From NCBI GenBank assembly GCA_938074205.1, contig CALJES010000002.1, forward strand, positions 124,001 to 188,000: a stretch of DNA of 64,000 bases, in the 5' to 3' direction. Positions 1 through 64,000 of this stretch are shown in pieces. Position numbers and translations under genes: made by a program. The notes beneath the pieces are model-generated. The model saw only the letters and a program-made list of their open reading frames with translations, was not told the DNA's origin and made no database searches. Position 1 is the first letter of the stretch, and each line of letters opens with the position of its first letter. The DNA is from an uncultured bacterium (GTDB lineage: Bacteria; Armatimonadota; UBA5829).

Positions 1-55
1 TTGATGGCGGCGTGGTTCAAATGGGGCAAGTGGCGCAGTATTGAAGTGTGAATGC

Positions 56-1522
56 TTATCCATAAAGACGTCGGTATAGGTCAAGATATCGCTGATAGAC
101 TTCAGAGTAAATATTGTAGCGCGCTGGGTCCGGTTCAAAAACCCTTTCTTTACGATACCAAGTGTCCGATGCTTCTACAATATTGGAAAATTGTTCCGTT
201 CCCGTGGCCGCGAGAATTGCAGCTCCTAATGATGCGGCATCTGAACACGCTGGTCGCTCCACTGGTACGCCGAGCAAGTCCGCCTTTATTTGCAGCCAAA
301 CATCGCTGCGGGCAGCTCCGCCAAGTGATCTTACTATTCTAACTTCGAAGTCATTTTGAACGATAGGTTCTAGACACTCTTTCAAGGAGCAAGCGCAAGC
401 TTCCATGATTGCGCGCGCGAGATGGAGGCGTGTGTGACCCAATGCAAGGCCAGAGAAGGCTCCGCGCACTGATGGGTCAAATGTGGGAGTGGCTGTTCCT
501 GCGAAGTGAGGTATCATCGTTACGCCTTCGCACCCGGGCGGTATGCTCTCTACCCCCGCAAGAAATTCCTCATAGTCCTGGCCCGGCGTGCATATGTCGC
601 GAAACCATTTCATCACAACTGCTGATGTAATAGTGAAGGTCAGACCAAACCACAAGCCATATTCAGCGTGTGGACCTACCGTAACGCGCGGATCATCTAG
701 CAAGTCTGTCGTCGTAGCAACAACTGCCAAGGCGGTTCCAGTGGTCTCAGTCACGATTCCTGGTTTTGCGTTTCCCGCTCCTAGCGCTCCGGCAAGTTGA
801 TCATTTGTGCCAACACAGACTGTCGCGCCTGGGTCGATCCCGAGCTCCTCAGCTGCTTCGTTTCTTAGCTTCCCAATAGGTGTGCCGCTTCTCGCCACCT
901 CGGGTAGCTGATCAACTGTTACGCCAGCAGCCTGCATCAGCTCTGAGTCCCACAAACCAGTGCGGATGTTATACATCCCTGTAGATTGCGCCGTGACAGG
1001 GTCAGTTGCGACTTCCCCAGTCATCTTGAATATCAGATAATCCGGCAAACATAGAATCTTCCAGGCTTCTAGTGATTCAGGTTCGTTGTGTGCCAACCAC
1101 GCCAGCTTGAACAGTGTGAGAATAGAAGGAATCCACGGGTACCCGGTGACACGGCGGAATTGCTCGCGATCCAGCCACGATTCTTGCCATTCTTGAGTTA
1201 TTCCTTTGGCGCGATTGTCAACCCATACTATCGCGTCTCTTATGGGCTTGCCGTTTAGGTCCACGGGCACGAATGTCTGTCCCTGTGAACTGAGCCCTAT
1301 TGCCTTGATTTTTTCTTTTGGCACACCCGTTCTGCCCAGCACTGCTCGCGTGCCAAGCTTTGCCGCGTTCCAGTAGCTTTCGACTGGTATCTGCGCCCAA
1401 TCAGCGTGCGGTGACTGGAACGTGTATTCTTCCGTATGCACGGCAAGAGAAACTCCGTCCTCACTTATCAGCGCAGTCTTGCAGGCTGTGGTGCCCAGAT
1501 CAAAGGTTAGATAGACATCCAT
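56..1522 (-). CDS. xylB: FGGY-family carbohydrate kinase, probably xylulokinase
   Basis: Predicted 488-residue cytosolic sugar kinase that phosphorylates a pentulose or related sugar with ATP. The N-terminus carries the FGGY phosphate-binding loop (TFDLGTTACKTALI, about residues 6-19). The HADWAQIPVESYW segment resembles xylulokinases, GTNDQLAGALGAG (about 238-250) holds the probable catalytic Asp, and the C-terminal SLGGAARSDVWLQ and SDAASLGAA motifs complete the second ATP-binding half. Length is normal for the family. The start ATG directly abuts the TGA of the upstream hydrolase gene, so the two are probably translationally coupled. FGGY enzymes differ in substrate (xylulose, gluconate, glycerol, fuculose), so xylulose is only the best guess. 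Confidence 0.85.
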   Translation of the reverse strand: MDVYLTFDLGTTACKTALISEDGVSLAVHTEEYTFQSPHADWAQIPVESYWNAAKLGTRAVLGRTGVPKEKIKAIGLSSQGQTFVPVDLNGKPIRDAIVWVDNRAKGITQEWQESWLDREQFRRVTGYPWIPSILTLFKLAWLAHNEPESLEAWKILCLPDYLIFKMTGEVATDPVTAQSTGMYNIRTGLWDSELMQAAGVTVDQLPEVARSGTPIGKLRNEAAEELGIDPGATVCVGTNDQLAGALGAGNAKPGIVTETTGTALAVVATTTDLLDDPRVTVGPHAEYGLWFGLTFTITSAVVMKWFRDICTPGQDYEEFLAGVESIPPGCEGVTMIPHFAGTATPTFDPSVRGAFSGLALGHTRLHLARAIMEACACSLKECLEPIVQNDFEVRIVRSLGGAARSDVWLQIKADLLGVPVERPACSDAASLGAAILAATGTEQFSNIVEASDTWYRKERVFEPDPARYNIYSEVYQRYLDLYRRLYG

Positions 1523-2392
1523 TCAGTGACCCCAAAAAAGCGGAGCATGCTTGCTGGGTAGAGTTGGTCTGCCTGCTTCCCGCCACGCTGCCTCGTATAC
1601 TCCTGCCAGAGCTTCTGATGCGCTCTTAAGCCGCCCCATCAGGATCGATCCTGTTTCCTGCTGCAGACACTGGTAGTATCTGAAACCGTGGTTGGGATCA
1701 ATAGTTCTCGCTTTGTCATCAGCCGCCAGGATCCTGTCGACAAGCTTATAGCTCGATATACACCAATCGAAAGCGGTTTTGAGAACGTTGCGAACTAACT
1801 GTGGTTTGGTTGGTGTAACATCAATATTGCGGATCATGAGTGCCACTAAGTTTTCTTCCCATCGAAAATGAATCCCTTTTTGTCCTGGCGTCTTGCCGTC
1901 ATAGTATCGAGTGTTGTGAAATGGAACGTGTGCGTCGCCTACATAATGGGCAAGTACCGCGGACTGGATTACCATCTCAACTGTATTCATCGTTCGCATC
2001 GCTCGAACTAGTTTTTCATATCGCTCAAATATAGCCCACGGTAGAACACCGGCTTCGAGAAGCTTTTGCTTACCAAATCGTTTTTCGGCGGTACTGCGAT
2101 CTGTGATCAGCTTACTGAACGGCGGGGAGTCAAGTAAATCAAGATCGATATAATGTTGCGGACCAGCTTGAGTCTTGTATGTTTCGCGCCAGTCGTCCGG
2201 CAGGTTGCTCATAGGCACGATGTACCTGGCATTCAATTCGTAGAAGGTTTTTAGCTTTGCGGGCAACGTGCAGATAGCCTTCCGGGTTATGAGTTCGTGT
2301 GCTTCAGGTCCCCACGACCAAGACAGCCCTGTACACAGCAAAAAACACAGTAAAAAACCCGCAAACTTAAGTATCAGTTGCTTCTTCCGCAT
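1523..2392 (-). CDS. Secreted S1/P1 nuclease / zinc phospholipase C-like hydrolase
   Basis: Predicted exported 289-residue metal hydrolase. A signal peptide (about residues 1-25, hydrophobic FAGFLLCFLLCTGLS) ends just before SWGPEAHELI, which supplies the N-terminal Trp and His ligands typical of the trinuclear-zinc S1/P1 nuclease and phospholipase C fold. Further candidate ligands are HYIDLD, AHYVGDAHVPFH and HFRWEE, in the family order. GGAG lies 7 nt before the ATG. The stop codon is immediately followed by the sugar kinase start, suggesting one transcript. Whether it cleaves nucleic acid or phospholipid cannot be decided from sequence alone. Confidence 0.75.
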   Translation of the reverse strand: MRKKQLILKFAGFLLCFLLCTGLSWSWGPEAHELITRKAICTLPAKLKTFYELNARYIVPMSNLPDDWRETYKTQAGPQHYIDLDLLDSPPFSKLITDRSTAEKRFGKQKLLEAGVLPWAIFERYEKLVRAMRTMNTVEMVIQSAVLAHYVGDAHVPFHNTRYYDGKTPGQKGIHFRWEENLVALMIRNIDVTPTKPQLVRNVLKTAFDWCISSYKLVDRILAADDKARTIDPNHGFRYYQCLQQETGSILMGRLKSASEALAGVYEAAWREAGRPTLPSKHAPLFWGH

Positions 2393-2444
2393 TTGCGTCT
2401 CCGTAACTTCGCCTGCACAAGGTTATTATGTGTCCTTTGCCTTG

Positions 2445-3182
2445 TCAATCTCGTCCGGACTTTGCCCTGGATGTTGATATCTTTGCATATGGCCTTGGAT
2501 AGCTCTTTGGCGTTGTTGCTTCTTTGCGAATAACGATAAGTGTACGACGAATATTTGTGTTTGGTATCTGCGTACACACAGTCTTCTCAATGACTCCGCC
2601 AAGTCGGCCAATAAGATCCTTCGCATCGGCAATTTCCATCTCGACTCGGGGGCCCTTTGTTGCTACCAGGATTCCTTCTGTTTGCACGAAAGGTAAGCAC
2701 AGCTCTGCCAGAACGCGCAGTTCGGCGAGTGCTCGAGCATAGGCGGTGTCAAAGCGTTCACGGTATTGTAAGTCGTGTGCCAGCTCTTCGGCTCGGGCGT
2801 GCAGCACAGAAACCCTACGGAAACCAAGTGCCCGAACGACATCCGCAACAAACTTGATCTTCTTCATGGTGCTGTCTATTAGAGTCATGTGTATATCAGG
2901 TCTCGCAATTTTGATGGGTATTCCCGGGAATCCGGCGCCAGTGCCCACGTCAACAATCTCCGATTCTGGTTGCAACTCGTACACACTCAAACACAACAAC
3001 GAATCAAGGAAGTGTTTGGTAACCATATCCGCGGGTTCCGTAATACGCGTTAAATTCATTTGGCGGTTCGCTTCTAGAAGCATTGAAGCGAATGTGTCAA
3101 ACTGCCACAGTTGGTGGTCAGTTAGCTCTATGCCCAGTTGGGAAGCACCATCTTTTAGGAGTTGGGTTGGTATGATTGCCAT
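2445..3182 (-). CDS. rsmG: 16S rRNA (guanine527-N7)-methyltransferase RsmG (GidB)
   Basis: Predicted 245-residue SAM-dependent methyltransferase that modifies G527 of 16S rRNA. The SAM-binding motif VDVGTGAGFPGIPIKIARP is at about residues 78-96, preceded by the family signature MNLTRITEPADMVTKHFLDS, and AYARALAELRVL lies downstream. Length is slightly above the usual 210-240 because of a basic C-terminal tail. It sits on the same strand as mnmG (gidA), its classical operon partner, but the two are separated by an alkaline phosphatase gene on the opposite strand. No strong ribosome-binding site precedes this ATG. Confidence 0.95.
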   Translation of the reverse strand: MAIIPTQLLKDGASQLGIELTDHQLWQFDTFASMLLEANRQMNLTRITEPADMVTKHFLDSLLCLSVYELQPESEIVDVGTGAGFPGIPIKIARPDIHMTLIDSTMKKIKFVADVVRALGFRRVSVLHARAEELAHDLQYRERFDTAYARALAELRVLAELCLPFVQTEGILVATKGPRVEMEIADAKDLIGRLGGVIEKTVCTQIPNTNIRRTLIVIRKEATTPKSYPRPYAKISTSRAKSGRD

Positions 3183-3448
3183 CAGCTAATATCATAACCC
3201 GCACGCAGTGGTTTTGGGTAATATCTTTAGTTCTCGTTACTGACAAGTAATTTGGGTTCGGCGTTTTTCGGGGGTTGGCAAGCTTCTGTCAGAACCTTGT
3301 CGGTAATCCTGCAGCAATATATGTCGCTTGACATAACCACAACTGCGGTGCTCACCTTTAACGTCTTGCGTTAGCGGCGTTTGCAGTAGACCTTCTTGGT
3401 TGAAGCGTGCTATCATCTGAGGAGGAACTTCTAGATTTGGAGGAAAAG

Positions 3449-4561
3449 TTGCCACGAAGCTCTGTAACACGTCGCCTTAGTCTTGCTATACTCACAGTTC
3501 TAGTCGTTTCGGGTTATTGCGTAGCTTATTCTTCTCCTAAGAACGTGATCCTGTTAATCGGGGATGGAATGGGCATCGGGCACATAACAGCAGCTAGGTG
3601 TGCAGGTCCTGGGCGAAACGGCAAATTGGCTTTAGACACAATGCCCGTGACCGGACTTGTAATCACCCACTCGGCAAATGCTTTGGTTACCGATTCGGCA
3701 GCGGCTGGTACAGCTCTAGCTACGGGTTGCAAGACAAATAACGGTATCATCTCTCAAACGACGGAAGGCAAGCCGCTTATGAGCCTGCTCAAACTTGCGC
3801 GTTCAATGGGGAAGTCCGGCGGGGTCATCTCGACTAAGTTCATAACCGATGCTACTCCGGCGGCATTTCTAGCCAATGCTTCAAAGCGTAACCAACGCGA
3901 GGACATAGCAAAACAGATGATAGAGTCTGGGGCGGAGGTTATACTTGGAGGTGGCAAAGAAGATTTCCTTCCGAGATCCGCAGGCGGATCACGTTCCGAC
4001 GACCTCAACCTGCTCGTGGAAGCCGCAGAACGAGGATATCAGGTCGTAGATTCAGCGGGCGCTATGTCATCTGCTGAGAACAACAGGCCGATACTAGGCC
4101 TCTTCGCCCAAGGGTCGATGAGTGGCAAGAGGCCGGAACCCACTCTGGCAGAGATGACAGCAAAAGCGCTAAGCATGTTGTCCAGTAATCCCAAAGGATT
4201 CTTCTTGATGGTTGAAGGTGCCAAGATCGACTCAGAAGCACACGGCAACAACGCCGAAGGCGTAGTGCGAGAGGTGTTGGACTTTGATGATGCCGTGCGA
4301 ACTGCTCTTGACTTCGCAGCGGAGAACAAGAGCACGCTGGTTGTTGTAACCGCTGATCACGACACTGGCGGATTAGCGGTGCTAGAGCCGAGTGATGAAA
4401 ACCAGGCATTCAAGGCCGGTTGGACAACGGGCGGACATTCCGGCAATATGGTTCCTTTGTATGCCTATGGTCCTGGTGCTATTCGGCTTACAGGCACACA
4501 CGAAAATGCTCAAATCCCCAAAATAATAGCTGGCTTATGGGGCAAGAGGCTAAATAACTAA
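3449..4561 (+). CDS. phoA: Secreted alkaline phosphatase
   Basis: Predicted periplasmic metal-dependent phosphomonoesterase of the PhoA family. NVILLIGDGMGIGH gives the first metal ligand (Asp), VTDSAAAGTALATG contains the nucleophilic Ser, VVVTADHDTGGL and GHSGNMVPLYAYGPGA carry the remaining metal-binding Asp and His residues. I place the start at TTG 3449: GGAGG lies 5 nt upstream and the product then begins with a clean signal peptide (RRLSLAILTVLVVSGYCVA). A GTG at 3407 and a TTG at 3437, the latter 11 nt after AGGAGG, are possible longer starts. The gene stands alone between rsmG and mnmG, which run the other way. Confidence 0.9.
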   Translation: MPRSSVTRRLSLAILTVLVVSGYCVAYSSPKNVILLIGDGMGIGHITAARCAGPGRNGKLALDTMPVTGLVITHSANALVTDSAAAGTALATGCKTNNGIISQTTEGKPLMSLLKLARSMGKSGGVISTKFITDATPAAFLANASKRNQREDIAKQMIESGAEVILGGGKEDFLPRSAGGSRSDDLNLLVEAAERGYQVVDSAGAMSSAENNRPILGLFAQGSMSGKRPEPTLAEMTAKALSMLSSNPKGFFLMVEGAKIDSEAHGNNAEGVVREVLDFDDAVRTALDFAAENKSTLVVVTADHDTGGLAVLEPSDENQAFKAGWTTGGHSGNMVPLYAYGPGAIRLTGTHENAQIPKIIAGLWGKRLNN

Positions 4562-4670
4562 TCTGCTGCAGCAAGGCTCATACAAGTAGTGCACGCGTCA
4601 TAACCAGACTTCGACGGTTGGTTACCACGAAGAGCGGGCACTGGTGTCTATACTACCCAGGCTTTACCTA

Positions 4671-6629
4671 TCACGCACGCAGGGTCGCCATTTGATGATA
4701 ATCAGACGCATCCGCTCTCTTGTTGTTGGCCCTAATCGCTTCCAGGTGTACCGCGAGAATAGCTATGTCGGCCGGGGTTACACCTGGTATGCGTGAGGCT
4801 TGGCCCAGCGTGTCTGGCTGGACTTTGGTGAGTTTTTCCACTGCTTCCTTTGATAAGGACTTGATCGTGCTGTAGTCTATGTTTTCGGGTATTGGCACGT
4901 TTTCCAGTCTTGCGGCTTGTGCTACCTGATTCAACTGACGCTCAATATAACCCGCGTACTTGATTGCAAGCTCCACTTGTTCCGCAACGTCTCGTGGAAT
5001 ATGCCCGTTCCTGCCGCTGCCGAACTGACCATCTGGCGGAATTACCCGCAGGATATCCGCGTATCGAATTTCCGGTCTGCGAAGTAGATCCTCAAGTGAA
5101 CACGCGCGATCTGAAAGCTCTATACCCAACGCGCTGAGAATTGACTTGTCGGAAGGCCGAACTAGGGTTTTTGACAATCGCTCCCTCTCATTTTCAATCA
5201 TATTCAGTTTCGATTGAAAGATTTCCCATCGTCGGTCGTCGACTAGCCCCACCTCTCGTCCTATCGGTGTTAGCCTAAGGTCTGCATTGTCTTGCCGCAG
5301 GAGGAGCCGATACTCTGCTCGAGAGGTTAGCAGCCTGTATGGGTCTGTTACGCCCTTCGTGACAAGGTCGTCTATCATCACGCCGATGTATCCCTCATTT
5401 CGGCGAATGACGACCGGCTGGCGCCCCTGCAGTTTAAGACAGGCGTTTATAGCTGCAATGAGTCCTTGAGCCGCTGCTTCCTCATAACCTGAAGTTCCGT
5501 TTATCTGACCTGCTAGGAAAAGTCCTTCCACGCGTTTCGTCTCAAGTGATGGCTTCAGTTGGGTTGGCGGGACGAAATCGTATTCAATTGCATATCCGGG
5601 GCGGATCATTCGAACATCTTCCAGCCCGGGTATAGTCCGAAGAAATTCGAGTTGCACATCCTCTGGTAGGCTGGTTGACATTCCTTGCACGTAGATCTCA
5701 TCAGTATCCCAGCCTTCTTGTTCCAGGAAAACTTGGTGCCGCGCCTTATCCGGAAACCGAACGATCTTGTCTTCGATTGATGGGCAGTACCTCGGACCTA
5801 CGCCTTGGATCCTTCCGCCATACATGGCCGATCGTTCCAGATTGCGAAGTATAATTTCCTTTGTGGTATCAGTCGTATAAGTGAGGTAGCAAGGAAGCAG
5901 ATTGTCTCGTTCTATCGGACCGGAGATGTATGAAAATGGACCTACTCCTGGCTCCGACTCTTGAATTTCGCACCTCGACAAGTCGATTGACTTCTTGTCA
6001 ACCCTGGGAGTAGTTCCTGTCTTTAGCCTTCCCAGCTCGAAACCAAGCGACCTTAGACTATCTGAAAGACGTTCAGCAGCAAACTCTCCTGCTCGACCAG
6101 CTCGTATCTGCGTCTCGCCGATATGAATCAGACCGTTTAGGAATGTGCCCGTTGTCAAAATCACGCACTTAGAATAGTACTCGATGCCCGTTTGAGTCCT
6201 TACACCGATTACCTTAGCCCGGCCATCTTTTGAAGGGGCAGGAGGATCAGTAAGTATCTCATCTACCATTGCCTGCTTGAGATCCAGGCGTTCCTGAGAC
6301 ATCAATACGCGGCGCATAAAGGCTTCATACAACCGCTTGTCAACCTGCGCTCGTAGGGCTCTTACTGCCGGACCCTTGCCGGTGTTGAGCATCCGGATAT
6401 GAGTGTAGGTGGCATCGGTAGCAAGCGCCTGCTGGCCTCCAAGCGCATCAATTTCGCGGACGAGGTGTCCTTTTGCAGGTCCGCCGATGCTACAGTTGCA
6501 GGCCATTTGTGCGATCGTGTTAATATTTATCGTCAGTAGGAGCGTGTTGAAACCCATCCGTGCGCATGCAAGGGCAGCTTCACAGCCCGCATGGCCAGCT
6601 CCTACAACTATCACATCGTAACTCCGCAT
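4671..6629 (-). CDS. mnmG: tRNA uridine-5-carboxymethylaminomethyl modification enzyme MnmG (GidA)
   Basis: Predicted 652-residue FAD-binding enzyme that, with MnmE, installs the cmnm5 group at wobble U34 of certain tRNAs. The FAD motif [19 protein letters not shown] is at residues 7-25. The family signatures [18 protein letters not shown] and [20 protein letters not shown] are present, and the C-terminal [19 protein letters not shown] helical region is intact. Length is normal. A TATAAT box lies 9 nt before the ATG, so the message may be leaderless or nearly so. No mnmE is seen in the window. Confidence 0.97.
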
Positions 6630-6638
6630 CTCATTTAC

Positions 6639-6644
6639 ATTATA
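6639..6644 (-). promoter_or_regulatory. Possible -10 box of mnmG
   Basis: On the minus strand a perfect TATAAT sits 9 nt upstream of the mnmG ATG. No convincing -35 element is present at 16-18 nt. If used, transcription would start within about 3 nt of the start codon, giving a leaderless mRNA. Confidence 0.35.
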
Positions 6645-6777
6645 GCACGCAGCCTCTCCAACTTATTTCAGGGTTTGCGAGCATTGGGATTCTTGGCGAG
6701 GGGACCTGCGGTCTGACGGTTACGTATATTTTACGTGTATTAGTATGTGTTGTAGGATCGCTGAGGTAATTTACGGT

Positions 6778-7518
6778 ATGTCGACGTCCGTAATTCAGAC
6801 GCGTATAGTGATAGCCGTGTTGCTTTCCTGCTTGGCAGTTTGGCTGCCTGTAAAGGTGCACGAAGCGGCCGAAGTGGCTGCGTTGCCGGTACACTACGTT
6901 CCCACAAATGAAAGGATTGTCGCTCTCACCTATGACGACGGTCCCTACCCGTTGTATACACCCAAACTGTTGCACGTACTTAAGTACTACCATGTAAGGG
7001 CTACTTTTTTCGTTATCGGTGAACGCGCCAAGCGATGGCCGGATATCGTTCGCGAGGCTGCACGCGATGGTCACGTAATAGCGAACCACACGTATACGCA
7101 CCCTGCTTATTTTGAGTACTTACCGCCTGCCCAGATAACACAGGAACTCAGTTGCACTCAGCATATTATTTACGACTTGACCGGTCGGCGGTATGGCTTT
7201 TTTCGTCCGCCCAAGGGTTTGGTCAATCACAATCTGGCAGCGACTGCGCGAGCTGACGGGTACCAAATCATACTTTGGTCGGTGTCGGCTGATCATCATG
7301 AGGCAAAGACACCAGAAGAAATGGCTGAGCGCGTGATCAGGCGTATTCGTCCTGGTTCCATCATCTTGATGCACGATGGTAGATTTGCCGTTCGATGGCG
7401 AGACGTGGCAGCCACACCTATCATAATACGTGCTCTCAAAGAGCGGGGCTATAGGTTCGTGACCGTACCCGAGCTTCTCGATAAGCTCAGGCTGATAGAG
7501 AAATTGCGGGCTAAGTAA
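6778..7518 (+). CDS. Polysaccharide deacetylase (CE4/NodB family)
   Basis: Predicted 246-residue exported or membrane-anchored deacetylase acting on an N-acetylated polysaccharide such as peptidoglycan, chitin or an exopolysaccharide. The NodB motifs appear in order: TYDDGP (base and metal Asp), HTYTHP (metal His pair), FFRPPKG, ILWSVSADHHE and IILMHDG. An N-terminal hydrophobic segment (IVIAVLLSCLAVWLP) is a signal peptide or anchor. I prefer ATG 6778, which has GAGG 11 nt upstream; an in-frame ATG at 6745 lacks a ribosome-binding site. The gene is convergent with the beta-helix gene downstream. Confidence 0.9.
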   Translation: MSTSVIQTRIVIAVLLSCLAVWLPVKVHEAAEVAALPVHYVPTNERIVALTYDDGPYPLYTPKLLHVLKYYHVRATFFVIGERAKRWPDIVREAARDGHVIANHTYTHPAYFEYLPPAQITQELSCTQHIIYDLTGRRYGFFRPPKGLVNHNLAATARADGYQIILWSVSADHHEAKTPEEMAERVIRRIRPGSIILMHDGRFAVRWRDVAATPIIIRALKERGYRFVTVPELLDKLRLIEKLRAK

Positions 7519-7537
7519 TCGGTCGAGGCTTGACGAA

Positions 7538-8713
7538 CTATTGCGACTCTAAGTCCTCTCTTACAACATTGTCGCTGAGAACCACATCTTTTAGTCCTGG
7601 TTGAATCTCGAAAGCCCGGGTGGACGAAGCAATGACGCAGCCGGTTATCAAAGCCGACTTACCACCAGTTATTCGTACCGCAGGAAAGTCTCGACCCTGC
7701 TGAACTCGCCGTATTTGGCAGGACGAAAGCGTTATCAGATCGCCACCTTCGATTGTAAGAGCGGGAGCCGCATTTGCCGCTATCTCCACGCCGCTCAGCC
7801 GAAGTTGTGAGTTCCCGCTTCGCACAGCAAGTCCTCCAAAATGAGACCAGTGCGAGCCTCCTACGATACTTATAGTGTGTGTCCCCTTGACTTCGAAGCC
7901 AGTGCTGCAAAAGTCGGATACACAGTTGGAGAATGTTCCCCAGGTACCACCTTTCACTTCACAACCTGGTATCTCGTCGAGAAGTTGGTAGCCTACACTT
8001 GCGCGATAAGCGAAGCAGTCGGATACAAGCAATACGTCGTTCTTTCCAAACTGAAAGCCTATACCGCTGACCGGAAACGCCTTACTTGCCGGTGACCACA
8101 CCTCTACCTTCGACACCCAGGATACGTCCCATGTTCCGGTAATGCGCACACCGATGTTGTGGCAATCCACTATAAAGCACCGCTCAATAGATACGCGTCC
8201 TACATTGGACTTTCCATCTGCGAGAATCCCGTCCCATGCGTTTTGTATTCTCACTTCGCTCACTCGACAACCGATTCCGCCAATTTCGACAATCGGAGGC
8301 ATCGGAGACGGCTCGCCATCTTGCCAGTCGTAAACTATGTTAAGCCCGTGAAGACATGATCCTTTCTTGAGACGGAAAGTCGGTGCATCTTTTACAGATG
8401 ATATTATGGTAGGCATAGATACGTCATCTGCTCCCCACGCATTTATATGAGGACCTGTGAGTGTCTGTTTAGTGAGGGTTAGTCCTTTCGTGATACGATA
8501 CTTTCCAGGCGGCACGAAAATTTGCAGTCCATTTTCTGCAGATGCTTCAATAGCCTTTATAAACGCATTCGTATCATCAGCCTTCCCGTCGCCAATGGCT
8601 CCGAAAGACTTCACATTAATTGTCGCCAGTTGTTCACACGCGCCGTGTGATTGTAAATGCACTAAAGTTGCTGCAGCTAAGATCAGAGCTTTTTTCGTTT
8701 TCAGTAGGTTCAT
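7538..8713 (-). CDS. Secreted right-handed beta-helix protein (pectate-lyase superfamily)
   Basis: Predicted exported 391-residue protein. After a signal peptide (residues about 1-26, ALILAAATLVHLQSHGA) comes the pectate-lyase superfamily opening VKSFGAIGDGKADDTNAF followed by FVPPGKYRITKGLTL. The rest is a run of short beta-strand turns typical of a parallel beta-helix (SVERCFIVDCHNIGVRITG-like rungs). Family members bind or cleave polysaccharides, but no catalytic set can be assigned. The start overlaps the upstream M20 peptidase stop as TGATG, implying coupling; a GTG one codon earlier is an alternative. It is a paralogue of the gene at 23143-24429. Confidence 0.75.
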   Translation of the reverse strand: MNLLKTKKALILAAATLVHLQSHGACEQLATINVKSFGAIGDGKADDTNAFIKAIEASAENGLQIFVPPGKYRITKGLTLTKQTLTGPHINAWGADDVSMPTIISSVKDAPTFRLKKGSCLHGLNIVYDWQDGEPSPMPPIVEIGGIGCRVSEVRIQNAWDGILADGKSNVGRVSIERCFIVDCHNIGVRITGTWDVSWVSKVEVWSPASKAFPVSGIGFQFGKNDVLLVSDCFAYRASVGYQLLDEIPGCEVKGGTWGTFSNCVSDFCSTGFEVKGTHTISIVGGSHWSHFGGLAVRSGNSQLRLSGVEIAANAAPALTIEGGDLITLSSCQIRRVQQGRDFPAVRITGGKSALITGCVIASSTRAFEIQPGLKDVVLSDNVVREDLESQ

Positions 8714-9948
8714 CACTTACACCAATCCAATATAAATCTGACAGTTGTTTCGGCAGCTTTTGCAATTTCACTCATCCGGATCTTTTCGCCTCTGGCATGT
8801 GCTTCAGTAACAGATCCAGGGCCGAATACCACCGTGGGCATACCGCCAAGCTTGGCATATAGCCTGGCATCGCAGCTCACGTTCCATCCGAATACATCCG
8901 AGCCCAATCCGGAATCCGCCGCTGCTTTTTGCAGGGTAACCACAACAGGGTGGTAATACGATATTTCGTAAGCGTCATTGTGCAGCTTCGGAAAAACCAA
9001 CTTGTAATGATTCCGCAACCACTGATCGTCTACGGCTTCTATCACGTCTTTGATCTCTTGTTTGACTTGGTCCATCGAGCGGTTCGGTAGGAATCCGACA
9101 CCGCCTTCGATCACCGCGTTAGCGGCAACTTGCGACGGCCACGACCCTGCGTGTAAGACGCCCACGTTCACCTGTACCGGGCAGGCGTACCTTTCAAAAC
9201 CAGGATAACCCGCGCTGTCTGCTCCGATCCTTTTTTCGTAATCGTACAGTGCCTGGATAACCTTAATGGCGAGGTCTATTGCAGAGATACCCTCATTCTT
9301 ACGGCCCATGTGTGTGGGCAGTCCCTCGATTTCGATGCGAAACCAAATTGCTCCCCGATTGGCAGGGTGAATGTTCAGGCCAGTGCTTTCAAATACTATC
9401 GCTGCATCGGCCCTATAACCTTGGCGGATGAGTGCGAGAGCGCCATTTCCGCCGAGTTCCTCTTCTACTACCGCCTGAGCCTGAACTTCCCCGCCAGGGC
9501 TGATTCCCAGACAATCTAGAACTTTCATCACCAGCCATATCGTCGCTATCTGTCCTTTAGCATCGGCTGCTCCTCTGCCGACGACAAAATCCCCATCGTC
9601 TAGTGGTGTGAACGCTTCTTCCCAATCACCTGCAGGGACTACGTCCAGGTGACTTTGAAGTATCACACTTCTGCTGTCAGACCGGCCAGGTCTGCGGGCG
9701 ACTAAGTTTGCTCGCCCATTGTAGCAGATTGGTTCGTCGCCAAAACTGTATTCTGGGTCTTTTACAATTTCGCTGGGGATTTCAACAAGTTCACACTCGC
9801 ACCCAGCTCGAGCAAACCACTCCTGACTAATATTCACAGCCTCAGATTCTTTGCCAGGGGTACTTTCCAACCGGATTAGTTCCTTAAGGAACTTCCTTGC
9901 CTCGCCCAAGTGCTTTAGTGTTACTGTTTCTATATCGTGGGTCTGCAT
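8713..9948 (-). CDS. M20 family metallopeptidase / deacylase (ArgE/DapE/CPG2-like)
   Basis: Predicted cytosolic 411-residue dizinc amidohydrolase. Metal and catalytic motifs are visible in order: LQSHLDVVP (His ligand plus supporting Asp), GRGAADAKGQ (bridging Asp), AVVEEELGGNG (general base and ligand Glu), and a C-terminal EAHARGEKIRMSEI (His ligand). Between them is the usual dimerisation lid (about residues 195-310). No signal peptide is seen. AGGAGG lies 12 nt before the ATG. It is probably cotranscribed with the overlapping beta-helix gene downstream. The substrate (N-acyl amino acid, dipeptide or succinyl-diaminopimelate) cannot be specified. Confidence 0.85.
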   Translation of the reverse strand: MQTHDIETVTLKHLGEARKFLKELIRLESTPGKESEAVNISQEWFARAGCECELVEIPSEIVKDPEYSFGDEPICYNGRANLVARRPGRSDSRSVILQSHLDVVPAGDWEEAFTPLDDGDFVVGRGAADAKGQIATIWLVMKVLDCLGISPGGEVQAQAVVEEELGGNGALALIRQGYRADAAIVFESTGLNIHPANRGAIWFRIEIEGLPTHMGRKNEGISAIDLAIKVIQALYDYEKRIGADSAGYPGFERYACPVQVNVGVLHAGSWPSQVAANAVIEGGVGFLPNRSMDQVKQEIKDVIEAVDDQWLRNHYKLVFPKLHNDAYEISYYHPVVVTLQKAAADSGLGSDVFGWNVSCDARLYAKLGGMPTVVFGPGSVTEAHARGEKIRMSEIAKAAETTVRFILDWCK

Positions 9949-10089
9949 CCCAGGTTTTGTCCTCCTGAGGATTTGTTCTTCTGTCTAATGCTGCAGTCCT
10001 TCGCTTGGTACCAGTTTAATGAGAGTCCTACTGATGTTACCTGGTATTGTAGCCGATCTCTTACTCTCCAGATTTTTCGCATTAAACAA

Positions 10090-10118
10090 TTGAGCCAACA
10101 CCTCTTGACAGGTATAGA
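10090..10118 (+). promoter_or_regulatory. Candidate sigma-70-type promoter
   Basis: TTGAGC (10090-10095), a 17-nt spacer and TATAGA (10113-10118). It points toward the short leader ORF and the secreted protein starting at 10185. Each hexamer matches consensus at four of six positions. Confidence 0.4.
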
Positions 10119-10131
10119 AGGGTGGTGCACC

Positions 10132-10188
10132 ATGAAAAATGAGAGTAAATTGCCCCCATTATTTGCACTGGAGGTGGCTCGTAGATGA
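10132..10188 (+). CDS. Possible 18-residue leader peptide
   Basis: An ATG at 10132, 7 nt after GGTGG, opens an 18-codon frame (MKNESKLPPLFALEVARR) whose TGA overlaps the ATG of the next gene as ATGA. The Shine-Dalgarno GGAGGTG of that next gene lies inside this frame, so translation of the leader could expose or couple the downstream start. There is no homology support and the frame may be chance. Confidence 0.25.
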   Translation: MKNESKLPPLFALEVARR

Positions 10189-11390
10189 GAATCTGTTTAT
10201 GCATCGTATTGGGTGTGTGTTGTATCGTTGCTTCAGGGGCTTTGGGGGACGTGGTTGTGGTAAGCCCGGAAAATATGGGGAGTTGGGTGACTTATCAGAA
10301 GGATGCCGTCAACGGGGGTACAAAATATGCTTTTGCCGATCTTGCTCCTATGGGAAGCGTGATTGGCAAAGGAGCGTTCTACGCAAAAACAGGGCTAGGC
10401 GGATGGGTCAGTGCCACGTCGGGTGGTCAGATTTGGTTAGGAACAGATCAGTTTGCAGGAGTTCGGCTTGCGGATATTACGAAGCTTGAATACTGCACAT
10501 ACACTTACATCTGCGGTAATGCCCCGTCGCCTAGTAAGAACGATTACGTTCGACAGCCTATCCAGTTACAGCTTGTGGTGCAGTTGTCTCCGGACGGATC
10601 TTACGGTTACCTTATGCACAGACCGTGGGGACTGATAGGAAAGAGTGATGCAAATCCGCTTCATATGGAGCGATGGGAAACTTGGAATGCCATAGCTCCT
10701 GATTCCCAATGGTACTTGGCGTACAGCAGCTCGAGCGGCATGTGCGGAACGTGGCAGGATATCCTCGCGGCCTACCCAGAGGCCGTTATCGCCACTCCGC
10801 CGCCTTACTCCGAACCGTGGAAGTGGGTTCCGCCTTACACACCGACTGGTTGTTCTCTGAACTTTGAAGTTGGAGCTCGGAAGAGGGCAAATGCCTACGT
10901 CTTCTGTTTGAACCCCTACAACGAGTGGTGGAAGGAGTCTGAGAATTTCCGAGGCTACGTCGACAAGTTTACCATCGAAGCTATCGACACAAATGATCCT
11001 CAAAATCCTGTAACTGTAGTTCCTGAGACCACTTTCGATTTCGAAGGATCTGATCCGGTAACACGCACCGTCTTCATGACTAACCGCTCGGCGTGGGACA
11101 CAACTATAAGCGTTAATCGAGATGACGATTATATGTTCAAGTTTTCGTTCGTACGCCTATTTGGCAAGGTGCTTTACGAGGGTTGGGATATTTCCAATGG
11201 GACGTTCTATATCGACGATGGCTCCGGTCAACCGGTAAAGGTCTTTTCGCCTGGTGGATATGCTGCTCCCGGGGATTACGTAATTGCTAAGGGCACGCTC
11301 AAGCAGACCATTTGGCCGAACGAGAATCCCCCCATCAACCTGCGCACGCTTTCCTGCTGGCCTGAGGACGTGCAGTTGATATTTCCATAG
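10185..11390 (+). CDS. Secreted protein of unknown function with C-terminal OB-like domain
   Basis: I do not recognise this 401-residue protein as a whole. It has a signal peptide (ICLCIVLGVCCIVASGALG, residues 2-20), then a domain rich in Trp, Tyr and Gly (about 21-270) with a sandwich-like look reminiscent of carbohydrate-binding modules. The C-terminal segment (about 318-401) contains FVRLFGKV, FYIDDGSGQPVKVF and GDYVIAKGTL, a pattern like the OB-fold-type tail of the subtilase at 19315-23049. GGAGGTG lies about 10 nt before the ATG. A surface or matrix role is likely from export and composition only. Confidence 0.7.
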   Translation: MRICLCIVLGVCCIVASGALGDVVVVSPENMGSWVTYQKDAVNGGTKYAFADLAPMGSVIGKGAFYAKTGLGGWVSATSGGQIWLGTDQFAGVRLADITKLEYCTYTYICGNAPSPSKNDYVRQPIQLQLVVQLSPDGSYGYLMHRPWGLIGKSDANPLHMERWETWNAIAPDSQWYLAYSSSSGMCGTWQDILAAYPEAVIATPPPYSEPWKWVPPYTPTGCSLNFEVGARKRANAYVFCLNPYNEWWKESENFRGYVDKFTIEAIDTNDPQNPVTVVPETTFDFEGSDPVTRTVFMTNRSAWDTTISVNRDDDYMFKFSFVRLFGKVLYEGWDISNGTFYIDDGSGQPVKVFSPGGYAAPGDYVIAKGTLKQTIWPNENPPINLRTLSCWPEDVQLIFP

Positions 11391-11550
11391 CTAATCTGTT
11401 TTCTTTGTGGCTAGAGTAGGGGAGCCGCTGATCGTTATAGGGTAGATTTGGACTCGCTCAAAAAGTTTTGGTAAAAACTCTTCCTGCTCTAGTCCGTCAC
11501 CAGGGCAAATTAGACGGCACTTACTCGTGAGTTCACTTCTAGAAAGCATC

Positions 11551-12672
11551 TCAGTTTCCGCTTGTTGCTAAGAGCCTGAGCACGCTCTCCAGATAAAGTT
11601 TGGCAGCCCTATGGACTTCTGAAATGGAAACAAACTCGTCTGAGGAATGCGCTTGCTGAACTGCTCCTGGTCCGATGACTACAGCATCTATGCCAAGGCC
11701 CGTTCGGAATGATTCCGCCTCAGTCCATCCGCGAAAACCTGTTGGCACGGTTGGTAAGCCGATCTTTCGGGCGGATGACAGAATGGACTGAACGAGAGGG
11801 CTTGCCTCGGCCGTCTCTACGGCTTCACCGCGTTTTTCGACCTCGTAAGATGCCCACTCATATTTCTCGATCACGCGGCGAGCAGCCTCGAAAACCTCTT
11901 TGTTGCTTATGGGCGGAACGATTCGAATGTCGATTCTGGCATCGCAGCGGTTAGGGACACGATTTGGGCGGTCTCCAGCATGGATCTCGCCAACGTTCAG
12001 ACTCATAGGACCAACAATTGGGTGGCTCGGAAAACTTGCTATTTCACATCGAATTGCGTCAATGAGTTCCAGCATCCTATCAATCGCTGATATGCCCATC
12101 GCCGGGTCGCATCCGTGGGCTGCCACTCCGAATGTGGTCAGTTTCAAGAAAAGCAGCCCACAATGGACCCTTATCAGGTGTAAACTGGTGGGCTCACCAA
12201 CTATTGCATAATCACACTTATAACCTTGTTTTATCGCCGAGCGAACACCGATTCCGTCACCTTCTTCGTCTACTGAAATCAACAGGTCTACTGTACCCGA
12301 TAGCTCTGACCGCGCTGCAAGATCCAGCATAACCGTAACCATTGCTGCGATCGACGCTTTCGTATCGCACGAACCGAGTCCGAACAGCAGATCGCCATCT
12401 ACTCGCGCATTGGGTACCGAACTGCCATTTGGGGGCACCGTATCGGAATGGGCATTCAAGCATATTCGAGGTCGGCCCGAACCTACACTGCATAGCAAGT
12501 TGAATCGAGAAGGCGCTACTTCAATGCGCGTTGTTTTGAACCCTAGTGAGGTCAGTTCGTGCTGTAGGAAAAGCATTATCTCTTCTTCGCTCGGAAAAAC
12601 ACTCGGAATATCAACTAATTTCTCAAGGAGTTGCAAGCGATAACGGCTTGCTGCTTCGGAGTCGACTTTCAA
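11551..12672 (-). CDS. M20 family deacylase, acetylornithine deacetylase-like
   Basis: Predicted 373-residue cytosolic zinc amidohydrolase of the ArgE/DapE group. Visible motifs are NAHSDTVPP (His and Asp), LFGLGSCDTKASIAA (bridging Asp), ISVDEEGDGIG (Glu base and ligand) and a C-terminal AQQAHSSDEFVSISE region (VQQAHSSDEF, His ligand). Its ATG overlaps the gmhB stop by 4 nt, so it is the last gene of the heptose operon. That context hints at deacylation of a sugar or amino-acid precursor, but a housekeeping arginine or lysine role is equally possible. It is only distantly similar to the M20 enzyme at 8713-9948. Confidence 0.85.
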   Translation of the reverse strand: MKVDSEAASRYRLQLLEKLVDIPSVFPSEEEIMLFLQHELTSLGFKTTRIEVAPSRFNLLCSVGSGRPRICLNAHSDTVPPNGSSVPNARVDGDLLFGLGSCDTKASIAAMVTVMLDLAARSELSGTVDLLISVDEEGDGIGVRSAIKQGYKCDYAIVGEPTSLHLIRVHCGLLFLKLTTFGVAAHGCDPAMGISAIDRMLELIDAIRCEIASFPSHPIVGPMSLNVGEIHAGDRPNRVPNRCDARIDIRIVPPISNKEVFEAARRVIEKYEWASYEVEKRGEAVETAEASPLVQSILSSARKIGLPTVPTGFRGWTEAESFRTGLGIDAVVIGPGAVQQAHSSDEFVSISEVHRAAKLYLESVLRLLATSGN

Positions 12673-13235
12673 GAATTTGCCCCCTTCTCATTGCTGAGAG
12701 CTGCTAATATGTACTCAACGGCTTCCGTCAGGTCACGTGCAACAAAATCTGGCTTTATGGAAAGGGCGGGGACGTCCTCAGCTGAAACTTTACCTGTCAA
12801 AACTAACACTGTTCGGCAGCCGGCCTCTCTTCCCGCAGCCAAGTCCTTCTCAGAGTCGCCAATCACGAAGGAGTTTCCGAGGTCCAAATCATGTTCGTGG
12901 GCTGCTTGCAACAGAAGCCCTGGTTTGGGTTTGCGGCAGTTGCATCCCTGTGTTGCGAGGTGTGTGCAATAGTAGAAACCGTCTATTTTGCCGCCGCAAC
13001 CCACTAACAACCTTACAATCTCAAACTCTATCGCATACAAGTCGGCTTCTGATACGAGACCCTTTGCCACACATTGCTGGTTGGATATCACGTAAACTCT
13101 GAAACCTGCCGAGTTTAATCTGTATATGCAATCAGGCACGAAAGGGAAGATTTTGAGCTCAGCAACGCTCTTTACGTAGTCGGGACGGTCTTCGTTTATT
13201 ACCCCATCTCGGTCGAGGAAAACGGCTCTCCGCAT
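12669..13235 (-). CDS. gmhB: D-glycero-D-manno-heptose-1,7-bisphosphate 7-phosphatase
   Basis: Predicted 188-residue HAD phosphatase removing the 7-phosphate from heptose bisphosphate. The catalytic FLDRDGVINED motif is at residues 6-16 (nucleophile and acid/base Asp), VISNQQCVAKG is motif II, and CTHLATQGCNCRKPKPG carries the Cys/His zinc-binding insert typical of GmhB followed by the motif III Lys. VIGDSEKDLAAG is motif IV. It lies between gmhA and an M20 deacylase, 15 nt after gmhA and with a 4-nt overlap to the next gene. Confidence 0.92.
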   Translation of the reverse strand: MRRAVFLDRDGVINEDRPDYVKSVAELKIFPFVPDCIYRLNSAGFRVYVISNQQCVAKGLVSEADLYAIEFEIVRLLVGCGGKIDGFYYCTHLATQGCNCRKPKPGLLLQAAHEHDLDLGNSFVIGDSEKDLAAGREAGCRTVLVLTGKVSAEDVPALSIKPDFVARDLTEAVEYILAALSNEKGANS

Positions 13236-13250
13236 ATTGAGTGGTGCTTC

Positions 13251-13808
13251 TCAAAGGTCCGGGTTGATCAAACAAGTGTATAATACGTGTCCGATAATCA
13301 AGTGCACGTCTTCTATACGCTGCATGTTATTGCTGGCGACGACGATAGACTTCTGCGCTATCTGCGCCAATTTCCCTCCGTCGAAACCGGTCAGACCGAT
13401 AGTCACAGCTCCCATTTCGTTTGCCTTTTCGACTGCGCGGAGCACGTTGGCAGAGTTCCCGCTACCGCTTATGGCAATGACCACATCTCCTGGTTCCACC
13501 AAACTTTCTATTTGTTCGACAAAAATGCGCTCGTAGCTCGTATCGTTTGCCCAAGCGGTAATCAAAGGATTGGAATCGGCCAGCGACATAACCTTAAATC
13601 TTCGGCCGGTATGCTCCTTGACACCTTTCTGCAAATCTTCAGCTATGTGGGTCGAATTCGCGGCGCTTCCGCCGTTACCCAGTAGGAAAACTTGTCTGCC
13701 TTCGATGTGGGCTTTTTTGAGTATGTTGACCAATTCTAGTATCGCTTCTTCTGAAAGGGCCTGCAGCGCCTCTATTAGTTGCTTTAGGTAATCCTGTATC
13801 AGTGACAC
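13251..13808 (-). CDS. gmhA: Sedoheptulose-7-phosphate isomerase
   Basis: Predicted 185-residue SIS-domain isomerase converting sedoheptulose 7-phosphate to D-glycero-D-manno-heptose 7-phosphate. The substrate-binding loop FLLGNGGSAANSTHIAEDL (about residues 41-59), the AISGSGNSANVL phosphate-binding loop and the C-terminal QRIEDVHLIIGH helix are characteristic. Length matches GmhA (about 190). It sits between hddA and gmhB, which supply the next two steps of the same pathway. Confidence 0.93.
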   Translation of the reverse strand: MSLIQDYLKQLIEALQALSEEAILELVNILKKAHIEGRQVFLLGNGGSAANSTHIAEDLQKGVKEHTGRRFKVMSLADSNPLITAWANDTSYERIFVEQIESLVEPGDVVIAISGSGNSANVLRAVEKANEMGAVTIGLTGFDGGKLAQIAQKSIVVASNNMQRIEDVHLIIGHVLYTCLINPDL

Positions 13809-13844
13809 TTTACGTTGCTCCTCTATGGTTTTTCTGCGCCGCGC

Positions 13845-14822
13845 TCAGCGCCTGACGTTGAAAATTACTTTTGAGCCGTCTCGCGCCAGCGAGATCGGTA
13901 ACTCCCGCAGGTGTCCGAGCTTTTTCCTTACTGCAGCTCGATTCTCAGGCGGTACGCACACTAGAAAGAATCCACCTCCTCCGGCTCCTGTAACCTTACA
14001 CCCGATAGCTCCGGCGGAAATTGCCGCCTCGACAAGTTGATCGATGTGTGGGTTGGATATTGAACTTGCAAGCTGACGCTTTCTATTCCAGTTCTCACGT
14101 AGTGTTTGGCCAAGTGACGCAATTGCTCCGAGTTTGAGGAGTCGGGCTAACTCATCAGCTTGGTCTCGCATTTCAGTAAGAATCGCCATTTTTCGAGCTA
14201 TGTTGCGTTTTTGTTCGGTAAGTACGTCCTCAGATTTCCGAGTCACACCGGTATAGAAGAGAAGCAGACTTTCATTAAGTCGCTGCTTTGCGGATTCGTC
14301 TAGTGGTATTGAGCTGACCTCCACTTCCTCATCCGGATAAAACTTGAAATGACGCAAGCCGCCGTAAGCAGCTATGTACTGATCCTGTTTCCCGATCGGC
14401 TTGCCTAGGATGTCGATCTCGATATGGCATGCCTCACGAGCGAGTCTCTCAGCGGTTACCGACTCGCCCTTGTAAGCGTACAGGGCGTTTAGGACTCCTA
14501 CAGTGACCGTACTGGAAGAACCCAGGCCGGAACCTTCCGACGGCACGTCAGCCATAGTAGCGATTTCAATACCCTTGTCGATCCCTACTATCCGAAGGGC
14601 TTCCCTGACCAGCTCATGTTGCAGGTCATCTATTGATTCCACCATTTCCGTTCGCGTGTAGCCTACTCTGATGTAGTGGTCAAAGCGCTCCTTGACGATT
14701 ACATAGACGTACTTATCGATAGCTGTGGAGACAACGCTCCCATAGTCTTGAGAGTAGAAATCTTTGAAGTCGGTTCCACCACCAGCAAAACTTATTCGCA
14801 GCGGAGTTTGAGTTATGATCAC
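13845..14822 (-). CDS. hddA: D-glycero-alpha-D-manno-heptose-7-phosphate kinase (GHMP kinase)
   Basis: Predicted 325-residue GHMP kinase that makes heptose 1,7-bisphosphate in the alpha (GDP-heptose) branch. Motifs: QTPLRISFAGGGTDF at the N-terminus, the ATP loop PSEGSGLGSSSTVTVGVLNA, and the C-terminal GAIGCKVTGAGGGGFF loop. I place the start at GTG 14822, which has GGGGAGG 8 nt upstream; an in-frame ATG 12 codons earlier has no ribosome-binding site. It leads the hddA-gmhA-gmhB-M20 operon. Related GHMP kinases for fucose look similar, but the neighbours favour heptose. Confidence 0.9.
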   Translation of the reverse strand: MIITQTPLRISFAGGGTDFKDFYSQDYGSVVSTAIDKYVYVIVKERFDHYIRVGYTRTEMVESIDDLQHELVREALRIVGIDKGIEIATMADVPSEGSGLGSSSTVTVGVLNALYAYKGESVTAERLAREACHIEIDILGKPIGKQDQYIAAYGGLRHFKFYPDEEVEVSSIPLDESAKQRLNESLLLFYTGVTRKSEDVLTEQKRNIARKMAILTEMRDQADELARLLKLGAIASLGQTLRENWNRKRQLASSISNPHIDQLVEAAISAGAIGCKVTGAGGGGFFLVCVPPENRAAVRKKLGHLRELPISLARDGSKVIFNVRR

Positions 14823-14956
14823 GTACTTTTCCTCCCCTCGTGCTAGATTGTAGCACAAACAGCAATAGGTGAAAAAGCTCGAAGGAATAGATACGTTCCG
14901 TGCGGAAAAAATAGAAGAGTGTCTTTATCTCAACTTTCGTGATAAAGGAGCCAACT

Positions 14957-16036
14957 ATGTCGCGAGTGTATAACTTCAATGCCGGTCCTGCAGCTTTGCC
15001 TCTTCCTGTTCTCGAAAAAGCCCAGGCAGAACTATTGGATTTGGGTGGCAGCGGCATGTCTGTTATGGAGATGTCCCATCGATCGAAGGAGTATGCTGCC
15101 ATCAATGATCAAGCTGAGGCAAATGTGCGCAGGTTGATGGGTATACCAGACGATTACTCAGTGCTGTTTTTGCAAGGCGGCGCCAGCTTGCAGTTTGCAA
15201 TGGTGCCCATGAACCTGCGTCGACCAGGAAAGTTGGCCGATTATGTCGATACCGGCAGCTGGTCTTCCAAGGCGATAAAAGAAGCAAAAGTCACTGGGGC
15301 TGTGAATGTAGCTTGGTCTGGCAAGGAAGAGAACTATATGCGTATACCAAAGGAAAACGAGCTTCAGTTGACGCCGGGTGCAGAATACGTCCACATTTGT
15401 TCCAACGAAACGATAGGGGGGATATGTTACTCGACCTTCCCTAAGACTGAGGCTCCGCTCGTGGCGGACATGTCCAGCGAGATCATGTCTCGCGTGATAG
15501 ACGTCAGGCAGTTTGGCCTTATCTATGCAGGTGCTCAGAAGAATCTAGGACCTTCGGGGTTAGCGCTTGTGATCGTGAGAAACGACCTGATGGAACGCTG
15601 TCCAGAAGATGTGCCGATATTCTTGAGATACTCCACCCATGCTGAGGAGAAGAGCCTTTATAACACACCCAACACGTGGGCTGTATACATTCTGAAGCTG
15701 GTGACTGAATGGCTTGAGTCTCTCGGAGGTATTCCGGCGATTCAGAAGATAAACGAGAAGAAGGCTCAGACCCTTTACGACTTGCTCGACTCCAGTGAGT
15801 TCTGGCGGACCCCTGCTGACAGGGAAAGCAGATCCATAATGAACGTTGTCTGGAGACTTCCGAGCGAGGAACTGGAGGAACTATTTGTAAGCGAAGCCAA
15901 AAAGGAGGGCATGGTCGGTCTCAAAGGTCACAGATCCGTCGGCGGTTTGAGAGCATCGCTCTACAACGCTGTGGGCCAGGATGCTGTCGATGCTTTGGTG
16001 GGCTTTATGAAAGAGTTCGAGCGGAAGCACGGCTAG
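14957..16036 (+). CDS. serC: Phosphoserine aminotransferase
   Basis: Predicted 359-residue PLP enzyme converting 3-phosphohydroxypyruvate to phosphoserine, for serine and vitamin B6 synthesis. The N-terminal YNFNAGPAALPLPVLEKAQ, the SGMSVMEMSHRS segment, LFLQGGASLQFAMVPMNL and IYAGAQKNLGPSGLALVIV (PLP-binding Lys) are SerC hallmarks, as is the C-terminal KGHRSVGGLRASLYNA. ATG 14957 has AAGGAG 6 nt upstream; a GTG at 14939 is a poorer start. The gene is divergent from hddA and ends at a strong terminator. Confidence 0.97.
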   Translation: MSRVYNFNAGPAALPLPVLEKAQAELLDLGGSGMSVMEMSHRSKEYAAINDQAEANVRRLMGIPDDYSVLFLQGGASLQFAMVPMNLRRPGKLADYVDTGSWSSKAIKEAKVTGAVNVAWSGKEENYMRIPKENELQLTPGAEYVHICSNETIGGICYSTFPKTEAPLVADMSSEIMSRVIDVRQFGLIYAGAQKNLGPSGLALVIVRNDLMERCPEDVPIFLRYSTHAEEKSLYNTPNTWAVYILKLVTEWLESLGGIPAIQKINEKKAQTLYDLLDSSEFWRTPADRESRSIMNVVWRLPSEELEELFVSEAKKEGMVGLKGHRSVGGLRASLYNAVGQDAVDALVGFMKEFERKHG

Positions 16037-16075
16037 GTTTAGGAACAACTCATCTGCTTATGTATTGATCGACAG

Positions 16076-16103
16076 GGCTCGGCTTCCATAGCTGAGCCTT
16101 TTT
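16076..16103 (+). terminator. Rho-independent terminator after serC
   Basis: GGCTCGGC (16076-16083), a 7-nt loop and GCTGAGCC (16091-16098) form an 8-bp stem with one G-T pair, followed directly by TTTTT. It lies 40 nt after the serC stop and before the convergent iorB gene. Confidence 0.85.
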
Positions 16104-16124
16104 GCTAAGCCGCCATGAGGCAGT

Positions 16125-16721
16125 TCAATCAGATTGCATATGCTTAATGTAGTTGCGTCCGGCATCGAACGCTTTCAGATTCACATCGAGAAGCTGCGGT
16201 TTGACGAGGTCCGCTATCGCTTCTCGCCACACATCTTTGTTTTGATCTATGTAAACGGATAGAGCGCCGAGCATTACTAGGTTAATAACGCGAGTGTCTC
16301 CCAAATCCTGCGCAATCTCAAGTGCAGGAATCATCCTGAGGTGTCTAACAGCGGTGCGCAGCCTTTCATCTAAGTTATTTGGCCAATCGGCTTGACCGCT
16401 GGATACGGTGACAGGCTTGATTTCTTGCTTGTTTACCAGGGCTGTTCCATCACATGATAATAGGTGTGCGTAACGCAGTGCTTCAAGCTTTTCGAAACTT
16501 ACGAGAATATCTGTTTCGCCAGCCGCAATTAGAGGCGAGTAAATCTTCTCGCCGATTCTTACCTGGCTGATAACGCTTCCACCGCGCTGTGCCATGCCGT
16601 GAACCTCGCTTTTCTTGACGTCCTTTCCTGACAACAATGCGACTTGGCACAGTATATCGCTGGCAAGTAATATTCCCTGTCCTCCAACTCCGACTAAGGA
16701 GATATTGATCGTATCTTTCAC
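16125..16721 (-). CDS. iorB: Indolepyruvate ferredoxin oxidoreductase, beta subunit
   Basis: Predicted 198-residue gamma-type domain of the 2-oxoacid:ferredoxin oxidoreductase family. LVGVGGQGILLASDILCQVA and the EVHGMAQRGGSVISQVRIG segment are diagnostic. With IorA it oxidatively decarboxylates aryl pyruvates (from Phe, Tyr, Trp) to aryl-acetyl-CoA and reduces ferredoxin. The start is GTG 16721 with TAGGAG 8 nt upstream, 11 nt after the iorA stop, so the two form an operon. Confidence 0.93.
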   Translation of the reverse strand: MKDTINISLVGVGGQGILLASDILCQVALLSGKDVKKSEVHGMAQRGGSVISQVRIGEKIYSPLIAAGETDILVSFEKLEALRYAHLLSCDGTALVNKQEIKPVTVSSGQADWPNNLDERLRTAVRHLRMIPALEIAQDLGDTRVINLVMLGALSVYIDQNKDVWREAIADLVKPQLLDVNLKAFDAGRNYIKHMQSD

Positions 16722-16732
16722 TAAATGATCTC

Positions 16733-18565
16733 CTACTTGATCCGACGTTGAATTTGTTTCGCATTTGGTGGTTCATTTATGGCTTTGAACTTGCACACTT
16801 GCTCGCACATCCGGCAGCCCACGCACAGTACAGGGTTGATTCGGACTTTGCGTCTGCGCGCATCGATTTGGTACGTATCGGCTATCTCAATTGCCGGACA
16901 GCCAAGGCGCAGGCATGCTCCGCAAGCCTTACACAATGTCTCATCTACGGACAGAACACAGCGCGTCTGAGTGCGGCAGCGAAGGATACATTCTCGGCGA
17001 CTGACAACGACTGACGGTTCCTCTCGGTCTAACTCTTCCTTGAGGGTTTTGTAGGTTGTTTCCAAGTCGTAAGGATCTACGGTTACCACGTGACGCACGC
17101 CGACACCTCGCGCTATATCTTCTACACTAGCTTCCACTGTTTCTTCTCCCATAAGAGTTCTCCCCGTGCCCGGGTGATCTTGATGACCAGTCATCGCAGT
17201 AGTTCGATTGTCCAGAACTATTACGGTGCTTGTGCCCTTGTTATATACCGTATTCAAAAGACCTGTTATGCCAGAATGGAAGAACGTACTGTCGCCGATA
17301 ACGGCTGCAATGCGTTCCCCTTTGTAATCTGCTTTTTGCATGCCGTGAGCATTTCCGATACTGGCACCCATACAAACTATCGAGTCCATTGCGTAAAGAG
17401 GTTCGAATGCGCCTAGGCTATAGCAGCCGATGTCACCTAACACAGTCGCTTTTAGTCTATTCAAAGCATAGAAGACACCCCTGTGGGCACAGCCGGGGCA
17501 CAAGACGGGCGGCCTGGCCGGAATGTCGCTTACCGGAGATGGCACAGGTCTCGGCTCGCGTCCGTTGATTTCGTCGGCAAGAACCTTTAGCCGATCCGGG
17601 TTCAGTTCCCCGATTCTCAAGCTGACCTTCGGCTGTTCAACGTGCAAACCCATGGCCAGCACTTGTTCTTCGATGAACGGATCGCCTTCTTCGACAACAT
17701 ATAATCGATCGACCGACGCTGCAAAGTCTCGAATCTTCTGTTCAGGCAGCGGAAACGACATTCCCAGTTTCAAAATCCACACGGTGGGCAGTTCTTCCTT
17801 TACGTATTGATATGCTACGCCTGAAGTAATCACTCCAATTTTGCCAGTATGAGATTCGCAGGTGGGAGGTTCAATTCGGTGCATAGCGAACTCTTGCGAG
17901 AATGCCCGCAGTTCTTCAAGTTTTGCCTCAAGTGCCAATCGTCGTTGTCTGGCGAACATAGGCACCATTACCGTGCGTGCAATGTCTTTTGTGTAGTGCA
18001 AATCGCCTCGAGATCTGCGTCCGAAAACTCCTAGCTCAACAATACTTGATGAGTGCGAGATCCGCGTGGTTGTTCTAATCAGAACAGGGAGCTCAAACTG
18101 CTCCGATATTTCGTAAGCGGCACATACCATATCAAAGCACTCTTGGCTGTCTGCAGGCTCGAGTAATGGAATCCGAGCGAACTTTGCCAGCGCGCGGTTG
18201 TCTTGCTCGTTTTGAGAACTGTGCATACCAGGGTCGTCTGCAGACACGATGACGAGTCCACCTGTTGCGCCGATGTAAGCGAAAGTCACCAGTGGGTCGA
18301 GAGCCACATTCAGACCGACGTGTTTCATTGCAGCCAAAGCCCGCGCGCCTGCAAAGGAGGCCCCGATCGCGACTTCCAAGGCAACTTTCTCGTTTACTGA
18401 CCACTCGCAGTAGATGTCTCTGAACTGCGCGATGTTCTCGAGTATCTCGGTTGACGGAGTACCGGGGTATGCAGCTGCTAACTGCACTCCAGAGGCGTAG
18501 GCTGCGTGGGCTATCGCTTCGTTGCCAGAGAGTACCTTCCTGTCAACCGACGACATATTGCTCAT
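16733..18565 (-). CDS. iorA: Indolepyruvate ferredoxin oxidoreductase, alpha subunit
   Basis: Predicted 610-residue TPP-dependent subunit. The N-terminal pyrimidine-binding domain includes GNEAIAHAAYASGVQLAAAY (about residues 14-33), the central domain holds PPVLCPGCAHRGVFYALNRL and the TPP-binding VIGDSTFFHSGITGLLN...VLDNRTTAMTGHQ region. The C-terminus has two 4Fe-4S motifs, CKACGACLRLGCP and CVGCRMCEQVC. Length is normal. It is followed by iorB. A low-molecular-weight ferredoxin is encoded separately at 26393-26608, but that one is a different type and not an evident partner. Confidence 0.96.
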   Translation of the reverse strand: MSNMSSVDRKVLSGNEAIAHAAYASGVQLAAAYPGTPSTEILENIAQFRDIYCEWSVNEKVALEVAIGASFAGARALAAMKHVGLNVALDPLVTFAYIGATGGLVIVSADDPGMHSSQNEQDNRALAKFARIPLLEPADSQECFDMVCAAYEISEQFELPVLIRTTTRISHSSSIVELGVFGRRSRGDLHYTKDIARTVMVPMFARQRRLALEAKLEELRAFSQEFAMHRIEPPTCESHTGKIGVITSGVAYQYVKEELPTVWILKLGMSFPLPEQKIRDFAASVDRLYVVEEGDPFIEEQVLAMGLHVEQPKVSLRIGELNPDRLKVLADEINGREPRPVPSPVSDIPARPPVLCPGCAHRGVFYALNRLKATVLGDIGCYSLGAFEPLYAMDSIVCMGASIGNAHGMQKADYKGERIAAVIGDSTFFHSGITGLLNTVYNKGTSTVIVLDNRTTAMTGHQDHPGTGRTLMGEETVEASVEDIARGVGVRHVVTVDPYDLETTYKTLKEELDREEPSVVVSRRECILRCRTQTRCVLSVDETLCKACGACLRLGCPAIEIADTYQIDARRRKVRINPVLCVGCRMCEQVCKFKAINEPPNAKQIQRRIK

Positions 18566-18639
18566 AGTTACCTCTAAGAATGGCGGAAATTCTGCAATTT
18601 TTGCAAGATCCTTTGCCTGGGCTGCAAGGCACCGACACG

Positions 18640-18674
18640 AAAACGCGCTCGCGCGACGTTTCCGCCCGAGCGCG
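18640..18674 (-). promoter_or_regulatory. GC-rich inverted repeat with T run upstream of iorA
   Basis: CGCGCTCG (18644-18651) and CGAGCGCG (18667-18674) are perfect inverted arms separated by 15 nt. On the minus strand the hairpin is followed by TTTT, the form of an intrinsic terminator or attenuator, and it lies about 75 nt upstream of the iorA start. No antiterminator fold was worked out. Confidence 0.4.
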
Positions 18675-18867
18675 AGTAAAAACTACAGTGCCCATACTCT
18701 TATATCACGATCCCTCGAATGTTCGCAAGGAGACCCATGCGAAGGAAGCAGCTTGATAAGTCCTCAGCTGACATATTTGGCAAAGCTAAGAGACTATATC
18801 CTGTCTCATGGTGCACAAGTTGTGCAAGCACTACCAAAATAATTTAGGAATAGGCGCCACAAACCCC

Positions 18868-18896
18868 TTGACAAAGACCGCATCGGGCTGTAGAGT
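18868..18896 (+). promoter_or_regulatory. Sigma-70-type promoter of the subtilase gene
   Basis: A perfect TTGACA (18868-18873), a 17-nt spacer and TAGAGT (18891-18896). It points toward the subtilase start at 19019 and predicts a leader of about 115 nt. The rest of the gap 18566-18867 holds only the inverted repeat described above. Confidence 0.6.
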
Positions 18897-18899
18897 GCC

Positions 18900-19015
18900 G
18901 ATGTCTGGAGGGTTTTTGGCTGAGGCGCGGAATATCGTCGGGTCACTAGCTCTGCGGACTCGGCCGAAAGCCGAGCACACTGGCCGGGTTACCGGTCCGG
19001 GAAGGAGCTGACTAA
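18900..19015 (+). other. Structured 5' leader of the subtilase gene, class unknown
   Basis: The leader contains at least two compact hairpins: CTCGGC/GCCGAG with a 5-nt loop (18959-18975) and a second GC-rich one around 18981-18996 (GGCCGG/CCGGTC, loop GTTA). The second resembles the 3' stem of c-di-GMP-I riboswitches (GCCGGGTTACCG). However, the conserved GACGCAAAGCC core of that class is not found upstream, so I do not assign it. Confidence 0.35.
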
Positions 19016-19018
19016 CTA

Positions 19019-19309
19019 ATGAGAACGCCTCGGATATCCAGAGCCCTTCGGCTTGGATTTTTCCTCGCTATTTCAGTTTGCGCTCTCGCGAGTCTGTTAC
19101 CTGCCTGCTGTGCAAGTGTTCGAGTCGAACAGCCTGAAAAGTTTGACCCAGCACTGCTCTCGAAGCTAGTCGAATTGCCCGCCACTCAGTGTCTGACAGT
19201 GTGGGTTAGGTTTAAGGACCGCCCAACGCTTGATCGTGCAGCGTGGCTTTCTTGGACCAAGACGCATCCTAACTTACCCCCGTTAATGAAGCTTACGTCC
19301 AGAAGCTAG
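19019..19309 (+). pseudogene. N-terminal part of frameshifted subtilase (signal peptide and propeptide)
   Basis: A 96-codon frame starts at ATG 19019 behind GGAG. It encodes a signal peptide (LGFFLAISVCALASLLPACCA) and a propeptide-like region with VRFKDRPTLDRAAWLSW. It runs out of frame right where the subtilase frame takes over. Adding one C to the run of five at 19277-19281 would make the reading continue as NLPPVNEAYVQKLAAVIG straight into the downstream frame. The two pieces are therefore one gene broken by a one-base deletion, a sequencing error or a frameshift event. Confidence 0.8.
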
Positions 19310-19314
19310 CTGCC

Positions 19315-22300
19315 GTGATAGGTGTGCGCTTACGTGCGGTGGACGAGCTTTGTAACGAGGTCTCGGTCGAACTGCCTGCCAGGTTGCTTAGGGTTATCGA
19401 GAGGTTCGACTTCGTAGACTGGTTTTCAGAGGTTGAGATGGGCGCGGAAGCGTGGTCGGTCGACAGCCACTCTTGCACTGATGATCACAAGTTTTCCCGC
19501 TGGGAGAAATGGGATAATCAGTCGATTTGGGTTACGCGAAGTCTTGTGAAACCGATGAGCACAATCAACATATCCGCACTGCACAATTCGCCGAACCTGT
19601 ATAACGGCTCAGGAATCAAGATTGGGATTCTTGACAGCGGCATCCGACGCGACCACGAATGCTTTGACGTTGCTAAGACCAAGACTAGCGATAACAACCT
19701 CAAAGTATGCTCCGAAAAGGATTTTACAGAGGGCAAGGGTGACAGCGACGATGGTAATGCGAACACGGCAGATGACGAAATAGGTCACGGCACTGCCTGC
19801 GCCGGAGTAGCAGCCGGGTATGACTATCACAATTCGGAGTACATTGGTACCGCTCCCGACGCAAAGCTGGCGATTGCCAAAGTTGGCTACTACGCAAACA
19901 ATCAAAGTAACTACCCACAGGACTACTGGGTTAACGGCATCAAGTGGCTGGTAAATGACGCCAAGGTAGACATTATCTCCTCTGCGATCAATTGGGACGC
20001 TACGGCAGATGGCAGGTTCAGAATCACGCGGTGGGCTGATTGGGCAGCAAAGCAAGGTGTTGTCTTATGCATCGCGATGGGGAACAAAGATAACCCCGCC
20101 GAGGGGTCGTTGAAGCCGCCTGCTGATGCGTTCAACTGTATAAGCGTCGCAGCCAGTAAAAACGACGGCGCTTCGATTGCCCCTTACAGCTGCAAGGGTA
20201 TGACTGGTGACAAGCGCCTGAAGCCCGATATCACTACTCCAGGCGGCAGCATAGACGAACAGGGCACGCCAGAGAAATACAACAACTACTGGATTTCGCT
20301 TCCCTGGCACGGCTACGTTGATGGTTACCAGTGGTGGTACGGAACAAGCTTCGCCACGCCGATAGTTGCCGGTGCTGTAGCTTGCATGATGGAGCGCAAC
20401 CCTTCACTTAAAGGCAAGCCGCTTCAAGTGCGCACTCGGCTCTGGGAGACGGCTGTTGACAAGGGAGCAGCTGGTCCGGATACAACCTGGGGCTTTGGGC
20501 TTATTGATGCAAATGCAGCAGCCACAAACGCAAAGCCGCAGATCATGATCAAAGATCTGGTCAAGGGCAAAGATAACGCCCGAGTAGACGATAGCGGTTT
20601 CATGCCATCTTGTGATGTCGGCGGCAACGGGGGAGGCAATCCCACTCCGAACGGCGTTTATGAGGGCGTTTGGACAGACGATCCGTTTTGGATTAGCCCT
20701 AGCATCTTTGTAGACAATAACCAGGACAACCAGCCCGATCAGCCAAATCAACCCATCGCCGGCCAGCTGAATCGTTTCAAGGTAAGGGTTGATAACATTG
20801 GCGATGCGGCCGCTACTGCCGGCAACATCCAGGTGAAGCTATATAAGACCGATCCAAACACCGGCATGAAAAACTGGGATCTTATAGACACCAAGATAGC
20901 GACATCTGATATTGGGGCGAATTCCTACGGATTTGTGGAACTCCAGTGGAATACGCCACCCCTGAATACGTTGGGCCAACAACATTGGTGCGTTGGAGCA
21001 ACCGTAGAGTACACTGCTGCGGGTTGGAGAAATGACAAGGCGCCTCTACCAGGTCAGGATCCGAACGGTACACGTCCCGCCTTTGACACATTGAAGTGCG
21101 ACAACCTGGCAATCCGAAATTTCTTTGTCCAGGCTCACGGCAGCCCAGTCGTACTCAAATTCAGAGTACAGAATACCACGGAGCTCTCAGGCCCCGTTCT
21201 GTTGCAGCTTCTGCCGCAGGAGCTGCCGCCGGGATGGTATGCGTATTTGAGCCAGGATATTTTTGTGCTCGCGCCGGGTCAGGAAGCATCCCCGCCGCCG
21301 ACCTTGACCATCTTTCCCAGCATGGACGCTCAGCCAGGAGATAGGTCCTTTGTGTCGGTCCAGGCTATTGGCCCTGACGGTTCTGTGCTTGGGGGCTTCA
21401 TGGCAAACACGTACGTCCCTGGCCCAGGAATCGTTCACGGTGATATAGCTACCACAAAAGGCGTGGCTTCACCTGTAGACCACGAGTGGACTTCCAGCAC
21501 GGATCCGTACGACGAAATGCTGCAGTTTCGACTGATCGCGCAAGGAGGTATTCCTCTCGAAGATATTCGACTCAAATCGGTGTCACTGTCAGCAACTGGA
21601 AGCGGCGATGATCTCGCTGATATATCGTCGGTCGATTTGTGGCTTGATGTAAACTCTGATGGCATCGTACAGAACCCGGGTGATATACATCTGGCCGACG
21701 GTACATACTCAGCGGACAACGGTTACCTCAAGCTCATACCCATGGGCGGCTACATACTTATGTCTGGCGCACTGGTTCATTTTCTTGTCAGCTATACGAT
21801 GAGCGGCACAGGGAACGTCGGAGACACCTACAAATTCGAGCTGGTCGACATAGACTCTGTTGGCATGATGTCGGGAGCGCGCGCGGGCATTCTGGGGTTG
21901 TCAATCGAAAGCTGCGAAACGGTACGTGGACCTATTCCCGTAAGCACGCTTACAGCGAACAAGGGTTTGTGTAGTCCAGTAGATCATTGGGGGCTTGCCG
22001 ACGAGGAGAGTGTAATGTTGCAAGTGTACCTCTCGGCAGATCGTTGGGAGCCTTTAGACATAGCCTCGATATCGATCTCCGCGAGCGGAACCGGGGATGA
22101 CGCCGGCGACATCTCAGCGGTTAAGATCTATTTGGACTCTAACAGCAATGGCAAGGTGGACGGGGGCGAGCAGCTGGTCGGCAGCGGCAAGTACCAAAGT
22201 GATGATGGCACTGTGGACATTGCCACGTCCTTGAGAATTGGTAAGTCTGGCGGTGTAAATTTATTGGTCACTTACGCGATGGGAAGTGGACTGACTCCCG

Positions 22301-23049
22301 GCAGCACCTATCAACTTACGATGACAGGCTTGTCAGCCGTAGGAGCGCTGACTGGCGAGCAAGCAGTCAAAGTGGGCTTGCCGATTGTAAGCTCAACACA
22401 GACCATCGGCCGGACGGTAGCGGGTGAGAATTACAAGATTGGCGATTGGCAGAAAGAACCGGACGGCACATTTGTTCGCCTGAAAGATGTCGTTGTCACC
22501 TTAGGATACAACACGTTTATAGATAGTAGGATCTATGTCGAGGAGCAAGATCGCACACACGGAATAATGATCTATGCTCCTACTGCGGGTTTGTCTGCCG
22601 TCGAAGGTCAAATACTCGATATAGACGGGGTGATTGATACTGACCCAGTTACGATGGAACGCCGCATTGTTCAACCCAGCGCGATCCTTAAGGGCACTCG
22701 CGATTGGCTCAAACCGTTGGGTGTCAATCTGAAGAGTGTTGGTGGAGCGGACTTCGGTTCTTACAAGAAAGGTGTCACTTACGCAGTTGGTCTCAACAAT
22801 GTCGGTATGATGGTACGAGTGTTCGGCAGAATGACAGGAGGCGACGGGTCAAGCTTTTTCGTTCTCAGCGATAATTCCGTCAACTCTGTCTACGTCGACG
22901 TCAGCGGGCGTCGAATACCTTTCGGCTGGCCTCCAGCTGCCGGTTATGTAATGCTGAATGGCATCGTTACGCTTAGACTCGTAGAAGCCGAACTGAAGCC
23001 GACGGTTGTGCCCTGTCTGTTTCCAGAAATGGTCTGGTGTTTGCCCTAA
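19315..23049 (+). CDS. Multidomain subtilisin-like serine protease, catalytic and C-terminal part
   Basis: The frame of 1244 codons carries the S8 catalytic triad: Asp in KIGILDSGIRRDHECFD (about residue 105), His in GHGTACAGVAAG (about 158) and Ser in YGTSFATPIVAGA (about 344). Downstream are a CARDB-like segment (about 450-570), two tandem domains of about 150 residues each (about 708-865 and 878-1028, both with SPVDH and a DxNxDG-like loop), and two OB-like domains (about 1037-1130 and 1159-1244). The first codon here is only where the open frame can begin: the true start is 19019, in another frame, because of the lesion at 19277-19281. Expected location is outside the cell or on its surface. 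Confidence 0.85.
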   Translation: MIGVRLRAVDELCNEVSVELPARLLRVIERFDFVDWFSEVEMGAEAWSVDSHSCTDDHKFSRWEKWDNQSIWVTRSLVKPMSTINISALHNSPNLYNGSGIKIGILDSGIRRDHECFDVAKTKTSDNNLKVCSEKDFTEGKGDSDDGNANTADDEIGHGTACAGVAAGYDYHNSEYIGTAPDAKLAIAKVGYYANNQSNYPQDYWVNGIKWLVNDAKVDIISSAINWDATADGRFRITRWADWAAKQGVVLCIAMGNKDNPAEGSLKPPADAFNCISVAASKNDGASIAPYSCKGMTGDKRLKPDITTPGGSIDEQGTPEKYNNYWISLPWHGYVDGYQWWYGTSFATPIVAGAVACMMERNPSLKGKPLQVRTRLWETAVDKGAAGPDTTWGFGLIDANAAATNAKPQIMIKDLVKGKDNARVDDSGFMPSCDVGGNGGGNPTPNGVYEGVWTDDPFWISPSIFVDNNQDNQPDQPNQPIAGQLNRFKVRVDNIGDAAATAGNIQVKLYKTDPNTGMKNWDLIDTKIATSDIGANSYGFVELQWNTPPLNTLGQQHWCVGATVEYTAAGWRNDKAPLPGQDPNGTRPAFDTLKCDNLAIRNFFVQAHGSPVVLKFRVQNTTELSGPVLLQLLPQELPPGWYAYLSQDIFVLAPGQEASPPPTLTIFPSMDAQPGDRSFVSVQAIGPDGSVLGGFMANTYVPGPGIVHGDIATTKGVASPVDHEWTSSTDPYDEMLQFRLIAQGGIPLEDIRLKSVSLSATGSGDDLADISSVDLWLDVNSDGIVQNPGDIHLADGTYSADNGYLKLIPMGGYILMSGALVHFLVSYTMSGTGNVGDTYKFELVDIDSVGMMSGARAGILGLSIESCETVRGPIPVSTLTANKGLCSPVDHWGLADEESVMLQVYLSADRWEPLDIASISISASGTGDDAGDISAVKIYLDSNSNGKVDGGEQLVGSGKYQSDDGTVDIATSLRIGKSGGVNLLVTYAMGSGLTPGSTYQLTMTGLSAVGALTGEQAVKVGLPIVSSTQTIGRTVAGENYKIGDWQKEPDGTFVRLKDVVVTLGYNTFIDSRIYVEEQDRTHGIMIYAPTAGLSAVEGQILDIDGVIDTDPVTMERRIVQPSAILKGTRDWLKPLGVNLKSVGGADFGSYKKGVTYAVGLNNVGMMVRVFGRMTGGDGSSFFVLSDNSVNSVYVDVSGRRIPFGWPPAAGYVMLNGIVTLRLVEAELKPTVVPCLFPEMVWCLP

Positions 23050-23142
23050 GTTGTGGCTGGATATTTTACAGCGCTTCATCATTTCCTAGCTGCTCCTAGA
23101 TAAGTGCGGAATTGACAAAGCGCAGCAAGTGTATCGTTTCGC

Positions 23143-24429
23143 TTACTCAGGCGGTTCATTATTCTCGATAATTGCAGCATTGCCGATTTCATTTGCGATC
23201 GAGACGCCCTTGGCGCCGTTGTTCTCTGTAATGATCGCGCTCTTTGCACCTTTTCTCACAGCGATCGACTGTTCCGCAGTTGCAAAGGTGCACCCTCTTA
23301 TTTGCAACTTTCCGCCGTCAACCTCTACTAGCGGCTTCACATTTCCTTCTCTTCCGCTAGAAAGGTAGCAGTCCGAAAGTGAGAGGTATCCTTGCCCGTG
23401 CGATACCACGTTCTGAATGGAAGGACCCCAAAATGCACAGTTTACCAGGCGGACAGATCCGGTGCACGTCTTCTCAATCACCACAGCGACCGGGTTTTCT
23501 CCTGCAAACGCGACTAGTTGCGCGTTAGTAATCAGCAAACCCATCGGCTGGATTGCTTCGACCACAATACATCGCTGCGACCAATCCGACCCGATACCGC
23601 AGAACTGGCCGTTACACGCGCCGCTGGGCGTTTGGATAAATTTATATCCGATGTTGGTGGGGAAGACAAACGTGTTGGTCACATACTCCCAATCCGTTCG
23701 GCCAAATACAAACGCCTCTAGATTTTCAATCATGAACTTGTTGACTAGCTCAGAGTCACCGCCGACTTGCTTGGACCACCACCAGTGTCCATGTAGCTGC
23801 ACGTTGTCGATTCTGCCGATGTCGGTACATCCGTCTACGAAGATACCGCGCCTCAATGTGCAGCCGTACACACTTCTTATACGGTGCCGCACATTGGGTT
23901 CCGGTCCGACTCTTATACCGTTATAGCTGTTGACCAACGTTACGTGTTCAACAGTATTGTCGAATCCCTTCAAATGAAACGTCCAGGGATATGGACGAAT
24001 ATCCTTCACGTTTTGCTCCGGATAGTAGATTACCAGTCCAGTTACCGAACAGGAGTTTCCCATTTCAAATAAGGCAGGAGCATTTTCATTATCTCGACCG
24101 CCAGTGGCAAGTATGATCGAACCTACTAGTGGTTCAGAGTACTGCGGTGCTGCAGCTGATCCTTTTATGTGTACTCCAGGAGGGACTGTGATACTTCCGT
24201 TAACCAGATACTTTCCGGGTGGAATGCTGACAACACCGCCTTGCTTGGCGGCTGTATCGCAAGCCTTTTGAATCGCTTCTGTGTCGTCCGTTACTCCGTC
24301 AGCTCTTGCCCCAAAAGATCGTACGTCATGTACGCCTTCCAAATTGCTTCCTACATTGTCCGCACATTTAGAAACAGTAATTGCCAAACAGGAAATCGCC
24401 ACGACCAAACCAGAGGGTACATGTTGCAT
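23143..24429 (-). CDS. Secreted right-handed beta-helix protein (pectate-lyase superfamily), paralogue
   Basis: Predicted exported 428-residue protein with signal peptide (PSGLVVAISCLAITVSKCA) and the superfamily opening VRSFGARADGVTDDTEAI, then SIPPGKYLVNGSITVPPG. A long repetitive beta-rich region follows (for example VEHVTLVNSYNGIRVGP, FVDGCTDIGRIDNVQLHG). GGGAAGAACG precedes the ATG. It has the same layout as 7538-8713, and both contain a WGTFSN/TDWEY-type insert, so they probably arose by duplication. A polysaccharide-binding or lyase role is inferred from the fold; no catalytic residues are assigned. Confidence 0.75.
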   Translation of the reverse strand: MQHVPSGLVVAISCLAITVSKCADNVGSNLEGVHDVRSFGARADGVTDDTEAIQKACDTAAKQGGVVSIPPGKYLVNGSITVPPGVHIKGSAAAPQYSEPLVGSIILATGGRDNENAPALFEMGNSCSVTGLVIYYPEQNVKDIRPYPWTFHLKGFDNTVEHVTLVNSYNGIRVGPEPNVRHRIRSVYGCTLRRGIFVDGCTDIGRIDNVQLHGHWWWSKQVGGDSELVNKFMIENLEAFVFGRTDWEYVTNTFVFPTNIGYKFIQTPSGACNGQFCGIGSDWSQRCIVVEAIQPMGLLITNAQLVAFAGENPVAVVIEKTCTGSVRLVNCAFWGPSIQNVVSHGQGYLSLSDCYLSSGREGNVKPLVEVDGGKLQIRGCTFATAEQSIAVRKGAKSAIITENNGAKGVSIANEIGNAAIIENNEPPE

Positions 24430-24743
24430 CGTTCTTCCCTCGGTTTCACATCTCTTGAATGATCTCGCACACGGTTACAGTTCGCACATAGTACATTCAC
24501 CGAGTGTAATAGTTTTTTCCTGCCATCAACATTGCCGGAAAGCCTACTTGTCGCCGGGTACCTGTAGTAAGTGTTGATTCTACCAGTTGCTAAGTGGCAC
24601 TCAGTTGATGCTACGGTAGATTAGCATATCCATTTAGGTCTTTGCCCAAAGCCAGTTGATCGCATTACAAAATGAGTTTGGCTCGGTGCGAAGCTTGGTG
24701 ATTCACTCAACCCAGTAAAATTACCTGATTTTTACATTGACCG
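24430..24743. other. Intergenic stretch without recognised gene
   Basis: Between the divergent beta-helix and PEP-CTERM genes I see no coding frame with support. The only clear signals are the promoter and hairpin just downstream, listed separately. Confidence 0.6.
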
Positions 24744-24772
24744 TTGACATGACCTATATTCTGGGGTAAATT
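24744..24772 (+). promoter_or_regulatory. Sigma-70-type promoter of the PEP-CTERM peptide gene
   Basis: TTGACA (24744-24749, perfect), a 17-nt spacer and TAAATT (24767-24772). The predicted start near 24779 gives a leader of about 70 nt that consists mostly of the hairpin at 24792-24831. Confidence 0.6.
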
Positions 24773-24791
24773 GCCACTGGGCAAGTGTTTG

Positions 24792-24831
24792 AAAGTCGGG
24801 AAGGTTTCTCGTTTGGTTGCGAGAAGACTTT
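24792..24831 (+). promoter_or_regulatory. Two-tier hairpin in the leader of the PEP-CTERM gene
   Basis: Outer arms AAAGTC (24792-24797) and GACTTT (24826-24831) enclose inner arms TTCTCG (24806-24811) and CGAGAA (24820-24825). There is an 8-nt bulge (GGGAAGGT) on the 5' side only and an 8-nt loop. The fold ends 3 nt before the AAAGGAG Shine-Dalgarno. The position suggests control of translation, but no known class is recognised. Confidence 0.45.
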
Positions 24832-24847
24832 GGAAAGGAGAACGGGT

Positions 24848-25006
24848 ATGAAGAGATTGTGGTTCCTGATTCCAATGCTATCGTTAGCTGCCCCAGTATT
24901 TTCGGCGCCAGATAACGGCGTGGAGGTAATTCCTGAACCCGGCTCGATAGCAACGTTGGGTGTGGCGCTAGCGGGTCTAGCAGTCTATCTCAGAAAACGC
25001 AGATAG
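24848..25006 (+). CDS. Minimal PEP-CTERM sorting-signal protein
   Basis: A 52-residue product made almost only of targeting signals: a signal peptide (KRLWFLIPMLSLAAPVFSA, residues 2-20), a linker of about 8 residues, then PEPGS (about 30-34), a hydrophobic segment (IATLGVALAGLAVYL) and the basic tail RKRR. PEP-CTERM proteins are normally cut and anchored by an exosortase, which is not in this window. ATG 24848 has AAAGGAG 7 nt upstream. Cleaved at both ends it would release a peptide of only about ten residues. It may be a remnant, or a bona fide small surface peptide. Confidence 0.75.
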   Translation: MKRLWFLIPMLSLAAPVFSAPDNGVEVIPEPGSIATLGVALAGLAVYLRKRR

Positions 25007-25049
25007 CTTATATGCTTAGTTTTGGGCAAGAGGAAAGAAGGAGAGGGGT

Positions 25050-25081
25050 GGCCAGGCTACAAGCCTGGCCGATCGCTTTTT
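25050..25081 (+). terminator. Rho-independent terminator after the PEP-CTERM gene
   Basis: GGCCAGGC (25050-25057) and GCCTGGCC (25063-25070) form a perfect 8-bp stem with a 5-nt loop. After six further bases comes TTTTT. It lies 44 nt after the PEP-CTERM stop, ahead of the convergent bactofilin-like gene. Confidence 0.75.
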
Positions 25082-25093
25082 GAAATTGCTTTA

Positions 25094-26242
25094 TTAACTC
25101 AACAATGGCGGCTGGTCTATGCGCTTCAGAGTGCAGTGTGCCTCCCACAGAGTCAAACAGAACGCACCGAAGCCGACAATTGTAACAACTAGTTTGGCAA
25201 TCCATCCAAACAGCGGTAACTCGTAAAGGAGTGCAAAAATCACAGCTCCACACGCCAGCAAAGCCACACCAGAAATCCGTGCTCTGAATCTCTGCGCAAG
25301 ACATTTGCCCAATGCGAGGGCAACAAACAATCCTGATGCGTAGAGCAGCACCGCGTAAACCGCCAGAGAGGCCAGACCTAAAGGTATGCCTATTATTGTT
25401 ATCAGGGCAATCACAGATCCTATAGGCACCACTATCGTTGCAACAAGCCCAATTCCCAAAGATATCCAAAAAGATCTTGCTACCGTCTTGGCAGCTTGTA
25501 TTACCGGCTTAGGAGCAGTTGTCAACAACACAGTTCCGAAAATAATTGCTGCTGCCAACCGGCGGAGCCACCCTGAGAGCCTTGACCAAAACACCGGTCT
25601 CGACTTTTCCTCAGGCGGTAGCCTGTGCACGATTCGTCCTTGCACTTTAGCCTTTGGCGACTGCCATAAGCTATTCGGACTTTCGTAGTAGAGATCCCCT
25701 TTTATAACAGCGTGGTCTAGGAGCCTTACCTGGCTCGCTTTCGCGTACAAAGTTCCTCCAACCGTGCCGTCAATAATCAGCATGCGAGCTGCGATTCGCA
25801 CGTCACGTCCCACTTTTCCATTCAAGTTGACTGTTCCGCCGGCTATGAATGCATCTCTTCCAATAAGGCTTTTCTCGTTCAGTGTAACGCTTACTCCAAC
25901 CGCATATGCATTGTCTGCTATGCGAGAACGCACGCTTACGTACTTTCCAATAAGCCAAGCATCGTTGCCAACGGTGTCGTTAAGATCCAGAATTTGTCCG
26001 GCCAGAAATGCATACCCCTCAACTGGTGCGAAAACCTGGACCGTTTGAAAAGCGGCAGCTGCCAGATCGCCGTTTATTTTGGTCTGAATCCGGACTTTGA
26101 AAGCCGCGGCGAGTAGGTCTTCGTCACTGGACTCGCCTTTCGGCATCAGAATTATTGGCGCTGTCTTAAACTCAGCAGCGCTTGTCCACGGACAATGCCT
26201 GGCAACACACAAACACAGCAAGGCCGCAGTTAAAGTTTTCAT
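25094..26242 (-). CDS. Exported bactofilin-like beta-helix protein with C-terminal membrane domain (DUF8173-like)
   Basis: Predicted 382-residue protein. After a signal peptide (residues about 1-23) comes a polymer-forming, bactofilin-like repeat region (about 45-190) with short rungs such as GQILDLNDTVGNDAWLIG and GGTVNLNGKVGRDVRIAA. The second half has four or more membrane spans (LAAAIIFGTVLLTTA, LGIGLVATIVVPIGSVIALI, LASLAVYAVLLYASGLFVAL, VALLACGAVIFALLYELPL). This is a known arrangement of uncharacterised bacterial proteins, not the cytosolic cytoskeletal bactofilin. It may scaffold or organise the envelope. The gene appears monocistronic. Confidence 0.7.
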   Translation of the reverse strand: MKTLTAALLCLCVARHCPWTSAAEFKTAPIILMPKGESSDEDLLAAAFKVRIQTKINGDLAAAAFQTVQVFAPVEGYAFLAGQILDLNDTVGNDAWLIGKYVSVRSRIADNAYAVGVSVTLNEKSLIGRDAFIAGGTVNLNGKVGRDVRIAARMLIIDGTVGGTLYAKASQVRLLDHAVIKGDLYYESPNSLWQSPKAKVQGRIVHRLPPEEKSRPVFWSRLSGWLRRLAAAIIFGTVLLTTAPKPVIQAAKTVARSFWISLGIGLVATIVVPIGSVIALITIIGIPLGLASLAVYAVLLYASGLFVALALGKCLAQRFRARISGVALLACGAVIFALLYELPLFGWIAKLVVTIVGFGAFCLTLWEAHCTLKRIDQPPLLS

Positions 26243-26331
26243 TTCTACCTATAACCTCCACAGCTTCCGCAAAAGTGGCGGTAATTACACAGAGATAGTA
26301 GAATCAAAATATGGCTTAGCCTTTTTGTTTT

Positions 26332-26360
26332 TTGGGTAATAGAGAATAACACGATATAAT
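26332..26360 (+). promoter_or_regulatory. Sigma-70-type promoter of the ferredoxin gene
   Basis: TTGGGT (26332-26337), a 17-nt spacer and a perfect TATAAT (26355-26360), about 33 nt before the start codon. Confidence 0.6.
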
Positions 26361-26392
26361 TCCTAAAACTACTACAGGAGGTAAGAAAACAA

Positions 26393-26608
26393 ATGCCATA
26401 CAGAATATTCGTTGACCGGAGCAAATGTCAAGGAATAGGTGCGTGTGTCGGTGTTGCGCCAGACGTATTCGAGATTGACTCTGAGGGCAAGTCCGTCGTT
26501 ATAAATCCGGAAGGCGCTGACGATGATACGATTCTACAAGCGGCTGAGGCATGCCCATTGGAAGCTATAACCCTCTATAACGAGAACGGCGAGCAAGTTT
26601 ATCCTTAG
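26393..26608 (+). CDS. Single-cluster ferredoxin, probably [3Fe-4S]
   Basis: Predicted 71-residue electron carrier. The cluster-binding segment reads DRSKCQGIGACVGVAPDVFE: the second Cys of the usual CxxCxxC motif is replaced by Ile, leaving C11, C17 and C54 (EACPLEAI). Three-Cys ferredoxins of this kind usually hold [3Fe-4S] or a labile [4Fe-4S] cluster. AGGAGGT lies 10 nt before the ATG. The gene has its own promoter and a strong terminator, so it is an independent unit whose redox partner is unknown. Confidence 0.88.
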   Translation: MPYRIFVDRSKCQGIGACVGVAPDVFEIDSEGKSVVINPEGADDDTILQAAEACPLEAITLYNENGEQVYP

Positions 26609-26644
26609 TAGAATCTAATTAGGTAGCCGCTCTTATTTTTTAAG

Positions 26645-26678
26645 ACGTGCCTCGTGCACCAACGAGGCACGTATTTTT
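26645..26678 (+). terminator. Rho-independent terminator after the ferredoxin gene
   Basis: ACGTGCCTCGT (26645-26655) pairs perfectly over 11 bp with ACGAGGCACGT (26662-26672) around a 6-nt loop, followed by ATTTTT. Confidence 0.9.
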
Positions 26679-27004
26679 GCGTACTCCCAACTAGAAGCTA
26701 TATGAATGAAGCTTCTACGGTTTTCTAGGGCTGTCACATTGGGCAGTTGGGTGAAACAGCGAACAACTAGCCCACAGCGCCACAGTTGAAGTCTGGTTAG
26801 TAGCTTTGTGGTGGGCTTAACGGCGAATTTAGTTCTCGCATTACCCTTGAATGGCTAATCTTTCCCAAAGGGTCGCCAGGCTTGCGCGCATTTGGGTGTG
26901 GGTAATTAACTGCAACCACAGCGAGCTGATGCTTGACCGACGTTGCTGATGCATTTAGAATTAACTTCTGCGAACGAAACTTTGCATTCATGGGAGAAGA
27001 GTAG
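26679..27004. other. Intergenic stretch upstream of glyQS without recognised gene
   Basis: About 325 nt separate the ferredoxin terminator from glyQS. I looked for a T-box leader, common upstream of glycyl-tRNA synthetase genes in Firmicutes. The conserved AGGGTGGNACCGCG is absent; the nearest string is GTTGGGTGAAACAGCG near 26749. I see no ORF or clear promoter. Confidence 0.5.
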
Positions 27005-28318
27005 TTGTCAGCTGTTGATATGGACACATTGGTGAACCTGTGCAAAAGGCGGGGGTTCATTTTTCAGTCAAGTGAGATATACGGAGGACTAGCGAGTACT
27101 TGGGACTATGGTCCTTTGGGTGTTGAACTGAAGCGCAATGTCAAGGAAGCCTGGTGGCGCGATATGGTCGCCACCCGCGACGACATCGTCGGAATCGACG
27201 CTGCAATACTAATGCACCCCAGAGTTTGGGAAGTGTCAGGCCACGTTCAGAACTTTACGGATCCATTGGTCGATTGCAGATCATGCAAACAGAGGTTCCG
27301 GGCCGATGACATAAAGGATAAAACATGCCCTGAATGTGGAGGTGAGTTAACTGAGGCCCGCCAGTTCAATTGCATGTTCAAGACATTTATGGGGCCGGTT
27401 GAGGACGAAGCATCCATTGTCTACCTGCGTCCTGAGACCGCGCAGGGCATCTTCGTCAATTTCCTAAATGTGCTTCAAACAACGCGCAAGAAGTTACCAT
27501 TCGGCGTTGCTCAGATCGGCAAAAGCTTCCGGAACGAAATAACTCCTGGAAACTTTACCTTTCGCACCCGTGAGTTCGAACAAATGGAGATGGAGTACTT
27601 CGTTATGCCCGGTAGTGATGAAGAATGGTTCGAGTACTGGGTAAACGAGCGTTATAACTGGTATGTGAAGTACGGCATCCGACCAGAAAACCTCCGCTTG
27701 AGACCGCATACCCCTGAGGAACTTTCCTTCTATTCCAAGTCTACCACGGACATCGAATACAAGTACCCTTTCGGTTGGGGTGAGCTTGAAGGCATTGCTA
27801 ACCGCACGAACTACGATCTCACCCGTCACAGCGAGGGCTCAGGCAAGGATCTGACGTACTTTAACGAGGCTACAAAACAGCATATTACCCCTTATGTCAT
27901 AGAGCCCGCTGCCGGTGCTGACAGAGCTGCTTTGGCTTTCCTGGCGGACGCATACCATGAAGAAATTGTTCGTGATGAGAAGCGAGTTGTTCTTCGCTTC
28001 CACAAGGATATAGCTCCGATAAAGGCCGCGGTGCTTCCACTCTTGAGAAACCGGCCGGATATAGTTGAAACAGCTAAGAAGCTGGCTCACGATCTCCAAA
28101 AGTGTATCCCAACAGTGTATGACGACACAGCAAGCATTGGCAGACTTTATAGGAGGCAGGACGAAGTAGGTACACTCTGGTGCATCACTGTGGACGTGCA
28201 AACTGTGGAGGAAGATCACCAGGTTACTATACGAGACCGCGACACGATGCAGCAGGTGCGGATTCCCATCGAGGGAGTGAAAGCATACCTTAGGGACAAG
28301 CTTGAGTCGGAATGTTGA
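27005..28318 (+). CDS. glyQS: Glycyl-tRNA synthetase (single-chain, alpha2 type)
   Basis: Predicted 437-residue class II synthetase charging tRNA-Gly. The N-terminus LCKRRGFIFQSSEIYGG and STWDYGPLGVELKRNVK are typical. A zinc-ribbon insertion (CRSCKQRF ... CPECGGEL) follows, then motif 2 in SFRNEITPGNFTFRTREFEQ and a C-terminal anticodon-binding domain (about 340-437). The start is TTG 27005, with GGGAG 8 nt upstream; an ATG five codons in has no ribosome-binding site. The length is a little below bacterial homologues (about 460). A dgt gene follows after 40 nt. Confidence 0.96.
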   Translation: MSAVDMDTLVNLCKRRGFIFQSSEIYGGLASTWDYGPLGVELKRNVKEAWWRDMVATRDDIVGIDAAILMHPRVWEVSGHVQNFTDPLVDCRSCKQRFRADDIKDKTCPECGGELTEARQFNCMFKTFMGPVEDEASIVYLRPETAQGIFVNFLNVLQTTRKKLPFGVAQIGKSFRNEITPGNFTFRTREFEQMEMEYFVMPGSDEEWFEYWVNERYNWYVKYGIRPENLRLRPHTPEELSFYSKSTTDIEYKYPFGWGELEGIANRTNYDLTRHSEGSGKDLTYFNEATKQHITPYVIEPAAGADRAALAFLADAYHEEIVRDEKRVVLRFHKDIAPIKAAVLPLLRNRPDIVETAKKLAHDLQKCIPTVYDDTASIGRLYRRQDEVGTLWCITVDVQTVEEDHQVTIRDRDTMQQVRIPIEGVKAYLRDKLESEC

Positions 28319-28358
28319 GTGTTATCATACTCACTGATTCCGCACTAGCCCTGCACAA

Positions 28359-29459
28359 ATGACTGACTCCATTCGCGAGCAATACGAACAGTTGGAGTGC
28401 CGAGTTCTGTCGCCCTTTGCAGTCAAAGCGTGCGATTCAAAGGGCAGGTTGCGTCCAGAGGTGAAGGATCCGATACGCACGGATTTCCAGCGCGATCGAG
28501 ACCGCATTATCCATAGCAAGGCATTTCGAAGGCTCAAGCACAAGACTCAAGTCTTCATCGATCCCGAAGAAGATCACTACAGGACGCGTTTGACCCATAC
28601 TCTCGAGGTTGCACAAATTGCGCGCACCATAGCCCGCGCCCTTAGACTTAATGAGGATCTAACCGAAGCGATAGCGTTAGGGCATGATTTGGGACACACG
28701 CCTTTCGGCCATGCCGGCGAGGCTGCTTTGGATGAGGTAATGCGGGAGTTCGTTCCTGGGTCAGGGTTCCGACACAGTGAGCAAAGCTTGAGAGTTGTAG
28801 ATGTCATCGAAAAGCAGGGCGAGGGACTCAATCTGACTTACGAAGTCCGCGATGGCATTCTTCATCATTCGAAGGGAAATGCTGATCTATCCCTAGACAC
28901 AAGTGGTCCCTCAACTCTGGAAGGCCGAGTTGTAAAGATAGCCGACAGGGTTGCCTACATCAATCACGACATCGACGACGCTGTCCGCGCTGGTATCATA
29001 ACGGAGGACGATCTGCCTCAAGAAGCGGTAGCCATTGTCGGCAAGGTGCTCTCAAAGCGAATTGGCGCCATGGTGGAAGACATAATCGAACACAGTATGC
29101 CTACCTTGCTGGATCCTGAGAAAGCTGGCGGGGGGTCCCCTTCGATTCGTATGAGCGATCCTGTCAGAAAAGCGACGAACCAGCTAAAGGATTTTCTTTT
29201 CGCAGTTGTCTACGGCAGGGACGTTAGAGGCATTGTCGAACTCAGGCACGCAAGTGAATGCCTCAAACAACTTTTCAGATACTACATGAATCACCCGAAC
29301 GAGCTTGGCGATGGCTCTTGGCAAGTTGATTCCCAAGACCAGACTGAACTTGCGAGACGTGTGTGCGACTTTGTTTCAGGTATGACGGATAGGTACGCGC
29401 AGCGCGACTACGAGCGGAAGTTCGGACGTCCATTGAGTGGTTGTTGCCTACAGAGCTGA
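28359..29459 (+). CDS. dgt: Deoxyguanosinetriphosphate triphosphohydrolase-like protein
   Basis: Predicted 366-residue HD-domain dNTPase that hydrolyses dGTP (or dNTPs) to nucleoside and triphosphate. The N-terminus has DPIRTDFQRDRDRIIHSKAF and RRLKHKTQVF. Metal ligands are in TRLTHTLEVAQIAR (His), ALGHDLGHTPFGHAGE (HD pair) and KIADRVAYINHDIDDA (Asp). Length is typical of the shorter dGTPase-like branch. It lies 40 nt after glyQS and is probably cotranscribed with it. Confidence 0.92.
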   Translation: MTDSIREQYEQLECRVLSPFAVKACDSKGRLRPEVKDPIRTDFQRDRDRIIHSKAFRRLKHKTQVFIDPEEDHYRTRLTHTLEVAQIARTIARALRLNEDLTEAIALGHDLGHTPFGHAGEAALDEVMREFVPGSGFRHSEQSLRVVDVIEKQGEGLNLTYEVRDGILHHSKGNADLSLDTSGPSTLEGRVVKIADRVAYINHDIDDAVRAGIITEDDLPQEAVAIVGKVLSKRIGAMVEDIIEHSMPTLLDPEKAGGGSPSIRMSDPVRKATNQLKDFLFAVVYGRDVRGIVELRHASECLKQLFRYYMNHPNELGDGSWQVDSQDQTELARRVCDFVSGMTDRYAQRDYERKFGRPLSGCCLQS

Positions 29460-29650
29460 AGCAGCTCGTTATCTCCCCAGTAAGGGTCATGCCATATCCC
29501 ACAACCGCCTATGACGCGCTTTCTGCTATCGGAATATTGATTCTAGGCAACCCATGAAGAGTTCAGAGTACTTTCGCCCTATGCCAACTGGCACCGCGAT
29601 CGGCATCGCTGCCAGGGCAATAGATGTAGCACAACACACTGCTGTTTTTC

Positions 29651-32359
29651 TCACGTCACGGCTTCCATCTCTGCCCAGTTTTTTCCAACTTTGACATCTA
29701 CTTTGAGCGGGACGCGCATCTGATGCACATTTCCCATACCTTCCCTCGCCAGCTCAGCTACACGTTTAACTTCAGAAGGAGGACACTCAAACAGTAATTC
29801 GTCATGAACTTGTAGAAGCATCTTTGCATTAGTGCCGGCCAGCAGGTTGTGAACTCTCAACATGCCGATTTTCATCAGATCTGCTGCCGTTCCCTGGATG
29901 GGAGTGTTTATGGCTGCCCGTTCTGCGAACATACGAACTGCATGCTTGGTACTGTGTATGTCGGGAAGATACCTTCGGCGACCAAACATGGTTGTGACAA
30001 ATCCAAGTTCGCGCGCAGTCTCGACAATTTCCTCAGTATATTTCTTTACGCCGGGAAATTTGCTGAAGTAAGTATTGATATACTCTCGAGCTTCATGTGT
30101 AGATATTCCAAGTTGTCGTCCCAAAGTAAAGTCTGCCATACCGTATATAACTGCGAAATTGATCGTTTTGGCACGGCGCCGCATTTCCGGGCTTACGTCT
30201 TCGGGTGAACAGTTGAAAATTACACACGCAGTTGCTGTGTGAATATCTTCGTCGTTCTCGAACGCGTGGACAAGGTTTTCGTCATTAGTAAAATGCGCCA
30301 ACACTCGCAGTTCGATCTGAGAATAGTCTGCTGAGACCAATACGTTATCGCCTGAAGCTATAAATGCTTTTCTGATTTGCCGGCCTAGGTCTGTGCGGAT
30401 AGGAATGTTTTGCAAGTTTGGGTCGCTTGATGACAGCCTGCCTGTTGCGGTGGCAGTCTGATTCAGAGACGTGTGAATCCGGCCTGTTTCAGGGTTTATA
30501 AGTTTCGGAAGAGCATCTGCATAGGTCGACTTTATTTTAGTCAGCTCGCGCCAATTCAGAATCTCTTGAACTATTGGATAATCAGCTGCCATTTCTTCGA
30601 GCACAGCAGCGCTGGTAGAGAAACCGGTTTTAGTCTTTTTTGCAGCTGCTAATCCCATTTTCTCGAACAAGATGCGTTGAAGTTGTTTGGGGGAGCCAAT
30701 ATTAAACTCCTCTCCTGCCATTTCGTAAATTCGCTGCTCAGTATTGCGGATGTCAACTGCGAGCGTGGCCGAGAGCGCTTCCAGTTGCTCTACATCTATC
30801 GCGACGCCGGTAAGTTCCATTTCCGCAAGCACACGCGCCAGCGGCAGTTCTACGTTGTAGTAAAGCCAATCCAGCCCATCTTCTTTGAGTTTGGCATCCA
30901 GAATGGGCTGGAGACGGTAAATAGCCTCGCACTCGGCACAAATACGTGCAGCAAGCTCGTGAAGATCTGATTTGGTATCAAACTCGCCGTTCCTTGCAAT
31001 GAAGTCAGGCAATTCCAACGATAATCTTTCAAATGCTATGTCGCCGATGTCATAGGATCCGCGGGTTGGATCGATCAAATACGCCGCTAACATCGTGTCA
31101 AAGGCTACTCCGTTCAACGTAATCCCCCTGCGCAGGAGGGCACCATAGGCGATCTTGGAATCGTGACAGTACTTGCTGATCTCGTGTGCCTCCAGAACAT
31201 CCCTTATTTCATCCAAGGCAAATCTGTACCCGTGGAAACCCAGCGTTGTATTTGGTAAATCTTTACTGACCGGATCTTGCACTTCTGCGTACGCTGTCTG
31301 ACCTTCCCCTGCACACAAGCAAATACCATACAGCTCTGCTCGGATTGGCTTAGTATCGGATACAGCGCAGTGTACTGAGCATTTGCCATTTTCCGTGAGT
31401 GAAGACTTTAAGGTGACCAGATCTTCAGGAGACTTCACGACTTGGTATGGTCCAACTGTCGTCCGCTCCTCAGCAGGTCGCTTGCCCTCGGCGGCAGCGA
31501 CCTCGGGCAGACGCTTGAGCATAGTTCTGAACTCTAGTCGAACGAAGAGATCGCGCAGAGCGTCATAGTCCGGCTCTCGTGTTCTAAACTGAGCTAAATC
31601 TATCTCTATGGGGAGTTCTGTGACTATCGTCGCAAGACGCTTGGACAAAAGTGCTTGTTCCTTGTGCTGCTCGAGTGCAGATTTGATCTTCCCATCGGGC
31701 AATTCACACAAATGCTCTAGGAGGTTCTCAATCGTCCCGTACTTCATGAGCAATTCGGCGGCTGTCTTGTCGCCGATGCCCGGAACGCCTGGAATGTTGT
31801 CGGAAGGATCTCCCTTTAGACCCTTGAAGTCCGGAATCTGTTCAGGTGAAAGGCCAAATCGCTCGACAACGGCATTCACGTCGTACACCACAACGTCGCT
31901 GACGCCTCTTTGAGTAGTCATTATCTTGACGTAGTTATTCACCAACTGCAGGGCGTCAAGGTCGCCGGTGACTACTATTGTCTCTATGCCGCGCTCTTTT
32001 GCCTTGGCAGCCAGGGCGCCTATTACGTCATCGGCTTCATACCCCGGAACCTCGACTATGGGTATATTGAACGCTCGGATTAATTCGCGTGCTATTTCGC
32101 CCTGTTGGATGAGCGCTTCGGGAATAGCTTTACGTTGAGCTTTATATTCAACATACGCTTCATGTCTGAATGTCGGCTGAGGGGTGTCAAATGCTACTAC
32201 CACATAATCCGGGTTCTCCTCTAGAACTTTTAGGAGCATTGTTGTAAGACCATAAACAGCATTTGTTGGAATGCCTTCAGACGTAGATAGATAGCGAACC
32301 GCGTAGAACGCTCGGTAGAGGAGACTGTTGCCATCTATTGCAATAAGTTTCTCAGCCAT
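29651..32359 (-). CDS. polA: DNA polymerase I
   Basis: Predicted 902-residue repair and Okazaki-fragment polymerase. The 5'-3' nuclease domain (about 1-290) has IDGNSLLYRAFYAVR, VPGYEADDVIGALA and the SDNIPGVPGIGDKTAAELL helix-hairpin-helix. The polymerase domain (about 500-902) has SADYSQIELRVLAHF (motif A), RRRAKTINFAVIYG (motif B) and LLQVHDELLFECP (motif C). The middle domain lacks the DxE of an active 3'-5' exonuclease: the expected site reads CSVHCAVSDTKPIRAELYGI. Proofreading is therefore probably lost, as in Taq and Bacillus enzymes. Confidence 0.97.
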   Translation of the reverse strand: MAEKLIAIDGNSLLYRAFYAVRYLSTSEGIPTNAVYGLTTMLLKVLEENPDYVVVAFDTPQPTFRHEAYVEYKAQRKAIPEALIQQGEIARELIRAFNIPIVEVPGYEADDVIGALAAKAKERGIETIVVTGDLDALQLVNNYVKIMTTQRGVSDVVVYDVNAVVERFGLSPEQIPDFKGLKGDPSDNIPGVPGIGDKTAAELLMKYGTIENLLEHLCELPDGKIKSALEQHKEQALLSKRLATIVTELPIEIDLAQFRTREPDYDALRDLFVRLEFRTMLKRLPEVAAAEGKRPAEERTTVGPYQVVKSPEDLVTLKSSLTENGKCSVHCAVSDTKPIRAELYGICLCAGEGQTAYAEVQDPVSKDLPNTTLGFHGYRFALDEIRDVLEAHEISKYCHDSKIAYGALLRRGITLNGVAFDTMLAAYLIDPTRGSYDIGDIAFERLSLELPDFIARNGEFDTKSDLHELAARICAECEAIYRLQPILDAKLKEDGLDWLYYNVELPLARVLAEMELTGVAIDVEQLEALSATLAVDIRNTEQRIYEMAGEEFNIGSPKQLQRILFEKMGLAAAKKTKTGFSTSAAVLEEMAADYPIVQEILNWRELTKIKSTYADALPKLINPETGRIHTSLNQTATATGRLSSSDPNLQNIPIRTDLGRQIRKAFIASGDNVLVSADYSQIELRVLAHFTNDENLVHAFENDEDIHTATACVIFNCSPEDVSPEMRRRAKTINFAVIYGMADFTLGRQLGISTHEAREYINTYFSKFPGVKKYTEEIVETARELGFVTTMFGRRRYLPDIHSTKHAVRMFAERAAINTPIQGTAADLMKIGMLRVHNLLAGTNAKMLLQVHDELLFECPPSEVKRVAELAREGMGNVHQMRVPLKVDVKVGKNWAEMEAVT

Positions 32360-33390
32360 TACTTTGTCTCCAAAAGTTCACCTATATGGAGCAGTTTCTC
32401 TATACCGAACTCTCGTATTGCGCTGCCGGGATCTGCGCCGAGCAGCGACCCAAATAAACCCCTGCGGCCATATTCGACGACGCAAGGTTCCTTCTTTAGT
32501 CCAACAGCTCTGCCAAGTTCTGACGTCGCCTTTTGCAATCCGCCAAGACTGTCGACCAATCTTGCTTTTAGCGCTTGTTCCCCGGTCAACAGCCGCCCGT
32601 CTGCAATCTTGAGTACTTCCTGCACAGGTAGTTTTCGACCGGTAGCCACGTCTTGCACGAATTGGTTGTATATCCCCATTAGCATTTCGGTCAGGAGTTT
32701 GCGTTCCTCAGTTGTCATTGGACGGTGTGGAGAACCAATGTCCTTGAACTTGCCAGATTTTACGACCTGTGGGCTAAGCCCGATCTTCTTGAACAAACCA
32801 CTCATGTCAGCCGTTTCAAAGATTACACCAATGCTCCCTGTAATGGTGCCGCCATCGGCGAAGATACGGTCACAGGCAGATGCTATATAATAGCCACCGG
32901 AAGCTGCCACACTCCCCATCGAACAGTAGACCGGCTTTCCTGATTTTCGCACCCGTATAATCTCCTCATATATTTCTTGTGAACCCGCTGCACTTCCCCC
33001 CGGGCTGTTTACTCGTATGATAATGCCCTTCGCGTTCCGGTTTTTACGGGCTCTTTCAAGTTGCGCGACGATGTCCTCGGAGCCTGCTATCGTGTCGCCG
33101 AAGAGCGCACCGCTGCTTTTGCCTGTCGTAATTGTACCACTCACGCGTATCAGCGCGATATGGGGACCGCTTCCCAAACCACTGGCGGCACCGATAACAG
33201 CAGCCACAAATAGAACGAAAAGCACGACCCATGGTAGACATCCTATGGCAAGCGATACCGGTAGTAGCCAGCGGTTTCTACGCGCAGGTGGAGGCTGATT
33301 GTAGCCCTGATGCTGCGTATGAGGGTGTGCTGTTGGCATGGACTGCTGAGGCGGCTGTTCATTCGGCGATCGGGTGACTTCGTTATCCAT
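32359..33390 (-). CDS. sppA: Signal peptide peptidase SppA (S49)
   Basis: Predicted 343-residue membrane-bound Ser-Lys protease degrading leftover signal peptides. A Pro/Gln-rich cytosolic N-terminus is followed by one membrane span (LAIGCLPWVVLFVLFVAAVIGA). The protease domain has IIRVNSPGGSAAGSQEIYEE, the nucleophile in SMGSVAASGGYYIASACD and the Lys in VVKSGKFKDIGSPHRP. I use ATG 33390 with GGAG 7-8 nt upstream. A longer frame would run backwards into the tRNA-Leu gene and is rejected. The stop shares one base with the polA start, so the two may be cotranscribed. Confidence 0.92.
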   Translation of the reverse strand: MDNEVTRSPNEQPPQQSMPTAHPHTQHQGYNQPPPARRNRWLLPVSLAIGCLPWVVLFVLFVAAVIGAASGLGSGPHIALIRVSGTITTGKSSGALFGDTIAGSEDIVAQLERARKNRNAKGIIIRVNSPGGSAAGSQEIYEEIIRVRKSGKPVYCSMGSVAASGGYYIASACDRIFADGGTITGSIGVIFETADMSGLFKKIGLSPQVVKSGKFKDIGSPHRPMTTEERKLLTEMLMGIYNQFVQDVATGRKLPVQEVLKIADGRLLTGEQALKARLVDSLGGLQKATSELGRAVGLKKEPCVVEYGRRGLFGSLLGADPGSAIREFGIEKLLHIGELLETK

Positions 33391-33408
33391 GATTAGTCTC
33401 CTCAAGTG

Positions 33409-33438
33409 TTGACAGTGGAAAGTATGAGTAGATATAAT
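33409..33438 (+). promoter_or_regulatory. Consensus promoter of tRNA-Leu
   Basis: TTGACA (33409-33414) and TATAAT (33433-33438), both perfect, separated by 18 nt and ending 11 nt before the tRNA. It lies in the gap between the divergent sppA and tRNA genes. Confidence 0.85.
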
Positions 33439-33449
33439 AACCTCGTCAG

Positions 33450-33535
33450 GCCGGAGTGGCGGAATGGCAGACGCAGCGGTCTCAAAAACCGCCGAGGGCA
33501 ACCTCATGTCGGTTCGACTCCGACCTCCGGCACCA
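33450..33535 (+). tRNA. tRNA-Leu (CAA anticodon)
   Basis: An 86-nt class II tRNA with a long variable arm. The acceptor GCCGGAG (33450-33456) pairs with CTCCGGC (33525-33531), the anticodon stem GCGGT/ACCGC encloses CTCAAAA (anticodon CAA, reading UUG), and the T arm contains GGTTCGACTCC. Discriminator A and CCA are encoded (33532-33535). Confidence 0.97.
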
Positions 33536-33632
33536 GTAACCTTTGCCCCGCGTCGACAGAATTATAAATACGTCAAACCCCTACTGTGTTCCTGTCCAAA
33601 ATAGGGCGATTGCGGACCAGTATGTAACACTA

Positions 33633-34538
33633 TCAGCGTGGTTTCGCTCGTGTCCCGGCGGATGGTTCGGGCTCGGGTTCATTCATCAGGTATTGAACCC
33701 TCGCGGCTGAATGCTTATAGGATGCCAATTGCTGAAAATACGTTTCCAATGCCGCACATTTCTGAGAGGTTGGTAACATCAACACTGGCATTCCCAGCGT
33801 AACTTGCGAGTATAGCTTTTCGGCATCTCGCGGATGCAGCCGTATGCAGCCGTGTGAAGCGGGATGTCCGAGACGTCTTATAACCGACGTAGCGTGTATC
33901 GCGTATCCTTCGTAAAAGAAAAGACTATAAGGCATCCATACTTGCCACTTTTTACTCCAGTGTCTTTTTGTCTTTCGATAGACCTTGTACACCCCCTCCC
34001 TAATGTCGTAGCTAGGAAGGGCTGTTGAGCAGATGAAAACATTCATTAGATTTCCTGCAGCCAGGTGGTAGACTTTTTGATCCGCTCGGCTGACAATAAT
34101 TGCGTTCGGAGGTACGAAGCTTACAGGCACCACCGCTTCGCCTACTTGGTAACCATTGCGAAAAGCTTTGACCTTCAGCCAACCTACCAACGGCCGCTCA
34201 GGGGGTGCCCAGACATATTCTGTGGTCTGTAGTTTGGTAGCAACTTCGACGTCGAATGCTTTGCCGTCTCTTGACATAGTGATCGAGAAGCGAACGTCAT
34301 CACCGAATCCGCTTTCCCAAGAGATCCTGATTTGGTCGGTGGTCGATAGGTTTGCGAATTCAGTCGGGTAGAGAATCCTTATGTGTGGTGGTGGGGGTTG
34401 ACTGGGCTCTGCAGAGTCGTACATAGCATACTCTTCTTGAGTTGCTGACCGTGATGCCAAGGACATACTGCAAGCTGAGACAAGTATGATGAAGATAGTT
34501 AGCACGCTTAACACTCGACGAGTCATCATCTCAACCAT
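33633..34538 (-). CDS. L,D-transpeptidase (YkuD family), probable lipoprotein
   Basis: Predicted 301-residue envelope enzyme forming 3-3 peptidoglycan cross-links or attaching proteins to peptidoglycan. The hydrophobic N-terminus ends in LVSACS, an acceptable lipobox. An Ig-like segment (about 50-140) precedes the YkuD domain, whose catalytic motif IHATSVIRRLGHPASHGCIR includes the nucleophilic Cys in SHGCIRL. I choose ATG 34538; a GTG at 34583 or an ATG three codons in are alternatives, none with a strong ribosome-binding site. The gene is separated from the upstream STN gene by a terminator. Confidence 0.88.
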   Translation of the reverse strand: MVEMMTRRVLSVLTIFIILVSACSMSLASRSATQEEYAMYDSAEPSQPPPPHIRILYPTEFANLSTTDQIRISWESGFGDDVRFSITMSRDGKAFDVEVATKLQTTEYVWAPPERPLVGWLKVKAFRNGYQVGEAVVPVSFVPPNAIIVSRADQKVYHLAAGNLMNVFICSTALPSYDIREGVYKVYRKTKRHWSKKWQVWMPYSLFFYEGYAIHATSVIRRLGHPASHGCIRLHPRDAEKLYSQVTLGMPVLMLPTSQKCAALETYFQQLASYKHSAARVQYLMNEPEPEPSAGTRAKPR

Positions 34539-34621
34539 AGAAACGCGGAGCCGTACACTCAGGTTTACTCGTGTCAACCTCACAGAAGTTAGCGGTGTCG
34601 TCTTAGCCCCTGGTGACTCAT

Positions 34622-34664
34622 AAAAACAACGGCGCGGATCTCACCTGGGTAGGGATCCGCGCCG
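34622..34664 (-). terminator. Rho-independent terminator after the Gly/Tyr-rich gene
   Basis: On the minus strand GGCGCGGATC and GATCCGCGCC form a perfect 10-bp stem (plus-strand arms 34654-34663 and 34631-34640) around a 13-nt loop, followed by GTTGTTTTT. It lies 37 nt after the stop at 34701. Confidence 0.85.
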
Positions 34665-34700
34665 CATATAGACTTTAGGCCGATAGGGAGGAACGTGGGT

Positions 34701-35624
34701 TTACCACACTCTTCCGTATCCTCCGGGGTAACCTCCATATCCGCCGTATCCGCCGTAACCACTGTAACCGCGGTAACCACCGTATCCTCCGGGGTAACCT
34801 CCATATCCGCCGTATCCACCGTATCCGCTGTATCCACGGTATCCACCATAAGTGCCGTAACCAAATCCGCCATAACTCCCATATCCGCTGTATCCACCGT
34901 ATCCACCGTATCCACCGTATCCACGGTAACCCCCGTAGGTGCCGTAACCATAGCCACCGTAGCCCGGATATCCGCCGTACATTCCATACATTCCCATTCC
35001 ACCGTATTCTCTCCCTGAACCGCCAAGCATCGCTAAGACCTCAGACGCACTCAGGTGAGTAAGCGGTACCTTTTCAATAACGACCTCGCGCTCAATCGGC
35101 TCTTCGACTACTTCGACGGTGGAAGCTGTAGTAGTCGTCACAGGAGTTACGGGTTGCTCCGGTTTCTTGCTGATTATGTAGATTTCGGACCCGCCGGTAT
35201 TGTCGACGCGGTATACGAGACCTGCCGTCTTGCAAAGATTTCTGAGTGCGGTTTCGAACTCTACGTCCTTGAACGAGACCGACGGCACAATCCCTGAGAC
35301 GTTCGAGTCGATAGCGTAGTTCTTGCCGGTGTTCTTGAACATAGCTTCTATGGCAGATCTGATGTCTATATCTTTCAGCTCTAGGTTGATCAAGTGCTGC
35401 TTGTCTTTTGGGGACGCTCCGTCGTTTCCAGTATTTGCCTGGTAAAGTTTGGCGGTATGGTCCTGCCCGTTCGCCGGTGGTGTAACAGACACAGGCGGCT
35501 TCGAGACCGGATCCTCAAACGTGGGATGCCAACCGGAAATGCGTCTTTCGCTAGTTTTTTGGGCAAACGTGCAAGTCACAGCTAGGGCAAGTATGAGTGC
35601 AATTAGCGATAGTCGTCTAATCAT
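34701..35624 (-). CDS. Secreted STN-domain protein with Gly/Tyr-rich repeat tail
   Basis: Predicted 307-residue exported protein. A signal peptide (IRRLSLIALILALAVTCTFA) is followed by a secretin/TonB short N-terminal (STN)-like domain at about 80-155 (INLELKDIDIRSAIEAMFKN ... VSFKDVEFETALRNLCKTAG). A charged linker comes next, then from about residue 200 to the end a tail of almost only Gly, Tyr, Ser, Pro and Arg in YGGY and GYRGY units. ATG 35624 has GGGGAGG 8 nt upstream. No secretin beta-barrel follows, so it is not a normal secretin. The tail resembles structural or adhesive low-complexity proteins; function unknown. Confidence 0.75.
   Translation of the reverse strand: MIRRLSLIALILALAVTCTFAQKTSERRISGWHPTFEDPVSKPPVSVTPPANGQDHTAKLYQANTGNDGASPKDKQHLINLELKDIDIRSAIEAMFKNTGKNYAIDSNVSGIVPSVSFKDVEFETALRNLCKTAGLVYRVDNTGGSEIYIISKKPEQPVTPVTTTTASTVEVVEEPIEREVVIEKVPLTHLSASEVLAMLGGSGREYGGMGMYGMYGGYPGYGGYGYGTYGGYRGYGGYGGYGGYSGYGSYGGFGYGTYGGYRGYSGYGGYGGYGGYPGGYGGYRGYSGYGGYGGYGGYPGGYGRVW
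34716..34985. repeat. Tandem Gly/Tyr-coding repeat
   Basis: The tail of the STN protein is a degenerate tandem array. The clearest copy pair begins at 34716 and 34782 with a 66-bp (22-codon) period encoding GGYRGYSGYGGYGGYGGYPG-type units. Upstream, shorter blocks with GYGTYGGYRGY recur twice. The near-identity of the 66-bp copies suggests recent duplication. Confidence 0.8.
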
Positions 35625-35863
35625 AGTTGAAGCCTCCCCGTGCTTGGTCGCTGTTCTGCTCAGCATGTTATCACAAGTTTGGACCCGTTACCACAGTCTA
35701 TCTTTATCGCAGTATATATACCCACACGTTTAGACGAGCCATATCGACTTCGGTTCCAGTGTAACAATCATTTGCGGAGTTTGGAGCAATACGACAAGCA
35801 GGACAAGAGTGTCTTGGTGCCCAAGTTATAATCTAAGCTAGATCGGTTGGGAGGGCGTATAGT

Positions 35864-38446
35864 ATGCGACTCACTGCAACGTTAGTGTTGTTAATGGTTT
35901 TATTGTGTGTTCAGATATACGCTGCTGCACTGGTGTCGGATCCCACGGCGTATTGTCCTCCGGCTCCTCCTGGAATGGTCAAAGTGGATGGCTCGCTTGA
36001 TGAGATAGTATGGCAAATCCCTCCTGTAGCCTCCGGATTCGTAACAACTGATGGCAAGGAGCCGAAAGAACAAACGGAGGCCTGGGTTGCGTTTGGTAGG
36101 GATGGAGTCTACTTTGCTTTTATGTGTTATCAGCAGAAGATGGGTGAGGTCGGCGATGCTGCCAAGGGCTCACCTTGGCGAGAAGACTCTGTAGAACTCT
36201 TTCTTGATGTCAATGGCGACCGGTCAACATATCACCACTTCATACTCGGCGCATCCGGAGCCAAGTTCCACGAGTTAGTGAAATCGGCGGCTCCGCGGGT
36301 GAAAAACGAGCCGGTCGAGTGGGAAGGTTTGGCCAAAGTCGCCGATGGGAGATGGATGGCTGAGATTTATGTGCCATATTCAACCTTAGGAGTGACTTTG
36401 AAAGAGGGTTCCGTTCTTCGTGCGAACCTGTGCCGAAACAATATAGCTGTAGGAGAAAGCACTTGTTGGGCAAAAGTGAACGGCGGTTTTCATCAGCCGC
36501 TGCGCTTTGGAAACATTGTGATGGGCATACCGATCCACCGCGCCGCCTTTACTGTTGAGGTGGACGAACCCCTCCTCACGGGTACTGTGCGCTTCCGAGT
36601 GGTCGCGCAGAACCCGGCGCCATTTGATATCAATGTTACCGGAATAATATTTCCAGGTAGCAGGAAGCTGAAATCCCAGCAGCAGTTTATAGTCCCTGCG
36701 GGTAAGTCAGCTTCTACTGAGCTTAATATTGATATACCTACACCGGGTGACATTAACATTCGTCTTCTTGCAGCTAATGCACGTTCGGGAGCCGCAGTAT
36801 CTGAAATGAGTTTTAGCGCAAAGGTGGAACCTGCCCCACCGGCTGCTGTTGGCGGCATCATCACAAGTCAGAACTGGGGTACGCTGTGGTACTCGATTTC
36901 AACTTTCAAAGTAATGCGCGACACCACGCCGCCGGCGAACAAAGTAGCTGCTGTCCGAATATCTGCTGCGAGAAATGAATACGAGGCATTTCAACTAGTA
37001 CTGCGGCCGACTAAGACATTCTCGGGCGTCAAAGTTACACCGCGCACTCTAATCGGACCTAAGAAATCGACTATCCCCGCATACAACATCGTTGTCAGGA
37101 ATGTCGAATATCTGAATGTTACGGAACCCACAAGTGCAGATGTTCGGCCCGGTTGGTACCCAGATCCTCTGCCCGAGTTCAGTCCTTTCACGGCTTCTGC
37201 TGGTAGGAATACTCCCGTTTGGGTAGCGGTATACGTGCCGCCAAAGACAGCTCCAGGAGATTATAAAGGCACTATTGATATCGCAGCCCCAGGACTTAAG
37301 CTCTCAGTGCCTGTAATAGTACACGTATGGGATTTTGAGCTACCTACAGTGAGTAGGCTTCGCACCGCCTATGGCTGCGGGATGAGTGGTCCATCAACAT
37401 ACCACGGCGCTACTACGCTAGAACAAAAGCGCAAACTGCTCGACCATTACAACCGCGAGTTCTGGCGACACAGAGTTGCGCCATATGAACCTTATAAGTT
37501 TTATGAGATCAAAGGCACTGTCGAGAATGGACGTATAAAACTCGATTTTTCGGAGTTTGATATTGCAATACAAAAGTATTTCGCGCTGTTCAACGGGTTC
37601 AAACTACCAGGCTTTGCGATGGGCGAGACCGGGGGGATGGACTTTGGCGACAACTACGATCAGTTGAAGATAGAGTACATGCGCATGGTTGCGGAACATC
37701 TACTCAACAAAGGACAGCTCTCAAAGGGCTACAACTATATTTTTGATGAACCTACGCCGGAAGACTATCCGAATGTCAAACACGCGGCAGAACTTTGCAG
37801 AATGGCCGACCAGCGTATAAAAGTTCTTTTGACCGAGCAAGTAGAGGACGAGTTAATCGGCTACGTTGATATTTGGGTTCCTTTGCTAAGTTCGTACGAC
37901 GAGCAGAAGTCAAAAGCTCGTCAGCAGGCGGGAGAGGAAGTTTGGTGGTACGTATGCTGTGGTCCCCATCATCCGTATCCGAACAATTTTATTGACTACC
38001 CGGCTATCGATCATCGCATTCTGCACTGGATAACCTGGCGTTATGGCGTCAACGGGATTCTGTATTGGAACACAACATACTGGCGCGACAATCCCTGGGA
38101 GACACCTATGAGTTATACCCCTGACGGAAAGGGCAAATGGGGCAACGGCGATGGCCGCCTGCTGTACCCACCGGTGAAAAAGCCTTCAGCGAAATTCGTT
38201 GACAGAGGTCCGATTCCTTCGATCCGTTGGGAAATGATCCGCGACGGCATCGAAGATTATGATTACTTTGCAATCCTCAAGGCAAAGCTGGCAAAGGCCA
38301 AGCCCGGACCGGCGGTTGAGAAAGCCAAAGCGGCGCTGCAGCTTGTCAATGAACTTGCAAAATCGCGCACTGAATATACCAGAGATCCAGCAAAGCTTGA
38401 GTCCGCAAGGGAAGCAGTAGCTCGGGCAATTGAGAGCTTGAGGTAG
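35864..38446 (+). CDS. Secreted glycoside-hydrolase-like protein with CBM9-like and DUF4091 domains
   Basis: Predicted exported 860-residue protein. After a signal peptide (LVLLMVLLCVQIYAAA) there is a CBM9-like carbohydrate-binding domain (about 30-225, VDGSLDEIVWQIPPVASGF ... DSVELFLDVNGD). A middle beta-rich domain follows, then a C-terminal TIM-barrel-like DUF4091 region (about 500-830) with FDEPTPEDYPNVKHAAELCR and IRWEMIRDGIEDYDYFAILK. Family members are presumed glycosidases acting on plant or microbial polysaccharide; the catalytic residues are not assigned. GGGAGG precedes the ATG by about 10 nt. Monocistronic. Confidence 0.8.
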   Translation: MRLTATLVLLMVLLCVQIYAAALVSDPTAYCPPAPPGMVKVDGSLDEIVWQIPPVASGFVTTDGKEPKEQTEAWVAFGRDGVYFAFMCYQQKMGEVGDAAKGSPWREDSVELFLDVNGDRSTYHHFILGASGAKFHELVKSAAPRVKNEPVEWEGLAKVADGRWMAEIYVPYSTLGVTLKEGSVLRANLCRNNIAVGESTCWAKVNGGFHQPLRFGNIVMGIPIHRAAFTVEVDEPLLTGTVRFRVVAQNPAPFDINVTGIIFPGSRKLKSQQQFIVPAGKSASTELNIDIPTPGDINIRLLAANARSGAAVSEMSFSAKVEPAPPAAVGGIITSQNWGTLWYSISTFKVMRDTTPPANKVAAVRISAARNEYEAFQLVLRPTKTFSGVKVTPRTLIGPKKSTIPAYNIVVRNVEYLNVTEPTSADVRPGWYPDPLPEFSPFTASAGRNTPVWVAVYVPPKTAPGDYKGTIDIAAPGLKLSVPVIVHVWDFELPTVSRLRTAYGCGMSGPSTYHGATTLEQKRKLLDHYNREFWRHRVAPYEPYKFYEIKGTVENGRIKLDFSEFDIAIQKYFALFNGFKLPGFAMGETGGMDFGDNYDQLKIEYMRMVAEHLLNKGQLSKGYNYIFDEPTPEDYPNVKHAAELCRMADQRIKVLLTEQVEDELIGYVDIWVPLLSSYDEQKSKARQQAGEEVWWYVCCGPHHPYPNNFIDYPAIDHRILHWITWRYGVNGILYWNTTYWRDNPWETPMSYTPDGKGKWGNGDGRLLYPPVKKPSAKFVDRGPIPSIRWEMIRDGIEDYDYFAILKAKLAKAKPGPAVEKAKAALQLVNELAKSRTEYTRDPAKLESAREAVARAIESLR

Positions 38447-38659
38447 TTGGAACATTTTCTTCTTGCAATACTCTTCTTTGAAACTTTCGGCGTTGTCGAA
38501 GAAGCAGCCTAGCCGACAAAACTGCGGAGGATGTCCCTAGCGGGCACAGGCAATTGGTGTTGGCCTACGGTTTCAGTCATTTATTTGCACGCGTGGGTTG
38601 GGGGTGGTTTACGATAGTAGGTGGTTCTTAGTAAAGCCTTAGGGCGCGGAGGATCTATA

Positions 38660-39904
38660 TTGGATTCTGAAAGTTCGAGCGTTGTCACTGTCGAGGAAAC
38701 GGATACTTCGGCGACCGGAAGCGCACTCCGCGTGCTCTCAAATCGGGACTACGCTTTGTATTGGGTAGGACTTCTGATATCAGCCACAGGTTCTTGGATG
38801 CAGAACGTTGCGCAAGGCTGGCTGGTGTTCGACTTGACGGGCTCTAAACTCTATCTGGGAATTGTTGGCGCTGCTGGAACCCTTCCTATGCTCTTTCTCG
38901 CCCTCCCTGGCGGAGTGATCGCCGATCGATTCAACAAACGTCGGATAACGATTCTCACCCAATTCCTGGCTATGCTCCAGGCACTGGTTTTAGGTTTGCT
39001 AACCGTGACAGGTTTAATTAAACCTTGGCACATTGTTGCCTTAGCGAGCTTCATGGGCTTGGTAAACTCGTTGGACGTGCCCGCTCGCCAGGCTATGACT
39101 GTCGAAATCGTGGGCAAAGCAGACCTACTCAGCGCAGTTGCACTCAACTCGTCAGCCTTCAACGGGGCTCGTATATTAGGACCAGCGGTAGCGGGTGTCA
39201 TCGTGGGCGTAAGCGGTGCGGGGGTATGCTTTCTGATTAATGCTGCCAGTTACCTAGCTGTGATCGTCAGCCTATTTATTATGCATCCGACACCTTTGGG
39301 AGCGAAATCTCGCGATATTGGGATGATCTCTCAGATTCGAGAGGGACTAGCGTACGCGCGGCGCAATTCCTTGATTCGAGACCTGTTGCTTCTGACGGGA
39401 ATAGCCAGCGTATTCGGATTGCAATATGGCACGCTGATACCCGCGCTTGCGAAGGAAGTTCTGAAAGTTGGACCGGAGAGGTTCGGCATACTCGTTTCGT
39501 CGGCTGGTGTCGGTTCGGTAGTGGCCGCGGTGTTGGTTGCCGCGCTCGGGTATCTGTTTTCGCCTCGCAAAGTGGTGGCGGTCGGGAGCATCTTGGCGCC
39601 GCTTGGAATCATAGCGCTGTCGCTTACTAGGCAGTATCTCATCGCTGCCACTTGTTTGGTGGTGATAGGATTCGGGATGATGCTTTTTTTGGCAGTTTCG
39701 AACAGTCTCGTTCAAGTTGCCTCGCCGGATGAGCTTCGAGGACGGATTCTTAGCCTTCGCACCCTCGTTTTTATGGGGGTTGCGCCAATAGGTGCCCTGC
39801 AAGTTGGTTGGCTCGCTCAGCATTTCGGTGTGCAGACTTCTTTGGCGATAGGTGGCGTTTTTTGTCTGATTTCTGGTTTGTATTTTGCACTTAAGCCAGG
39901 GTAA
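38660..39904 (+). CDS. MFS transporter, EntS-like exporter subgroup
   Basis: Predicted 414-residue inner-membrane transporter with about 12 spans. The N-terminal half has LSNRDYALYWVGLLISATGS and LALPGGVIADRFNKRRI, the loop 2-3 signature of the enterobactin-exporter-like (MFS_3) group. SLDVPARQAMTVEIVGKADL is another conserved stretch. I place the start at TTG 38660, with GGAGG 7 nt upstream; a GTG at 38621 has none. The substrate cannot be predicted. No siderophore genes are nearby. Confidence 0.88.
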   Translation: MDSESSSVVTVEETDTSATGSALRVLSNRDYALYWVGLLISATGSWMQNVAQGWLVFDLTGSKLYLGIVGAAGTLPMLFLALPGGVIADRFNKRRITILTQFLAMLQALVLGLLTVTGLIKPWHIVALASFMGLVNSLDVPARQAMTVEIVGKADLLSAVALNSSAFNGARILGPAVAGVIVGVSGAGVCFLINAASYLAVIVSLFIMHPTPLGAKSRDIGMISQIREGLAYARRNSLIRDLLLLTGIASVFGLQYGTLIPALAKEVLKVGPERFGILVSSAGVGSVVAAVLVAALGYLFSPRKVVAVGSILAPLGIIALSLTRQYLIAATCLVVIGFGMMLFLAVSNSLVQVASPDELRGRILSLRTLVFMGVAPIGALQVGWLAQHFGVQTSLAIGGVFCLISGLYFALKPG

Positions 39905-40054
39905 TGGCGAAGCGCTCAGTCTTCTCGTGTCGAAAAAGCAAATTTACTGTATTGCAAGTGGTAAATATGCAGTGTTGCCTGATCACGCAGTGTTTCCATG
40001 GGTCAGGTTTGTGCCGCAGTCAACAATGGGTATGTCAGTCTGGCCTTTGCAATG

Positions 40055-40084
40055 TTGTGTGGGGGGATTGGCTATTGGTATAAT
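40055..40084 (+). promoter_or_regulatory. Extended -10 promoter of hisD
   Basis: TTGTGT (40055-40060), an 18-nt spacer and a perfect TATAAT (40079-40084) preceded by TGG, forming an extended -10 element. It lies 30 nt before the hisD ATG. Confidence 0.65.
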
Positions 40085-40113
40085 CCTGATGTGAAATTCG
40101 GAGTTATTTTCAT

Positions 40114-41397
40114 ATGCGATTACTGGATACCCAACGCGAACCACTCGATTGCATCATTGAGACACTGACACGTACGAGTGCAGTTGACGAGCGGCTGCAA
40201 CTCGCTGTACGCGAAGTCATCGCAGACGTCCGTGCCCGAGGCGACGAAGCGTTGCTTGAACTCGGGAGGAAGTTCGATAGTTCTGACCTTCAAGATTTGC
40301 GAGTGAGCCGGTCCGAAATCGAGGAAGCCTGTGCCTCTGTTGGCGAAGAGCTTCGCGCAGCCATACGAACAGCAAAAGCTAATATCCATGCATTCCATGA
40401 ACGCCAAAAACCCAATTCCTGGGTTCACGTCGCACAGGATTACATCTACGGACAACTAATCAGGCCGATCGAAATTGTAGGAATTTATGCCCCGGCAGGA
40501 TTGGCGCCGTATCCCAGCACCGTGTTAATGACAGCCGTCCCGGCACGTATCGCTGGCGTGTCCAGGATAGTTATGTGCACGCCTGCGCAGAAAGACGGCA
40601 AGGTTAATCCTGTTATGCTTGCTGTGGCAGAAGAATGCGGAATTAGTGAGATCTACAAAGTAGGCGGCGCTCAAGCAATTGCAGCTATGGCCTACGGGAC
40701 ACAGTCGGTTCCGCGAGTACATAAGATCGTCGGACCAGGGGGAGCTTATGTTAATGAAGCGAAACGACAGGTTTTCGGAGTAGTGGGTATAGATCAGCTT
40801 GCTGGTCCGAGCGAAATCCTCATTATCGCAGATGACTCAGCAGATCCCGCATATGTTGCTGCTGATTTGATGTCGCAGGCAGAACATGGAGAAGATGCGC
40901 GTTGCGTTTTGGTTACCAACAGTTTAGTTTTGGCACGGAGTGTCATAGAAGAAGTCGAGAAACAGACAAGCTCGGCGGCAAGGCAAGAACTGATCCGTAA
41001 GTCTCTCGATAGTTACGGATTTGTGGTGATCTGCCGAGACACGGACGAGTGTCTGGCTATAGCCAATGCCTTCGCGCCAGAGCACTTAGAGCTCATGGTT
41101 CGCGAACCCTGGGAGGCGCTTAAGGGTGTCAAGAATGCAGGAAGTATTATGCTGGGATCAATGACTCCAGTGCCGCTGTGCGATTTCGCAGCAGGTCCTA
41201 ATCACACTCTGCCAACAGGTGGCACAGCACGCTTCAGCTCACCGCTCGGAGTAGAGGATTTTCTAACGAGGTCCGGCTTCCTTTCCTATACACACGAGGG
41301 TTTGGCCAAGATCGCGCCGACGGTTTTGCAGCTAGCTTCAGCCGAAGGTTTTGAGGCTCACGCGAACACTGTTCGCATACGTTTATTTGGAGAGTAG
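40114..41397 (+). CDS. hisD: Histidinol dehydrogenase
   Basis: Predicted 427-residue NAD-dependent zinc enzyme for the last two steps of histidine synthesis. Characteristic segments are PAGLAPYPSTVLMTAVPAR, KVGGAQAIAAMAYGT, GPGGAYVNEAKRQVFG, SQAEHGEDARCVLVT (zinc Gln/His) and DFAAGPNHTLPTGGTARF (catalytic His). Length is normal. GGAG lies 10 nt before the ATG. hisB follows directly, then comEA and a GH20 gene; the other his genes are elsewhere. Confidence 0.97.
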   Translation: MRLLDTQREPLDCIIETLTRTSAVDERLQLAVREVIADVRARGDEALLELGRKFDSSDLQDLRVSRSEIEEACASVGEELRAAIRTAKANIHAFHERQKPNSWVHVAQDYIYGQLIRPIEIVGIYAPAGLAPYPSTVLMTAVPARIAGVSRIVMCTPAQKDGKVNPVMLAVAEECGISEIYKVGGAQAIAAMAYGTQSVPRVHKIVGPGGAYVNEAKRQVFGVVGIDQLAGPSEILIIADDSADPAYVAADLMSQAEHGEDARCVLVTNSLVLARSVIEEVEKQTSSAARQELIRKSLDSYGFVVICRDTDECLAIANAFAPEHLELMVREPWEALKGVKNAGSIMLGSMTPVPLCDFAAGPNHTLPTGGTARFSSPLGVEDFLTRSGFLSYTHEGLAKIAPTVLQLASAEGFEAHANTVRIRLFGE

Positions 41398-41406
41398 GTG
41401 ACATTC

Positions 41407-41994
41407 ATGTTCCGAAGCGGCAGAATTGAGCGAAAAACGAAAGAAACCCAGGTCTTCGTCACCATTAACCTTGACGGACACGGCGACAGCCATATTGAAA
41501 CGGGCGTCGGTTTCTTTGATCATATGCTGAGTCACCTTGCTAAGCACAGCCTGTGTGATCTCGAAATCTCGTGCTCGGGAGATCTGGACGTCGACCCCCA
41601 CCATACGGTGGAGGATGTCGGCATAGTTTTGGGTCAAGCTCTTTCGCAAGCGCTCGGCGACAAGGCTGGTATTCGGCGCTACGGTTCAGCTGTGATTCCC
41701 ATGGATGAAGCGCTCGTGATGACGGCTATAGATATAAGCGGCCGCGGCTCGCTTTACTACGATGTGCAGCTCAAAAAGGAAAGGATTGGCTCTTTTGACT
41801 GCGAACTTGCTGAAGAGTTCTTCAAAGCCATTTGCGCGAATGCCGGTATCAATGCGCACATCATAAAGCTTGCAGGTAGTAACGCTCATCATATTGTTGA
41901 AGCCGCATTCAAGTCTTTTGCTCGCGCGCTGCGCGAAGCCGTTGCACTAGACGAACGCGTCTGCGACGTTCCATCAACTAAAGGTGTTTTGTAG
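41407..41994 (+). CDS. hisB: Imidazoleglycerol-phosphate dehydratase
   Basis: Predicted 195-residue manganese enzyme of histidine synthesis. The two metal-binding repeats are visible: GVGFFDHMLSHLAKH with VDPHHTVEDVGIVLGQAL, and later MDEALVMTAIDISGR with SNAHHIVEAAFKSFARAL. ATG 41407 has AGGTG 6 nt upstream; GTG 41398, directly after the hisD stop, is an equally possible start adding three residues. It is the monofunctional form without a histidinol-phosphatase domain. Confidence 0.96.
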   Translation: MFRSGRIERKTKETQVFVTINLDGHGDSHIETGVGFFDHMLSHLAKHSLCDLEISCSGDLDVDPHHTVEDVGIVLGQALSQALGDKAGIRRYGSAVIPMDEALVMTAIDISGRGSLYYDVQLKKERIGSFDCELAEEFFKAICANAGINAHIIKLAGSNAHHIVEAAFKSFARALREAVALDERVCDVPSTKGVL

Positions 41995-42002
41995 CCTGGC
42001 CG

Positions 42003-42674
42003 ATGCCTGGATTGGAATTAAACCAGAACCAAAAACTGACGCTGTACTTTCTCATCGGCCTCTCAGCCATTGGTTTGGCTGTGTCTGGTATAAGGCACGG
42101 CGGATCTGGGGAGATCGAATTGTCTGCGCCTGGCGAGTTCGAGCAGGCTCCAAATACCAGGAATGGGAGTGCAGGCAGTTTTGCTCCAGCTGTCACCACC
42201 AAAGTCGTTTTCCAAGTTGCCGGATGCGTGAACTGCCCAGGAGTGTACTCCCTGGAGCAGGGATCAAGAGTTATAGACGCAATTAAAGCTGCTGGGGGTG
42301 CCAAACCCAATGCAGACACCGAGGCTATGAACTTGGCGGCGAAGATTGTCGACGGATCTCGCATATACGTCCCCGCCAAGGGGGAACTTTCTTCCGCAGG
42401 TGTTGCCGTTCCGATTGCAACTCCTCAACCGACGGTGCGAGCTGGTTCGTCCCAGGCTCGTCGCACATCGAGCGTTGCCGGAACAATAGTAAACATAAAC
42501 ACAGCCGGCTTAGAAGAACTTGATCTGCTGCCTGGGGTCGGACCGGTCACTGCTCAGCGAATTGTCGATTACCGTAAACAGATCGGAAGGTTCACAAGTG
42601 TCGATCAGCTGCTTGATGTAAAAGGTATTGGGCCCAAGAAGCTCGAGCAGATGAGGCCCTACGTCGCTTTGTAG
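42003..42674 (+). CDS. comEA: ComEA-like DNA-binding competence protein
   Basis: Predicted 223-residue membrane-anchored DNA receptor. An N-terminal membrane span (LTLYFLIGLSAIGLAVSGI) is followed by an SLBB domain (about 68-125, VAGCVNCPGVYSLEQGSRVI). After a Ser/Ala-rich linker comes the tandem helix-hairpin-helix domain (about 160-223): VNINTAGLEELDLLPGVGPV and VDQLLDVKGIGPKKLEQMRP. It binds double-stranded DNA during transformation in known systems. It begins 8 nt after hisB. No comEC or pilus genes are seen. Confidence 0.9.
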   Translation: MPGLELNQNQKLTLYFLIGLSAIGLAVSGIRHGGSGEIELSAPGEFEQAPNTRNGSAGSFAPAVTTKVVFQVAGCVNCPGVYSLEQGSRVIDAIKAAGGAKPNADTEAMNLAAKIVDGSRIYVPAKGELSSAGVAVPIATPQPTVRAGSSQARRTSSVAGTIVNINTAGLEELDLLPGVGPVTAQRIVDYRKQIGRFTSVDQLLDVKGIGPKKLEQMRPYVAL

Positions 42675-42686
42675 GAAGGAGATTTT

Positions 42687-44567
42687 ATGCTCGTGTTGCT
42701 GTGCGTACATCTACTCGGCGTAGTACATCTCGGCGCAAGCCAGTCTTCGCATCCTTCGGCCTATATTTTTCCTCTCCCTAACAAGATCACTTTTGAAGAG
42801 GGAACGACTACCTGCGAAGGCCCGGTCAAAGAGAAAATTGGCTCGGCGCGAAGTGATATCGGAGATGAAGGCTACATCTTACGATGCCATAGGGATTATT
42901 GCGAGATAACCGCCCGTACTCAGCAAGGTCTTTTCTACGGTAGACAAACGTTGGATCAACTTAGGAATGCTGGCACCATCCAGTGTTGCACGATCGAAGA
43001 TGCGCCGAAGATGAAAATGCGTGGGGTCATGTTGGACCTTGCTCGACTCAAGGAGAAGCACGAGTATTACTACCACATCATAGACCAACTTGCTAAGTGG
43101 AAGATAAACACCGTGTTTCTGCACTTGACGGATCACAACGGGTGCGCGTTGGAGTTCAAGAGTTTCCCGCAGCTGGCGACTAAATATGCTTTTACTCAGG
43201 AGGAAATGAAAAAACTGATTCGGTACGCTGCAGATCGCTACGTGGAGTTGATCCCGGAAATAGAGTCATGGGGTCACGCGCGGTGGATCACAAGCGTGCC
43301 GGAGTTTTCCGATTTGGCGGAGTCTAGGGAGAAAACCGGCTCGCTTTGTACGTCTAACCCACGGACGTGGGAAGTCCTGGGCAAAATCTACCAGGAGATA
43401 GCCCAACTGTTTCCGAGCGATTACATTCACGCCGGATGTGACGAGGCGTCATTTGGTCTTTGCGACCAGTGCAAGGCAAAGGTCGATAAGGAAGGACCGG
43501 ACAGTCTCGTCGGCGAGCACCTGAAAAAAGTGTGTGAGCTTATCAAGTCCGTTGGTAAGAGGCCTATGATATGGGGCGACGTGCTTTTGAGTAGGCGCGG
43601 TTCCGCAGATCAGGTGCCGAAGGACGCTGTAATTTGCCACTGGGACTACAAGGCGACTTTGTCTGCGGAGCCGGTACAGTTCTTGAAAAGCAAGAGTTTT
43701 GATGTTGTCGGGTGTCCCGCAATTGTTTGGGGCAGTCGTGAGATTCTGCCTATGAGTGATACATGGGACAATGTGGCCAATTTTGCTCAGATAGTGCTCG
43801 ATAATAACTGCTTGGGAATGGAGACCACGGTGTGGGTTCCCCAGCGCTACATTGCCGACACTTTGTATCCGGCGCTGGCACACGCCTGCGAAATGTCTTG
43901 GAGTGGGAATGCTAGGTCCAGAACTGATTTTATTACGGCGTTTGCCCGCCAATTCTTCGGTCTCGATCCTGCACCGGCAGTTGCACAAGCGCTGCTCGAT
44001 GTGCACGAACTTTCCATCAAGGGTTACGCCAAGATCGCCGACATAGCCGATTACGCTCGTCAGGTCTTTCTGAAAGGCGAGGGCGACTCGCCACCTATGC
44101 CGGAAGTCGCAGAAAAAGCGAAAAATATTGTCGAAACGCTTCGAAACGCGCGACGGGATGTCAGGCGCCACCAAGATGAGTATGATTCACTTATACTGGC
44201 TGCTGACATTCGTGCCTACGTCGAGGAGAGAGCGGCTGCGGTCTACAAGCTGGTATCGTTGCTTAGAAAGGCTCGTGCTGAGAGCGAACGGGGTAACATG
44301 GAAGCAGCCGCGAGCGTCCTCAAGGAAGCTGCGCAACTTATAGAAGGGTTAGTACCGACCGATAGGTATTTGGCGTCTCAAGTTGCAGATGCGTGGAACC
44401 GATGGCGTTACGCAGACGATCCGAAGAAGAAGGAGGGCGAAGACAATCTTACTGCCGGGTTTGCTCGAAGCGAAGATTTCTTGCGCAAAACTATAGAAAG
44501 GCTCAAAACATCGACACAGCGCTTTGAAGAAGGATCTATCCCGGATCTTGACGATATCTTGAACTGA
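42687..44567 (+). CDS. Glycoside hydrolase family 20, beta-N-acetylhexosaminidase-like
   Basis: Predicted exported 626-residue enzyme releasing terminal N-acetylhexosamine. A short signal peptide (LVLLCVHLLGVVHLGA) precedes a GH20b-like N-domain (about 25-100), then the barrel: RGVMLDLARLKEKHEYYYHI, HLTDHNGCALEFKSFP and the catalytic pair in YIHAGCDEASFG (D252-E253). A helical C-terminal part (about 470-600) is charged and coiled-coil-like. AAGGAG lies 6 nt before the ATG and comEA ends 12 nt earlier. It could act on chitin or peptidoglycan fragments. Convergent with the next gene, 8 nt away. Confidence 0.85.
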   Translation: MLVLLCVHLLGVVHLGASQSSHPSAYIFPLPNKITFEEGTTTCEGPVKEKIGSARSDIGDEGYILRCHRDYCEITARTQQGLFYGRQTLDQLRNAGTIQCCTIEDAPKMKMRGVMLDLARLKEKHEYYYHIIDQLAKWKINTVFLHLTDHNGCALEFKSFPQLATKYAFTQEEMKKLIRYAADRYVELIPEIESWGHARWITSVPEFSDLAESREKTGSLCTSNPRTWEVLGKIYQEIAQLFPSDYIHAGCDEASFGLCDQCKAKVDKEGPDSLVGEHLKKVCELIKSVGKRPMIWGDVLLSRRGSADQVPKDAVICHWDYKATLSAEPVQFLKSKSFDVVGCPAIVWGSREILPMSDTWDNVANFAQIVLDNNCLGMETTVWVPQRYIADTLYPALAHACEMSWSGNARSRTDFITAFARQFFGLDPAPAVAQALLDVHELSIKGYAKIADIADYARQVFLKGEGDSPPMPEVAEKAKNIVETLRNARRDVRRHQDEYDSLILAADIRAYVEERAAAVYKLVSLLRKARAESERGNMEAAASVLKEAAQLIEGLVPTDRYLASQVADAWNRWRYADDPKKKEGEDNLTAGFARSEDFLRKTIERLKTSTQRFEEGSIPDLDDILN

Positions 44568-44575
44568 AGCCATTT

Positions 44576-46402
44576 TCATTCGGTTGGTGCCGGAACTACC
44601 ACTCGCTTAGGCGGCAAGGTAATCTCTCGGTCTGTACGATACACGAGCCCTGTTCTAATAGCAAATACAATGGGCGGCTCGTCAGGTCCCGGATAGTATG
44701 AGAACCTGTGCTCGGTAATGTCCGTTCCGGATTGTTCCAGTCTAATTGTCTGATCGCTTTTGGTCGACGCAGCATACATAGCACCGGCAGACGCAAGAGC
44801 TTTCTGCAAAGCCTCCCACTGGTCGGCGCGCAAAGATCTTACTTCCAAGTGTTTTGTAACAAGCTCTGTTCTTTGTGATTCATCTAAGAGTGCATAGAAA
44901 CGAAGTATGTGTCGGTTGCGTGCCGCATCACCCGCGCCCAGGTTTACCAGCTGGGAGTTCAGCATTATGGTATTATCAATTTGCTCGTCGCGTAGGCAGG
45001 CTATTTGGACGAGGTCTTGCAGCTGCAAGCCGTCGTTCAGGTCGCCTCTGGCAATCCAGTAGTCGATCCACACCTGTGGCACTTCCCAAGCTCGCTTCCT
45101 AAACCACTCGCGGTCTCGAAACCTTATCACGTTTCTCGCTTTTTCCCAGTTAGCGCCAAAGAGTTTTCTAACCAGTTCCAAATACTCACCCAGGGTTTTT
45201 TCCCCTCCTTCTATGGAAGCCGGGCTCCCTGGGAAGTAATCGGAAATGATGTTGAGCCCCGTGGTGCTGGCAATAGCCTTTAGCACCATCGGATACGTTG
45301 CGACTGTTTGCTCAGTGAACAAAGTTATTCGGCGAAGGAGTGCTGGATCCGATCCCGTGTCGCGAGTCATTTCCGTTTGGCCTCCATTAGACTTAGCTGC
45401 GGCGGCTAGATCGCGCTGCAAGTCGTTCGCAACCTCATCTCGCGACTTACCGTCTTTGAGCGCCACGATTGCTTTGCCCAGAGCTTTGGCAACTTGGCTT
45501 GAAGGATCGAGTATTGGTATGTCAAAGTGGTCGGTGGGCGTTCCAATTCTTATCCGTCCCAGAATACTTTTGTCGAGGAATTTCAGTAGCTGCGAGGGGT
45601 TCTTAGAGTTAATGGTTATCTGCAGTTTCTCAACACGAGAGATGATTTTGCTGTGATCTTCCGAGGCGCCAATGCTGTGCAATAGGGAGTCATAAGATGT
45701 CGCCAGCTCGCGGACATTTTCTTGCAGATTTCGAGGAAGTGAGGCCACGGGAAAAGCGATTTCGCTGGCCTGAACAAAAGCATTACGCGCCTCCGGATAC
45801 CCATTGAGAAACTCTACCAGTTCTTTTCCCAGAGGCTCTGTGGCTAGCACGTAACGCCAGGGATCGGATGTTTTCAGTGCAGAAGCTTCGGTAGGCGAAA
45901 GAGACACCAGGTTAACCAAGTCGGATATGACACTCTCCCGCTTTTCTCGTTCTCGTCGTTTCTCGGCATCTTCTGCAGCCGATCTCAGCGACTCCTCCTC
46001 TGCGCGTTGATCATCTCCCTGCCAAAGTTTGTAAGCGACTTGATTTTCTTCCGAAACTTGTCTCCACTGAAAACGCAGGACTGTGGCAAGCTCATTCATC
46101 AGCTCTCGCAGCTTCATTCCCTTGGCGTGGATGATCACTTTTCGATCGTAGACCGTCCAGTCATTGTCGTCCAAACCCGCGATAAGACTGACTCCAGTCA
46201 AGTTACTGAGCTTGGCTAAGACTTCGGCAATACGGCTCCCGTCTGAGGCGAAATCAACCGTTTTTTCCAACCGCGGGTCTTTAGCGACTGCAAGCGAGCT
46301 GTTTTCTGAAGCTGTCAAGGCCTGAACGTTTAGAGCTAGGCAGGAAAAAAGGCCTATAATAGCAGTGCTAAGAAGTTGCTTCGGTGTTATCCTGCGGATC
46401 AT
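44576..46402 (-). CDS. Secreted protein of unknown function with STN-like N-terminal domain
   Basis: I do not recognise this 608-residue protein. It has a signal peptide (LLSTAIIGLFSCLALNVQA), then an STN/secretin-N-like fold at about 40-120 (RIAEVLAKLSNLTGVSLIAG ... KGMKLRELMNELATVLRFQW). A highly charged helical stretch (DQRAEEESLRSAAEDAEKRR) follows. A second STN-like unit lies in the middle, near VLKAIASTTGLNIISDYFPG with KTLGEYLELVRKLFGANW. The C-terminus ends in RVVVPAPTE. ATG 46402 has GGTGA 6 nt upstream. It could be a periplasmic adaptor, but no partner is adjacent. Confidence 0.65.
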   Translation of the reverse strand: MIRRITPKQLLSTAIIGLFSCLALNVQALTASENSSLAVAKDPRLEKTVDFASDGSRIAEVLAKLSNLTGVSLIAGLDDNDWTVYDRKVIIHAKGMKLRELMNELATVLRFQWRQVSEENQVAYKLWQGDDQRAEEESLRSAAEDAEKRREREKRESVISDLVNLVSLSPTEASALKTSDPWRYVLATEPLGKELVEFLNGYPEARNAFVQASEIAFPVASLPRNLQENVRELATSYDSLLHSIGASEDHSKIISRVEKLQITINSKNPSQLLKFLDKSILGRIRIGTPTDHFDIPILDPSSQVAKALGKAIVALKDGKSRDEVANDLQRDLAAAAKSNGGQTEMTRDTGSDPALLRRITLFTEQTVATYPMVLKAIASTTGLNIISDYFPGSPASIEGGEKTLGEYLELVRKLFGANWEKARNVIRFRDREWFRKRAWEVPQVWIDYWIARGDLNDGLQLQDLVQIACLRDEQIDNTIMLNSQLVNLGAGDAARNRHILRFYALLDESQRTELVTKHLEVRSLRADQWEALQKALASAGAMYAASTKSDQTIRLEQSGTDITEHRFSYYPGPDEPPIVFAIRTGLVYRTDREITLPPKRVVVPAPTE

Positions 46403-46471
46403 ATCCAATCACCGGATTCTAGAATGCTGTGCTTACGGCAAAATGCCAAATGGGATACGGAAGGAGGCCTT

Positions 46472-46927
46472 CTATTGTTCCGTCGGCCCGCCGTTTTCAA
46501 CGGTTGGGACCGTTTTCAGTGCAGGGTGCGTAGCTTGAATGAGACCTAGGATTATCAGGGTACCTATAGCTATACGAGCGAATCCGCCTATCCAAAGGTC
46601 TACGAGTCTTATGGAATGCGATCGATTCAAAAAGACTGCGTGCGCAATGTCTCTGACAAATTGAGGATGTACAAGCACCAGAATGCCGCCGACGATTGAA
46701 AGTATCGATACAATTGCTAGAATCTCCCTGTAGCCAACCGCGTGCTCCAGAACACCGAGGAGTAGCAGAACACCGAACAGCAGCGGCCAGATACCCCACA
46801 CGTAGAATGAAGGCGATTCGATCCAATTAGGCAAGTGTTTGATCCACCATTGCGCAAGGATGACCTGGGACAACCCGATCAGTACCACGACTATTGCTAG
46901 CACAACCAAGATCTTTCTGATAGCCAT
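46472..46927 (-). CDS. Small four-span membrane protein of unknown function
   Basis: Predicted 151-residue inner-membrane protein with about four hydrophobic spans (ILVVLAIVVVLIGLSQVILA, VWGIWPLLFGVLLLLGVL, ILAIVSILSIVGGILVL, FARIAIGTLIILGLIQA). No enzymatic motif is visible. I use ATG 46927, which has GGAGG 7 nt upstream. Monocistronic or cotranscribed with the gene at 44576-46402, 69 nt downstream. Confidence 0.7.
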   Translation of the reverse strand: MAIRKILVVLAIVVVLIGLSQVILAQWWIKHLPNWIESPSFYVWGIWPLLFGVLLLLGVLEHAVGYREILAIVSILSIVGGILVLVHPQFVRDIAHAVFLNRSHSIRLVDLWIGGFARIAIGTLIILGLIQATHPALKTVPTVENGGPTEQ

Positions 46928-47010
46928 TTCTTCGCCTCCGTCCAAATTAGGCCGGCTTCTGGTTTGGTTACTCTAGGAAGCCTTTTCTGGGCCATGTAAG
47001 TACGAGCAGA

Positions 47011-48057
47011 TCACTGAGCTAGCGAATACCAAACGGAATCCTCACTGATTCTGGCTTCAATATCTATCCCGAAAAAGTCTGCAATGGGAGACAGGACTTC
47101 CGGATTCGATTTCCATACCCTGCTAACTGCTGTCCTAACAACTTCCACTCCGGCACGTGTCATTTTGCCCAAAGGCCTCCTACACATTCCTGAGGGCATG
47201 CCAAGCCCCGCCATAAGTGTCTTGATGGGCAATGGGTTTCTATACCTGTCATTTACAACTACAGTTTCACCAGATGGTAACTTTCTTGGATTGTCCACTT
47301 TAACAGTAACGATGCCTAGAAGCGGCGCGATAGCGTCCGCAACTTGCCGAGCGCCTTCTACGTCGCCTTTAGCAGCTAGATTTACCATCCTGCTAACAGC
47401 TGCGGGGACAACGTTTGACGCTACTGAAATAACACCGTCGGCGCAAATCTCTGGGTCGGTCATCATTTTGAACGTTATATCGTCGTCGCCGCTAAGTATC
47501 GAGAAGTCTTGTCCCAGTAACTTTCTCGTGCGCGCCATTCGGTCAAGGTCGCCTGTAGCTTCCTTTACAGCCGAAACGTTCGGGCATTGCGCGTGCAAAA
47601 TAGCAAGGTCTTCTACCGACAAGGCTGTTCCCGTCCGACCTGGAATTACATACGGCACAACTACGGTGTTTGGAAATTCCTTTGCTACTGCACCGTGATA
47701 TTCGTCGCGAAGTTCCTGAGAAGACGGACCGTTGTAGTAACAGTCAACCAGCAATACAGCTTGCGCGCCGGATTTCACAGCGTGGCGAGTACTTGCTATC
47801 GCTTCTTCAGTCGAGTTGCTGCCAGTGCCTGCAAGAACACCGCATCGTTCCTTGCATAGCGCTATGACTCGGTCTATGACATCGTTGTGTTCTTCCCAGT
47901 TTAGAGTTGGCGATTCTCCTGTGGTTCCGACTGGCACCAGACCGTCAATCCCCTGCGAGATTTGAAACTCGACGAGCTTTTCGAGTCCATCCCAATCAAT
48001 CGAGTTATCTGATTTGAAGGGAGTAATTATCGCTGTCCACGTACCTTGCAGTTTCAT
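47011..48057 (-). CDS. dapA: Dihydrodipicolinate synthase family protein with C-terminal extension
   Basis: Predicted 348-residue class I aldolase-like lyase. The barrel carries VPVGTTGESPTLNW, VVPYVIPGRTGT (catalytic Tyr region, where DapA usually has YNVPGRTG) and NVSAVKEATGDLDRMAR with the Schiff-base Lys. DapA is about 290 residues; here about 60 extra residues follow the barrel (MTRAGVEVVRTAVSRVWKSN ... SVWYSLAQ). ATG 48057 has GGGAGGA 6 nt upstream. It may make lysine/diaminopimelate precursors or belong to a related N-acetylneuraminate-lyase-type branch. Divergent from the flagellar block. Confidence 0.85.
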   Translation of the reverse strand: MKLQGTWTAIITPFKSDNSIDWDGLEKLVEFQISQGIDGLVPVGTTGESPTLNWEEHNDVIDRVIALCKERCGVLAGTGSNSTEEAIASTRHAVKSGAQAVLLVDCYYNGPSSQELRDEYHGAVAKEFPNTVVVPYVIPGRTGTALSVEDLAILHAQCPNVSAVKEATGDLDRMARTRKLLGQDFSILSGDDDITFKMMTDPEICADGVISVASNVVPAAVSRMVNLAAKGDVEGARQVADAIAPLLGIVTVKVDNPRKLPSGETVVVNDRYRNPLPIKTLMAGLGMPSGMCRRPLGKMTRAGVEVVRTAVSRVWKSNPEVLSPIADFFGIDIEARISEDSVWYSLAQ

Positions 48058-48185
48058 TTTAGTCCTCCCGAAGTACAACTGTCTCTTAGGCCAAACCTCT
48101 ACCTTGGGCTAGTCTATTTTAAGCTGCGCGGTCTTGATGCGCAAGGTGAAATCAGTTTTTGTTGCTTAGGTCCTCTACTGACTGC

Positions 48186-48213
48186 TAAAGGCTTGGCGTT
48201 ATTCGGTCGATAC
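48186..48213 (+). promoter_or_regulatory. Sigma-28-like promoter of flgF
   Basis: TAAAGGCT (48186-48193), a 12-nt spacer and GTCGATAC (48206-48213), close to the flagellar consensus TAAAGTTT-N11-GCCGATAA. The expected start near 48219 lies just before GGAGGGAG (48221-48228) and the flgF ATG at 48232, so the leader is very short. Confidence 0.65.
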
Positions 48214-48231
48214 CTCCTATGGAGGGAGACC

Positions 48232-48921
48232 ATGGTAAGAGCTCTCTACGTAGCGGCAAGCGGAATGGTCGCTCAAGCAAACAAGCAGGATGTAATTGCC
48301 AATAACATTGCCAACGCCCAGACGCCGGGCTTTAAGCGCGAGCGGGTGACTAATGTCGCTTTTGCCGAAGTCTTTAGACGGCAGTTGGTATTTGGAGCGT
48401 CAAGAAACCAAACGGTGTACCCTAGTTCAACGGTCGACCCCGTTAAGACCATACCCGAGCAATCGGTTGACACGTCACAGGGTACTATACGAACTACAAA
48501 CAACCCTTTAGACCTGGCAATCGAAGGCCCTGGCTTTTTCGAAGTGATATATCCCGGAGGTATCCGATACACTCGAGCCGGCAACTTTGCCCTGAACTCG
48601 TCGCGCGAATTATGCACCCTTGACGGTGCGAAAGTTCAAGGAGCATCCGGACCTATACGCTTGCCCGCCGGTGATATTCAGATCTGTTCCGACGGAATCA
48701 TTCTAGCCAATGGTCAGCAGGTCGATAGATTGAAGATCTTCGGCGCAAGCCAAGGAAAAACAAGGGTTGTGTCCGGGGCCCTTGAGGAGTCGAACGTCAA
48801 GGTGGTAGAAGAACTAGCTGATATGATTGTCAACCTAAGATCGTTCGAAGCAAATCAAAAAATCGTCATCAGTGTAGATCACACGTTAGATAAGCTCATC
48901 AATGAGGCTGGGCGCATTTAG
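48232..48921 (+). CDS. flgF: Flagellar basal-body rod protein FlgF
   Basis: Predicted 229-residue proximal rod protein. The N-terminal rod motif RALYVAASGMVAQANKQDVI followed by NNIANAQTPGFKRERV, and the C-terminal [20 protein letters not shown], are FlgF/FlgG-type. The middle has the FlgE/F/G domain with PLDLAIEGPGFFEV and YTRAGNFALNSSRELCT. It is shorter than FlgG, so FlgF (FlhO-like) is preferred. ATG 48232 has GGAGGGAG just upstream; longer in-frame starts would overlap the promoter and dapA. First gene of the flagellar block. Confidence 0.9.
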   Translation: MVRALYVAASGMVAQANKQDVIANNIANAQTPGFKRERVTNVAFAEVFRRQLVFGASRNQTVYPSSTVDPVKTIPEQSVDTSQGTIRTTNNPLDLAIEGPGFFEVIYPGGIRYTRAGNFALNSSRELCTLDGAKVQGASGPIRLPAGDIQICSDGIILANGQQVDRLKIFGASQGKTRVVSGALEESNVKVVEELADMIVNLRSFEANQKIVISVDHTLDKLINEAGRI

Positions 48922-48999
48922 AGGGGAATTTGCTAGCGATTTACTGTTGATTAGTAGAGTCATTTACGAAGAAACCATAGCTCGAACGGAGGAACAAGC

Positions 49000-49788
49000 A
49001 TGATTCGCAGTTTGCATACGGCAGCAACAGGTATGGAAGCGCAGCAGCTCAACATGGACATCATCGCCCACAATTTAGCTAACGTCAACACGACAGCTTT
49101 TAAGAGATCCAGAGTCGACTTCCAAGACCTGTTGTACCAAACAATTCGAGCTGCGGGCTCCACGCAGGCGCAAGGACTTAGGGTTCCAACAGGTATACAA
49201 GTTGGATTAGGCGTACGGAGTGCGGCAACTCAGAAGGTGTTTACACAGGGCGATTTTCAAGAGACGGGCAACACCTGGGACTTGTTGATTGAAGGTGCTG
49301 GCTTCTTCCAAGTAACCCTGCCCTCGGGCGAGTTAGCTTACACTCGAGATGGCTCGTTTAAGATTGATGCTTCCGGAAGGGTCGTGACGTCAGACGGTTA
49401 CCCATTGGAGCCAGCAATAACTATACCTCCCGGTGCCGAAAAGGTCGACATTGGGGAGGACGGCACGGTGTCCGTCACGATCGCTGGGCAAAGTGCGCCG
49501 CAAGAAGTCGGGAGTATCCAACTAGTTAACTTTATCAATCCTGCTGGACTCGAAAGCCTGGGAAGAAACTTATTTGCCAAAACTGAAGCTTCCGGTGAAC
49601 CTGTCCCAGGCATTCCAGGGCAGGACGGGTTAGGCACCATAGCTCAAGGATTTCTGGAAATGTCTAATGTGAAGGTTGTAGAAGAGATGGTCAATATGAT
49701 TCTTGCGCAACGTGCATACGAGGTCAATTCCAAGACAATCCAGACTGCGGATGAAATGTTGAGCATTGCCAACAACATTCGCCGGTAG
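49000..49788 (+). CDS. flgG: Flagellar basal-body rod protein FlgG
   Basis: Predicted 262-residue distal rod protein. [20 protein letters not shown] and [20 protein letters not shown] open the protein. [20 protein letters not shown] and [20 protein letters not shown] form the central domain and [20 protein letters not shown] is the C-terminal helix. Length fits FlgG exactly (about 260). GGAGGA precedes the ATG. It follows flgF after 78 nt and precedes flgA. Confidence 0.95.
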
Positions 49789-49799
49789 AGTAGTTTGCT

Positions 49800-50780
49800 A
49801 TGTGGGCGCGCAGTCTTCCAGCGTTTATACTGGTGATATCTAGCTTGCCGATGGCCTGCAATGCAGAGCGGTTCGGATCTGTGGCAATGGAAGTGTGCTT
49901 TTTGCCTCGCGTCGAAGTTCAGCCTGCGAGACCGGTGAGGCTGGGCGATATAGCAAAGATTCAGGGTCCTTCAGCCGCAGTCGAAAAGGCAAGGTCTATT
50001 ATTGTTGCGATTGGCCCCCTGCCTGGCAAAGTTGCTAACCTTTTTTCTGGACAGCTACGTCAGCGCATCCAGGCAGAAATGCAGTTTCCAGTCAAGGTAA
50101 GCGGCGCGGAGAATACGACCCTCGTGGGCAAGTCGATTCGTTTCAAGGGTACTGAGCTGGCTGAGTTTGCCAAGGCGTACCTAGAATCGCAACTGTCAAA
50201 TAGTACCACCTCCTTGCACGAGGTAGAAATCTGTCGTGTTCCCGGCGATATGATTGTAGCTGCGGGTGAATCTTGCCAGCTGAAAGCAAGACTCCTTAGT
50301 CCGACGCTAACGGCAGGTCCCAAGTCTGTCGCGGTTGATATCGTCGTGGACGATAGGGTATCGGCAAGTACCAGTGTTGGTTTGGTGGTTCATGAGATAG
50401 GGGAAGTTTTGGTTTCTACAAGAGAAATTCGACAGGGCGAGGTCATAGGACCCGATAACACGAGTTGGGAAATTCGTGACATCACCAAAATCAAATCACC
50501 GATAAAAAGAGAGTACGGCGACGGCAATAGCCTAGTGGTCAAGAGAACGATAACTGCTGGTACTATTTTGACTAGTGCGGACGTTGCACCTACCTTCGTA
50601 GTTCGGCGAGGCGAAACAGTGATGGTCACCGTTAAGTGTGGACGGGTCACACTGCATACAACTGGTGAAGCCAAGCAAGATGGAACAGTTGGGGACCTGA
50701 TCCGCGTAAGACCACCGGTGTCAAGCGAAGACATACAAGCGAAAGTATTAGCACCTGGCATTGTGACGGTTGAGAGATAG
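49800..50780 (+). CDS. flgA: Flagellar P-ring assembly chaperone FlgA
   Basis: Predicted 326-residue periplasmic chaperone for FlgI. A signal peptide (SLPAFILVISSLPMACNA) is followed by an N-terminal domain, an SAF domain (about 200-265, EVLVSTREIRQGEVIGPDNT) and the C-terminal FlgA beta domain with FVVRRGETVMVTVKCGRVTL and GEAKQDGTVGDLIRVRP. It is longer than the E. coli protein (219). It lies between flgG and flgH. Confidence 0.9.
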   Translation: MWARSLPAFILVISSLPMACNAERFGSVAMEVCFLPRVEVQPARPVRLGDIAKIQGPSAAVEKARSIIVAIGPLPGKVANLFSGQLRQRIQAEMQFPVKVSGAENTTLVGKSIRFKGTELAEFAKAYLESQLSNSTTSLHEVEICRVPGDMIVAAGESCQLKARLLSPTLTAGPKSVAVDIVVDDRVSASTSVGLVVHEIGEVLVSTREIRQGEVIGPDNTSWEIRDITKIKSPIKREYGDGNSLVVKRTITAGTILTSADVAPTFVVRRGETVMVTVKCGRVTLHTTGEAKQDGTVGDLIRVRPPVSSEDIQAKVLAPGIVTVER

Positions 50781-50792
50781 TGAGGTTGAAAA

Positions 50793-51374
50793 ATGGTACG
50801 AACATACGTTGTTGCCACTATAGCTAGCCTGGTTGCTTTGATGACAACTTCTTGCGCCGAATCGTTGTGGCAGGCTAGTTCACAGAACTCCCTGTACTCG
50901 GACAGAAAGGCCTCTAGAGTCGGCGACATACTAACTGTGCTGATCGTGGAGTCGGCTTCATCCAGCAGTTCAGCGTCGACCGACGCAAAGAAGGACACTA
51001 AGACTGAGGTCGGTCCAGGCGCAGGGCCTATAATCAAGAATATTCCAGCTCTTAGCTACGAGGGTGGAGACCAATTAAAAGCCTCAGGGTCAACTACAAG
51101 GACAAGCAAGTTCGTCGCCAAAATGACAGTGACTGTGAAGAGGGTTACAGAGAACGGCAATCTGGAAATCGAGGGTACACGGGTAGTCCAAACAAATCGC
51201 GACAAGGAAGAAATCAAGCTAACCGGCATTGTGCGTCCTGAAGACATAACTCCAGACAACTGTGTCTACTCTACAGCTATAGCAAATGCCCAAATCACGC
51301 ACACAGGTACGGGTCCTGTTAGCAGCCGTCAGAAGGAAGGCATAATCACTAAGTTGCTCAGAATCCTGTTCTAG
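50793..51374 (+). CDS. flgH: Flagellar L-ring protein FlgH
   Basis: Predicted 193-residue outer-membrane L-ring subunit. The hallmark SLYSDRKASRVGDILTVLIV, the MTVTVKRVTENGNLEIEG strand and the C-terminal IVRPEDITPDNCVYSTAIAN are present. The signal peptide ends at LMTTSCAES, where the Cys is preceded by Thr-Thr-Ser rather than a canonical lipobox, so lipidation is uncertain. The protein indicates an outer membrane. It begins 12 nt after flgA. Confidence 0.93.
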   Translation: MVRTYVVATIASLVALMTTSCAESLWQASSQNSLYSDRKASRVGDILTVLIVESASSSSSASTDAKKDTKTEVGPGAGPIIKNIPALSYEGGDQLKASGSTTRTSKFVAKMTVTVKRVTENGNLEIEGTRVVQTNRDKEEIKLTGIVRPEDITPDNCVYSTAIANAQITHTGTGPVSSRQKEGIITKLLRILF

Positions 51375-51412
51375 AGGCTCATTATCGAAATGAACGAGGT
51401 CGCGGTGAAGCA

Positions 51413-52516
51413 ATGATGCTCCAAAGAAAAGTCCTAGTCTTAATAATTTTCCTCTTCGTAAGCCTTGAAATTGCTGTAGCCCAATCTGCCCGTATTAAGG
51501 ATCTTGCCACAATTCAGGGGGTTCGCTCAAATCAGCTGATCGGCTATGGATTGGTTGTAGGGCTAGACGGTACCGGCGATAGCCAGCAGACTGTTTTCAC
51601 CACTCGTTCAATCACAAATCTGCTTGAATCATACGGGATCAGCATTCCGGCCGATAAGATGAAAGTGAAGAATGTTGCGGCTGTAGTAGTGACGGCCGAG
51701 CTCCCACCTTTTGCCCGAGAAGGCACATCTATAGATGTGGTGGTGTCTTCCATCGGGGACGCTCGATCCTTGCAGGGTGGCACATTACTTCAGACACCGT
51801 TGAGGGCGGCAAACGGATTAGTTTACGCCGTAGCACAGGGGCCCATATCCATAGGCGGGATGAGTGTCGGAGCAGGCGGATCGTCAGTGACCAAGAACCA
51901 TCCCACCGTGGGTAGAATTCCAGGCGGGGCAATCGTGGAAAAGGAAACCAGGACAGACTTGACAACTGGGGGCTTTGTAAACGTCACGTTCAGCGAGTCT
52001 GACTTTGTCACCGTGTCCAGAGCTGTTGCTGCGATTAATTCGAAGCTGGGTGGTCTCTACGCAAAGGCAGTAGACGCGAATGTTGTTTCCGTCTCAGTGC
52101 CGACCGAATACAAAGATAACGTGGTGGGTCTTATAGCAGCTATTCAAGAAGTAGAGGTTGATGCTGATGTCGTCGCTCGAGTGGTGGTTAATGAGCGCAC
52201 AGGCACAGTTATAATCGGAGGTCAGGCGCGTATCGATCCTGTGGTTGTTGCCCACGGCAGCCTCACAGTTGAAGTCTCTACTGAAACTCAAGTGAGTCAA
52301 CCTGGTCCTATTTCAGGAGGCCAAACTATCGTTGTGCCTCAGACGAGCGTTAAGGTCGTCGAGGAAAGAGGTTCTTTGGTTCAGTTAAGCGGTTCGACTG
52401 TCAGCGAACTAGTTAGAGCGCTGAACGCTCTTCGGGTGACTCCTAGGGATCTAATTGCAATTCTGCAAGCCATAAAGCAAGCAGGTGCGTTGAAAGCGCA
52501 TTTGGAGTTGATTTGA
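51413..52516 (+). CDS. flgI: Flagellar P-ring protein FlgI
   Basis: Predicted 367-residue periplasmic P-ring subunit. A signal peptide (VLVLIIFLFVSLEIAVAQSA) is followed by RIKDLATIQGVRSNQLIGYG, LVVGLDGTGDSQQTVFTTRS and KVKNVAAVVVTAELPPFARE, all diagnostic. The C-terminus has VDADVVARVVVNERTGTVI and LVRALNALRVTPRDLIAILQ. Length is normal. Together with flgH it argues for a diderm cell. Confidence 0.97.
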   Translation: MMLQRKVLVLIIFLFVSLEIAVAQSARIKDLATIQGVRSNQLIGYGLVVGLDGTGDSQQTVFTTRSITNLLESYGISIPADKMKVKNVAAVVVTAELPPFAREGTSIDVVVSSIGDARSLQGGTLLQTPLRAANGLVYAVAQGPISIGGMSVGAGGSSVTKNHPTVGRIPGGAIVEKETRTDLTTGGFVNVTFSESDFVTVSRAVAAINSKLGGLYAKAVDANVVSVSVPTEYKDNVVGLIAAIQEVEVDADVVARVVVNERTGTVIIGGQARIDPVVVAHGSLTVEVSTETQVSQPGPISGGQTIVVPQTSVKVVEERGSLVQLSGSTVSELVRALNALRVTPRDLIAILQAIKQAGALKAHLELI

Positions 52517-52519
52517 GTA

Positions 52520-52888
52520 ATGAGAATCTGTCAGGTTTCGAATTTTGTAACTTCCAACCAGCTGTCCGACGAGAAACGAAAGCTCAAGGAAGCATGTCGC
52601 GACTTAGAAGCGATATTTCTGAGCTACCTGCTGAAATCTATGCGCAAGACAGTGCAGGAGGCCGACCTATTCGGGTCTCGTCGCGAAGAGGGATTGTTTA
52701 GAGATATGCTCGACACTGAAATCTGCACTCTTGTTTCGCGCGCTCAGTCACTTGGGATAGCAGATATGCTCTACCGCGAACTGTCAAGAGTATTTGATAG
52801 GAGATCTGGTGCGGACCATGCACCTCGGACCGGTGACTTTAGGGAAAAACAAAGCTCACTTCAAGATAATTCTGTAGCCAAGGAGTAA
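52520..52888 (+). CDS. flgJ: Rod-binding protein FlgJ (rod-binding domain only)
   Basis: Predicted 122-residue rod-cap/rod-binding protein. The conserved region KLKEACRDLEAIFLSYLLKS with MRKTVQEADLF and LFRDMLDTEICTLVSRAQSL is the N-terminal FlgJ domain. The muramidase domain of enterobacterial FlgJ is absent, so peptidoglycan clearing must be done by another enzyme. It starts 3 nt after flgI. Confidence 0.88.
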   Translation: MRICQVSNFVTSNQLSDEKRKLKEACRDLEAIFLSYLLKSMRKTVQEADLFGSRREEGLFRDMLDTEICTLVSRAQSLGIADMLYRELSRVFDRRSGADHAPRTGDFREKQSSLQDNSVAKE

Positions 52889-52894
52889 CAAGCA

Positions 52895-53182
52895 ATGTTA
52901 ATCCAACCGAAACGTGTTGATCAAGCTTTGGGTGTGCATTTGTATAAGGTCTACAAGACCGCCCGACCGGAAACGGCAACCAAACTCCAGCGTAGTGATT
53001 TTGCTACCATTTCGAGGTTCTCTCAGTTAGTAGAACGGGGTCGCACGAAAGCCCTAATGCTGCCTGCGGTAAGGGAAGACCTAATTGCACAAGCCAGGGA
53101 AGTACTCTTGACTGGCAAACAACCGGAACCTGAGAAGATAGCTGGCGAGATCATTCGAACTGCTTTAGGAATATTGGAGTAA
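52895..53182 (+). CDS. flgM: Negative regulator of flagellin synthesis FlgM (anti-sigma-28)
   Basis: Predicted 95-residue anti-sigma factor binding the flagellar sigma FliA until the hook is complete. The C-terminal VREDLIAQAREVLLTGKQPE and PEKIAGEIIRTALGIL match the FlgM sigma-binding helices. It starts 6 nt after flgJ. Its presence fits the sigma-28-like promoters at flgF and both flagellins. Short sequence, so moderate certainty. Confidence 0.8.
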   Translation: MLIQPKRVDQALGVHLYKVYKTARPETATKLQRSDFATISRFSQLVERGRTKALMLPAVREDLIAQAREVLLTGKQPEPEKIAGEIIRTALGILE

Positions 53183-53186
53183 AGCC

Positions 53187-53699
53187 ATGGTTTCGAAAGC
53201 TAATCTAGCCAAGAATCTGCTCCAGTGTCTTAAAGACATCTCGGATTTGCTGGACAAGGCGAATGTTCAAGCTAGGCTGGAACAAGAAGCACTCATCGCT
53301 AACGATCCTGCAGGATTGATTGCGACCTGCAAAGCTCAAGATGAGATACTTCAACGTATAGTGGAACTGGACAAATTGGCAGGGGAGATCACCATTGCCT
53401 TATGTGACGAAGGCTGCGAGACTGATACTTCCTCAAGCGATCGGGCGGAGCAAGCCTTGCAGTATTTACCAGAATCATATAACGCTTTGGTACACGAAGA
53501 GATTGGCCGTATTAGGGATTTGGCTAAGCGACTTCAAGAGCAGCACGATATCAACCGCACACTTATTCAGAACGGTTTGGAAATAATAGCCTGCTGTCTT
53601 AGAACGCTTGCCAATGATACCGGCACCAGTTCATATTCACCTGCTGGTTCTGTCAGCGAGGCTGCTCCCATAGTCTTGAGCCTCGATCGTAAGGTCTAG
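53187..53699 (+). CDS. flgN: Flagellar export chaperone FlgN-like protein
   Basis: Predicted 170-residue largely helical cytosolic protein in the position of flgN, between flgM and flgK. Helices such as LLQCLKDISDLLDKANVQAR and EIGRIRDLAKRLQEQHDINR plus ALIANDPAGLIATCKAQDEI fit the FlgN four-helix pattern. FlgN delivers FlgK and FlgL to the export gate. Identification relies on context and composition. Confidence 0.75.
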   Translation: MVSKANLAKNLLQCLKDISDLLDKANVQARLEQEALIANDPAGLIATCKAQDEILQRIVELDKLAGEITIALCDEGCETDTSSSDRAEQALQYLPESYNALVHEEIGRIRDLAKRLQEQHDINRTLIQNGLEIIACCLRTLANDTGTSSYSPAGSVSEAAPIVLSLDRKV

Positions 53700-53775
53700 G
53701 TATGATGCGCTTCGGATGGTGAAGAAGCACGAACGCTGACATACGGAGTGTCCTGGTCTTAAAGGGATAAAAGCG

Positions 53776-55173
53776 ATGTCGAGTACATTCTTCGGTTTGA
53801 GCGTCGCACAGTCGGGATTAAATGCGCAAAGGCGAGCGATGGACATTCTCGGGCATAACATCGCTCATGCCAATGACCCCACATACAAGCGTCAGCGATT
53901 AGTGCTGGTAGAAGGCGCTGTCTTGGCACAGGCCCAGGAAGCGACGGTTTTGGGGAGCTCTCCGTTTGGGAGCGGCGTGAATGCTGGAGATGTTCTGCGC
54001 GTGCGCGATGCGTTGATCGAGCGGCGTCTGCGAACAGCTACCCAGGCTGCATCCGACTGGCAATACAGAGCTCAAACGATGAAGCAAATCGAAGCGATTT
54101 TTGCGGAACCAAGCGATGGTGGATTGCAGACCGATCTCGACAAATTTTGGGCCTCTTGGCAAAAACTGGCGTCTAACCCTGAATCACTACCAATTCGAAG
54201 CGCTCTTCTGGAGGATGCTGCAGCTCTCTGTCAGCGTATTCAATACATCTATGCTCAACTTAGAAGCACGGCGGACGATCTCAACTCTAGTGTTGTTGAT
54301 AGAGTCGCTCTTATCAATAACATCAGCCAAGAAATTGCCCGATTGAATTTACAGATCAGTGCAATGGAGCCGAATCAAGTTGGAACCAACGCACTGCAGG
54401 ATCGCAGGGATGCACTCGTACTCGAGCTATCGAAGCTTGTTGCTGTTAGTCAACACGAAGAAGGAAACCTGGGCATAACCATTTCTGTTGGAGGCAGAAT
54501 ATTGGTGCAAGGAGGGCAGGCAAACTTGCTCGAATGTGCAACTGTAGAGGGTGGTAAACAGCAAGTGCGATGGGCAAAGGATGGCCAAGAAGTGCTTATA
54601 AAGGGTGGCGAACTGAACGGCCTGCTCTGGCTGCGTGACGAAGCCCTTCCATCGTATTTAGCCCAACTCGACACTTTTGCTTCCATACTCGTTCAGGAGG
54701 TTAACGCGCTTCATAGGACTGGCAAAACCTTGACCGGTTCTGACGGCACTGACTTCTTCAAGGCCGGTACAACAGCTGCGAATATATCACTGGACCCATC
54801 AATTGTTGATCATCCTGAATTGATAGCGGCTTCTGCTACTGGGGCAGTGGGCAATAACGAAATCGCGTTGGCGATAGCAGGCTTGGACAGCCGTCCTGTA
54901 AGGGGAACCATGACGCTCAACCAATTATACAGAGGCTTGGTCGCTGACATAGGTGGATCTGCGGCAATAGCATACCGACAAGCCACTGCCCACCAACTTT
55001 CGTTGGACCAATTTACCATGCAGCAGCAGTCAGTGTCCGGTGTTTCGCTGGACGAAGAGATGACCAACTTGATCAAGTTCCAACAGGCGTACAACGCCGC
55101 CGCTCGTGTGATTACAGTGATGGACGAGATGATTGATGTTCTTGTCAGCAAGACGGGTGTAGTGGGGAGGTAA
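53776..55173 (+). CDS. flgK: Flagellar hook-associated protein FlgK (HAP1)
   Basis: Predicted 465-residue hook-filament junction protein. The N-terminal STFFGLSVAQSGLNAQRRAM and LGHNIAHANDPTYKRQRL and the C-terminal GVSLDEEMTNLIKFQQAYNA with AARVITVMDEMIDVLVSKTG are diagnostic. The central part holds QRIQYIYAQLRSTADDLNSS and the FlgK-specific LDTFASILVQEVNALHRTGK. Preceded by AAGGGAT; 76 nt after flgN, with no sigma-28-like box in that gap. Confidence 0.96.
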   Translation: MSSTFFGLSVAQSGLNAQRRAMDILGHNIAHANDPTYKRQRLVLVEGAVLAQAQEATVLGSSPFGSGVNAGDVLRVRDALIERRLRTATQAASDWQYRAQTMKQIEAIFAEPSDGGLQTDLDKFWASWQKLASNPESLPIRSALLEDAAALCQRIQYIYAQLRSTADDLNSSVVDRVALINNISQEIARLNLQISAMEPNQVGTNALQDRRDALVLELSKLVAVSQHEEGNLGITISVGGRILVQGGQANLLECATVEGGKQQVRWAKDGQEVLIKGGELNGLLWLRDEALPSYLAQLDTFASILVQEVNALHRTGKTLTGSDGTDFFKAGTTAANISLDPSIVDHPELIAASATGAVGNNEIALAIAGLDSRPVRGTMTLNQLYRGLVADIGGSAAIAYRQATAHQLSLDQFTMQQQSVSGVSLDEEMTNLIKFQQAYNAAARVITVMDEMIDVLVSKTGVVGR

Positions 55174-55183
55174 ATAATTTTAA

Positions 55184-56095
55184 ATGAGAACTTCTCTCAC
55201 CCAGCAAATTCAGAGTCAGCTTGCTTACATTAATTCTGCGGTCACTAAGCTTTCAGAAGCACAGACACATACAATTAGCGGCAAAAGGATACTCCGGGCT
55301 TCGGAAGATGTATCTGGTACCAACCGTGCGCTCAGTCTACGCACGGCTATAAGTAAGACGGATCAGTTTGCCGATAATATAAGCGTCTCGAAACCGTTCT
55401 TACTGGCTGCAGAGAAAGCTGTTGCGGACTTGGTAAAAGCGGTACGATCGGTGAGGGATATTGCTGTAGCTGCGGCTAGTCCCGACGTTACCGGAGGCTC
55501 AGGCCAAAACTATATTGCTCAGCTAGACAACATTCTGAACCAAATGCTGGATATTGCGAACACGAAACATATGGACCAATACGTGTTTAGTGGCACTGCC
55601 ACAGATGTGCCGGCTGTGACTTTGGATGCCTCTGGCAACTACGTATACACTGGCGATTCCGGAACTCGGCGAATACAAATCCTGAGTTGGGTTAGTCAGC
55701 CGATTAACATTCCTGGCAGTGCGTTATTCAATTTTGACGGAAGCGCAGGGGCTGGTACGTCAGACCTTTTTGCTATGGTGGGTAGGTTGAAAGAGGCTAT
55801 AGCCGGTGGAGACGCGAAAGCTGTAAGTGAGCAGCTTAGTAACATCGATGCCAACTTGGACAACCTACTCACGTGTAGTGCTAAGCTGGGGTCTTGGATA
55901 GCTCGAATGGACAGGGCACAGGATTTACTCGCTGATACCAAAATGAAGTTGCAGGAGATGCTTTCCGATACGGAGGACATAGATCTCGCCAAATCAATTA
56001 CAGAGCTGAAATCATACGAGAACATTTATCAGGCGGCACTGCTAACTAGTTCTAGGATACTAAGCATATCATTAGCCAATCTGGCGCTCAAATAG
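55184..56095 (+). CDS. flgL: Flagellar hook-associated protein FlgL (HAP3)
   Basis: Predicted 303-residue flagellin-like junction protein. The N-terminal TQQIQSQLAYINSAVTKLSE with SGKRILRASEDVSGTNRALS, and ADLVKAVRSVRDIAVAAASP, fit the D0/D1 helices. The insert IANTKHMDQYVFSGTATDVP is typical of FlgL. C-terminal ITELKSYENIYQAALLTSSR completes the coiled-coil. It begins 10 nt after flgK with GGGAGG inside the flgK end. Confidence 0.93.
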   Translation: MRTSLTQQIQSQLAYINSAVTKLSEAQTHTISGKRILRASEDVSGTNRALSLRTAISKTDQFADNISVSKPFLLAAEKAVADLVKAVRSVRDIAVAAASPDVTGGSGQNYIAQLDNILNQMLDIANTKHMDQYVFSGTATDVPAVTLDASGNYVYTGDSGTRRIQILSWVSQPINIPGSALFNFDGSAGAGTSDLFAMVGRLKEAIAGGDAKAVSEQLSNIDANLDNLLTCSAKLGSWIARMDRAQDLLADTKMKLQEMLSDTEDIDLAKSITELKSYENIYQAALLTSSRILSISLANLALK

Positions 56096-56129
56096 CGCTT
56101 GGATGATATTGAAGGGGCGGAGGACAAAA

Positions 56130-56612
56130 ATGAAAATTACAACTACAAGGTTCGGAGTAATAGAAATCGACGATTCTTCTGTAATAAGAATGCTCCGAGG
56201 TCCAATCGGGTTTGAGGATTACAAAAACTATTGCTTGATCCAGCATAGGCCGGACACTAGTTTCCGTTGGCTTCAGTCAGTAGATGAACCAAGCCTTGCG
56301 TTCGTTGTTGTGGACCCTTCGCAGCTTTTTGAGGATTATAACATCGAGCTCTCTGATGCCGACGCAGAGGCTCTACATCTCAAACGCGCTGAGGATGCGT
56401 TGGTGCTGACTATTGTAACCATCGGAGAAGGCGGTAAGGAAATAACAGTTAATTTGGCTGCTCCCATAGTCATAAATGCTAATGAACTGATTGCGATGCA
56501 GGTGGTACTACAGGACGGCAGATACCCGGTGCGACAACCGTTGACTACGGTTCGCGAAGAAAAATCTGATCAAGGAAGTGACCGAACTGCTCTTGCAACT
56601 GAAGCCGCATAA
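56130..56612 (+). CDS. fliW: Flagellar assembly factor FliW (CsrA antagonist)
   Basis: Predicted 160-residue protein that binds CsrA to relieve repression of flagellin translation, and is itself sequestered by free flagellin in known systems. TTRFGVIEIDDSSVIRMLRG, PIGFEDYKNYCLI, FRWLQSVDEPSLAFVVVDP and VNLAAPIVINANELIAMQVV are family hallmarks. ATG 56130 has GGAGG just upstream; a frame extension to 56103 is unlikely. csrA follows after 30 nt. Confidence 0.95.
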   Translation: MKITTTRFGVIEIDDSSVIRMLRGPIGFEDYKNYCLIQHRPDTSFRWLQSVDEPSLAFVVVDPSQLFEDYNIELSDADAEALHLKRAEDALVLTIVTIGEGGKEITVNLAAPIVINANELIAMQVVLQDGRYPVRQPLTTVREEKSDQGSDRTALATEAA

Positions 56613-56642
56613 ACCGAGAGTGTGCGAAAGGAATCGCTCAAA

Positions 56643-56876
56643 ATGCTCGTGCTTGCTAGGAAGGTCGGACAATCAATCGTAATAGGTGGCAACATTGAGA
56701 TACTAGTGATCGAGGTTCGTGGCGATCAAGTGCGTCTTGGCATAGAAGCTCCAAAATCAATACCTGTGCATCGGAAGGAACTGCTGGAGCAAATACGAGA
56801 CGAAAACATAAAGGCGGCTTCAGACACAAGCGTGGACGCCGTAACCAGAATGCTGGAAGGCCGCCAGTCGGACTAG
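56643..56876 (+). CDS. csrA: Carbon storage / translational regulator CsrA
   Basis: Predicted 77-residue RNA-binding dimer. The start MLVLARKVGQSIVIGGNIEI and RLGIEAPKSIPVHRKEL are canonical, including the RNA-binding GIEAP and VHR positions. ATG 56643 gives the universal MLVL start; AAGGAA lies about 10 nt upstream. In the FliW-CsrA circuit it blocks the flagellin Shine-Dalgarno; both flagellin leaders downstream have matching GGA motifs. Confidence 0.96.
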   Translation: MLVLARKVGQSIVIGGNIEILVIEVRGDQVRLGIEAPKSIPVHRKELLEQIRDENIKAASDTSVDAVTRMLEGRQSD

Positions 56877-57065
56877 ACTGTACGCCCTTGACTTGACGGT
56901 CTTTGTTTTATATCCTCAACCGACACACCGATGCTGTTAATGGTTGCAAGCGTTATTTTCCACCTTTATTTTTCTCACCCCTATACCTCTACTTAGTCGA
57001 GTAGCACTCCGATAATCACGATGGCCCCGATAAAACTACTCTTTTTGTACGCAAGGTGAAAACAG

Positions 57066-60000
57066 ATGAGTAAGCGTAAGAAAAGTGTGCGGAAGGCTAA
57101 CCGTCGAACATTCAACCGGACTCTTGATACCTCGGTTTCTCGAGAACTTACCATTGGCCACAAGGAGGCTGTTGCACATGAAACCCTGGTGCGAAATCAC
57201 TCGAAGATTAAGGCTTTGGCATGCGAAAAGCCTTTGAAACTTCACTTGGGCTGCGGATACAAGATCCTCGATGGATACGTCAATATCGATCTGTACAGTC
57301 CTGCTGCAGACCTGAAAATGGATATTGTGGATCTGAGCTGCTTCAAGGATTCCTCAGTTGACGAGATATATCTGAATGCCGTATTCGAACATCTCTATGT
57401 CTTTGAACAGATGAAGGCTTTGGCAGAATGGTGGCGAGTGCTCAAACCGGGCGGGAAGCTGGTTATGCGCTCGATTCCGGATTTTGATGAGATAGCGCGA
57501 GCGTACATAAGCGCGGCTCCCGGCAATGACGGACTGAGGTTCGACATCGAAGAGGTATCGCGTTACACGCACGGTGCTTATGGACGTGATAACAGGCTTG
57601 GGCAAATACACAAGGATGTGTTTACTAAACCCAAGATGCGAAAACTTCTTGAGCGTGTGGGTTTCAAGGTTATATCGATGGAAAATGTGTGCTACGCAGA
57701 CGAGCCGAATCCTGTCAACCTCAACATTGTCGCTGTCAAGCCAGCTGAAAATCTTTCTGATTCAGGTGACTCGCAAGAGCAGCAAGACGCCTTAGTATCT
57801 AATAGTGCGCTGATTAGCGCGGACAATAACGTACAGTTGAGTGTTGCGGCGGTGTACTGCACACATGACGACGATGTCTGGTTATTGGAGTCCATTGAGT
57901 CGATATACGAAGTCTGTAATGCCATCTATGTTTTGGTAGGTGAAAAACCTTGGTTTGGTGAGCCAGGTGACTTCGAATCGGTGATTGGAAAGTTGGAAAG
58001 TTTTCCGGATGAGTTAAACAAGATTCGTGTGGTCAGAGGAAATTGGAAATGCGAGGCTGACCAGAGAAATGCAGGTTTGGACATTCTCGAACAAGAACAG
58101 TTCACCTATTGTTTGGTGATCGACACAGACGAGATCTACGACCCTGTCGATCTCACATGGTTGCTAAGAATAGCGCAGCGGCATCCTAACGTGGACTGCT
58201 GGCACGTAGAGATGGACACTTATTGGAAGTCCTGGATGTATCGCATACATCCAAGAGAGCAGCTCAAACCGGCAGTGTTGCTTAAGGTTGGTAGAGTTAG
58301 ATTTACACAAAACAGGAACGTTGGTCAATGCACACACGGGCTGGTTGGGCCTGAAATTGCCGTGTGTCATCATTTGAGTTACGCTCGCTCAGACGCGCAG
58401 CTGGTTCGAAAGTTGGCAACGTTTAGTCACGCTGGCGAGTTAGTATTCGGCTGGTATGAAAACGTCTGGAAAAAATGGGACACAAACCGGTTTCTAAAAA
58501 ATCTGCATCCGACTCATCCGTCTGCATATATGTGCGCTACGGTGCAGCCTTATTGGGCGCTGCCACCTGTGTTGCGCCGGCGTTACGACCTGGAAGCGCA
58601 GAATGGCGGACTTGAGTTCGATGACTATTGCAGACAAATCCGCAACAACCATCTGGCTTCCATAATTGTTCTTACACTTAATCAATTGGGTTATACCAAG
58701 CGATGCCTTGAGAGCATCGAGAAGCACACTTCGGTGCCGTACGAGGTGATTGTAGTCGACAATGGTTCCAGCGACGGGACAATTCAGTTTTTACAACAAT
58801 GGGTGTCGAAAGCCGAAAACAGACGAGTCGTATATAACGCTGATAATCTGGGTTTTGCGAAAGGTAGCAACATCGGCATAGCTCGTGCTAATGGACAATA
58901 CATTGTGTTGGTCAACAACGACGTTGTCGTCACACCCAAATGGTTGGAGAGGTTGTTAGCTTGTGCCGCACGTGACGCTTCGATTGGGATTGTGGGTGCT
59001 TTAACAAATGCTGTCTCGGGTCCTCAGTGTGTAGAGCAACCAGTCTACGACACAGAATCACTGGTAGGGCTGGACGACTTTGCTAAGGATTGGGCTCAGA
59101 GACACTTAGGGCAGAGGACTCCTGCTGTGCGGGTTGTTGGATTCTGCATGCTGGTGAGAAAGTCGGTTATTGACAACATTGGCGGGTTTGACGAACGCTT
59201 TGGTTTAGGGAATTTCGAAGATGACGATTTTTGCCTTCGGTCTGCTCTAGCCGGTTTCAAGACGATGATAGCTCGTGATTGCTTCGTCCACCACTACGGT
59301 AGTCGCACCTTTTTGGGGGAACGTATCGATTACCGATGTCTGATGTCTCGTAATTGGGAGCTGTTTAAGGAAAAATGGGGTTTACCGCGAGATTTGCCGC
59401 TAGGCGCGGGGTATGATGCTAGCACGTTGCTGAAGCAGCAGTTTGATCATGCGGTACACTATGTTCCTCTACCACATTTTTCCAAGGGCGAACCCTTCGA
59501 CAGCCAGAGTTGCGAGGAAAAGGATGAAGTTAGCACCGCTTCTGACGTCAAGCCTTTACTTTCTTTGTGTATGATCGTTCGCAATGAGGAGCAGTTCATC
59601 GAGTTCTGCCTCGCTAGTGTAAGAGATGTTGTCGACGAGATAATCGTCGTCGATACTGGCTCGACAGACCGCACCGCCCAAATATCCAGGCAGTTTGGTG
59701 CTAAGGTGTATCACTACGTATGGAGCGATGATTATTCAGCTGCAAGAAACGAAGCCGCTAAGCGTGCGCGGGGCGAATGGATACTGTTCATGGACGCAGA
59801 CGAAGTGCTTGATGCAGAATCCAAGCATATTCTCAGACAAGCAGTCGAACATCCAATTGCAGATGCCTATGAACTACTCTTTTACAACTATTGTAGTACG
59901 GATAGTAGTTTCCCCGATATTGTCCATCGTGTTTGCAGGTTGTATCGAAACCGGCCAGAGTATCGATTTCGCGGACGTGTTCACGAGAACGTCGCTACTT

Positions 60001-61268
60001 CAATACAGGAAGCTGGCGGTTTGATTGCGGAATTGGATGTGGTGGTTCACCACTACGGATACAGACCCGACGTGAAAAATCAGCGGAACAAACAAGAAAG
60101 ATACCTTGCCCTTTTGCACGCTGAACTTGAAGAAAAGCCTGACGACATCTACGTGTTGTTTCATTTGAGTGCAGCTTATTGTGCGGAGGGAGAGTTTGAA
60201 AAAGCCATACCTTACCTTGAGAAACTTGTGGACTTAGTTCCTCCCAGTAACACCTTTGCTCCGCAGTCGTTTTCGAGATTAATGAATGCCTATTGGGCTG
60301 TTGGCCGCAGCGAAGACGCCCTAAAGATTGCTTCCCGAGCAGAGGAATTACACGTTGTTCATCCAGAGATTAGCTTCTCCAAAGGCAATGCTTTATTGGC
60401 ACTCGAGCGTTATTCAGAAGCTTTGGAAGCTTTTCGGGAAGCTATTGAACTCGGTGCTCAAGGCAAGTGGCTTGGCGACCCTGGAACATACAGTCACAAA
60501 GCACGATTCGGCATAGCCCGGGCACTTGCTGGACTGGGTAGATATGATGAGGCACTGAAACAGCTTAGGCAGCTTCTCGATGAGCACTCAAACTATCCCA
60601 GCGCGCATGAACTGGCTGCGTTGTTGTGTTCGCAGCTAGGGGATATTCCAGGGGCAGAAGTTCACTGGCGGGAGTTTTTAAGACTTGTCCCAACCAGTAC
60701 TGAAACGTGTCTTAATCTGGCTGAGATTTGTGAGACCCAAGGTCGCTATCAGGAAGCGATTGGACATTACTTCAGAGCTATCGAAAATTGTGGGGAATCG
60801 TCCGAACTTTACCAAAAGATAGCCACCTGTTACGAAATGATGGGCGACCTGGCAAACGCCGAGAAACATTATATCAAGGCGATAAGCGTCGATCCACATG
60901 CTGCTGAGGCTTACAACGACCTCGGTCGGTTGCATGCGTCGAGAGGCGATATCCAAAGCGCGCTGGACTGCTTTGCTAAAGCAGTCGAGGTCAAACCGGA
61001 GTACGCAAACGCTTATTTCAACGCCGCGGATTTACTATATAAACTAGGCAAATACTTAGAGGCTGCTGAGATATACGAAAGCGGTTTAGCGAGAGATCCC
61101 TCAAGAGCAGAGGCCTTTCTAGCATTAGGTAATTGCTGCTATAAGTTAGGAGCTTTAAATGCGGCTGTTCTTGCCTATAAGCAAGCTTTATGCATAAATC
61201 AGGATTACGAGGAAGCCAAAAACAACCTAGCTCTTGCAGAAGAAGCCCTCAAGGAAACTGCCGCGTGA
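57066..61268 (+). CDS. Giant methyltransferase-glycosyltransferase-TPR protein, probable flagellin modification
   Basis: Predicted 1400-residue cytosolic protein with at least five modules. (1) SAM methyltransferase, about 55-230, with LHLGCGYKILDGYVNID. (2) A GT-A-like domain, about 257-470, with IDTDEIYD. (3) A GT2 glycosyltransferase, about 531-750, with SIIVLTLNQLGYTKRCLESI, IVVDNGSSDGT and VLVNNDVVV. (4) A second GT2, about 831-1010, with LSLCMIVRNEEQFIEFCLAS, VVDTGSTDRT and LFMDADEVLD. (5) TPR repeats, about 1012-1395. The N-terminus is basic. AAGGTG precedes the ATG. Its place between csrA and the flagellins suggests it glycosylates flagellin and modifies the glycan; the target is inference. 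Confidence 0.85.
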   Translation: MSKRKKSVRKANRRTFNRTLDTSVSRELTIGHKEAVAHETLVRNHSKIKALACEKPLKLHLGCGYKILDGYVNIDLYSPAADLKMDIVDLSCFKDSSVDEIYLNAVFEHLYVFEQMKALAEWWRVLKPGGKLVMRSIPDFDEIARAYISAAPGNDGLRFDIEEVSRYTHGAYGRDNRLGQIHKDVFTKPKMRKLLERVGFKVISMENVCYADEPNPVNLNIVAVKPAENLSDSGDSQEQQDALVSNSALISADNNVQLSVAAVYCTHDDDVWLLESIESIYEVCNAIYVLVGEKPWFGEPGDFESVIGKLESFPDELNKIRVVRGNWKCEADQRNAGLDILEQEQFTYCLVIDTDEIYDPVDLTWLLRIAQRHPNVDCWHVEMDTYWKSWMYRIHPREQLKPAVLLKVGRVRFTQNRNVGQCTHGLVGPEIAVCHHLSYARSDAQLVRKLATFSHAGELVFGWYENVWKKWDTNRFLKNLHPTHPSAYMCATVQPYWALPPVLRRRYDLEAQNGGLEFDDYCRQIRNNHLASIIVLTLNQLGYTKRCLESIEKHTSVPYEVIVVDNGSSDGTIQFLQQWVSKAENRRVVYNADNLGFAKGSNIGIARANGQYIVLVNNDVVVTPKWLERLLACAARDASIGIVGALTNAVSGPQCVEQPVYDTESLVGLDDFAKDWAQRHLGQRTPAVRVVGFCMLVRKSVIDNIGGFDERFGLGNFEDDDFCLRSALAGFKTMIARDCFVHHYGSRTFLGERIDYRCLMSRNWELFKEKWGLPRDLPLGAGYDASTLLKQQFDHAVHYVPLPHFSKGEPFDSQSCEEKDEVSTASDVKPLLSLCMIVRNEEQFIEFCLASVRDVVDEIIVVDTGSTDRTAQISRQFGAKVYHYVWSDDYSAARNEAAKRARGEWILFMDADEVLDAESKHILRQAVEHPIADAYELLFYNYCSTDSSFPDIVHRVCRLYRNRPEYRFRGRVHENVATSIQEAGGLIAELDVVVHHYGYRPDVKNQRNKQERYLALLHAELEEKPDDIYVLFHLSAAYCAEGEFEKAIPYLEKLVDLVPPSNTFAPQSFSRLMNAYWAVGRSEDALKIASRAEELHVVHPEISFSKGNALLALERYSEALEAFREAIELGAQGKWLGDPGTYSHKARFGIARALAGLGRYDEALKQLRQLLDEHSNYPSAHELAALLCSQLGDIPGAEVHWREFLRLVPTSTETCLNLAEICETQGRYQEAIGHYFRAIENCGESSELYQKIATCYEMMGDLANAEKHYIKAISVDPHAAEAYNDLGRLHASRGDIQSALDCFAKAVEVKPEYANAYFNAADLLYKLGKYLEAAEIYESGLARDPSRAEAFLALGNCCYKLGALNAAVLAYKQALCINQDYEEAKNNLALAEEALKETAA

Positions 61269-61287
61269 TCACCCTATTTTTTGCTGC

Positions 61288-61315
61288 TAATGTTTTGTTG
61301 GCTGTCGGTCGATAA
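61288..61315 (+). promoter_or_regulatory. Sigma-28-like promoter of the first flagellin gene
   Basis: TAATGTTT (61288-61295), a 12-nt spacer and GTCGATAA (61308-61315). Same spacing and core as at flgF and the second flagellin. The predicted leader is about 85 nt. Confidence 0.75.
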
Positions 61316-61381
61316 GTGAGATGGGACATAGAAGTTTAGGCAGCGGTACGCAACCCTCTTTCTGTGAGGCGAAGAATACGC

Positions 61382-61396
61382 GGAGTTTCAAGGAGG
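61382..61396 (+). promoter_or_regulatory. Candidate CsrA-binding region over the first flagellin Shine-Dalgarno
   Basis: Two GGA triplets, 61382-61384 and 61392-61394, lie 10 nt apart. The second is in TCAAGGAGGAAT, which contains the Shine-Dalgarno AGGAGG (61391-61396), 8 nt before the GTG start. CAAGGA matches the CsrA recognition core. Confidence 0.45.
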
Positions 61397-61404
61397 AATA
61401 AAAA

Positions 61405-62817
61405 GTGAGTCTTAAGATCAATCTTAATACTGCTGCGTTGACCGCGCACCGAATGCTCAGCAGTACGGATCAAAGCCTTAGTAAGACTATTGAGAGGCTT
61501 GCTTCTGGATTTCGTATCAATAGTGCCTCGGACGACCCGGCAGGTTTGGTCATATCCGAAAAGCTGCGGGCGCAGGTTACTGGTTTGGAGCAGGCAATTA
61601 GAAATGCCAGCGACGCCGTCAACATGGTGAGGACTGCTGAAGCTGCGCTGAATGAAGTGAGCCGACTCCTCCGATCCATGCGCGACTTGGCGGTACACGC
61701 GGCAAACACTGGTGCCAACGACCAAGCCGCAGTTCAGGCAGACCAAGCTCAAATTGCAAACGCTATTGCGTCGCTCAACAAGATAGCCGCGGAAACAATG
61801 TTCGGGCAAAAGAAACTTCTCGATGGGTCTGCCGGTATAAAAGCGAATGTTATAGGAAACAAGGTCATATCGGCTGATTTTTCCTATCTCTCAGGTGTTA
61901 GTGATGGTGCTCAGGTAACGATCGAGGTTACGACGGCTGCGGCGAAGGCTGTTCTATATTCAAAGGCTTTCAGTGGCGAGAATGCCACCATAGGGAAAGC
62001 CGGTACGTTCTACATAAATGGTATAGCAATATCTTATTCCACCGACGATACAGTGGCCGTTCTTAGGTCTGCGATCAATGCTGTTTCTAATGAAACTGGT
62101 GTCGTTGCTATGCTGACTACCGCTGGAGTGATCGACTTCGTATCTAGGCAATATGGGCACGAGGCAAGTATAGCGATTACGAACGGCGGCGACATACTGG
62201 ACGGCGTAGTTTCCGCGGCTGCAATTGGCCAGGACGCGGCTGCGCGAGTCCGGATAAACGGCATAGACATCTCGGATGCTTTGTGGACATCAGGTAATGG
62301 TTTAATCCTGAAGGATTCTCTGGGTAACCAGATCGTCCTGACGGAAGTAGGCGGTACGGCAACTGGCGACCTTGGTGCGCAGTTTCAACTTGATGTTGGT
62401 ACGTTAGTGTTCCAGGTCGGAGCATATGCAGGCCAGACAAGGGAGCTCAACATACCTTCGGTTTATGCTCACGATCTCGGTACCGACGCCATTCCTGGTG
62501 AGAACGTCTCTACTATCGATTTGCTGACCGCGGAAGGGGCTCAAAATGCCATACTCATCCTGGATGCTGCTATACGGCAGATCTCTTCGGTGAGAGCTTC
62601 TTTGGGAGCAATGCAAAAAAACGTGTTCGAATCGAGCATAAATTCACTGACCATTGCCAAAGAGAATATTGCAGCTTCGGAATCCACTATAAGGGATGCC
62701 GACATGGCTTCAGAAGTGATGGAGCTGACCAGAAATCAGATTCTTGAGCAAGCCGGCGTAGCAATGCTTGCTCAGGCAAACATGACTCCGCAGACGCTAC
62801 TGAAACTCTTGCAATAG
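61405..62817 (+). CDS. fliC: Flagellin (first copy)
   Basis: Predicted 470-residue filament subunit. The conserved D0/D1 N-terminus (SLKINLNTAALTAHRMLSST, SLSKTIERLASGFRINSASD, DDPAGLVISEKLRAQVTGLE) and the C-terminus (TIRDADMASEVMELTRNQIL, EQAGVAMLAQANMTPQTLLK) flank a variable D2/D3 region (about 150-380), a typical surface-exposed part. The start is GTG 61405 behind AGGAGG. It lies 136 nt after the giant modification gene and has its own sigma-28-like promoter. Confidence 0.97.
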   Translation: MSLKINLNTAALTAHRMLSSTDQSLSKTIERLASGFRINSASDDPAGLVISEKLRAQVTGLEQAIRNASDAVNMVRTAEAALNEVSRLLRSMRDLAVHAANTGANDQAAVQADQAQIANAIASLNKIAAETMFGQKKLLDGSAGIKANVIGNKVISADFSYLSGVSDGAQVTIEVTTAAAKAVLYSKAFSGENATIGKAGTFYINGIAISYSTDDTVAVLRSAINAVSNETGVVAMLTTAGVIDFVSRQYGHEASIAITNGGDILDGVVSAAAIGQDAAARVRINGIDISDALWTSGNGLILKDSLGNQIVLTEVGGTATGDLGAQFQLDVGTLVFQVGAYAGQTRELNIPSVYAHDLGTDAIPGENVSTIDLLTAEGAQNAILILDAAIRQISSVRASLGAMQKNVFESSINSLTIAKENIAASESTIRDADMASEVMELTRNQILEQAGVAMLAQANMTPQTLLKLLQ

Positions 62818-62854
62818 AGCTTATACTAACATCAGGCAAATCGCCCAGAACTGG

Positions 62855-62892
62855 AAAGCCGGCGCAGTTTTTAAGTGCTGCACCGGCTTTTT
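62855..62892 (+). terminator. Rho-independent terminator after the first flagellin gene
   Basis: AAAGCCGG (62855-62862) pairs with CCGGCTTT (62883-62890) and GCAG with CTGC further in, each side with one unpaired base. The stem is followed by more Ts. It lies 38 nt after the flagellin stop. Beyond it the gap to 63200 holds the promoter and CsrA-type region of the second flagellin and no other ORF. Confidence 0.8.
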
Positions 62893-63045
62893 GTCGTTGT
62901 GATTGGTCTTTCAACCTCTCTTTCTAGCATAAAAAGTTTGTGTAATTCTGCATTATTTTCAGGATGGTATGTGGAAAAACTGCAAGTGGAGGTGCATGCA
63001 AAGCCGACGCGGATCTACGCTCAGACCGGTTCTGGCACGCAGTGC

Positions 63046-63073
63046 TCAAGTATTGACGTCTGCACGTCGATAC
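63046..63073 (+). promoter_or_regulatory. Sigma-28-like promoter of the second flagellin gene
   Basis: TCAAGTAT (63046-63053), a 12-nt spacer and GTCGATAC (63066-63073). The architecture is identical to the flgF and first flagellin promoters; the -35 octamer matches TAAAGTTT at six positions. Confidence 0.6.
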
Positions 63074-63161
63074 GTAATCTGGAACCGAGAGTGGCTCGCG
63101 GTGAGGACGGTTCTGGGTTGAGAAATTGATCCGCCAATGGCTTTGAAAATGACTCAAAACA

Positions 63162-63193
63162 GGCCACGGACTGGCCGGAAAACCTCAAGGAGG
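63162..63193 (+). promoter_or_regulatory. Candidate CsrA-binding region over the second flagellin Shine-Dalgarno
   Basis: GGCC (63162-63165) and GGCC (63173-63176) can form a small hairpin presenting GGA in its 7-nt loop. A second GGA follows at 63177-63179. A third lies within CTCAAGGAGGAAT, overlapping the Shine-Dalgarno AGGAGG (63188-63193), 7 nt before the ATG. Loop-presented GGA is the preferred CsrA target. Confidence 0.45.
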
Positions 63194-63200
63194 AATCGAA

Positions 63201-64000
63201 ATGAGTCTGAGGATCAATCTCAATTCCGCTAGCCTGACAGCACATAGAACACTGTCGGCAACGGACGCCGCGTTGGGCAAGAGCATTGAGCGCTTGTCCT
63301 CGGGCTTCCGGATCAACTCAGCAGGTGACGATCCTGCGGGGTTGGTCATCTCCGAAAAATTGCGTGCGCAGATAAGCGGCTTGGGACAGGCAATTCGCAA
63401 CGCTGGTGACGCGGTTAACATGGTAAAGACAGCAGAAGGAGCTCTGAACGAAGTTCACAGACTGCTCCGCTCGATGAGAGATCTAGCCGTTCATGCAGCA
63501 AACACTGGTGCAACTGACGCTGCTTCGGTTGCGGCCGACCAAGCCCAGATTGCCAACGCCATCCAGTCTCTGAACAAGATAGCTGCGGAGACGATGTTCG
63601 GTCAGAAGACGTTGCTGGACGGGTCCGCAGGAATCAAAGCAACGGTAATCGGCGACAAGGTTGTCTCAGCCGACTTTTCCTATGCAACCGGTTTGACAAA
63701 CGGTGCGCAGATATCGATCAATGTCACGTCGGCAGCAACTAAGGGAGTTGTGTATTCGAAAAACTTCGGTAACGAGAACAGCACAGTTGGCGCAGCTGGA
63801 ACGTTCTACATAAATGGCGTGGCCATTTCTTACTCTACTAACGACACCGTGACGCAGCTTAGAGCCGCAATCAACGCCGTTAGCAATCAGACCGGCGTGG
63901 TCGCCGCTCAAACAACAGCCGGCATAATTGACTTCAGGACGGTCAGATACGGTCACTCAGCCACTGTGGCAATATCCAGTGCCGGCGACATTCTTAACGG
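63201..64000 (+). CDS. Flagellin (second copy, truncated by window end)
   Basis: A second flagellin starts at ATG 63201 and is still open at 64000 (266 codons visible). The N-terminus SLRINLNSASLTAHRTLSAT and SIERLSSGFRINSAGDDPAG closely follows the first copy. The similarity continues into the variable region (for example GTFYINGVAISYSTNDTVTQ against GTFYINGIAISYSTDDTVAV), so the two are recent paralogues. The C-terminus is outside the window. Both flagellins may be needed for one filament. Confidence 0.95.
   Translation, partial: MSLRINLNSASLTAHRTLSATDAALGKSIERLSSGFRINSAGDDPAGLVISEKLRAQISGLGQAIRNAGDAVNMVKTAEGALNEVHRLLRSMRDLAVHAANTGATDAASVAADQAQIANAIQSLNKIAAETMFGQKTLLDGSAGIKATVIGDKVVSADFSYATGLTNGAQISINVTSAATKGVVYSKNFGNENSTVGAAGTFYINGVAISYSTNDTVTQLRAAINAVSNQTGVVAAQTTAGIIDFRTVRYGHSATVAISSAGDILN

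Follow-up and report, generated by a model that had tools for sequence, protein, structure and literature searches.

An orphan gene for a predicted exported N0-domain protein with a Gly/Tyr-rich tail, and its paralogue in the type IV pilus operon of Armatimonadota

Introduction

The window analysed here is the whole 64,000-nucleotide stretch of contig CALJES010000002.1 (positions 124,001 to 188,000) from an uncultured Armatimonadota bacterium, whose assembly amounts to 3.02 Mb and is 97.9% complete. On its minus strand, at 34701..35624, it encodes a 307-residue protein in which an STN-like domain is joined to a long Gly/Tyr-rich tail, and the question raised by the locus is what kind of protein this is. 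The label X is given here to the family of exported N0 proteins with a low-complexity tail, and the window gene, a paralogue of the pil-operon gene X, is referred to as X-orphan.

Domains of the X-orphan protein

The start at 35624 was favoured over a longer one at 35666, considering a typical signal peptide and a GGGGAGG sequence seen by eye about 8 nt upstream. The signal peptide (residues 1–21, 35562..35624; this and all the other gene features are on the minus strand) was judged by eye, and the AF2 model displays a helix at residues 2–23. Inspection by eye showed a lipobox neither in the window protein (AVTC) nor in the operon copy.

The N0/STN domain (residues 76–155, 35160..35399) was recognized by Pfam, by a PDB profile match to PilQ (E 1e-16), by AF2 (pLDDT about 90) and by Foldseek and VIA, which matched it to the N0 of PilQ and of other secretins. 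The Pfam scores of the window protein were just below the curated cut-offs, both for type_II_gspD_N0 (E 3.7e-5, 23.9 versus 27 bits) and for STN (E 9.7e-5, 22.5 versus 28.4 bits), but 52 of 55 members of the X family matched STN, so the domain call can be considered secure. After a short linker comes the start of an N1 domain, with only its first strand and helix (residues 182–202, VIEKVPLTHLSASEVLAMLGG, 35019..35081), delimited by profile alignment to the start of PilQ N1; it contains invariant I, K, P and L columns in the family alignment and a helix at 193–200 in the AF2 model. The secretin barrel domain PF00263 was absent from the Pfam scans of the window protein and of the operon copy. 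The same scans of the window protein gave neither a plug and 22-strand barrel after STN nor any cell-wall anchor or surface domain, and the protein ends after the tail. With the TIGR02515 model, the window protein scored 23.1 bits and the operon copy 44.2, versus a curated cut-off of 284.35 bits that the true PilQ of the source genome (174.2 bits) did not reach either.

The Gly/Tyr tail (residues 203–307, about 105 residues, 34704..35018), which ends in RVW, was delimited by composition and by the AF2 model, where residues 202–307 are below pLDDT 50. Both the export signal and the disorder of the tail are assigned by prediction or inspection. Downstream of the gene, a GC-rich stem followed by a T run (34621..34664, minus strand) is a probable intrinsic terminator, with a fold z of −2.74 for 34610–34700; it is missing from the list of a consensus scan whose loop limit was 8.

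Composition and conservation of the Gly/Tyr tail

The tail of the window protein is made of Gly (0.50) and Tyr (0.30) in large part, and contains no Lys. At the DNA level, the GYGGYGGY pattern occurred ten times in the 3.02-Mb genome, six in the window gene, four in its paralogue and none elsewhere, while the reversed pattern, taken as a control, gave no occurrences. Comparison with the same-genus orthologue (genome G002) yielded dN 0.014 and dS 1.51 for N0 (dN/dS about 0.01), and dN 0.054 and dS 2.03 for the 93 aligned codons of the tail, values to be read with dS saturated and the tail alignment uncertain. Strong purifying selection is apparent on N0, on the N1 start and on the tail, and it can be said from the substitution pattern that the reading frame of the tail is indeed translated and strongly constrained.

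A 66-bp tandem duplication is located inside the tail (34714..34847, 2.0 copies, 91% matches). The 66-bp period was not reported in the same-genus orthologue; the stretch GGYRGYSGYGGY occurs twice in both proteins, and the tails of this close pair differ by indels of 1–4 residues only. Over 59 rows of the X alignment, the tail length varied from about 50 to 119 residues, the shortest ones being cut by contig ends.

These results bear out the structural part of the original prediction, which had described at 34701–35624 an STN-like domain (now backed by the near-cut-off Pfam matches and the 52 of 55 relatives) followed not by a barrel but by about 100 residues of Gly/Tyr repeats with a 66-bp duplication. 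It had also supposed that the repeat number evolves rapidly, and this is weakly supported: the span of tail lengths speaks for it, whereas the small indels of the close pair and the purifying selection speak against. An assembly artefact is discarded, since the same-genus orthologue shares the tail and the near relatives have tails of its Gly-rich kind. Likewise, a tail arisen by chance was discarded in view of the orthologue, of the Gly-rich tails in most of the family, and of a tail dS far larger than dN.

Low entropy in the last 50 residues was found in 50 of 53 X proteins, 26 of 47 PilN, 29 of 48 PilO and 11 of 41 PilP, and in none of the PilM (0/50), PilQ (0/47) or AroB (0/27) proteins. 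Among the 46 non-overlapping ORFs of the window, only X was of low entropy at the C terminus. Gly/Pro/Ala/Met-rich C-terminal tails are frequent on PilN, PilO and PilP-like proteins (5589–8032 of L007, the pil-operon locus of the source genome, and other pil operons). Some distant X proteins have tails poor in Gly, with fractions of 0.04 to 0.23 in the last 70 residues (loci L116, which contains a run of N, L120, L121, L123 and L131), and in a few distant members Ser, Asn or Thr replace Gly. Gly is thus not indispensable.

The aromatic and Met residues tend to be spaced by three: in 20 of the 51 tails analysed, the z at lag 3 exceeded 2 (seven rows were left out, as was another in which F/W/Y/M residues were too few). 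A polyglycine-II fold was considered, but it was unsupported by AF2, with residues 202–307 under pLDDT 50, a low-confidence model with which such a fold is still compatible. The last residue was F, W or Y in 43 of 59 X rows, versus 10.9 expected, and W in 27, versus 1.1 expected; as three rows (L066, L075 and L095) are truncated at a contig end, one being a false count, the cleaner count of aromatic termini is 42 of 56. In the taxonomic family of the window, W was terminal in 20 of the 21 rows with a Gly-rich tail, and nearly all X proteins of this taxonomic family end in R-x-W or similar (34701–34712 in the window) despite their very variable tails. Since distant X members end otherwise, the terminal aromatic residue was not adopted as an outer-membrane signal.

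Occurrence of X in the pilus operon of Armatimonadota

The second-best X match in the source genome was 68% identical, had the same type of tail and was located inside a pilus operon, in the order: a protein of at least 1308 residues, pilM, pilN, pilO, pilP-like, X, pilQ, aroB. The identities of PilM and of the secretin PilQ were confirmed by Pfam and NCBIfam, and the labels pilN, pilO and pilP were given from position and weak or no matches. The large protein that opens the operon (L007, 1–3927) has no confident family and a weak GEVED match; in many relatives a homologue is found in the corresponding position. The barrel protein, PilQ, is encoded by the gene adjacent to the paralogue and is not fused to it. 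From the loci of the relatives, a fusion of the gene to a barrel elsewhere was discarded, so the refuting case named in the original prediction, a fused barrel in the closest homologues, does not hold.

Considering the source genome and 60 relatives, an X match at E ≤ 0.001 was obtained in 50 of the 61. In the loci examined there were 53 ORFs labelled pilQ, and X was directly upstream and on the same strand in 47. The six rows without X (L009 and L010 of the source genome, three in L060, and L132) are secretins of lower score, with 120–216 bits, versus 302 bits or more for those with X, except one cut by a contig end. Among 20 of these loci, picked by pilM from genomes where X was weak or unseen, X preceded 13 of 14 pilQ genes, with L132 as the exception. 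Genome G036 supplied one further pilQ with X upstream, raising the count to 48; G020 supplied two further low-scoring secretins, both without X, and in one additional pilQ the upstream slot runs off the contig. Altogether, X was present in 48 of 48 readable slots before a PilQ of the pil-operon type, one per genome, as counted with HMMs of X and the pil genes that were built partly from these same loci. A readable slot was lacking in eight of the 61 genomes (G001, G012, G020, G025, G032, G043, G046 and G055), and in five more (G028, G038, G044, G051 and G058) X comes after the pil genes where the contig stops. The association of X with the operon has its clearest exception in G020 (99% complete), where the X gene is present and a pilQ operon of this type was not found.

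A scan of a genome collection with the family alignment gave 13 loci, assigned by their titles to Armatimonadota/Armatimonadetes (nine), Abditibacteriota (one) and 'bacterium' (three). Plasmid records gave no match. Judging from these genomic data, X is a phylum-wide family in Armatimonadota and appears to be a fixed part of its type IV pilus operon.

Other N0 proteins were seen in these genomes. Two of a different build (L074 8830–9675 and L087 8928–10646) were left out of the X set; each is encoded near X genes and shows by eye two N0-like domains, and one of them ends in a zinc-ribbon-like pair of CxxC motifs. A paralogue group with a Pro/Tyr-rich C terminus (L008 5071–5979, L097 1931–2725, L098 5961–6737 and L099 5578–6354) has no labelled pil genes beside it in these four loci; it was kept out of the family alignment (55 of 59 rows) and included in the tree and in the tail composition. 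In L117 (1–1453) a tandem pair of N0 proteins comes after pilP, and only one of the two has a Gly-rich tail.

The orphan copy and its surroundings

No pil genes were found near the window gene. In the tree, it groups with other orphans and with operon copies of its own taxonomic family, in a 21-row set at 96%, and orphan copies arose several times. Nine further loci of this taxonomic family also contain orphan X genes. The window gene is an orphan paralogue, derived by a duplication within its taxonomic family.

Concerning the neighbours, a GH123-like gene is head to head with the orphan X in five of ten loci of the family (35864–38446 in the window, and L040, L042, L044 and L052), and the two genes possibly share a divergent promoter region. 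On the other side, a YkuD L,D-transpeptidase gene (33633–34583) is located on the same strand, 3′ of X and behind the probable terminator. It recurs as a neighbour of X only in the same-genus genome, and a link of X to the cell wall through this enzyme was dropped, the neighbour being confined to the genus.

Relationship of X to PilQ and to other N0 proteins

When the X profile was compared to PilQ structures, it matched 4ar0 (E 1e-16), 6ve2 and 6w6m (both 3.5e-16) over columns 3–122/123, which correspond to N0 and the start of N1. X is like the type IVa secretin PilQ in N0 and the first half of N1 by profile, in N0 by fold, and in being its operon neighbour; it differs from PilQ by lacking the entire barrel and all of N1 beyond its first half, by having a Gly-rich tail, and by forming a separate tree group. 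In the genomes examined, N1 of the PilQ of Armatimonadota is interrupted, at the position corresponding to the end of X, by a long low-complexity insertion, after which N1 resumes, and Pfam recognized in it only the second half of Secretin_N, after the insertion. In a tree of 91 N0 regions, the 59 X rows and the 32 PilQ rows were split at 99% SH-aLRT, in an alignment of 131 columns that left many forks unresolved. As X ends within N1 at the insertion point of PilQ, the best interpretation is that X branched off long ago from the N-terminal region of PilQ, from N0 to the middle of N1, the direction of descent being presumably from PilQ to X. The PilQ of these operons keeps its own N0, so X is not a replacement for a missing domain.

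The pairwise distances of X in 20 loci tracked those of PilQ (r 0.88), PilP (0.86) and PilM (0.72); after removing the contribution of AroB, the values were 0.75, 0.71 and 0.30, respectively. This lends weak support to a partnership of X with PilQ/PilP, as shared ancestry and saturation may explain such correlations. The AF2 model of PilQ (mean pLDDT 42.2) was too poor for use.

By fold, the N0 model of X matched PilQ (4av2, Z 10.1), DotD in 7mud (Z 8.4) and BfpBG (9u5s_R, Z 8.1), a chain taken as BfpG from the entry title and its length, and also XcpQ. As other STN-class domains and phage baseplate domains matched too, the fold alone proves nothing. TonB receptors and FecR-type regulators (FpvA, PupR, FecA) have STN domains of the same fold class, and X differs from them in lacking a plug, a barrel or an anti-sigma domain; a remnant of a TonB receptor was rejected, since the profile matches go to PilQ first.

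In the bundle-forming and toxin-coregulated pilus systems, the gene for BfpG or TcpQ lies beside the secretin gene. Like these type IVb proteins, X is small and exported, with an N0-like fold. Having N0 as the sole folded domain of an exported protein (signal peptide judged by eye), X resembles a detached N0 partner of a secretin; adjacency to the secretin gene holds for the family (the 48 readable slots) and not for the window copy. The differences are that X is encoded in a pilM-N-O-P-Q (type IVa-like) operon, and that it has N0 near the N terminus and a low-complexity C-terminal tail. At E up to 1, the TcpQ family was listed for neither the window copy nor the operon copy, and at E up to 0.01 for none of the 55 members, in searches whose HMMER filters drop weak matches. 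According to PMC4971541, BfpG is a non-lipoprotein that is needed to form or stabilize the BfpB multimer and whose place depends on BfpB, while TcpQ is needed to place TcpC. As for Dot/Icm, PMC2951367 describes DotD as a detached N0 domain of an outer-membrane complex, with a disordered extension, and the authors' model is a ring. DotD is in these respects like X; it differs in being a lipoprotein with an N-terminal disordered part, while X shows no lipobox by eye and its Gly-rich tail is C-terminal.

Proposed role of X and alternative explanations

Homology, operon position and purifying selection are established for X. The operon slot, the precedents of BfpG/TcpQ and DotD, and the distance pattern favour the view of X as an N0 subunit added to PilQ/PilP. 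We consider it fairly probable that X-orphan is the paralogue of a fixed part of the pilus operon, that X joins the PilQ/PilP assembly and that its tail acts in the periplasm. In this scheme, X would be exported by Sec to the periplasm, and would dock via N0 and the N1 strand-helix onto the periplasmic N0/N1 of PilQ, onto the domain of PilP that holds PilQ N0, or onto both. In Neisseria, as reported in PMC3441751, the C-terminal domain of PilP binds to PilQ N0 in the region of the first helix and strand of the latter, and the matching stretches of X are among its well conserved ones. Docked X would add a subunit or a ring where the channel opens into the periplasm, similarly to what BfpG possibly does for BfpB, and the disordered, aromatic-studded, lysine-free tail would fill or link the space around the channel and so stabilize or gate the assembly. 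The binding, the ring and the function of the tail are what we infer. The orphan would be a second source of this part, transcribed separately. The window copy may still act on the pilus, and the fact that it is conserved speaks for some function. The source genome encodes pilus-type ATPases, which makes a working machine plausible. These considerations suggest that the export channel of the Armatimonadota pilus is built with an extra subunit.

A bolder version, which we regard as rather doubtful, would extend the idea to a phylum-wide, gel-like periplasmic layer of low complexity, in which X would be a dedicated tail carrier, its detached N0 domains arranged in a ring and each bearing a lysine-free Gly/aromatic chain. 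Together with the Gly/Pro-rich tails of PilN, PilO and PilP, these chains would surround the moving pilus as a soft seal or bearing. The principle is comparable to that of the FG mesh of nuclear pores.

The universal place of X directly upstream of pilQ bears on two other readings. Since it suggests a stoichiometric part, it speaks against X being a competitor or regulator that would occupy PilP or the PilQ N0 ring and limit or time the assembly of the secretin, with the orphan as a conditional switch; N0 and half of N1 do mimic the PilP-binding part of PilQ, and a second copy does exist outside the operon, but an inhibitor is not expected in that slot and the tail would be left unexplained, so that we consider this unlikely. 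The same fixed place counts against the view of X as a matrix protein, put forward in the original prediction when it proposed a new envelope or matrix protein; the envelope part agrees with an exported protein, while the adhesive or matrix part does not fit a family that sits in a pilus operon. According to that view, X would leave the cell and its tail would polymerize or cross-link into an adhesive coat, for which the orphan could have been freed from the pilus. A tail with 50% Gly and 30% Tyr, an orphan gene that is probably transcribed singly, and the tendency of the orphan group to more Tyr than several operon copies of the family would suit such a coat; nevertheless, the strong purifying selection on N0 of the orphan pair (dN/dS about 0.01) and the Pfam scan devoid of cell-wall anchor or surface domain make it, if anything, slightly less credible than the competitor. 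Finally, that the window copy is a decaying duplicate with no role of its own is very improbable. Its location outside the operon and an N0 just below the Pfam cut-offs would be compatible with decay, but N0, the N1 start and the tail are strongly purified with respect to the same-genus orthologue, and orphans recur in nine other loci of the taxonomic family. The preferred reading of X is that of an additional N0 subunit of the PilQ/PilP assembly, the orphan being its paralogue.

Conclusions

No published description of such a type IV pilus component was found by title among open-licence full texts, outside which lie many subscription papers and all preprints. A gene that directly precedes pilQ in all the readable operons of this type, throughout one phylum, points to a probably undescribed component of the pilus channel. 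If this is true, the idea of the detached N0 would no longer be limited to type IVb pili and Dot/Icm, and would also cover a machine of the pilMNOPQ type whose secretin retains its own N0. X also raises the question of the task of a disordered, aromatic tail inside a pilus machine, and an anonymous STN-domain protein gains a named annotation slot.

Follow-up and report, generated by a model that had tools for sequence, protein, structure and literature searches.

A proposed single-chain flagellin glycan synthase encoded between csrA and flagellin genes in a genus of Armatimonadota

The window analysed here (the whole 64,000-nucleotide stretch GCA_938074205.1 CALJES010000002.1:124001-188000) belongs to an Armatimonadota genome of 3.02 Mb that is ~98% complete (G000), and contains a gene of 1400 codons whose product is probably a cytoplasmic flagellin glycan synthase working as a single chain. 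In this proposal, a TPR superhelix would hold flagellin, three glycosyltransferase domains (GTc, then GTb and GTa) would build a glycan on it, and a methyltransferase domain (MT) would cap the product. A role in flagellin modification is well supported by indirect evidence: synteny across the genus, insertion of the gene into a flagellar locus, use of that slot for giant glycosyltransferases in other phyla, co-occurrence with flagellin, a GTc domain resembling GmaR and SunS, and a sigma28-like -10 element. The features on which the argument rests are:

56103-56612, plus strand: fliW (homology across loci)
56622-56876, plus strand: csrA (homology across loci)
57008-57016, plus strand: TCCGATAAT, sigma28-like -10 element before the giant gene (identical upstream block in 3/3 congeners)
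57066-61268, plus strand: MT-GTa-GTb-GTc-TPR protein, 1400 aa, proposed one-chain flagellin glycan synthase (open frame; same layout in two congeners)
57213-57770, plus strand: SAM methyltransferase (MT) domain, residues 50-235 (PF08241, 2e-9; conserved LHLGCG and NIDL)
57831-58640, plus strand: GTa, GT-A domain, residues 256-525, DTDE at 353-356 (GT-A fold, invariant DxDE, PF00535 sub-threshold)
58641-59483, plus strand: GTb, GT2 domain, residues 526-806, motifs VDNGSSDG, NND and FEDD (PF00535, 1.6e-26; groups in a tree with flagellar-cluster transferases)
59541-60155, plus strand: GTc, GmaR/SunS-like GT2 domain, residues 826-1030, motifs DTGSTD, DADE and HE (PF00535, 3.8e-24; GmaR and SunS matches)
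60156-61265, plus strand: TPR superhelix, residues 1031-1400 (TPR Pfam models; predicted structure; 1w3b, Z 24.2)
61288-61315, plus strand: TAATGTTT-N12-GTCGATAA, sigma28-like promoter of flagellin 1 (conserved in congener G002)
61405-62817, plus strand: flagellin 1, 470 aa, proposed acceptor (PF00669 at G000:C2:185417-185830)
63201-64000, plus strand: flagellin 2, continuing beyond the window end, proposed acceptor (PF00669 at G000:C2:187213-187626)

Architecture and conservation of the giant protein

A preliminary description of this DNA had claimed a single frame holding a SAM methyltransferase motif, a DxDE GT-A-like domain, two further GT2 domains and a long TPR array, flanked by FliW-CsrA and two flagellins, and every element of that layout was recovered here. 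As judged from its PF08241 match (which covers the C-terminal half of the profile), a glycine-rich motif I (LHLGCG, residues 59-64) and an acidic motif II (NIDL, residues 73-76), MT is a class I SAM methyltransferase. The three domains that follow each have a GT-A fold with an acidic motif (DxDE, NND and DADE in GTa, GTb and GTc). PF00535 matched GTb and GTc strongly in the domain scan and GTa at a sub-threshold 0.0015; the D-x-D-E of GTa is invariant across 12 homologues, and its fold is of GT2 type. By sequence, GTc also matched the GmaR structure 22ao (1.6e-37). The domain scan found no PF01973 (Maf, MptE-like) in the four catalytic domains, nor did any Maf-type transferase score above the family cut-off in the window genome, in which one sub-cut-off PF01973 match lies elsewhere. 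Searches of PDB and NCBIfam named no methylated substrate for MT. The length of the protein is not remarkable: there are relatives of 2682 aa (L045) and 3036 aa (L106).

Structure prediction, suggested earlier for fixing the domain limits, gave good models of GTa and of GTc with the TPR region. The model of GTc+TPR (residues 826-1400) has a mean pLDDT of 93, with TPR helices continuing as far as the C-terminus. Its best solved match was SunS (Z 27.0, 2.4 A, 277 aligned residues), with ThuS at Z 24.8 and the TPR superhelix of O-GlcNAc transferase (1w3b) at Z 24.2; the model thus confidently predicts a GmaR/SunS-type arrangement, in which a GT2 domain is followed directly by TPR-like helices. 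SunS and ThuS S-glycosylate bacteriocin peptides. The GTa model (mostly pLDDT 80-96) likewise matched ThuS (Z 16.2), SunS (Z 15.2) and many GT2 enzymes (Z 13-15). The MT part stayed below pLDDT 50 because its alignment comprised two sequences only.

The five-part layout occurs in each of the three genomes examined from the genus, two copies being interrupted by contig ends: in G002 the contig ends split the gene exactly, and in G001 the contig stops inside the TPR region. The congeners share this architecture at 60-76% identity, with individual domains 51-82% identical to those of the window and MT conserved above all the others in both congeners (78% and 82%). Replacement changes (0.10-0.34 per site across domains) were much rarer than silent changes in each catalytic domain, silent sites being saturated or nearly so, and all checked motifs of the four catalytic domains were kept, with some conservative swaps such as DTDE to DADE. 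These patterns indicate purifying selection on all domains and, together with the shared architecture, exclude a layout produced by chance. A family search for the same architecture beside flagellins, also suggested earlier, thus found it in congeners: the gene adjoins csrA in 3/3 of them, and flagellin in the two whose contigs extend that far.

Flagellar setting and origin of the chain

The giant gene lies downstream of genes for FlgI, FlgM, FlgN, FlgK, FlgL, FliW and CsrA and upstream of the two flagellin genes. When upstream regions were aligned, TCCGATAAT was the clearest block identical in the three congeners, and the corresponding region of the flagellins has GTCGATA. The sigma28 -10 element has the consensus GCCGATAA, which both sequences resemble. 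We treat the block as no more than supporting evidence for a flagellar link, since the giant gene has a weak -35 element and no exact sigma28 site turned up when the window was searched with the consensus. Generic scans for sigma70 promoters and terminators gave no excess over shuffles, and Rfam yielded no known RNA near the locus.

Three sister-genus genomes of the same family (loci L162, L163 and L164, from G008, G011 and G005) have a flagellin directly after csrA, with gaps of ~370-460 bp. The giant gene is therefore really an insertion between csrA and flagellin, acquired in the genus or before its radiation. The same slot in BMS3Bbin03 (L099) reads FliW-CsrA-1635 aa-657 aa-flagellin, and, also in phyla unrelated to Armatimonadota, giant glycosyltransferases share this neighbourhood in Eremiobacterota (L092), Fibrobacterota (L136), Thermoanaerobacter (L102), Caldanaerobacter (L131) and a Clostridia MAG (L139). 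It seems that giant mosaic glycosyltransferases have entered the csrA-flagellin slot in several phyla, making it a place to seek multi-step glycan synthases.

Across 101 genomes of the relatives set, flagellin was found in 35 of the 37 with a GTc-type match versus 25 of the 64 without (Fisher p 1e-8, a test that ignores kinship), and the two exceptions with GTc were 61% and 69% complete. Families f1, f2, f4 and f5 each include genomes that have both genes and genomes that lack both, but no genome in which the transferase occurs without flagellin. The genome scan for relatives was run with the GTa-GTc core; full-length alignment offered no conserved stretch. Outside the genus, a GTc-type gene directly adjoins flagellin in G078, G088 and G095, and GTc-TPR genes lie away from flagellin in the flagellated G008, G068, G100 and G047, among many others; several flagellated genomes of the family to which the genus belongs (G004, G005, G009, G011 and G014) had no match at all. 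Homologues consistently off flagella, named earlier as a refuting result, were not what we saw for this architecture or for the nearest GTb and GTc relatives. Among looser relatives the picture partly fits that result, with GTa-GTb-GTc genes lacking MT standing beside RHS genes and many GTc-TPR genes of the phylum lying away from flagellin.

The domains of the chain have different affinities. The GTb tree places the genus with G015 and G026/G027, and for both GTb and GTc the closest relatives beyond the genus include genes of G026/G027 that belong to a flagellar cluster (in G026 they are ~3 kb away from flagellar rod genes, with flagellin at a distance of 11-17 kb). GTb domains of the other Armatimonadota GTa-GTb-GTc ORFs form a separate clade, and the GTc tree shows the same separation, both trees coming from short searches. 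These ORFs, which lack MT, adjoin RHS_repeat genes and often a NifU_N-like ORF, and one genome (G074) has three of them and no flagellin. The GTa type was otherwise found only in this RHS-adjacent family. Treating the giant gene as a plain member of that family was rejected for the GTb grouping (p-AU 0.0019) and was not supported by the GTc tree. The simplest reading of these phylogenies is a chimera, in which MT and GTa were joined onto a flagellin-type GTb-GTc-TPR module, because GTb and GTc group with flagellar-cluster transferases and GTa is otherwise tied to RHS genes; GTa may therefore have brought another specificity.

Comparison with known systems

GT2-TPR proteins are known or predicted flagellin transferases (PMC9638930, PMC13317340), and fusions of a glycosyltransferase with a methyltransferase are known from flagellin islands (PMC4875605, PMC5207246). 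The new elements are the five-part combination, so far seen in one genus only, and its apparent chimeric origin. GmaR of Listeria monocytogenes, which transfers GlcNAc to flagellin (PMC9638930), likewise has a GT2 domain followed by TPRs and a flagellin acceptor (proposed, in the case of the giant protein), but it has one glycosyltransferase, lacks an MT and carries an antirepressor domain at its C-terminus, whereas the giant protein has three glycosyltransferases, an MT and a C-terminus of TPRs only. In Clostridioides difficile type B, GT1 (CDR20291_0241) adds GlcNAc, after which GT2 (CDR20291_0242, with PF00535 and PF08241) would, according to the published proposal, attach rhamnoses and methylate them (PMC5207246). 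This system, compared by description only, resembles ours in its sequential flagellin glycan and in the joining of GT2 and MT in CDR20291_0242, but its functions lie on separate genes and no chain of three transferases with a long TPR array has been described there.

FlmG of Caulobacter, which binds flagellin through its TPR domain (PMC7591256), also joins TPRs to a glycosyltransferase, though one of GT-B fold that transfers pseudaminic acid and follows an N-terminal TPR region. Enterobacterial flagellin glycosylation islands encode a GT41 with an MT domain (PMC4875605), again uniting both activities in one protein, but the GT41 is OGT/SPINDLY-like, not GT2, and a triple transferase has not been described.

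A similar layout occurs in Thermoanaerobacter thermocopriae (L102), where a 1097 aa GT2-MT-GT2-TPR protein (GTb, MT, GTc, TPR) is encoded next to flagellin in a FliW-CsrA-flagellin locus; it differs in domain order, in lacking GTa, in its position after flagellin and in having only distantly related GTb and GTc domains. SunS and ThuS share the GT2 fold, the C-terminal helical repeats and, as proposed for the giant protein, a protein acceptor, but have a single glycosyltransferase and no MT. The earlier claim that no similar layout was described therefore needs narrowing: no paper on the exact five-part layout was found in the open-access literature, while T. thermocopriae has its GT2-MT-GT2-TPR chain and CDR20291_0242 already unites GT2 with MT.

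Proposed function and alternatives

We propose that newly made flagellin would be held by the C-terminal TPR superhelix while the adjoining GTc adds a first sugar to flagellin Ser/Thr. GTb and GTa would then extend the glycan by one or more sugars, and the N-terminal MT would O-methylate the outer sugar as a cap, after which the flagellar type III system would export the modified flagellin. The gene itself would have arisen in the genus by joining MT and GTa to GTb-GTc-TPR and by placement of the product between csrA and the flagellins. We infer the substrate, the sugars, the order of steps and the MT target, taking order and domain roles from family knowledge. Since GTc lies next to the TPR array and is of GmaR/SunS type, it is likely the initiating, protein-acceptor transferase. 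The window genome has a gene of the dTDP-sugar isomerase family, so a dTDP-deoxysugar is a possible donor for the enzyme. The fullest version of this scheme, an assembly line that binds flagellin, adds at least three sugars in the fixed order GTc, GTb, GTa and finishes with a methyl cap, and that arose in one genus when an RHS-type transferase and an MT were grafted onto a flagellin glycosyltransferase, is one that we put forward tentatively and consider somewhat doubtful.

A narrower alternative, to which we give roughly one chance in four, is that the chain is partly active, with GTc+TPR adding one sugar to flagellin and GTa, GTb or MT serving as scaffold or acting on another substrate (e.g., a protein side chain). 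Related multi-transferase proteins vary in their domain sets, so individual domains are dispensable elsewhere, and the database searches for an MT target came back empty; against this, congeners keep the active-site motifs of all four catalytic domains, each with far fewer replacement than silent changes. Less probable is that the flagellin adjacency is incidental and that the protein modifies another surface protein or glycan (e.g., RHS-repeat proteins or a cell-surface polysaccharide). Its appeal lies in the RHS_repeat genes and NifU_N-like ORF that adjoin the only other ORFs in which the GTa type was found, and in the flagellin-free G074 with its three ORFs. However, RHS repeats had no match at E 1e-8 in the three genomes of the genus, the window GTb falls outside the RHS-linked clade by the AU test and GTc does so in its tree, and synteny with flagellin is maintained across the genus.

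It is quite improbable that the protein is a GmaR-like dual protein, combining flagellin glycosylation with TPR-based regulation of flagellar genes as an anti-repressor or secretion sensor. Although GTc is of GmaR type and the gene sits within a FliW-CsrA regulatory neighbourhood, the modelled C-terminus consists of TPR helices throughout, with no separate GmaR-style antirepressor domain seen, and a place beside csrA follows the usual order of flagellar genes in the family. The flagellin modification machine suggested from the first reading of this DNA thus gains from synteny, slot insertion, co-occurrence, the GmaR/SunS-related GTc and the -10 element, and loses some ground to looser relatives that are partly RHS-adjacent or away from flagellin.

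The phylogeny also offers a specific example of one transferase domain being common to RHS-associated and flagellar settings. If the proposed single-chain synthase is correct, a flagellin glycan pathway that is split over several genes elsewhere would be gathered in one chain, offering a simple system for studying how the order and length of protein-linked glycans are set.

Surroundings of flagellin 2 and other window features

The stretch at 62818-63200, the ~380 bp immediately preceding flagellin 2, is conserved across three genomes of the same genus, including GTCGATA and a GGAAAAA block. An Rfam search of 62818-63200 returned no family match. The conserved stretch may correspond to an extended leader or to a regulatory RNA. 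Elsewhere, the window encodes two glycoside hydrolases from families with known hexosaminidase activity:

35864-38446, GH123 family glycoside hydrolase
42687-44567, GH20 family glycoside hydrolase

Giant mosaic ORFs in other genomes

Three compared loci carry large multi-domain ORFs:

L041:4336-9624 (+), 1762 aa, CDP-glycerol glycerophosphotransferase-like, WbsX and GT2 domains
L045:4222-12270 (-), 2682 aa, four GT2, radical SAM/SPASM, methyltransferase and GT1 domains
L106:1807-10917 (+), 3036 aa, Calditrichaeota, mix of methyltransferase, several GT2 and TPR segments

Flagellar genes lie near the L041 ORF, and a 752-aa GTc-TPR ORF adjoins that at L045.

RHS-linked glycosyltransferase ORFs

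Armatimonadota ORFs with the three glycosyltransferase domains GTa-GTb-GTc adjoin RHS-repeat genes at loci L044, L051, L079, L083 and L086, and neighbour a NifU_N-like ORF at L051, L083 and L094; these ORFs span about 1030-1290 aa. The pairing of GTa-GTb-GTc ORF and RHS gene, in several cases with the NifU_N-like ORF, possibly represents an RHS-protein glycosylation cassette.
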